DNA of 21,929 bases from a virus. Numbering within the stretch: position 1 is the stretch's first letter; the number at the start of each line of letters is the position of its first letter. The stretch covers positions 1-21,929 of the IMG/VR virus record IMGVR_UViG_3300021197_000859, one strand, 5' to 3'. The position numbers and the translations under genes were made by a program. Under the pieces are notes generated by a model, which saw only the letters and a program-made list of their open reading frames with translations, was not told where the DNA came from and ran no database searches. This document shows, piece after piece, positions 1-21,929 of the stretch.

Positions 1-216
1 CTTCTTGATCTTATCGGGCTGAGAAACGAACTGCTTACCCTTCTTGTTGCCTTCAGCCTTGGCTCTGTTTGTCGCAGCCTTCTCGCTGGCGCTCAATGCT
101 TTCCACGCAGCATCAGGTAAGTATCTCTTCTTCCCTTTAGACGGCTTACCATCAGAGGTCCTCCACTTCTGTGACGTCCACTTACGAAGACTTTTTTGTG
201 ATTTCGACAGCCCCAT
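1..216 (-). CDS. DUF5872-like small basic phage protein, 3' end cut by window
   Basis: The reading frame is open for 72 codons from ATG (216-214) to the left edge of the window, so the C-terminus is missing. The protein begins MGLSKSQKSLRKWTSQKWRT and continues with a Ser/Lys-rich DGKPSKGKKRYLP stretch and an AAWKALSASEKAATNRAK segment. This pattern (W-x-KWRTSDGKPS, RYLP, LS-x-x-EKAATNRAK) matches my memory of DUF5872, a small family seen in phages and giant viruses with no assigned function; the family number is from memory. It is strongly basic, so nucleic-acid or virion packing is possible but not shown. It overlaps the preceding gene's stop by one base (TGATG), so it is the promoter-distal gene of the late cluster within this window. 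Confidence 0.8.
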   Translation of the reverse strand, partial: MGLSKSQKSLRKWTSQKWRTSDGKPSKGKKRYLPDAAWKALSASEKAATNRAKAEGNKKGKQFVSQPDKIKK

Positions 217-392
217 CAGTTCTTATATCCTCCGCCTGCTTTCTTGTATCTAGACGCTAGAAGCTGTGCTTTTCGGGCAGACCACTGCCCAGGCTTGCCT
301 CCCTTGCTGCCAGACTTAATGGCCTGGAACATTCTTTTGCGCATACCAGGCTTTGTGTAATTACCCGCTTCATTTACTCTTGACTTACCCAT
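216..392 (-). CDS. 58-aa basic phage protein of the 'AGNYTKP-MRKRMF' type
   Basis: A short ORF of 58 codons plus TGA. It begins MGKSRVNEAGNYTKPGMRKR, contains GSKGGKPGQWSARKAQLLA, and ends YKKAGGGYKN. From memory, these blocks recur in small uncharacterised proteins of marine phages, giant viruses and some bacteria; no function is known to me. It has about 15 Lys/Arg and no acidic patch apart from one Glu, so nucleic-acid contact is plausible. It overlaps the upstream gene by 8 bases and the downstream gene by 1 base, which indicates translational coupling and supports it as real despite its length. Confidence 0.82.
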   Translation of the reverse strand: MGKSRVNEAGNYTKPGMRKRMFQAIKSGSKGGKPGQWSARKAQLLASRYKKAGGGYKN

Positions 393-570
393 GGTCTACC
401 GTTTTAAACTTAGCTTCCTTTACGGCGCCAGGATGCGGCTTATACTCGCCTTTCATGAGGTAGTACCTGCCACTCTCTTCCATCCAGTGATATCCATCTG
501 GTGGTGGGACATTCATAGTCTTCTTGCTGATCTTCAGTTTTCCTCCCTTGTTGTACTTGACTGCCTTCAT
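385..570 (-). CDS. 61-aa lysine-rich conserved hypothetical
   Basis: The protein starts MKAVKYNKGGKLKISKK, followed by a Pro-rich NVPPPDGYHWMEESGRYYLMKG block and a KPHPGAVKEAKF tail. The aromatic central segment (YHWMEESGRYYLM) suggests a small beta structure between charged tails. I do not recognise a named family; similar Lys-rich small ORFs with a 'PPPDGYHWM' core occur in phages as far as I recall. The start is one base from the stop of the 94-aa gene upstream (stop at 572-574), and the end overlaps the 58-aa gene, so it belongs to one tightly coupled set of four basic proteins. Confidence 0.75.
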   Translation of the reverse strand: MKAVKYNKGGKLKISKKTMNVPPPDGYHWMEESGRYYLMKGEYKPHPGAVKEAKFKTVDHG

Positions 571-571
571 C

Positions 572-856
572 TTACCACTTTACTTTGTTTGCCCAGTAAG
601 CAGCGCTACTCTTACCCTTAGCTATATTCTTTCTGTGACGCGCCTTAAAGCTCTTACGCTTGGCCTTCATCTTGTCTGACTCGCCAGCCTTTGGCTTACC
701 TGCAGTCTTGGCGCCTTTCTCTCCGAAGCGAATGACCTTAACCTTTCCGCCGTCTTTTACCGCAACCATGTGAGACTTTTTCGGATGGTCAGGAGTTCTC
801 TTGGGTTTGTTTAAACCTTTGAGTCCAAATCTTTTTAGTTTCTTCTTTACATCCAT
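572..856 (-). CDS. 94-aa conserved basic phage protein ('SFKARHRKNIAKGK-SAAYWANKVKW')
   Basis: The protein has a Lys/Pro-rich N-terminus (KPKRTPDHPKKSH), a central VKVIRFGEKGAKTAGK segment and a C-terminal SFKARHRKNIAKGKSSAAYW region ending in NKVKW. I recognise the C-terminal pattern from a widespread small phage protein with no established function. The domain order (basic head, short beta 'KVIRFG', KARH/AYW tail) matches that family from memory. It is the first of the four consecutive basic genes and has its own TAnnTTTG element 4 bases ahead of the ATG, so it may start a separate transcript. Confidence 0.83.
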   Translation of the reverse strand: MDVKKKLKRFGLKGLNKPKRTPDHPKKSHMVAVKDGGKVKVIRFGEKGAKTAGKPKAGESDKMKAKRKSFKARHRKNIAKGKSSAAYWANKVKW

Positions 857-860
857 AATA

Positions 861-868
861 CAAATGTA
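861..868 (-). promoter_or_regulatory. Bacteroidota-type -7 element TACATTTG
   Basis: On the minus strand the string TACATTTG fits the Bacteroidota -7 consensus TAnnTTTG exactly. It lies in the short gap between the 38-aa gene (stop 870) and the ATG at 856. Transcription normally begins several bases after the G, which would make the mRNA almost leaderless. No clear -33 TTG at the usual spacing was seen. Confidence 0.45.
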
Positions 869-869
869 A

Positions 870-986
870 TCAAGAAAAAGTGCCCCATAGATCAGTATTT
901 ATTGCTCGAACAATCTCATTGATCTTGTCAATAATTTCTTGATTTGTCGCAGAGCTATCTAGCTCTTGAATATGATTGTTAGCCAT
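870..986 (-). CDS. 38-aa hypothetical peptide downstream of fibre gene
   Basis: The ATG at 986-984 overlaps the TAA of the fibre-like gene (TAATG), and the frame stays open for 38 codons to a TGA. The peptide begins MANNHIQELDSSATNQEIID and ends NTDLWGTFS; the middle (QEIIDKINEIVRAIN) looks like one amphipathic helix. The tight stop/start overlap and absence of any other gene in this gap support it. I recognise no family. It could be a small virion or fibre-associated peptide, which is a guess from position only. Confidence 0.6.
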   Translation of the reverse strand: MANNHIQELDSSATNQEIIDKINEIVRAINTDLWGTFS

Positions 987-3900
987 TATTTGTCTAGTGT
1001 TACAATTCCCTGTTGAACCAAATATGCTGTTGATGAAATACTCTCGTTGTCAAGGCCTACACAGAACAATACGTAATGACCTTCAGGTATCTCTGAGGTC
1101 GTGTTAACCGCGACCGTAAGCCAGCCCTGCGTGGTGGAGTTAGAAACAAAATCTCTATCAGCCCTAAGCGTCCAAGCAGACTGGCTTCCGCTTGACGGCA
1201 GCGCACTAATACTCCATATTTGAGCTCTGTAATCCAATGAGTATCCACTAGAGTTGACTGGTCTGTGCTGGAAATTCCACACAACCTTAGCCGATTCAGG
1301 CATCTTAAACGACGATCCAGCATTGATGTTAGATATACCCTGAGTGGTTGTGTCGATTGTACCAGAAGAGACGGTGTCAAAAATCTCTGTGCTCCAGATA
1401 TAGTAGTTCGTACCAAAGGATGAGTTACCACACATTATGGTTCTGTTGTCATCATCAGCATCGAACTGAAATCTTCCACTTAGAGTTGCAAATGGCTTAG
1501 GGAAAGCCCTGTCATCGCCAAAAGACAAAGCACCACTTCCATCGGTTTGAAGGGCTTGACCGCTTGTTCCGTCTTCGGTTGGGAGGGTTAGGTCCACATT
1601 TGACGTCAATACTGACGGTGCAGTAAGAGTGACAAAGCTGCTGCTGTCTACATCACCTAACTTAATCTGGCCTGCGCCACTGGGGAGGCCATCGACAGTA
1701 ACCGTTCTTGTACCAGTGATAGCTCCAACCGAAGATATTCTAGCGTATTCAGTCGACGAGTTCTCAAGGATCAGGTCATTACCTCCCATCTCTATCGTCC
1801 TATCTGCAGACAAAGTCTGATCTGTGTTGCCAAGATTTGTGTCAGTGCCTCCGCTTTGATCTTCCCAGGTCAACACACCCAAGCCGTTGGTAGTCAAGAC
1901 TTGATCTGCATCTCCGTTTGTTGTAGGCAGGACTAGTGTGTAGTCAGCAGACAGATTAGGAGGTTGGATAATTACACCGTACGAGTTGTCAGCATTATTC
2001 ATACGCAGCTGTCCTGAACCAGCACCATATCCTTTTACGGTGAGCCGCCTTCTAAATTCAGCTTTACCATCATTCTGTATGTTTGCTATTCCAGCTATAG
2101 CCCCGTCAAAGGTGAGTGTGTTTCCGTCTAGGTCAATCGTCCTGTCGGTAGCAAGAACCTGATCGGAGTTACCGAGGTTTGTGTCTGTATCTGTAAACGT
2201 ACTGAACGAAAGAACACCAGATCCGTTCGTGACCATCGCTTGACCAGGCGTTCCGTCCGAGCTAGGGTATTGCAGCCCTTGAAGCGTAAGATCTTGACCT
2301 TCAGCACGAAGGTATCTATGAGTCAAGTCGTCAATCTTGAATACCCCTCCATTTACGTCTACTTCCTGAGTCTCACCACTAAGGTCATAAACATGACTAC
2401 CTGTTGCTGTTAGGTCTCCAGTAGATATGTTGGTGTTTGTGTCGGCTATAGTATTAGCAATCGTTATGGAACCATCACCGTTTGTTATAGATATCCCCGC
2501 TCCTGCCGTCAACGTAGAAACTTCTAGGCCTCCTGACCCTCCAATAAGCAGCTCGCCATTAGCACCAGGAAGAGTCGGTACCCCCGAAATCTCACTATAA
2601 GCTATTTGGTTGAAAGTAACAGCCCCCGATCCGTCAGTCTTCAAATAGGTATCTTCAGGACCGTCTGCTGCAGGCAAGGTGTATGCAGACTCTACTGTAT
2701 TGGTAGAGCTGCCAATAAAGAACTTACCATCAGTGAGGTTAGGCACATCGTTAACCCTTCCAGCCCCCATGATGACGGCTGATATTGTATTATTCCCTGT
2801 GTTCGATTTTATGACGATACCTATGTTCTGTATCTTATTAGATCCAGTAGGCTTTGTAGTCGTAAACTCACCAGCAGTGCTTGACAGATAAATGGTGTCA
2901 CCTTCAGGGAAGTTCGAAGCGTCAGTTACTGATATGTCTTTTACAAAACCTATAACAACGCCCTTACCAGAACCGTTTGCAGTGATGTCCTCAGCAAGAA
3001 CGAAATGAGCTGGATAGTTCGTCGTAGCGTCAGCTGCAACAACATTAGCTTGCTGCCCAGTGGACCCAGTTACGTGCACAGGAGTTCCTTTTGTAAGCGT
3101 TCCTGTATCAACATTCTTGACATCCTCGCCTACCGTCTTGGGGTACGAAAAAGAAACCGTACCATCACCAGCCGTAGTAAGCACTTGACCGTCATCGCCA
3201 TCAGCAGAGGGCAGAGTATAAGGACTTGTAGCATCATTCACCTTGAGGTTTTTAACCTCAAGCGTCTCAGTGTCTGAATCGTATGTAAGTCCGCTAGCGT
3301 CAGTATGAAGTGTTTGATCGCCTGTTGCGTCAGTAGCAAATACAGGAAAGCATGTCGTGTCTGCGCTTTCGTCTGCAAGAGTAACGTCCGTGGCGGTGCC
3401 GTCGGCCTCTACAGTGAAGCCTCCAGCTGCTATATCAGTAAAAGATATGTTGGCTCCAGCGGTGATATCTACAGTATCGTCACTTGTCGGTTGCGACAAG
3501 GTTAGCCTAACGACGGTTTGATCGCCCTCAGAGTCTGTCGCTTGGAGCGTCTGGTCATCTACAACAAAGTCTACGTCATTCGTAGCGTCCTGATAAGTGA
3601 CAGTTATACCAGTCTGATCTCCAGAGTTGGTACTATCTATCAAGCCGCCAGCGTAATCTTCTACCTCTTCCTGAGTGAGGTTGGTGTTTGAAAGCGTGTT
3701 AGTAAGAGTGATAGTATCACCACTTCTAGAGATGCTCATGTTAGTCCCAGCTTCGATGACAACATCATCGCTGTTGGTGCCATCCGAAATTCTTATTTTC
3801 TCCTGAGTGGCAACGTCTCCGTCTTGCGCCGTAATAGTGATGAGATCTGCGCCTACAGAACCATCCTCAAGAAGTACTTTCTTCCAAGAGGTGTCGTCAC

Positions 3901-4345
3901 CAAAGTAAACGTTTCCGCTTGTATCAGCATACAGACCTCCTTCGATAACGCTTGGTGTAGATTGATTTTTAATCTTAACAGCACCGTCGAGGTTTATGTA
4001 CCCCGTGCCGTTCGCTACGATGTTTATATTCTGATTAGTTGAATCAGTTGTTATGCTGTGTGTCTGAACGTCTAGATCACCCCCAAGGTGGGGAGCGGTG
4101 TCTTCCTGGACGGAAGCAAGCCTATCGGCCCAAGTAGTATCGTAATCAGTATTGCTGGCTTTGACCAGAGATTGACCCGTCGTTCCTCCAGAAATGACTC
4201 CGACACCTGGCGTTCCAGCGGAACCAAGGTTTATTGTGCCGTTAATTATCCTTTGAACAGGAGCGGCAATACTAACCGTATTAACCTGCGGAGATGCGAT
4301 GCTTATCTTCGGAGACTCCGTGGAAGATACGACTATAGAACTCAT
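986..4345 (-). CDS. Large tail-fibre/appendage protein with repeated 'GQVLTTNGSGxLSF' motifs
   Basis: 1119 aa, rich in Thr, Ser, Asp, Gly and Asn, with no Cys-rich or enzymatic motif visible. At least five copies of a motif of the form G(Q/D)xLxTxGxGxxxF/W occur, for example DDGQVLTTAGDG, TPGQAMVTNGSG, DADQVLTTNGLG and TSGQALQTDGSG. Two longer copies of TDTNLGN(S/T)DQ-L-DRTI lie near residues 720 and 835. Such repeats are typical of trimeric beta-structured tail fibres or appendages of Bacteroidota phages, which bind the host surface. The last ~165 residues (from about FATLSGRFQFDADDDNRT) form a distinct non-repetitive domain, a candidate receptor-binding tip. The gene overlaps its upstream neighbour by 4 bases (ATGA). 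The exact virion position is inferred. Confidence 0.8.
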   Translation of the reverse strand: MSSIVVSSTESPKISIASPQVNTVSIAAPVQRIINGTINLGSAGTPGVGVISGGTTGQSLVKASNTDYDTTWADRLASVQEDTAPHLGGDLDVQTHSITTDSTNQNINIVANGTGYINLDGAVKIKNQSTPSVIEGGLYADTSGNVYFGDDTSWKKVLLEDGSVGADLITITAQDGDVATQEKIRISDGTNSDDVVIEAGTNMSISRSGDTITLTNTLSNTNLTQEEVEDYAGGLIDSTNSGDQTGITVTYQDATNDVDFVVDDQTLQATDSEGDQTVVRLTLSQPTSDDTVDITAGANISFTDIAAGGFTVEADGTATDVTLADESADTTCFPVFATDATGDQTLHTDASGLTYDSDTETLEVKNLKVNDATSPYTLPSADGDDGQVLTTAGDGTVSFSYPKTVGEDVKNVDTGTLTKGTPVHVTGSTGQQANVVAADATTNYPAHFVLAEDITANGSGKGVVIGFVKDISVTDASNFPEGDTIYLSSTAGEFTTTKPTGSNKIQNIGIVIKSNTGNNTISAVIMGAGRVNDVPNLTDGKFFIGSSTNTVESAYTLPAADGPEDTYLKTDGSGAVTFNQIAYSEISGVPTLPGANGELLIGGSGGLEVSTLTAGAGISITNGDGSITIANTIADTNTNISTGDLTATGSHVYDLSGETQEVDVNGGVFKIDDLTHRYLRAEGQDLTLQGLQYPSSDGTPGQAMVTNGSGVLSFSTFTDTDTNLGNSDQVLATDRTIDLDGNTLTFDGAIAGIANIQNDGKAEFRRRLTVKGYGAGSGQLRMNNADNSYGVIIQPPNLSADYTLVLPTTNGDADQVLTTNGLGVLTWEDQSGGTDTNLGNTDQTLSADRTIEMGGNDLILENSSTEYARISSVGAITGTRTVTVDGLPSGAGQIKLGDVDSSSFVTLTAPSVLTSNVDLTLPTEDGTSGQALQTDGSGALSFGDDRAFPKPFATLSGRFQFDADDDNRTIMCGNSSFGTNYYIWSTEIFDTVSSGTIDTTTQGISNINAGSSFKMPESAKVVWNFQHRPVNSSGYSLDYRAQIWSISALPSSGSQSAWTLRADRDFVSNSTTQGWLTVAVNTTSEIPEGHYVLFCVGLDNESISSTAYLVQQGIVTLDK

Positions 4346-4713
4346 TCAGTTACATCTTCTACTATGGTAAACAAACCGTGAAGCCAAGTGCGAACACTCC
4401 CAGAATCATTTGTTTGCATGTCATACACGTAGGTGCCTGCAGCCCAACCAGCAGTATCGCTAGCAGGGATATCGATCTTAAGCTCATCTACAGTAACTGT
4501 AAACTCTGCAGCACCCGCTGCGGTGTACGTTGCCGTACCACTGCTGCTAGGTCCACCAGTACCCGTATCTGAGTCCCTTATCTGCATTTTCCAATTAGCA
4601 GCAGGATAGTCCGTTGTAAGAGTCTCGTTAAAATCTATAGTTAGGCTAAACGTATCACCCTTTCTGCAAGTGATGTCAAGCCTTGATGAAGTATCTAGAT
4701 TAACTACTGCCAT
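4342..4713 (-). CDS. 123-aa beta-rich virion protein (possible fibre adaptor or upper-baseplate-like)
   Basis: The protein starts MAVVNLDTSSRLDITCRKGD, followed by alternating hydrophobic strands (FSLTIDFNETL, NWKMQIRDSDT, TYTAAGAAEFTVTV, TYVYDMQTNDSG, GLFTIVEDVTE). This resembles the N-terminal beta-sandwich of phage upper-baseplate/BppU-like proteins, including a DxTxxxGDTF-like opening and a W-x-M-Q-I-R strand. It lies between portal and fibre genes, 2 bases after the portal stop and with a 4-base overlap into the fibre gene, so a structural adaptor role is reasonable. The assignment rests on strand pattern and position, not on a diagnostic motif. Confidence 0.68.
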   Translation of the reverse strand: MAVVNLDTSSRLDITCRKGDTFSLTIDFNETLTTDYPAANWKMQIRDSDTGTGGPSSSGTATYTAAGAAEFTVTVDELKIDIPASDTAGWAAGTYVYDMQTNDSGSVRTWLHGLFTIVEDVTE

Positions 4714-4715
4714 AA

Positions 4716-7178
4716 TTATTGTTGTCCTAGAATGTTGTCTATTGCTTTATCTATGTCTGGGGCCTCACCTTCTTTAGGCACACCTTTGAGTTCTCCTCGT
4801 GCACCTTGGCGCTGAGATATAAGCTTGCTCTGCTGAACGGCTTGCTTCTTGATTCTGTCGTCCTTACGATCCTCCTTGAGTACCTCCAGCTTTTCTTTAA
4901 ACTCCTGCTCCTCAGTTCTGAATCCAAGTGTAGCCTGAGCTCTAATAAGTTCAATCTCTCTTCTGAGCTGATGCAGGGCTGTAGCTGTATGAACCTCATA
5001 CTCTGCCTTCAGCTTTATCTCAGCCGCTTTTAGCTGCGCCTCCATTTGCATCTCTTGCTGTCTGCCCTGCGAGGCGGCTTGAGCAGCTTGAGCCTGGGCT
5101 TGAGCTTGCATCTGAGAGTTCTGCTGAGCCATCTGTTGATTAGACTGCAAGCGTTTCTTGCGCCTTACAATTAAAAGTCTTTCGGCTTGATTTACATCTT
5201 TAAGATTTCTAATCGCAATAGCGTCCTCAAGGTCCAACTCCTTCTGAGATAGAGCCATCTGGATATTCTGCTCAAGAAGCATCTTCTCGCTTTCTTCCAT
5301 GTTCTTGACAACATGCACACCGAAGTTGTACAGCATGAGATTCTTGAAAGAAGAAAGAACCTTCATGTTCTCTTGCCCTATAGCATTCTCATAGATGTGA
5401 TACAAGACAGACTCAGGATGGATGACTTGAAGGCACTTGACAATATCAGAGCAAACCTTCTTGAAAAGAACCATGGAGGCGTTGGTGATATCGTAGATAG
5501 CGTTGTTGCCTGCAGCAATAGCTTGCTCACGAACACCGACCAAAGCGTCGCCCTTAGGTGAGCTAGCATCCATGGCTTCGTTGATGCCCGTAGCATCTCT
5601 TATCAATCTCAGGTAGTGATTGTAAAGTCCAATCAGTTCATTGATATTCCTAATGCTATTTCCGATTTCTCTAATCGGTGGGTTCTGGAATCCTCCGTCT
5701 GGGTTCTTGCTCCTGTAGTAGAAAACACCAGTCTGCTCATAGATATCGTGAAGCTCAAGAGGCTGAAGCTCTCCACCTTTACCTACCTGAACGTTTTCCA
5801 GGCCTTCAATGTCAATGATCAATCCATCTGGCTTGGCCTTAGCGACGGCTTGCTGGATTTTAAGGTGCGTAAGTTGAAGTTGATCAGCAAAACCGACACA
5901 GCTATCAACCAAAGACTTCGGCATCATATTCTGAATGTTGGTAGCAACAACAGAGTATGACATGTTCACACGCGAGAGATCATGAATGTTTTTAGGCATG
6001 TTAGTCTTCATGCCGTAATCAAACAAGTAGTCGTCACACCCCATGACGTAACAACCACCGTATACCGTAGCGTTCTCAACCTTTTTTACCTCTCTCTCGA
6101 AAACGGAGTTTTTGGGCTTCTTGTATGAGCTACCCTTGTAGTAAAGGTTTTTATTTCCGTACTTATTCTCCTTGTCCTCGAAGTACATCGTGTCTACAGA
6201 GACGAACTCGAAGCTGAGAACATCAACCATAAACTCGTCATACCCATAGACATTCTTATTGGCATACTTATCGTAAGAACTCTGTGTAATCTTTGAAGAG
6301 TCGTAGCCATACTTTTTAGAAGCCTTGCCAGCGATCTTCTTGTAGTCCTCATCAGTAAACTGATCTCCTGCCCTGCGCTTTAGCTCATGAATAGAGATCC
6401 GCTCTATGTGCCCAGCGTATACAATATCTCCAAAGTTTGGATCTTCCGTGTAGCTATGAATGAAGTTTGCTGGGTCGACATAGTCTGTACGAATCCCCTG
6501 AGATGGATCATTACTTCTTTTAATCACAGACATGCCAAGAGTGGCTATGTCGTTTACGCAACGTCTGTAAACAGAGTCGGAAAAATCATTCCACTTAAGC
6601 GTCATGTTAGTAGCAACCTGAGCAGCCACCTCTCCAGAAGTCTTAAGGTTTGTGTCGACGAAAATCTCCGCCTCCTCCAATGTGTCTGGAGTGTCCTTCG
6701 TCCCCATATCCTTTCCGAGCATCTGCTCTATCTGCTTGAGACCTGGCTTGCTCTGAACCTTCATCTCAACCTTACGCCTCTCTCTATCTTTCTCTGCAGA
6801 AGAAAGCGGATCTACAGCTTCAAGGTTAGGGTATGGTTCACGAGAAAGTATCTTGTTGACTACAATCCTGACAAACTTAGGCAGTATAGGGACTGGGGTG
6901 AAGTCCAGGTTAAGCATACTGCCGTCCGAGTTGCTCGGGTCGAGGCTGTTCAACAACTGCCTGTATATAGATGTATCTTGGGTTCCGTTCGCGTACGCAC
7001 GGTTTCTGTCAAACACTCTACGTCTCTTCCTGTAGAGTGAGTTGTCCTCCTCGATCTTACCCCACTGATCTTGGATGGCTTTAGCGTATCTCAGCCCGTA
7101 TTCCTTCTCCTCCTTTTTCTCACGAGGGAGTAGGGGGTCAGGAAAGCCGCTACGCTTTTTTCCTTGGTTATCGTACAT
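4716..7178 (-). CDS. Portal protein
   Basis: 820 aa, encoded directly after the large terminase. Portal proteins form the dodecameric ring at the capsid vertex through which DNA is packaged. Supporting features are an N-terminal RYAKAIQDQWGKIEEDNSLY helix and RRRVFDRNRAYANGTQDTS segment typical of Bacteroidota-phage portals; a central region with NINELIGLYNHYLRLIRDATG (stem-like helix) and a DALVGVREQAIAAGNNA segment; and a long Gln/Ala-rich coiled-coil tail (about the last 150 residues, MQAQAQAQAAQAASQGRQQE onwards), as in the long-barrel portals of large podoviruses. The length fits crAss-like or similar portals (about 750-850 aa). The start ATG is 25 bases after a -7 promoter match, so portal and downstream genes may have an internal promoter. 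Confidence 0.88.
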   Translation of the reverse strand: MYDNQGKKRSGFPDPLLPREKKEEKEYGLRYAKAIQDQWGKIEEDNSLYRKRRRVFDRNRAYANGTQDTSIYRQLLNSLDPSNSDGSMLNLDFTPVPILPKFVRIVVNKILSREPYPNLEAVDPLSSAEKDRERRKVEMKVQSKPGLKQIEQMLGKDMGTKDTPDTLEEAEIFVDTNLKTSGEVAAQVATNMTLKWNDFSDSVYRRCVNDIATLGMSVIKRSNDPSQGIRTDYVDPANFIHSYTEDPNFGDIVYAGHIERISIHELKRRAGDQFTDEDYKKIAGKASKKYGYDSSKITQSSYDKYANKNVYGYDEFMVDVLSFEFVSVDTMYFEDKENKYGNKNLYYKGSSYKKPKNSVFEREVKKVENATVYGGCYVMGCDDYLFDYGMKTNMPKNIHDLSRVNMSYSVVATNIQNMMPKSLVDSCVGFADQLQLTHLKIQQAVAKAKPDGLIIDIEGLENVQVGKGGELQPLELHDIYEQTGVFYYRSKNPDGGFQNPPIREIGNSIRNINELIGLYNHYLRLIRDATGINEAMDASSPKGDALVGVREQAIAAGNNAIYDITNASMVLFKKVCSDIVKCLQVIHPESVLYHIYENAIGQENMKVLSSFKNLMLYNFGVHVVKNMEESEKMLLEQNIQMALSQKELDLEDAIAIRNLKDVNQAERLLIVRRKKRLQSNQQMAQQNSQMQAQAQAQAAQAASQGRQQEMQMEAQLKAAEIKLKAEYEVHTATALHQLRREIELIRAQATLGFRTEEQEFKEKLEVLKEDRKDDRIKKQAVQQSKLISQRQGARGELKGVPKEGEAPDIDKAIDNILGQQ

Positions 7179-7208
7179 CTATAGTATCTCTGCAGTTATA
7201 CTTCCATG

Positions 7209-7216
7209 CAAATATA
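7209..7216 (-). promoter_or_regulatory. Bacteroidota-type -7 element TATATTTG upstream of portal
   Basis: Minus-strand TATATTTG is a perfect TAnnTTTG match in the 44-base gap between the TerL stop and the portal ATG at 7178. Predicted initiation near 7203 would give a leader of about 25 bases. An ATG just after the element opens only a three-codon frame and is not a gene start. No clear -33 element was found. Confidence 0.5.
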
Positions 7217-7222
7217 GTAAAT

Positions 7223-9349
7223 TCAAGAGTGCCAGGATTTTGACTTATATCTCCTAAAGAATTTCTTCTCATCGAAGTTGACCTTCTTCTTTTCTTTCTT
7301 AAACTTCTGAGCAGCCAAAAGAGCGAGGCCAGAACTGATTGTCAAGTCAAACTTTGTTCGATCTGATATCTTATACCCAATCCAATCCTCTAGCGTTCTG
7401 TCAAAATACATCTTACCGAACTCATCCGTCTCTGGGTTGATACCCACATGGCTATGTATATATGCTTCGATCGCCTGAGCGTGAGCGTGGATGACATCCT
7501 GAGAGTTAGAAGGTATACCCTTGGTTCTAACTTTAGTGGTAGAGTTTGGGGCTTTAAGATGTTCGGGCCTGTCCATTAAATATCCATCGTAACCCCTTGA
7601 CTCAAAGTATCTTACAATACCGTACTTATTGTTTTCTACGAGGAGCGGGTATCCATAAAAGAAGGCGGCCATCAGTACGTCTTCATAGAATATCTTAGCT
7701 AGGTCTGGGCGTGAGGCGTACTCCACCACGAACATGTTAGATGGGTGATTCATACTGAACTTGTTGTACAAGTGCAAAGCACCCTTTGATCCTCTGCCAT
7801 CGAGTACAGCATCAAGATCGTATGAGTCAACACCCCCACAGCCCAAGTCGCTGTTAGGCGCCACCTTCTTTCCCTTGTCTATCGAAGCCTTGTTTCTCAA
7901 CTCTTTAGGCGGCATCCAAGAAACCCTAAATCTACCATTCGGATCTGGAGAAAAGACGACTTCTTTGTCCATCTCCTTCCACATGAAGTTACCCCTAACC
8001 ACTGGGTTGGGGTACAGGTCTTGGTTGAATTCTATCTGCTGATAGATCTTACCGATGTTGAAGATGCTGCCCTCTACGCTATCTCTAAATGCTTCGTCTT
8101 CGGTAAATGGAAACTGCCTGACAACCTCGTTAAGTTCAGAGGCGTCTGACTTAAGAGATTGACGCTCATTCTTTAGATACGTCTTCGCCCCTTCTTCAAT
8201 GCGATCGCCGTCAAGACCGTCCACAGGACTATCAGGATCATCAATGATGGGTTCTCCGTAGTTATCAAAAAATCCTTCAAGTGCTTCATAGGCGGGTATA
8301 AAGATACGGTAAAGACCAGTCTTAGTCCTACCGTTTGCATTTCGTTCATTAGGATTGCTATCCTCCCACAGGTGACGGTATTCTTTACCACCCTTGTCCA
8401 TGGGGTTTACAGTACTACCCACCAGAGCCTTTCCCACAACCTTACGACCCACGATAAGGCACGTACGCTCAATGCGCCAAGCCTCACGAATATCGACAGG
8501 CTTCTCCCACTTGCCTGCCTCATCAAGATATAGCATGTGAAGCTTCTCACCATCGTATGCGTTGTTGGTGGTATTCTTCCAATTTATGACCGTATTAAGA
8601 GCGTCCCCCTTCGTCGAAGTCTTATTCTTCTTCGTGATTCTCTTACTCGGCTCGCGAAAAGCCAGCTCCATGCGCGGATTGGTCGTTCCATCTTGAATAG
8701 GTTTAAAGAAGAAAGGGTACGACTTGAAAATCGAAACAACCTTCTTCATGAATATATTCTCCTGGGAGTCCTTACCCGTCTTTGACTGTATCCCTAGGAG
8801 CTTGTCTTTAACTTGCGTAGCTTCGTCCACAAGTACAGAGCTGCAGATATTAGTATAGCCAGAGCGCCTACACTTAGTATATAGCTGACCGAGACAACGG
8901 GTATCAGCTTCGCACGCAGCCATGTGGAGAAAGATCTCACGCTGGAAGGCAAGATAGTAAGGAAATCCGATATCAATCTTCGACCACTGGAGAAGCATGT
9001 AATGTCGCCCTGTGATATACGTAGGGACGCCATTGTTGTAAAACCAAACGCCGTTACGCCTGCGGTCAAACTCTTTCTCGATGAAAGCAGAAAACTTCTT
9101 TCGAAACTCGGAAGGCTTCTCGAACCACTCATCCATACTTCTAATGCTTTGCAGCTCCTGAGGCATAGGTGTCCTCTTCCACATCTGCAAGTCCTTTGGC
9201 CTATCATGGAAGAGTATCTCCGATCGCTTTGGTTTTTTTGGAAGAACAACGAGTATCCCGTGTAGTTCGAGTACCTCTCCTTCTGTACCGTTAGGGTCGA
9301 TCTTAATCCCCTTATCGTCATAGCCATCTATGTCGAGTAGTACACTCAA
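7223..9349 (-). CDS. terL: Terminase large subunit (TerL)
   Basis: 708 aa, the packaging motor ATPase/nuclease. The N-terminus carries the WFYNNGVPTYITGRHYMLLQ block (101-120) common in Bacteroidota-phage terminases. A deviant Walker A region is YTKCRRSGYTN (157-167), lacking the classical GK[ST]. Walker B is LYLDEA (273-278), with E277 the likely catalytic carboxylate, and the coupling motif is GSTVNP (311-316). The C-terminal RNase H-like nuclease shows acidic residues D508 (GVDSYDLD), E572 (LLVENNK) and D668 (KFDLTISSGLALLA). All expected motifs are present and in order, so it appears intact. It overlaps the upstream 61-aa gene by 4 bases and precedes the portal, the usual packaging-module order. 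The ATG was chosen because of that ATGA overlap. Confidence 0.93.
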   Translation of the reverse strand: MSVLLDIDGYDDKGIKIDPNGTEGEVLELHGILVVLPKKPKRSEILFHDRPKDLQMWKRTPMPQELQSIRSMDEWFEKPSEFRKKFSAFIEKEFDRRRNGVWFYNNGVPTYITGRHYMLLQWSKIDIGFPYYLAFQREIFLHMAACEADTRCLGQLYTKCRRSGYTNICSSVLVDEATQVKDKLLGIQSKTGKDSQENIFMKKVVSIFKSYPFFFKPIQDGTTNPRMELAFREPSKRITKKNKTSTKGDALNTVINWKNTTNNAYDGEKLHMLYLDEAGKWEKPVDIREAWRIERTCLIVGRKVVGKALVGSTVNPMDKGGKEYRHLWEDSNPNERNANGRTKTGLYRIFIPAYEALEGFFDNYGEPIIDDPDSPVDGLDGDRIEEGAKTYLKNERQSLKSDASELNEVVRQFPFTEDEAFRDSVEGSIFNIGKIYQQIEFNQDLYPNPVVRGNFMWKEMDKEVVFSPDPNGRFRVSWMPPKELRNKASIDKGKKVAPNSDLGCGGVDSYDLDAVLDGRGSKGALHLYNKFSMNHPSNMFVVEYASRPDLAKIFYEDVLMAAFFYGYPLLVENNKYGIVRYFESRGYDGYLMDRPEHLKAPNSTTKVRTKGIPSNSQDVIHAHAQAIEAYIHSHVGINPETDEFGKMYFDRTLEDWIGYKISDRTKFDLTISSGLALLAAQKFKKEKKKVNFDEKKFFRRYKSKSWHS

Positions 9350-9531
9350 AATACTCTTCCGTGACTGTCACGCTTAAATGAGGGCACCCCAGACTTAGGG
9401 TCTTTGAGTTTCATATACTTAGAACACGGGCATTTGATGTCGTGATAGGCCCCGCCATTGCCGAACCTGATAGAGACTCCGCTCTTGCTTTCTTCGTGTT
9501 TTTTTTCGCAGTCGCAAATGTAATTAGCCAT
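9346..9531 (-). CDS. 61-aa putative zinc-ribbon-like protein upstream of TerL
   Basis: A small protein with two CxC pairs, C6-D-C8 and C34-P-C36, separated by 25 residues, in a frame of Lys, His and Gly (MANYICDCEKK...DIKCPCSKYMKLKDP). This four-cysteine spacing suggests a small zinc-binding fold, though neither family nor partner is recognised. It sits directly between the tRNA pair and TerL and overlaps TerL by 4 bases (ATGA), so its translation is probably coupled to TerL. A role in packaging would be a guess from position only. Confidence 0.72.
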   Translation of the reverse strand: MANYICDCEKKHEESKSGVSIRFGNGGAYHDIKCPCSKYMKLKDPKSGVPSFKRDSHGRVF

Positions 9532-9546
9532 AGATATTTAATTTAG

Positions 9547-9620
9547 TACGCCCGACAGGATTCGAACCTGTGACCGTCTGCTTAGAAGGCAGATGCTCTA
9601 TCCAGCTGAGCTACGAGCGC
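9547..9620 (-). tRNA. tRNA-Arg, anticodon UCU
   Basis: A complete 74-base cloverleaf can be drawn: acceptor GCGCTCG/CGGGCGT (two G-T pairs and one T-G pair), D arm GCTC/GAGC, anticodon stem TCTGC/GCAGA with loop CTTCTAA (anticodon TCT), variable loop CGGTC, T arm ACAGG-TTCGAAT-CCTGT, discriminator A. No CCA is encoded. It reads AGA (and AGG by wobble). It lies 4 bases from a second tRNA inside the late operon, whose genes use AGA codons freely, unlike the right arm. Confidence 0.95.
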
Positions 9621-9624
9621 ATAG

Positions 9625-9698
9625 TTGGGGCGGCGGGACTTGAACCCGCGACTTCCTGTGTATAAGACAGACGCTCTAACCAACTGAACTACGCCCCA
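9625..9698 (-). tRNA. tRNA-Ile, anticodon UAU
   Basis: A 74-base cloverleaf: acceptor TGGGGCG/CGCCCCA, D arm GTTC/GAGC, anticodon stem TCTGT/ACAGG with loop CTTATAC (anticodon TAT), T arm GCGGG-TTCAAGT-CCCGC, discriminator A, no encoded CCA. An unmodified UAU anticodon would read AUA. Most bacteria instead read AUA with a CAU tRNA modified to lysidine, so a UAU isoacceptor is less common and would let the phage bypass that modification. A37 next to U36 is consistent with t6A. The structure is complete; the anticodon assignment depends on the 7-base loop, which is unambiguous here. Confidence 0.92.
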
Positions 9699-9745
9699 GT
9701 TTGATTGCCCCGTTTGCGTAGGGGGCCGCCTGACGATAACCAACT

Positions 9746-9919
9746 TTACTTTTTGTTCCAGGATTCCTCCCAGAAGTAGTGTTGTCCGTCGTTTCCGTTT
9801 TGACCTATTATGTTCATCCTTTTGTTTAAGTATACTTCATCTTGCCACCAAGCAAACTTACTTTGAGAATCTTTCTGCGAAGCCTCCTGAGTAGTCTTTT
9901 TCTTCTTTGATTCTTCCAT
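9746..9919 (-). CDS. 57-aa Trp-rich hypothetical overlapping the TerS candidate
   Basis: The frame starts MEESKKKKTTQEASQKDSQS and ends GNDGQHYFWEESWNKK before TAA. Its first 62 bases overlap the 3' end of the coiled-coil gene in another frame. The C-terminal half (FAWWQDEVYLNKRMNIIGQN and the aromatic tail) looks like real protein, with five Trp and a conserved-seeming 'NKRMNIIGQNGNDG' block. A shorter start at the internal Met (MNIIGQNG...) would leave only 23 aa and avoid the overlap; I prefer the long form because the overlap region remains open and the Trp segment sits upstream of that Met. No family recognised. Confidence 0.6.
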   Translation of the reverse strand: MEESKKKKTTQEASQKDSQSKFAWWQDEVYLNKRMNIIGQNGNDGQHYFWEESWNKK

Positions 9920-10151
9920 TCTCACTTAGTTCTTTGATCATTTGTTCGAGCTTCTGACGCTCTATAATTAGTTCCTTGCAGTCTACTGCCGTCTGTTTAA
10001 CTGCCTGGAGTTCTGCCTTGCGAGCTGAACCGCCAGCCTCTGGGTCTACTGGCTTCTTAACTTCTTCTATCATGTTGTTTATGGCTACAGCCATACTGTC
10101 CATAAGCTTAACAGAGGCTTCTAGTGTGGTGAATTTAATTGTCTTCGACAT
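9858..10151 (-). CDS. 97-aa coiled-coil protein, candidate small terminase
   Basis: Starts MSKTIKFTTLEASVKLMDSM, with a predicted long helix around residues 45-80 (KAELQAVKQTAVDCKELIIE and RQKLEQMIKELSE) and a short charged tail. Small helical proteins encoded just upstream of TerL are often the small terminase subunit that recognises DNA, but no helix-turn-helix is evident here; a scaffold or portal-associated coiled coil is equally possible. It overlaps the GroES-like gene by 17 bases and the 57-aa ORF by 62 bases. Sampled codons include AGA (2 of 4 Arg) and ATA (3 of 7 Ile), matching the two tRNAs nearby. Confidence 0.72.
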   Translation of the reverse strand: MSKTIKFTTLEASVKLMDSMAVAINNMIEEVKKPVDPEAGGSARKAELQAVKQTAVDCKELIIERQKLEQMIKELSENGRIKEEKDYSGGFAERFSK

Positions 10152-10719
10152 AGAGATAGTCGTCTATTCGGGTTCTGAAATACTCTTTACCATCAATAGT
10201 AATTCTGTAATCTCTGTTTACAGGTATACCTACCACGTCGCCAACGCCGACGCCAATCTCCTCAATCCTAGAAGACGGAAAAGAGACACGACCTTTTGTA
10301 ATCTTCTCCTCCTGTAGTTTGACAATTTCGATAGCATCTGATTCTGATTCCTTTTCTTCTTTGACTTCTTCGAGCAAAGTCCAGTTGGAAAGCATGTGGA
10401 CCTCTCCATCCGAGTCTTTATACGCGATAGCTTGGCTGCTGACTGCATGCTCTGGATGATAATTGACAAGGTAGTGATCCTCCACCCCAGTAAGAGGTTG
10501 GCCCTCATTAACCACCACTAGGTGATGAAAATACAGCGTGTCCCCTGGCTTAGCTCCAGTATCATATTTAGCTGGTACAGAGACGATAGGTCCCTCTGTT
10601 ACTCGATGCTGAAACTCATTGTACTTACTGTCTACGTACAACTCAAGCCCGCTGTCAAGCACCATGGTATCGTTGAGCGTCTTTTTCAGCTCAACAACAA
10701 ACTTCTCTAAGCTTCTCAT
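10135..10719 (-). CDS. Tandem GroES-like co-chaperonin/capsid-folding protein
   Basis: 194 aa with two regions that read like GroES (Cpn10) beta-barrels. The C-terminal one (about 128-193) gives TKGRVSFPSSR..., then VGVGDVVGIPVN and TIDGKEYFRTRIDDYLYVED, paralleling GroES 'TRGEVLAVG', 'VKVGDIV' and 'IDNEEVLIMSESDILAIVE'. The N-terminal one (about 16-119) gives EGPIVSVPAKYDTGAKPGDT, YFHHLVVV and IAYKDSDGEVHML. Phage co-chaperonins such as T4 gp31 replace host GroES on GroEL to fold the major capsid protein; a similar role fits the virion-gene setting. The tandem arrangement departs from the single-domain, ~100-aa norm. The fold call rests on pattern matching by eye. Confidence 0.66.
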   Translation of the reverse strand: MRSLEKFVVELKKTLNDTMVLDSGLELYVDSKYNEFQHRVTEGPIVSVPAKYDTGAKPGDTLYFHHLVVVNEGQPLTGVEDHYLVNYHPEHAVSSQAIAYKDSDGEVHMLSNWTLLEEVKEEKESESDAIEIVKLQEEKITKGRVSFPSSRIEEIGVGVGDVVGIPVNRDYRITIDGKEYFRTRIDDYLYVEDN

Positions 10720-10958
10720 TAAAAGTTTAAATCAAATTCCAGGATGCAAGGTACGTCATCTACCGCTTTCCACAAAAGGGTACCCTCATCTGTTTCGATA
10801 TAAACTAAGTATCTACGCTTGTTGAACTTCACAAACGCTCTTTCATCCTCTAGTATAGCTGACACTTTCCCCGCGCCAGCACGCATGCCTATATAGTATG
10901 CCATAGCATCCTTAGGATCCCTCCCAATGATGATCTTTCTAATAAGTCCTTCGTCCAT
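10719..10958 (-). CDS. 79-aa conserved phage hypothetical
   Basis: Starts MDEGLIRKIIIGRDPKDAMA, then YYIGMRAGAGKVSAILEDE, a basic FVKFNKRRYLVYIETDEG strand pair, and ends LLWKAVDDVPCILEFDLNF. The 'DAMAYYIGMRAGAGKVSAI ... WK...P-ILEFDLNF' layout is one I associate with short conserved proteins in Bacteroidota and marine phages, without a known function. It shares one base (TAATG) with the GroES-like gene, so both are probably translated from one message. Confidence 0.76.
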   Translation of the reverse strand: MDEGLIRKIIIGRDPKDAMAYYIGMRAGAGKVSAILEDERAFVKFNKRRYLVYIETDEGTLLWKAVDDVPCILEFDLNF

Positions 10959-10963
10959 TTAAA

Positions 10964-11281
10964 TTAGTTTAGTGAGATACCAAGACCTTCAATTAGATCG
11001 TCTAGATCTGGGTCTTGATTGTCATAAGCTTCGTCCATTATGTCTTTAATCGCTTCGAGCTCTTGTTTGTTTTCTACATTGAAGCTGTACATAGATCGCA
11101 TACTGACGTTACCGAACTCTTCTTCGCGCTTGGCTAGGTCCTCCATTTCTCCCTCGTCGATAACCCCCACAAATATGGCTGCCATAACTCTGTGGGTCAT
11201 GTCGTTATCTCGAACCAACTCCTCTATTTGCTTTATCAAATGATAGACTTCAGCGATGAATTGTACGTCTTTGTGTTCCAT
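10964..11281 (-). CDS. 105-aa acidic helical hypothetical, first gene of late operon
   Basis: I choose the ATG at 11281 (MEHKDVQFIAEVYHLIKQIE) over the one 30 bases upstream (11311), because the upstream start would place the promoter-like palindrome inside the coding region. The chain is mostly helical and acidic, with DDLIEGLGISLN at the end; no catalytic motif or family is recognised. It is the first minus-strand gene after the divergent promoter at 11288-11306 and leads into the GroES-like/TerL/portal operon, with only 5 bases before the next gene. Confidence 0.72.
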   Translation of the reverse strand: MEHKDVQFIAEVYHLIKQIEELVRDNDMTHRVMAAIFVGVIDEGEMEDLAKREEEFGNVSMRSMYSFNVENKQELEAIKDIMDEAYDNQDPDLDDLIEGLGISLN

Positions 11282-11287
11282 GGGATC

Positions 11288-11306
11288 TATCTTTGTAGTA
11301 AAGATA
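11288..11306. promoter_or_regulatory. Palindromic divergent promoter (TATCTTT-GTAGT-AAAGATA)
   Basis: A perfect 7-base inverted repeat around a 5-base centre. Read on the plus strand it gives TATCTTTG (exact TAnnTTTG) 23 bases before the ATG at 11319; on the minus strand it gives TATCTTTA (7 of 8) 17 bases before the ATG at 11281. One palindrome could thus supply -7 elements to both divergent genes, or act as an operator. No clear -33 elements at the usual spacing. Confidence 0.55.
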
Positions 11307-11318
11307 CGCAATTAAATC

Positions 11319-11744
11319 ATGCCTAAATCTAAAGTTAGAAAGTCAAGGAAGTTTAGGGAATTCTCTAAGTTGGATGATAGGTACCTCAGGAGGAACTATC
11401 TGAAGTATTACAGAACAGCTCGGTTAGACTTCTGCGACAATCACGAAATATCGGGCAGTCACTTAGACTTCTTAGTGTGGGCGTATGACCTGGAGTTCTT
11501 CACCATGGACTACGCATCTTCTAATTACGAGATATCAAAAAGAAAGATAGGGGACAGGATTATATACCCCCTTACAAGAGAGGGGTATGTGTACAAACAT
11601 TTCAACAGGTTGACACCCAGCAATACCGCTGACGATCATTTGTTTCGAGAAGAAACCAAGATGAACTATAGAGTGAGGTATGCTATAACGCAAAAAGCCC
11701 GCATGTTAGTGCAGGCTTTTTACAGACACCTAGAAGACTATTAA
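11319..11744 (+). CDS. 141-aa possible winged-helix regulator, on the opposite strand to late genes
   Basis: The N-terminus is very basic (MPKSKVRKSRKFREFSK). The body (ISGSHLDFLVWAYDLEFFT, then YEISKRKIGDRIIYPLTREG) followed by VRYAITQKARMLVQAFYRHL resembles a MarR/PadR-like winged helix: helix, recognition helix, a beta hairpin ending in 'Y-I-T-K-A' and a C-terminal helix. This is a shape-level call, not a family match. It is a lone plus-strand gene inside the minus-strand late arm, driven by an exact TAnnTTTG element in the shared palindromic promoter, which suits a regulator of the divergent late operon. Its stop overlaps the stop of the convergent gene (TTAA). A terminator for the other strand lies within its last 50 bases. 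Confidence 0.72.
   Translation: MPKSKVRKSRKFREFSKLDDRYLRRNYLKYYRTARLDFCDNHEISGSHLDFLVWAYDLEFFTMDYASSNYEISKRKIGDRIIYPLTREGYVYKHFNRLTPSNTADDHLFREETKMNYRVRYAITQKARMLVQAFYRHLEDY
11692..11721 (-). terminator. Intrinsic terminator for the endolysin/jelly-roll operon
   Basis: AAAAAGCC and GGCTTTTT form an 8-bp stem, extended past one C/A mismatch by GCA/TGC, with loop TGTTAG. On the minus strand it lies 20 bases after the stop at 11741 and its stem ends in TTTTT, as an intrinsic terminator should. It also lies inside the coding end of the plus-strand gene, so those codons do double duty. Confidence 0.65.
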
Positions 11745-12901
11745 GGTTCAGGGTCAATGGTAGGGAACGAAACCTTTATGTTCTTAAAGTAAATCTTATC
11801 GCCTGCGTCAGGGAGATCATTTGCGGTGGCGACACCCAAGTAAATGACGTCGGTAGAGGCATCATCCAGGGTTATTGTTAATGATTTAGTGTTCCACTCG
11901 TTTATTGTAATGCCTGAAGAGTTAGCCACATCAGTAAAACCACCAACTGCGACAGTGATACCTGTAGGAGGAACTGGAGGGTCGGTGCTATCTTCATAAA
12001 AGACGTCGAAATCTACAGTTATCTCTCTCTGTAATGTGGTGTTCTTATCAATATTACTACCGTGTTGATCAACTCTGCTATCCAATGTTCTTTTGATGTA
12101 TCCCGATCCAACCTCGTCATCAGACCAAGACCATTCAAGAACATCGTCAAATCCATGTGCTGTAACGCCAGCTGCAACTGAGCTATCAGGAGCTAGGTGA
12201 ATAGACCATCCATCAACTGTAGACGAGAAGTCGCTTTGGTATGTTATGGTCTTTACAGATGGATTTGGTATCTGAAGACCAAGGTCTTGTGTTGAGATAG
12301 CAACTCTTAGGTTTCTAATATAAAAGGTACCACCATCGACAGGGTAGTCAGCACTCACGGGGAAGCGTATTAGAATATCACCATTTGGAGCCACCGAAGC
12401 CATAGAGCTCCATCTTTTCCCTGTAGCATCGTCAGATCTGGATGCGTAATCACGGACGTGTTCGTCCTGATTTATTTGAATGCCAGCACCATTTATATCT
12501 CTGTTCAAGCTTCTTCCTCCAGCATCACAAAACACGTTCACTGTTGTTCCAGCGTCGCCGTCGAATCCATCAACAAGGTATATATCAAAAGCAACAGCGA
12601 TAAAGTATCCAGCCCCGTTGTCGTACTGCTGAACGAATGTGTCGCTGTCGTTTATGAACTGATTAAAGGTAACTCCAGATTCACTGGCCTGGTCTGCGCC
12701 ATTAAATACGCCCTTCAGCCAATCGTCATAAACAGAGCCTGGCGCGGTCTGCCCATAAGTGAGGGTAAGGGTTCCTTCGTCTACAGAGTATGGCTCGGCA
12801 GTATCAAATCCATTAGAGAAATCAGACTGCCTAAAATATATAATCGGGTTTTCTTCTGCAGGGTAAGACTGCCTAGTTGCTCCTAATCCTAATCCTAACA
12901 T
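11741..12901 (-). CDS. Virion protein with two carbohydrate-binding-like jelly-roll domains
   Basis: 386 aa from the ATG at 12901 (MLGLGLGATRQSYPAEENPI), preferred over 12919 because the upstream gene's stop lies between them and 'MLGLGLG' is a familiar opening of Bacteroidota-phage virion proteins. Two similar halves are visible: one opens IIYFRQSDFSNGFDTAEPYS and closes TFYIRNLRVAIS; the other opens ITYQSDFSSTVDGWSIHLAP and closes KIYFKNIKVSFP. The 'DFS...GW ... YFKNI-V' frame is typical of beta-jelly-roll carbohydrate-binding domains, so surface-glycan binding or a virion decoration role is likely. It is encoded next to the endolysin and ends at a terminator. Confidence 0.75.
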   Translation of the reverse strand: MLGLGLGATRQSYPAEENPIIYFRQSDFSNGFDTAEPYSVDEGTLTLTYGQTAPGSVYDDWLKGVFNGADQASESGVTFNQFINDSDTFVQQYDNGAGYFIAVAFDIYLVDGFDGDAGTTVNVFCDAGGRSLNRDINGAGIQINQDEHVRDYASRSDDATGKRWSSMASVAPNGDILIRFPVSADYPVDGGTFYIRNLRVAISTQDLGLQIPNPSVKTITYQSDFSSTVDGWSIHLAPDSSVAAGVTAHGFDDVLEWSWSDDEVGSGYIKRTLDSRVDQHGSNIDKNTTLQREITVDFDVFYEDSTDPPVPPTGITVAVGGFTDVANSSGITINEWNTKSLTITLDDASTDVIYLGVATANDLPDAGDKIYFKNIKVSFPTIDPEP

Positions 12902-12902
12902 A

Positions 12903-13385
12903 TCAAAGTGATTTACCAAACATTACTTCGTAATAAACTTTTCCTTTATCGTCACGAAGAGCGCGGAGGCACCTCTTACGATTAACGCCATCATAAACGA
13001 AACTGACGTGAACCCAATCAGGATTGTCGTCATCACCAAATTCCCACACCATTTGATCAAACTCAACGTTATCTCGTATCCAGTTGAAGATCTGACTGTT
13101 TGTGCAACGTCCGAAAACGTCTGCGTCCAGATCAAGCGCTCGGCCCTCCATGTGCTGGCTTCTCTTCGAACCACCGATAGCACGGTTGAGCTCAGGTCCA
13201 CGATAGCCTGACGACACGTATATAGGGCACCCGAAAGAATCCCTAAGAGGTTGAAATACATGTTCTGCAGTCGCCTTGAGATTTTGGATGGTCCACTCAT
13301 CGTCTGGGGTGTTGTCTATGCCGAGTCTTTTAGCGGTGATGCTTTTTGTCACTTCGGCGAGTGATAGATTTTTTGACAGCTTCAT
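12903..13385 (-). CDS. Peptidase M15 family endolysin (L,D- or D,D-carboxypeptidase-like)
   Basis: 160 aa with the full M15 metal site: H78 and D85 in SQHMEGRALDLD (pattern HxxGxAxD), E115 in VWEFG, and H126 in DWVHVS. The upstream segment PIYVSSGYRGPELNRAIGGS also fits the M15_3 subfamily. Such phage enzymes cleave peptidoglycan peptides at lysis or entry. There is no signal peptide or transmembrane segment, so release would need a holin or virion delivery. The length is normal for a single-domain M15 endolysin. It is followed after one base by the jelly-roll gene; the promoter is probably in the long divergent gap upstream. Confidence 0.93.
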   Translation of the reverse strand: MKLSKNLSLAEVTKSITAKRLGIDNTPDDEWTIQNLKATAEHVFQPLRDSFGCPIYVSSGYRGPELNRAIGGSKRSQHMEGRALDLDADVFGRCTNSQIFNWIRDNVEFDQMVWEFGDDDNPDWVHVSFVYDGVNRKRCLRALRDDKGKVYYEVMFGKSL

Positions 13386-13538
13386 TGTTGAGTCGTCTCT
13401 TTTCGTTCTCCGTGGGGGAGTCGAGTCTTTTTTTCTTTGGGTTGAAGTAAAACTTCCTCATCGAATTAAGGAATTTTCACAGTCAGAAATTTGGACGGTA
13501 TTGAAAAGTTTCCATATAATGAGATCAGCGATACAGCT

Positions 13539-13546
13539 CAAAGTTA
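13539..13546 (-). promoter_or_regulatory. Possible -7 element TAACTTTG for endolysin operon
   Basis: Minus-strand TAACTTTG matches TAnnTTTG exactly and is the only such match I found in the 196-base divergent gap. It would give a long leader of about 145 bases to the ATG at 13385. No good -33 element, so weak. Confidence 0.3.
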
Positions 13547-13581
13547 CGAAATTCAATTTTAAACCCTTAATACCTATACCC

Positions 13582-13749
13582 ATGAAGTTCACCATTGCAG
13601 CAGCAGCCCTCGTAACAGTAGGACTCCTTTTTATGGATACACCGCAACGACAAAACACACGGTGTGTTGACACTATGAACGACGCTCAAGTAGAAGAAGC
13701 TATCATGCTTATCAACCATCTACGATCTCCACTACCATTTGAACGATAA
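13582..13749 (+). CDS. 55-aa membrane-anchored or secreted peptide
   Basis: The ATG at 13582 is chosen because the protein then starts with a signal-anchor, MKFTIAAAALVTVGLLFMDT (hydrophobic core about residues 3-17); the frame is open further upstream but runs through the intergenic region. The rest, ending NHLRSPLPFER, is polar with one Cys and a short helix. No lipobox. The leader is G-poor and contains AAATTCAATTTTAAACCC, distantly like the right-arm leaders. It lies divergent to the endolysin and is closed 2 bases after the stop by a very strong terminator. A lysis role (holin/spanin-type) is possible from neighbourhood, not from motifs. Confidence 0.66.
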   Translation: MKFTIAAAALVTVGLLFMDTPQRQNTRCVDTMNDAQVEEAIMLINHLRSPLPFER

Positions 13750-13751
13750 TG

Positions 13752-13781
13752 AAAGAGGCCCTTCGGGGCCTCTTTTTTTTT
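13752..13781 (+). terminator. Strong intrinsic terminator with UUCG tetraloop
   Basis: AAAGAGGCCC and GGGCCTCTTT enclose a TTCG loop closed by C-G, the classic stable C(UUCG)G tetraloop, followed by a run of T. It directly follows the stop of the 55-aa gene. On the minus strand the hairpin follows the 815-aa gene's stop, but the following T-run is only three, so termination that way would be weaker. Confidence 0.93.
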
Positions 13782-16227
13782 ATCTGTATCTGAGGACTTT
13801 GCCTCCAGAAGCGTAGTTTTTCATTTTCCCCCCGTACTCAAACAAATCTCTGTATCCAGTGCCATCAGAGAATTTATTTCCTCTTTGCTCAAACAGTCTC
13901 TCTTGCTCTTTGATAATGTCAGAAGCACCTTCTTGTTGAATGTAAGAAGCCTTGTCTCTAGACTTTAGGTACTTCTTGTACAGATCCTCTTTAGAGATTC
14001 TTTGTGGTTGTGCATCTTCTTGCGCCCACATAGCCTCCATCTGAGATCTCTTCATCATCTTCCCCTTGTAGTTAACCATCTCATTGGGATCCTTTCCTCC
14101 TTCTTCATAAGATCTCATCTTGCCGCCATAAGCGTACTCACCCTTAACGCCCCTGCCCTTAAGTATGTCTGCCATAGTTATCTTGCCATCCTTAGTCAAG
14201 TCGGGGAAGCTGCCTCCTTTGCTATACTTGACAACACGGCCTCCTGCTTCGAACTCTCTGGCAACAGCATTCATTCTTCTGTCCATCTCGGTTTGATTGG
14301 CAAAAGGACCAGTAGCCCTTGAATCTTCACCTCCAGTATAGTCTGAAGGAGCCGTTACGTCTATATAACCAAGGCCAGAAGGAGGTAGGCCGACATCGCC
14401 GCCTCCGCCGCCTCCGCCGCCTTCATCTTCCTCTTCTTCTTCTGTAACAACAACTTTTTTTATTGGCACAATCTGTCCTTTTATGTCTTGAACGACTCTT
14501 GCAGATGGTATCTTAGAAGGGTCCAAGGTAGCAAGAGGATCTACAGCTTCTGGCCTAGGCGTCTCAATAGGCATTTCTTCACTCCCTGTGTCTTCATAAA
14601 AGTCCGATCTAAAGACAACCTGCTTATCTCCTTTGTACTCCCCTTGTCTGTTCATGCTACCCTTGAATCTTTCTCTGAATTCATTGGCAGTAGGAAGCCC
14701 CATCGTGTCGCCGTGCTTGTCAGATGACTGCCCCTCACCAGATTCAAATTCATCTTTAATGAATCTAGTAGGAACAAGAGAACCAGCAGCCATAGCTCCA
14801 GACATGAACCTAGCGTCTTTGTCTTCGTAACCAAGAGATGACATTGATGAGTCTACCGATGCGACGTCAATTCTTCCATCAAGTATCTGATTGCCATAAG
14901 TCCTGAGCGCTGTGTTAAGCCGAGTTACGTCTTGAAAACTTCTTATTCCAGAGTGATCCTTTAGGGAGTCTCTGAACGCCTTTCCTGCACTTCCGTCTGT
15001 AAGGTTGGCAGCAAGTACGTGAGCTGGGACATTTCCGTCCTTCACATCCTCCATAGTGTACCCTCTAGAAGTAAGTTCGTCTTTCATTTCTTTAGCCCAA
15101 GACTTTCCGTCCGACAGTGCTGCCGCGAACTTTTTACCAAAAGGAACCACAGCTCCCTGAGCTTTTTCGTCCAAGAGTTTTATTGACTGTGAGAAAGGAC
15201 CTTCTCCGAGACCAGAATCTGGACCGCTCTTACCGCCGTCTTCGTAAGCCTTAATTACTCTACCTCCGTCTTGCATTACACCTCTGCCTGCACCGATGGT
15301 AGCTACACCAGCTTGAGGCTGAGCCATAGCAGCGGCTTCGTTAGCGACAGCTGCGTTAGGGTCTTGTACGGGAGCCTGTCCTGTTTGTGCTGGGGCAGGA
15401 GCGGCTGCGGCAGCAGCTTGCTGGTTCATAGCAGCCACAGTAGCGGCTGATCCAGCTGGAGCTCCAGGCACAGCTACGTTCATTGTGCTACCGTCAAGTC
15501 GAGTGATCTGGCCACCAGTAGCCGCAAGGGATTGTTGCATTTGAGGCGAGATCTGTTGCGCTGGTTGTGCTGGTGCAGCACCTGGGATTGGGCCATACTG
15601 TTGTTCTAGCTTCTGCTGGAACTGAGCTTCTTGTTGTTTCTGACGATAGTCCCTCCTCATATCCATCTCCGTCTGACCTCTATTCTGCCCCAAATTGGGC
15701 ATGGCGCCTCCAAGGAAGTACTTCTTAACCTGTCCTCCTTCTTCATACTGTCCTCCTTGCCCCTGAGGTCCCTGCGCGTCCTGGAGCATCTCCATAAGGT
15801 TCTGCATCTTAGAAGCTCCCTGCATGCTACCCTGACCAGCCTCCCTAGCCATAGCCTCGGCTCCTTGTCGCTCTGTCATAGAGGTCATCTGATCATCGAA
15901 CTTCTGCTCATTGAGCAAATAGCCCCCTTCTTCGTCTTGCATGATTGGGTAATCCTCATCACCGATAAGCATCATCCCGTTCTCATCCTGAGAAACAGCG
16001 TATTCGTTCCAGTTGCCGTAGACCTTAACAGGCTCTTGCATGTCTGGGTGCTGGTACTCTACGTACTCACGCCCATCTTCCTCCTGCTGTACAGGTGAAG
16101 AGTACTGTCCTGTAAGAATAAAGGAGTCCCCTGTTATATCCTGCCCCATATTGGCAGCTTGGGCTTCCATAGCTTGCTGGAGCATTTCAGAGGTCACACC
16201 CCCTTCGTTGAATCGCATCATGTTCAT
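13780..16227 (-). CDS. 815-aa virion-associated protein with GG-x-x-x-x-Y-x-x-GG repeats and a Ca-loop
   Basis: Five copies of a short motif like GG[KRQ][VM]xxYxxGG occur: YEEGGQVKKYFLGGA, MQDGGRVIKAYEDGGK, FEAGGRVVKYSKGGS, YAYGGKMRSYEEGGK and FEYGGKMKNYASGGK. A single EF-hand/dockerin-like loop DLTKDGKITMAD lies at about 676-687, followed by ILKGRGV. The first half is Gln/Ala/Met-rich (QQKLEQQYGPIPGAAPAQPA and poly-Ala) and an 8-Gly run precedes the C-terminal third. Proteins with 'YGGK' repeats and 'DGKIT-ADILKGRGV' loops are common in marine phage virion modules, function unknown. A start at the third or fourth Met (16221 or 16218) is possible, since the promoter element lies only 5 bases before the first ATG. 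Confidence 0.8.
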   Translation of the reverse strand: MNMMRFNEGGVTSEMLQQAMEAQAANMGQDITGDSFILTGQYSSPVQQEEDGREYVEYQHPDMQEPVKVYGNWNEYAVSQDENGMMLIGDEDYPIMQDEEGGYLLNEQKFDDQMTSMTERQGAEAMAREAGQGSMQGASKMQNLMEMLQDAQGPQGQGGQYEEGGQVKKYFLGGAMPNLGQNRGQTEMDMRRDYRQKQQEAQFQQKLEQQYGPIPGAAPAQPAQQISPQMQQSLAATGGQITRLDGSTMNVAVPGAPAGSAATVAAMNQQAAAAAAPAPAQTGQAPVQDPNAAVANEAAAMAQPQAGVATIGAGRGVMQDGGRVIKAYEDGGKSGPDSGLGEGPFSQSIKLLDEKAQGAVVPFGKKFAAALSDGKSWAKEMKDELTSRGYTMEDVKDGNVPAHVLAANLTDGSAGKAFRDSLKDHSGIRSFQDVTRLNTALRTYGNQILDGRIDVASVDSSMSSLGYEDKDARFMSGAMAAGSLVPTRFIKDEFESGEGQSSDKHGDTMGLPTANEFRERFKGSMNRQGEYKGDKQVVFRSDFYEDTGSEEMPIETPRPEAVDPLATLDPSKIPSARVVQDIKGQIVPIKKVVVTEEEEEDEGGGGGGGGDVGLPPSGLGYIDVTAPSDYTGGEDSRATGPFANQTEMDRRMNAVAREFEAGGRVVKYSKGGSFPDLTKDGKITMADILKGRGVKGEYAYGGKMRSYEEGGKDPNEMVNYKGKMMKRSQMEAMWAQEDAQPQRISKEDLYKKYLKSRDKASYIQQEGASDIIKEQERLFEQRGNKFSDGTGYRDLFEYGGKMKNYASGGKVLRYR

Positions 16228-16232
16228 GACAG

Positions 16233-16240
16233 CAAATATA
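16233..16240 (-). promoter_or_regulatory. Bacteroidota-type -7 element TATATTTG for the 815-aa gene
   Basis: Minus-strand TATATTTG, an exact TAnnTTTG match, ends 5 bases before the ATG at 16227. Initiation at the usual distance would produce a leaderless or nearly leaderless mRNA, unless translation starts at the ATG at 16221 or 16218. Confidence 0.5.
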
Positions 16241-17022
16241 ATAAGTATTTGTTAGTTATCAGAACCAGGTCATCATAGCACAACTTAAGATAGTCCTGTC
16301 CGCAATTCAACAGTAATGAGCAACAGCTTCAACTCTCTAACACCTCATATTTACTTGAGAAGCTCGTGATTCACTGTAACGAGTCTCGCCTTAACTGCTT
16401 CGAATGCGAAGTTACAACAGAAAATCGCAAAAGTCAAGAGTTAATGAATAGCTACAAGTAGAACAGCGTACCTATCTGGTAAAGAAGGAGTTATACCATC
16501 TTACACGACGCAACACGCTAGGAAACACAGTAAGCTCCCATGGTAAATTTGGGTGAGAAATACAGATCCTGGGGAGAATACATACCCCACTTCACGCGCG
16601 TAACAAATCCGAAACGGATTTTTGAACCCTCACCCCTTCAAAGTCTACGACTTTGGGTTTGACGTTTAGGTTTTGACTTTTACCATAGGTAACTTACTAG
16701 GTACCAACAAGTTGGTAGTGGTTGAGTGAAGCACAGCACGAGGTAACGAGTTGTTACTCGTTGTAAACAGCAGAAGGACAAACCCCCACCTAAACCTTTA
16801 CTATAAGTAAAGACCCCCTTCTTTGGGGCTTCACAGGCACGCCTAGAAACCCTTGTGGTTTCTTCCTGGGCAGAGTCCGACAGGACTCCAAGGCGCATGC
16901 GGAGACGCGAGGCTGGACTCCTCACTGCCCCTTCACACGAATTCTTCGCGCCTGTTTTACCGAAGGTAAAATCGCGCATGGAATTAGCCGACCAAAAACT
17001 TGTGGCAACGAACCTCTTGCCG
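16241..17022. other. Divergent intergenic region with no convincing gene, hairpin-rich in its right half
   Basis: This stretch separates the minus-strand late arm from the plus-strand right arm. The only long frame (16680-17045, minus, 121 aa) has a low-complexity shadow-like translation and ends before any plausible leader, so I reject it. The left half (to about 16570) has only weak inverted repeats; the right half is filled by short perfect hairpins listed separately. Position at the divergence point makes it a candidate for a replication origin, a regulatory hub or a structured RNA. Confidence 0.6.
16605..16971. repeat. Cluster of short perfect hairpins, different in sequence
   Basis: Inverted repeats read by eye (arm, loop, arm): 16605-16621 AAATCCG/AAA; 16639-16655 CAAAGTC/TAC; 16702-16717 TACCAAC/AA; 16745-16762 AACGAGT/TGTT; 16796-16812 CTTTACT/ATA; 16845-16863 AGAAACC/CTTGT; 16873-16888 GAGTCC/GACA; 16955-16971 TTTTACC/GAA, the last flanked by GCGC/GCGC. 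Arms are 6-7 bp and loops 2-5 bases. The sequences are unrelated to each other, so what recurs is shape. The series continues in the adjacent coding region. Confidence 0.85.
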
Positions 17023-17030
17023 TAGCTTTG
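17000..17030 (+). promoter_or_regulatory. Bacteroidota -33/-7 promoter of the first right-arm operon
   Basis: TTG at 17000-17002 and TAGCTTTG at 17023-17030 are separated by 20 bases, matching the Bacteroidota housekeeping promoter (TTTG / TAnnTTTG, about 19-21 bases apart). Initiation near 17036 would give a leader of about 45 bases ending in the conserved G-free leader. This is the best host-type promoter in the window and suggests early transcription by host RNA polymerase. Confidence 0.65.
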
Positions 17031-17058
17031 TACCGACCTCGACACTCAGTCTTGGTCG

Positions 17059-17080
17059 TCAAACTTCAAATTCATTTACA
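17059..17080 (+). promoter_or_regulatory. Conserved G-free leader, copy 1
   Basis: TCAAACTTCAAATTCA followed by TTTACA and the ATG at 17081. This is one of five copies placed immediately before the first gene of a right-arm operon. It has no G and no Shine-Dalgarno sequence. It is preceded by a stem CGACC/GGTCG at 17034-17058. Confidence 0.75.
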
Positions 17081-17623
17081 ATGAATAACTTCCAATTCAA
17101 CGATTGCCGTAAGGCAGTCAACCAAGCCACTTTCCGTCCAACCGCAGAGCGCAAAGCCGCAGCAGTGAAACTGCTGAAGGATGCCATGGACTTCGTCTCC
17201 TCCTTGGAGGAGGTTACTGCAAAGCCTTCGAAGAAGGCAGGCAAGAAGCGTCGTCGTAAGACGACGAAGCGTACACCTTCACAGAAGGTGGCAGACCACC
17301 AAGAACGTTCTCACCACGGCAAAGCCGACGGAGTTGTCAAGCCTTCAAAGAAGGCTAAGAAGGCCGATGTAGCCAAAGCCGCCGCCGCCGCCAAAGCGGT
17401 CAGCGAGCACACAGGGGCTGAAAGCCGAGCCAAGCGGAAAGCCGATGCGGTGAAGGAGGCTGTTGCCTCTCCTGCTCAGGTGGCGTCAGACGATCGTGTA
17501 GCTTCCTTGGAAGCTAAGTTGGAGCAGTTGACCGCTACCTTGGCCGTCATGATGACGTCAGATGTGACACCCACGGCAAACGAAGTTTGCTTCTCTGACT
17601 TGCCATTCGAACCAACCCACTAA
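17081..17623 (+). CDS. 180-aa basic histone-tail-like protein with C-terminal coiled coil
   Basis: Start at 17081 (MNNFQFNDCRKAVNQATFRP) because the conserved leader ends there; the longer frame upstream runs through non-coding sequence. Order: N-terminal helix (about 1-45), a Lys/Arg/Ala-rich middle with KKAGKKRRRKTTKRTPSQK and two KPSKKA repeats (about 48-125), a coiled coil (ASLEAKLEQLTATLAVMM, about 147-165) and an acidic tail. The middle resembles histone H1/nucleoid tails, so DNA or RNA binding is likely; no named family. The coding DNA is itself packed with perfect hairpins, which is unexpected for a gene. It is the first plus-strand gene of the right arm, with a host-type promoter. 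Confidence 0.82.
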   Translation: MNNFQFNDCRKAVNQATFRPTAERKAAAVKLLKDAMDFVSSLEEVTAKPSKKAGKKRRRKTTKRTPSQKVADHQERSHHGKADGVVKPSKKAKKADVAKAAAAAKAVSEHTGAESRAKRKADAVKEAVASPAQVASDDRVASLEAKLEQLTATLAVMMTSDVTPTANEVCFSDLPFEPTH

Positions 17624-17635
17624 CCCATGAGTGGG
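17160..17635. repeat. Short perfect hairpins inside and just after the basic-protein gene
   Basis: 17160-17176 CAGCAGT/GAA; 17197-17212 CTCCTCC/TT; 17224-17238 GCCTTC/GAA; 17249-17266 CGTCGTC/GTAA; 17274-17290 CACCTTC/ACA; 17340-17356 AGCCTTC/AAA; 17499-17516 TAGCTTCC/TT; 17576-17590 GCAAAC/GAA; 17616-17635 CCCACT with an 8-base loop containing the end of the stop codon. Arms 6-8 bp. Shorter 4-bp versions with GAA or AAA loops (17317, 17416) also occur. Confidence 0.85.
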
Positions 17636-17683
17636 GGAGTATATACACCTTCTGAGTTTACGAAGAAGGTGATATACGACCCC
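17634..17683 (+). promoter_or_regulatory. Long hairpin upstream of operon 2
   Basis: GGGG...GTATATaCACCTTCT pairs with AGAAGGTGATATAC...CCCC around a 10-base loop: 14 pairs with one bulged A, then an internal loop and 4 G-C pairs. No T-run follows, so it does not look like a standard intrinsic terminator. It shares the TATACAC core with the hairpins at 18411 and 20185. Confidence 0.7.
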
Positions 17684-17700
17684 TCTCTCTAACTCGAAAT

Positions 17701-17721
17701 TCAAACTTCAATTCATTTCCA
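17701..17721 (+). promoter_or_regulatory. Conserved G-free leader, copy 2
   Basis: TCAAACTTCAATTCA then TTTCCA and ATG at 17722. It resembles copy 1 over about 24 bases, including the ATTCATTT-CA end. Confidence 0.75.
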
Positions 17722-17883
17722 ATGAAAAATTCAAATTACAAGGCGCAAATCGCCAAGTTGCAAGCCATGGTGGACATGTACAACGTGTTCGGGGCTGATG
17801 CCTACTACAACTCAGAGGAGTTCACAACCATGTCATGTGACATGCAGATGATGGTCACACAAGAAATCGAAGATTTGTCATGA
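17722..17883 (+). CDS. 53-aa hypothetical, operon 2 first gene
   Basis: Starts MKNSNYKAQIAKLQAMVDMY and ends VTQEIEDLS, Met-rich and mostly helical (7 Met plus the start). It directly follows leader copy 2 and overlaps the next gene by 4 bases (ATGA). No family recognised. The leader, the overlap and a single clean frame support it as real. Confidence 0.7.
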   Translation: MKNSNYKAQIAKLQAMVDMYNVFGADAYYNSEEFTTMSCDMQMMVTQEIEDLS

Positions 17884-18032
17884 CCTATCGAATGATTCAC
17901 TACCGAGGGTTCGACCGCGACGATTGGGACGCGGTCACCTTCGAGGCGTTAAGTGACAAGGACGCCAAGGAACGAGCGCTTGACCTTTGCCCTGATGGGC
18001 ATCGGGTCAAGTCCGTCAAGCAGGTACTCTGA
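17880..18032 (+). CDS. 50-aa hypothetical, operon 2 second gene
   Basis: Starts MTYRMIHYRGFDRDDWDAVT and ends HRVKSVKQVL. The order beta strand, 'RDDWDAVTFEALSDKDAKER' helix, then a short basic beta end suggests a small alpha/beta fold. Its ATG overlaps the preceding stop (ATGA). Arg codons are CGN as in the rest of the right arm. Not recognised. Confidence 0.68.
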   Translation: MTYRMIHYRGFDRDDWDAVTFEALSDKDAKERALDLCPDGHRVKSVKQVL

Positions 18033-18048
18033 TGAGGCTTCAATAGCC

Positions 18049-18064
18049 GAAACACCTTTGGTGT
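18049..18064 (+). promoter_or_regulatory. Small hairpin upstream of operon 3
   Basis: ACACC/TTT/GGTGT at 18052-18064, a 5-bp stem with a TTT loop, in the 60-base gap before leader copy 3. It is the shortest of the stem-loops that precede the leaders. Confidence 0.5.
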
Positions 18065-18076
18065 CAGTATCAATTT

Positions 18077-18092
18077 TCAAACTTCAATTACA
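18077..18092 (+). promoter_or_regulatory. Conserved G-free leader, copy 3
   Basis: TCAAACTTCAATTA then CA and ATG at 18093. The shortest copy; its first 14 bases are identical to the inverted copy at 19900-19913. Confidence 0.75.
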
Positions 18093-18224
18093 ATGAACAC
18101 TCTCATTGCAACCCTCGCTCTGGCGCACCACCTCATGTTTATGGGCTGTTGCGTAGTCGCAACCATCATGCTCGTAGGCATTACTATGGACGCTGTTAAC
18201 AACTTGAAAAACAAAGAGTTATGA
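18093..18224 (+). CDS. 43-aa single-span membrane peptide
   Basis: MNTLIATLALAHHLMFMGCC followed by VVATIMLVGITMDAVNN and a charged LKNKEL end. A hydrophobic stretch from about residue 13 to 33 is long enough for one membrane span, with positive residues after it. It starts at leader copy 3 and overlaps the next gene by 4 bases. Small membrane peptides in early phage regions can act on host membrane functions, but nothing here identifies one. Confidence 0.68.
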   Translation: MNTLIATLALAHHLMFMGCCVVATIMLVGITMDAVNNLKNKEL

Positions 18225-18409
18225 GCGGTGACTTCAACCAATCATTCAACCCATTTCGTGGGTGCTCACCCGACGAGTTAGTCCTCGCGTACTGCTTCAT
18301 GAGCGACGCGAATGACTACGAGGGCACTACGTTGGTGGCAGAAGCCTTCAACGAGGATGTATGGATGGATTTGAGGGAGTTCAACATCGGAACTGCCGAC
18401 CATCCTTAA
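18221..18409 (+). CDS. 62-aa acidic hypothetical, operon 3 second gene
   Basis: MSGDFNQSFNPFRGCSPDEL begins the chain; the rest (VLAYCFMSDANDYEGTTLVA, then an acidic WMDLREF region) is acidic with several aromatics and no basic patch. Small acidic proteins of early phage regions often mimic DNA or bind host factors, but no match is claimed. Its ATG overlaps the membrane peptide's stop (ATGA), and the next operon's hairpin starts 2 bases after its stop. Confidence 0.7.
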   Translation: MSGDFNQSFNPFRGCSPDELVLAYCFMSDANDYEGTTLVAEAFNEDVWMDLREFNIGTADHP

Positions 18410-18410
18410 T

Positions 18411-18470
18411 AGAGAGTTACGTGTATATACTCTCTGAACACAGTGAAGAGAGTATATACACTTAACCTCT
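18411..18470 (+). promoter_or_regulatory. Very long hairpin upstream of operon 4
   Basis: GTTACGTGTATATACTCTCT (18416-18435) pairs with 18447-18466 in 19 of 20 positions around an 11-base loop, and AGAG/CTCT extend it past one bulged A. No T-run follows. It shares the TATACAC/GTGTATA core with the other two long hairpins. Confidence 0.85.
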
Positions 18471-18475
18471 CAATG

Positions 18476-18497
18476 TCAAACTTCAAATCTCCATCTC
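18476..18497 (+). promoter_or_regulatory. Conserved leader, copy 4
   Basis: TCAAACTTCAAATCT, then CCATCTC and ATG at 18498. It diverges from the others after the core but keeps the position and lack of G. Confidence 0.72.
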
Positions 18498-18728
18498 ATG
18501 GACAACTTCTTCAAACGCCCCGTCGGTGCGGCGGTGCTCTTCCTCAACGACTTTCACTTTGGGAAGCATATCAATGACCTCAATCGGTGTGCTCGGCTTG
18601 TGCCGAAGGACGTAAAGGGCATGGCCTCCATGCTGTCCAACACCACCGACCTGAGCGATGACGCAAAGGATGCGGTCATCGACACCCTTGTTGGATGGGC
18701 AGACGATGCAGAAAATGCAGAGTCATGA
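18498..18728 (+). CDS. 76-aa hypothetical, operon 4 first gene
   Basis: MDNFFKRPVGAAVLFLNDFH, a GKHINDLNRCARLVPKDVKG middle and an acidic helical end (LSDDAKDAVIDTLVGWADDA). Mostly helical, no catalytic motif, not recognised. It follows leader copy 4 and begins a run of seven genes joined by ATGA overlaps, so the whole run is probably one message. Confidence 0.72.
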   Translation: MDNFFKRPVGAAVLFLNDFHFGKHINDLNRCARLVPKDVKGMASMLSNTTDLSDDAKDAVIDTLVGWADDAENAES

Positions 18729-18829
18729 TGACAGCCATCCAGATATACGCAGGGTGGAGCACGGTGCTCTCCTGCATACGACTCTTGCTCATCGAAACGT
18801 TGAACCATTACGAAACGAAAACACAATGA
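18725..18829 (+). CDS. 34-aa small hypothetical, operon 4
   Basis: MMTAIQIYAGWSTVLSCIRL then LLIETLNHYETKTQ. A short hydrophobic stretch (about 12-24) may touch a membrane. It begins at the ATGA overlap of the gene before and ends at the ATGA overlap of the gene after, filling exactly the space between them, which supports it despite its size. A frame-shifted longer reading through the region is possible but would break both overlaps. Confidence 0.55.
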   Translation: MMTAIQIYAGWSTVLSCIRLLLIETLNHYETKTQ

Positions 18830-19044
18830 CAATTACAGCATTCACAGACCTGGACATTCAGGTCGAAATCAGCAACTGCTTCAACCACAAGCACACCACG
18901 TCAGACAGCGCATACAAGCTGTTGGACAAGTACCTACGTCACGTTTGTGGCTTTGACATGAGCGAAGTAGATGACGTCGTTGACCGCATGGAAGAGTTAA
19001 TGGCAGAGCATATCATAGAAATCATCGAATCCAAAGAGCAATGA
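18826..19044 (+). CDS. 72-aa acidic helical hypothetical, operon 4
   Basis: I choose the ATG at 18826 (MTITAFTDLDIQVEISNCFN) because it overlaps the previous stop as ATGA; an earlier ATG (18658) would run through two other genes. The chain is acidic with an EVDDVVDRMEELMAEHIIEI helix near the end. Arg codons are CGT and CGC only. No family recognised. Confidence 0.7.
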   Translation: MTITAFTDLDIQVEISNCFNHKHTTSDSAYKLLDKYLRHVCGFDMSEVDDVVDRMEELMAEHIIEIIESKEQ

Positions 19045-19355
19045 AATTCACACACTCCTTCAAACACACACTGCCATTCGTGTCAATGCGAACGGCCTAC
19101 GACGTAGACCTTGACGTGGCGAAGAACGTCGAGATGGACACCGAGGTGTCTATCGACCCAGACCACAGATACGGCGGATGGTATGAGACCTACGACCTCG
19201 AATCAGGAGGCGACCGCTTCTACGCTGAGGGTGTGCTCGAAACGTCACATGACGACGACGGAAGCGTGCGGCTCGTGGGGTACGACGGATGCTTCGAACT
19301 CCCTGACTACATCATCAAAGCCCTCGAAAAGAAGGGCGTAATCATCGACTTATGA
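19041..19355 (+). CDS. 104-aa hypothetical, beta-rich N-terminus, operon 4
   Basis: MKFTHSFKHTLPFVSMRTAY leads into beta-like strands with many acidic residues (DVDLDVAKNVEMDTEVSIDP), an aromatic GGWYETYDLESGGDRFYAEG section and a helix DYIIKALEKKGVIIDL. It might be a small alpha/beta protein; similar 'GVLETS-DDDGSV' strands occur in uncharacterised phage proteins. ATGA overlaps on both sides. Confidence 0.72.
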   Translation: MKFTHSFKHTLPFVSMRTAYDVDLDVAKNVEMDTEVSIDPDHRYGGWYETYDLESGGDRFYAEGVLETSHDDDGSVRLVGYDGCFELPDYIIKALEKKGVIIDL

Positions 19356-19540
19356 CACAAGAACAATGCGAACGTGCAGTCAAAGCACTGCAAGAGGAAG
19401 GGTTCGAGGCCTCCCATGTGATGGGGGCACCTGACGACCACGGAGTGTGGTTGGACAGCGTGTGGAACGCTGAACTGCGACTCGCAACAAGCTTCCGAAT
19501 CCACGAAGAAGAAATCAACTATTGGGAATCTCACACATGA
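19352..19540 (+). CDS. 62-aa hypothetical, operon 4
   Basis: MTQEQCERAVKALQEEGFEA starts with one amphipathic helix, followed by HVMGAPDDHGVWLDSVWNAE and LRLATSFRIHEEEINYW. It looks like a small helix plus beta-hairpin protein. Its ATG overlaps the previous stop by 4 bases and its stop overlaps the next start. Not recognised. Confidence 0.7.
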   Translation: MTQEQCERAVKALQEEGFEASHVMGAPDDHGVWLDSVWNAELRLATSFRIHEEEINYWESHT

Positions 19541-19683
19541 CACAACACGAACGACTATCTCTTAGGCAGGTCAACTGCGGCACCTTTGAAGCGTGCCTCA
19601 TCAGCGCATGGTTTGTAGCTGACAACGCCAACAAAGAGCGCCTTGAAGAGGCATTCAAGAACACAAATTTCGACCTCACATGA
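19537..19683 (+). CDS. 48-aa hypothetical, operon 4
   Basis: MTQHERLSLRQVNCGTFEAC, LISAWFVADNANKERLEEAF and KNTNFDLT. Helical with two Cys; the opening MTQ is shared with the preceding gene (MTQEQC), perhaps from the shared overlap context rather than homology. ATGA overlaps at both ends. No function suggested. Confidence 0.65.
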   Translation: MTQHERLSLRQVNCGTFEACLISAWFVADNANKERLEEAFKNTNFDLT

Positions 19684-19883
19684 AAAACCACTGCTACATA
19701 TTCACTTGGAACGAGGGTGGATGGAACTCCGAATGGGCAACCAACGTCCGATCCGCTCGTAAGCAAGCGAGGGAGAAGTGGGCTGACCAACGTGAACCCG
19801 TCCTGACCATCAACGAAGAGTCGTTCAAGCGTGTTACAATGCAGGAGTACAACAGAATCCTCTTGACAGATGGGTTTTGGTAA
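19680..19883 (+). CDS. 67-aa hypothetical, last gene of operon 4
   Basis: MKNHCYIFTWNEGGWNSEWA, TNVRSARKQAREKWADQREP, then VLTINEESFKRVTMQEYNRI. The pattern of an aromatic beta start, a basic 'SARKQAREKW' helix and a second beta-helix unit recalls small alpha/beta adaptor-like folds, but I recognise no family. It begins at an ATGA overlap and ends with TAA, followed by the 390-base non-coding gap. Confidence 0.7.
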   Translation: MKNHCYIFTWNEGGWNSEWATNVRSARKQAREKWADQREPVLTINEESFKRVTMQEYNRILLTDGFW

Positions 19884-19899
19884 AAACAGAAGAATTGGT

Positions 19900-19913
19900 T
19901 AATTGAAGTTTGA
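19900..19913 (-). promoter_or_regulatory. Inverted copy of the conserved leader core
   Basis: Minus-strand TCAAACTTCAATTA, identical to the first 14 bases of leader copy 3, 16 bases after the end of operon 4. No minus-strand gene follows, so it is not an ordinary leader; it could pair with a leader in RNA or mark a rearrangement. Confidence 0.6.
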
Positions 19914-19917
19914 CCAC

Positions 19918-19949
19918 GGGGGTGAGACGTGAAACGTCACGCCGCCCCC
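19918..19949 (+). terminator. GC-rich hairpin after operon 4, possible terminator
   Basis: GGGGG and CCCCC enclose GACGT-GAA-ACGTC. Stable, but no T-run follows (the 3' flank is ACCTTCTTC), so it may be an RNA-stability or processing element rather than a terminator. Confidence 0.4.
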
Positions 19950-19958
19950 ACCTTCTTC

Positions 19959-20040
19959 AAGGGAGCGCAGTCGGTGCGCACGTCCACTCCCAAGACCTTT
20001 GTGTCGGACGGCGGTTGTGTTCGAATCCCAACCTCCCTTC
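19959..20040 (+). ncRNA. tRNA-like structure or decayed tRNA
   Basis: Ends AAGGGAG and CTCCCTT pair perfectly as a 7-bp acceptor-like stem across 82 bases. Inside lie a D-arm-like hairpin GCGC-AGTCGGT-GCGC and a T-arm-like segment around TTCGAAT (G53-C61-type pair kept, one T-C mismatch). In place of an anticodon arm is CGTCC/GGACG with a long irregular interior. U8 and A21 equivalents are missing and no CCA follows, so a functional tRNA is unlikely. Either a degenerate tRNA or a structured RNA with tRNA-like ends. Confidence 0.45.
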
Positions 20041-20149
20041 TACATGGCAGTGACACTAGCGATGGAGGCATCGCATAGGTGTGTACATGGCAATAATCTC
20101 TCCTTCCACCCTTTACCGAGGGTCTATGGCAACGAGAGTGAGACCATGT

Positions 20150-20166
20150 GGTGGTTCGACTCCACC
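20150..20166 (+). other. Isolated T-arm-like hairpin
   Basis: GGTGG-TTCGACT-CCACC is a perfect 5-bp stem with a T-loop-type heptamer. No matching acceptor or D arm is found at tRNA distance. It lies 110 bases after the tRNA-like element, in the same non-coding gap. The gap also holds a GCGATG/CATCGC hairpin near 20063-20078. Confidence 0.4.
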
Positions 20167-20184
20167 CTCTGCTACTATCTAGTA

Positions 20185-20232
20185 TCTCTTACTATACACT
20201 CTCTTCATTTATGAAGAGTGTATAGTTAGAGA
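20185..20232 (+). promoter_or_regulatory. Long hairpin upstream of operon 5
   Basis: ACTATACA pairs with TGTATAGT and CTCTTCAT with ATGAAGAG, with a 2-base CT bulge and a very small loop; TCTCT/AGAGA extend it outward. No T-run follows. It carries the TATACAC core of the other two long hairpins. Confidence 0.7.
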
Positions 20233-20235
20233 GAC

Positions 20236-20247
20236 TTATACGACTCA
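20236..20247 (+). promoter_or_regulatory. T7-promoter-like string TTATACGACTCA
   Basis: Differs at one base from the T7 RNA polymerase recognition stretch TAATACGACTCA. It lies 26 bases before the ATG at 20273, directly between the hairpin and leader copy 5. A related TATACGAC string is found before leader copy 2 (17673-17680). The rest of the T7 consensus (CTATAGGG) is not kept. Confidence 0.35.
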
Positions 20248-20251
20248 AATT

Positions 20252-20272
20252 TCAAACTTCAATTCAATAACC
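20252..20272 (+). promoter_or_regulatory. Conserved G-free leader, copy 5
   Basis: TCAAACTTCAATTCA then ATAACC and ATG at 20273. Its first 15 bases are identical to copy 2. Confidence 0.75.
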
Positions 20273-20929
20273 ATGAAACAATATGCAGTAATCCACGCTG
20301 TCGCAGGACTCTTCGAAGGGTACTCCGACACCACCTGCGAGTTCTTCCCCAAGCGGGGGTTCGCAGAGAAGCATCTCAAGCAAGTCCTCGACGACTACCG
20401 AAAGGATGAGATGTGTGTATGTATCGAACATCAAGACGGAGGTGACGCTGAGGTCACCATGACTCGTGACTACGACAACTACAAGGCTTGCGTCCCATCT
20501 GACATGACCCATGACGACTACGTTGCAGAGAATGGCGACGAGGTTAGTGTCGAGGTCTTCCGTATCATCGAGGTTGACTGCGAACGCTACAAGAATGCAC
20601 CATCCACCGAGCACATGTGGCTGACGTGGGACCAACAGGATGCCACCCAAGCATGGGACTACTTCCCCTTGTGTATGTCCTTGGTAGCCCGTGTATCCTC
20701 TGACGTTATGGATAACACAGGCAAGTACACTTGCCATGAGACCAACATGTACCAACTCACGGAGTTCATCTCCTCTGTGTACTACCGCAACCACGCCTTC
20801 ATCGACGTTGACGACTACTCGATGCACGCTTTCCGAATCCCCAAACCCAAAAACTCTGACAGCTACGACACACCCAAAGAGGATGCCCTCGGAGAGTGGA
20901 TGGACAAACACGTAACCTTCATCAAATGA
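20273..20929 (+). CDS. 218-aa hypothetical, operon 5 first gene
   Basis: The largest complete right-arm protein. It begins MKQYAVIHAVAGLFEGYSDT and is acidic, with many aromatics and Cys; the first ~110 residues are beta-like (MCVCIEHQDGGDAEVTMTRD), followed by a WLTWDQQDATQAWDYFPLCM helical stretch. No catalytic motif or family is recognised. All Arg codons I read are CGN and Ile codons are ATC. It begins at leader copy 5 and its stop overlaps the next gene's ATG by 4 bases. Confidence 0.78.
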   Translation: MKQYAVIHAVAGLFEGYSDTTCEFFPKRGFAEKHLKQVLDDYRKDEMCVCIEHQDGGDAEVTMTRDYDNYKACVPSDMTHDDYVAENGDEVSVEVFRIIEVDCERYKNAPSTEHMWLTWDQQDATQAWDYFPLCMSLVARVSSDVMDNTGKYTCHETNMYQLTEFISSVYYRNHAFIDVDDYSMHAFRIPKPKNSDSYDTPKEDALGEWMDKHVTFIK

Positions 20930-21063
20930 CTAATAAAGAACGACAAGAACTTGTTTTTAACCTCCGCGATAGAGTGGCGGACATCAAGTGGGATGTGCAG
21001 AAAGTCCTTGACTATCTCGACAACCTATATCACGAATTAGAACCCGAAGACAATGACGAGTAA
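20926..21063 (+). CDS. 45-aa hypothetical helical peptide, operon 5
   Basis: MTNKERQELVFNLRDRVADI and KWDVQKVLDYLDNLYHELEP then an acidic EDNDE end. Almost entirely helical with heptad-like hydrophobics, so a short coiled coil is likely. It overlaps the previous stop by 4 bases and the next gene by 11 bases. Function unknown. Confidence 0.7.
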   Translation: MTNKERQELVFNLRDRVADIKWDVQKVLDYLDNLYHELEPEDNDE

Positions 21064-21292
21064 AGACATCCAAGACTACATCGAGGTTGACCTCGGACAT
21101 GACCTGCGTCACGATCCCGAGATGCTCCTCGAAGCGACACAAGAAACCGCATCCACCTTTGACCTTGACGAGTGGAAAGTCCTTCGCTTAGTGCTTGCCA
21201 ACGAACCCATCCTTGGCACACACAGCTACGGCTTTCAAACCGCATACGGCAGGTCTATCATTGAAAACTTCACATTTATTTACCAATCATGA
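21053..21292 (+). CDS. 79-aa acidic hypothetical, operon 5
   Basis: MTSKDIQDYIEVDLGHDLRH, DPEMLLEATQETASTFDLDE, then WKVLRLVLANEPILGTHSYG. Acidic and helical, with a Thr-rich middle. The ATG lies 11 bases inside the preceding gene; the stop overlaps the next start (ATGA). No family recognised. Confidence 0.7.
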   Translation: MTSKDIQDYIEVDLGHDLRHDPEMLLEATQETASTFDLDEWKVLRLVLANEPILGTHSYGFQTAYGRSIIENFTFIYQS

Positions 21293-21929
21293 ATTCAGCA
21301 CAAGAATCTAAGAACGAGCTTGAAGCGGCCATCCGCTACGCAGAAAACGCTATCTCCTCTGCCAACCAAACCATCGAGTCGATGGAGTTCCGCCAAGAGA
21401 TGGCACAGAAAAACTACCAAGAGCAGACAGGTCGTGAGGCCGCGCTTCAAGAGGAGCGGGATATGCTAGAGAAGAACGTCAAGTACTTGCGTGACGAGAA
21501 CGAACGGCTGAATCGTGATGTCGAGTTCTACACCAAGGAGTACAACAAGTTGGTACAACAGAAAGAAGCATCAAGCGGACCATGCGGATGCCAAGCATAC
21601 CGAGACCTCGAAGAGCGAGCAACTATGCCCGTCATCCCAAAGGACGTAGCCATCGCCATCTTCCGTGAGGGTGTGCAACATGGTGTCGAGGCGGCATGCA
21701 CAGAGCTTGACGGACAGACCATCAACATCTGCGAGAACGAATACTGCGGTGACTTCGAGGTTACATTCGCACGAAACATTCACCTCGACGACGAGCTTGA
21801 CCTCGACTGGATGCGTGGCAAGTGCGGGGACTACACCGAAGAGAGCGCCATTGACGCACTCAAGAACCTGTGTGCTGACAAGGAGTTCGAATGCCGTATC
21901 CACGGAGTAGATGACCAAGGAGACGATAG
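21289..21929 (+). CDS. Coiled-coil protein, C-terminus cut by window
   Basis: 213 codons are open to the window end with no stop. The first ~95 residues form a coiled coil (MNSAQESKNELEAAIRYAEN ... LEKNVKYLRDENERLNRD), followed by a CGC motif near residue 99 (PCGCQAYRD) and an alpha/beta C-terminal part. All 13 Arg codons are CGN and none of the Ile codons is ATA. Function unknown. Last gene of operon 5 in this window. Confidence 0.78.
   Translation, partial: MNSAQESKNELEAAIRYAENAISSANQTIESMEFRQEMAQKNYQEQTGREAALQEERDMLEKNVKYLRDENERLNRDVEFYTKEYNKLVQQKEASSGPCGCQAYRDLEERATMPVIPKDVAIAIFREGVQHGVEAACTELDGQTINICENEYCGDFEVTFARNIHLDDELDLDWMRGKCGDYTEESAIDALKNLCADKEFECRIHGVDDQGDD

Follow-up and report, generated by a model that had tools for sequence, protein, structure and literature searches.

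An array of short hairpins of one size at the divergent early/late junction of an uncultured phage family, possibly selected for the folding of its DNA

Gene layout and features of the junction

The window analysed here is an entire virus record of 21.9 kb (21,929 nucleotides). Its left part carries leftward genes for a terminase, a portal, a GroES-like protein and an M15 endolysin, and its right part small early-type genes directed rightward. No DNA similarity of the window to known phages was found; its large terminase presented 40% identity to those of Flavobacterium Elemovirus phages, which are distant relatives in culture, and 48% to that of MW202828. This kinship, together with elements of the form TAnnTTTG, which we take to be the Bacteroidota-type promoter consensus, and a BT4734-like primase-helicase encoded in a relative, points to Bacteroidota as the apparent hosts of this uncultured phage family. 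Two tRNA genes, Arg (TCT) and Ile (TAT), were located on the late strand at 9546-9698, and a strong hairpin, AAAGAGGCCC-ttcg-GGGCCTCTTT, adjoins the end of an 815-aa gene at 13752-13775 and is likely an intrinsic terminator. In one related genome (G001, 26692-28822) the reading frame of the large terminase was in pieces, by insertion, frameshift or sequencing error.

The features of the junction are listed below. The hairpins, to which no strand is assigned, come from a scan for inverted repeats, and those at 16955, 17070 and 17499 also from comparison with kin.

16233..16240, minus strand: Bacteroidota-type -7 element TATATTTG, putative promoter of the divergent late arm (motif)
16559..16580, plus strand: box AATACAGATCCTGGGGAGAATA, bordering the array on its upstream side, consensus AATACAGATCGTGGGGATTATAT in group A defined below (motif search)
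16605..16621: hairpin AAATCCG-aaa-CGGATTT
16639..16655: hairpin CAAAGTC-tac-GACTTTG
16702..16717: hairpin TACCAAC-aa-GTTGGTA
16745..16762: hairpin AACGAGT-tgtt-ACTCGTT
16796..16812: hairpin CTTTACT-ata-AGTAAAG
16845..16863: hairpin AGAAACC-cttgt-GGTTTCT
16955..16971: hairpin TTTTACC-gaa-GGTAAAA, the sole leader hairpin common to all close kin
17023..17030, plus strand: Bacteroidota-type -7 element TAgcTTTG, putative promoter 58 bp 5' of the basic-protein gene
17051-17083, 17702-17724, 18077-18096 and 18473-18500: copies of the leader (T)CAAACTTCAAATTCA..ACAATG
17070..17086: hairpin ATTCATT-tac-AATGAAT, with the start codon inside
17081..17623, plus strand: gene of a Lys/Arg-rich basic protein of 180 aa, first of the rightward arm (ORF)
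17160..17176: coding hairpin CAGCAGT-gaa-ACTGCTG
17197..17212: coding hairpin CTCCTCC-tt-GGAGGAG
17249..17267: coding hairpin CGTCGTC-gtaa-GACGACG, in two registers
17274..17290: coding hairpin CACCTTC-aca-GAAGGTG
17340..17356: coding hairpin AGCCTTC-aaa-GAAGGCT
17499..17516: coding hairpin TAGCTTCC-tt-GGAAGCTA

The basic protein had no Pfam or PHROG match. Its predicted structure (pTM 0.25) was too poor for a fold search; the only part predicted with confidence was an N-terminal two-helix unit, and the tail is rich in Lys. Allowing up to 4 mismatches, the box gave one match each in the window and in three of four near-complete related genomes (G001, G002 and G005), always adjoining the array, and no match in the fourth (G003). 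The box was rejected as a repeated promoter, being single-copy in every genome where it was found.

Excess, distribution and size of the hairpins

When all perfect inverted repeats with arms of 7 or more bases and loops of 2-5 bases were enumerated, the whole window had 24, of which 15 lay within 16605-17516 and 9 in the other 21 kb. The 15 repeats occupy 14 separate places, those at 17249 and 17251 overlapping, and the arm measured exactly 7 in 14 of them and 8 in the remaining one. First-order Markov shuffles of 16601-17640 contained a mean of 0.27 such repeats as compared to the 15 observed (maximum 3; 2000 shuffles), and in 200 shuffles of the whole window no kilobase ever held more than 3 hairpins. 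The first-pass annotation, with its count of at least 13 far above chance, was therefore right, if slightly low. The same holds for its description of a series running from non-coding DNA into the basic-protein gene (17081-17623), which contained 7 hairpins vs. 0.44 when codons were shuffled among synonyms (maximum 4; 3000 shuffles). A similar density elsewhere, which would have spoken against the excess, was looked for in the rest of the genome and in the shuffles, where values were low. Maximum densities per kilobase in other phages were 3 in Lambda, 4 in phi14:2 (50 kb), 6 in N4 (50 kb), 5 in MW202828 (42 kb), and 2 in Elemovirus (42 kb).

Loops of both the C(GAA)G and the T(GAA)A kind were present (at 16955, at 17160 and in a 6-bp stem near 17225). 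The arms were unrelated to each other in most cases, as had been proposed, except for a few coding arms sharing CCTTC/GAAGG because of repeated codons of the Pro-Ser-Lys-Lys type. Duplication of a repeat was rejected as the origin of the hairpins since the arms differ.

Searches with the terminase yielded 80 loci, several of which displayed dense hairpin stretches at the same place, a gene for a Lys-rich protein at the divergent junction. Searches with this protein gave 36 related viral loci carrying the gene and no relatives in bacterial or archaeal genomes. Over a range of 1000 bp upstream and 900 bp downstream of the gene start, group A (30 loci, L086-L115) presented 9-29 hairpins over a leader of about 500 bp and the gene, the lowest values corresponding to truncated loci. 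In group B, formed by the window and six kin (L116-L121), the kin presented 3-7 hairpins and the window 16 over the same range. Gene and hairpins occurred together in 36 of 36 loci, an association that is not independent because the loci had been found by the gene. Two loci with a different Lys-rich gene (L043 and L049) had one hairpin each in that gene. The array had sharp limits: each of the four near-complete genomes (55-63 kb) contained a single one, with 11 + 13, 13 + 4, and 10 + 8 hairpins in adjacent kilobases of G001, G002, and G005, and 6 per kb in G003, which belongs to group B, against 0-3 hairpins per kb elsewhere. The leader array is not indispensable, as the group B kin are without most of the leader hairpins. 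In a distant relative, MW202828 (L084), the identical hairpin GTGTCGT-ta-ACGACAC was found at 3710, 6219, 6555, and 6821, between early genes; these four copies are repeated by sequence, unlike the array of the window.

Hairpin size was clearly restricted. In group A and the window, an arm of 7 with a loop of 3 occurred 5.6 times per kb vs. 0.04 in shuffles, and the excess peaked at a 7-bp stem with a loop of 3-4 bases. The arm grew as the loop shrank (mostly arms of 7-8 with loops of 2, and arms of 7-9 with loops of 0-1), a trade-off expected of a fixed folded size, and arms longer than the preferred size became about fourfold fewer with each added base pair. Such a pattern follows from a required stem of about 7 bp with 3-4 bases closing it; it is not what a dimeric protein on double-stranded palindromes of fixed spacing would give.

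Conservation of shape and turnover of the stems

In an alignment of 26 group A loci, with 242 pairs taken from majority hairpins, the same columns carried different stems in different loci; at one place these were TTGGAAC-tac-GTTCCAA, TTGGGGT-atc-ACCCCAA, and TCGGTGG-ctt-CCACCGA. Changes on both sides of a pair amounted to 422 cells, as compared to 156 after shuffling and 80-144 when the partners were displaced by 1-3 columns, and the covariation score was 0.169 vs. 0.082 and 0.031-0.065, respectively. Between L086 and L087, which diverge by 16% outside stems, 146 stem pairs showed 6 compensated changes and 1 single change. Uncompensated drift of the arms, the other outcome named in advance as contrary to the array, was thus tested in relatives and not found, the changes being mostly compensated. 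The hairpin at 16955..16971 appears in L116 with a compensated change as TTTTACT-gaa-AGTAAAA, and at the start codon (17070..17086) kin keep a hairpin of 6-7 bp, such as TTCATC-tac-GATGAA. The protein yields to the hairpin, reading GLELTQ, GLEQAQ, and GLEQDQ over CTTGAGTTAACTCAAG, CTTGAGCAAGCTCAAG, and TGGTCTTGAACAAGACCA, respectively, and in group A the stop codon is itself the start of a hairpin (TGATAAC-gta-GTTATCA or TAATAAC-tac-GTTATTA). In the 30 loci of this group, the start codon of the next early gene directly follows or overlaps small hairpins with varied loops, e.g., TAAAATC-tat-GATTTTATG.

Were the stems folded as RNA, G-U intermediates should exceed A-C ones. Among pairs of loci 80-95% alike, which are not independent of each other, the leader had 101 single changes to G-T and 125 to A-C, and the gene 115 and 101, respectively. 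In orthologues with one mismatch, with a longer conserved leader hairpin set aside, neither was favoured; a simpler count leaned slightly to G-T (40 vs. 30 for A-C; 12 and 15 in shuffles). The small hairpins thus did not accept G-U more than A-C, as functional RNA stems do. Given the dependence between pairs of loci, this is an argument against RNA and not a proof. Group A loci (L086 and kin) also carry a long imperfect hairpin at columns 668-735 of alignment A5, about 100-40 bp ahead of the start codon. It was nearly invariant in sequence with G-U variants and looks like an RNA element, unlike the small hairpins.

Origin of the array and its possible role

Our preferred reading, held tentatively, is that selection maintains an array of short DNA hairpins, which occupies the junction of the divergent early and late arms and extends through the first early gene. 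Its unit would be a 7-bp Watson-Crick stem with a loop of 3-4 bases, and what is selected would be the capacity of the DNA to fold onto itself, not its sequence.

An array without function, in which local template switching in an often single-stranded stretch makes and keeps perfect palindromes, appears unlikely, even though part of the data fits the template switching suggested in the first-pass annotation. Such switching equalises arms and inverts loops (PMC8604942, PMC8794818), and arm conversion was proposed for palindromes of nematomorph mitochondria (PMC6649704); all three are precedents for this explanation. Hairpins of the array were in fact perfect or absent (596 perfect vs. 64 with one mismatch), and gains and losses were seen between kin. 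Loop inversion was only suggestive of template switching once the null was drawn from the observed loops: with equal arms, 3 of 4 wholly changed 3-base loops were inversions (19% expected; p 0.02), whereas for 2-base loops inversions were not above the null (8 of 14 vs. 52% expected; p 0.45). Neutral arm conversion predicts that a stem pair diverges about as fast as a loop base. In the leader, however, stem pairs diverged 0.087 vs. 0.267 for loops in pairs of loci 85-95% alike, and 0.156 vs. 0.390 in pairs 75-85% alike, that is, at 0.3-0.4 of the loop rate. Moreover, the gene, though constrained by its protein, held more hairpins than the leader (247 per 16.9 kb vs. 122 per 14.9 kb), and the rest of the genome stayed at background. 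The slower leader stems speak for a selected fold, to which conversion may have contributed. As in the nematomorph genes, perfect repeats lie inside coding DNA with few imperfect ones, some positions are shared, and gains and losses occur between species; those palindromes, in contrast, are up to 284 bp long and dispersed among many genes (PMC6649704), whereas the phage hairpins are of uniform length (about 17 bp) and keep to a single locus, part of which is non-coding. Template-switch hairpins share with the array arm homogenisation and loop inversion as mutational routes but have been described as isolated, dispersed events and not as a dense series of uniform size (PMC8794818, PMC8604942).

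Less improbable, although still on the unlikely side, is an action of the hairpins in the early transcript, where those of the leader and the first mRNA would govern stability, translation or protein binding. The array is bounded by the single-copy box on one side and by the stop codon of a single gene on the other, with hairpins on both start and stop codons; in group A it ends at the stop codon, small hairpins being present there and at the start of the next gene, the longer leader hairpin (helix 14) has G-U variants, and the leader folds better than shuffles (z -2.7). The leader of this group may be transcribed, as no recognised promoter lies close to the gene. In group B, the window included, the TAnnTTTG element before the basic-protein gene is conserved, and its position only 58 bp from the gene leaves all but one of the leader hairpins of the window upstream of it. 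This, the missing preference of the small hairpins for G-U, the lack of enrichment of the usual stable RNA tetraloops and the absence of any matching Rfam family speak against a transcript. The proposal of a large structured RNA like GOLLD or ROOL failed on the same grounds: those RNAs are likewise kilobase-scale structured regions in phage genomes, but the array, with local hairpins only and no wobble tolerance, had no Rfam match even at E 1, and curated and permissive thresholds returned from the window just the two tRNAs, away from the array. Hairpin promoters read by an N4-like virion RNA polymerase, also proposed at first, agree in geometry, the N4 hairpin AAGAAGC-tcc-GCTTCTT having an arm of 7 and a loop of 3, within the small stem of about 5-7 bp and 3-base loop typical of these promoters, and both occur in phage DNA in an early region. 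N4 has three early promoters, whose hairpins extrude at physiological supercoiling and require conserved loop and stem bases (PMC4496689). Here, loops and stems vary freely, without the conserved loop purine or any shared stem base, a single locus has 15-29 copies, many of which lie within a gene, no RNA polymerase domain was found in the tested giant virion proteins of MW202828 and G003, and ordinary Bacteroidota promoter elements are present, all of which makes N4-type promoters very improbable. The early region of N4 itself (L139, 243-1254) contains 6 perfect hairpins of 7-9 bp in about 1 kb, more than one promoter hairpin accounts for.

We infer that it is the DNA that folds, and not RNA. 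In the preferred reading of a selected DNA array, hairpins would most likely form on single-stranded or negatively supercoiled DNA, and stems would be replaced by compensated changes, possibly aided by template switching, in which one arm serves as the template for the other. Most likely, they would also mark or control the start site of phage replication or of early expression, perhaps together with the basic protein of the locus, which could bind them. The array lies between the promoter element of the late arm and the first gene of the early arm and adjoins a single-copy box, a position in keeping with a replication origin or a region of early control. An origin-like element, control dependent on supercoiling or single-stranded DNA, and a platform for the basic protein, whose binding sites were among the first-pass proposals, are the functions that we infer. 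Cumulative GC skew was tried as a sign of a replication origin and set aside, the minimum lying beside the array in two of three genomes (G001 and G002, not G003) and being confounded with gene direction.

No described element of this organisation was found in the open-licence papers searched, and the nearest known phenomena differ from the array in size, spread or sequence conservation. With slightly more reserve, the locus may represent a genetic element of a new kind, coded by shape: about 10-30 DNA hairpins of seven base pairs, kept by selection whatever their sequence and distributed over both a control region and a gene. It would act through the folding of single-stranded or supercoiled phage DNA as an origin, an expression switch or a platform for an H1-like phage protein.

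As a rule, a conserved DNA signal is read through its sequence. In this family, dozens of phages retain hairpin size and position but exchange the bases, even bending a protein sequence. If confirmed, the array would offer a natural test case of whether short DNA hairpins form and function in cells, and of how compensated changes arise.

Two further elements were observed in the early arm. The leader (T)CAAACTTCAAATTCA..ACAATG is repeated 5' of the start codons of several successive early genes of the window, with no Shine-Dalgarno motif evident in its copies. An inverted repeat, GTATATACACCTTC...GAAGGTGATATAC, at 17639-17677 is conserved among group B loci 3' of the stop codon of the basic-protein gene, and G003 has it again in its early arm at 21346, 22581, and 24621, with a variant, GTGTATATACTCTC...GAGAGTATATACAC, near 18421-18460 of the window; repeats of this type are possibly terminators or processing sites.
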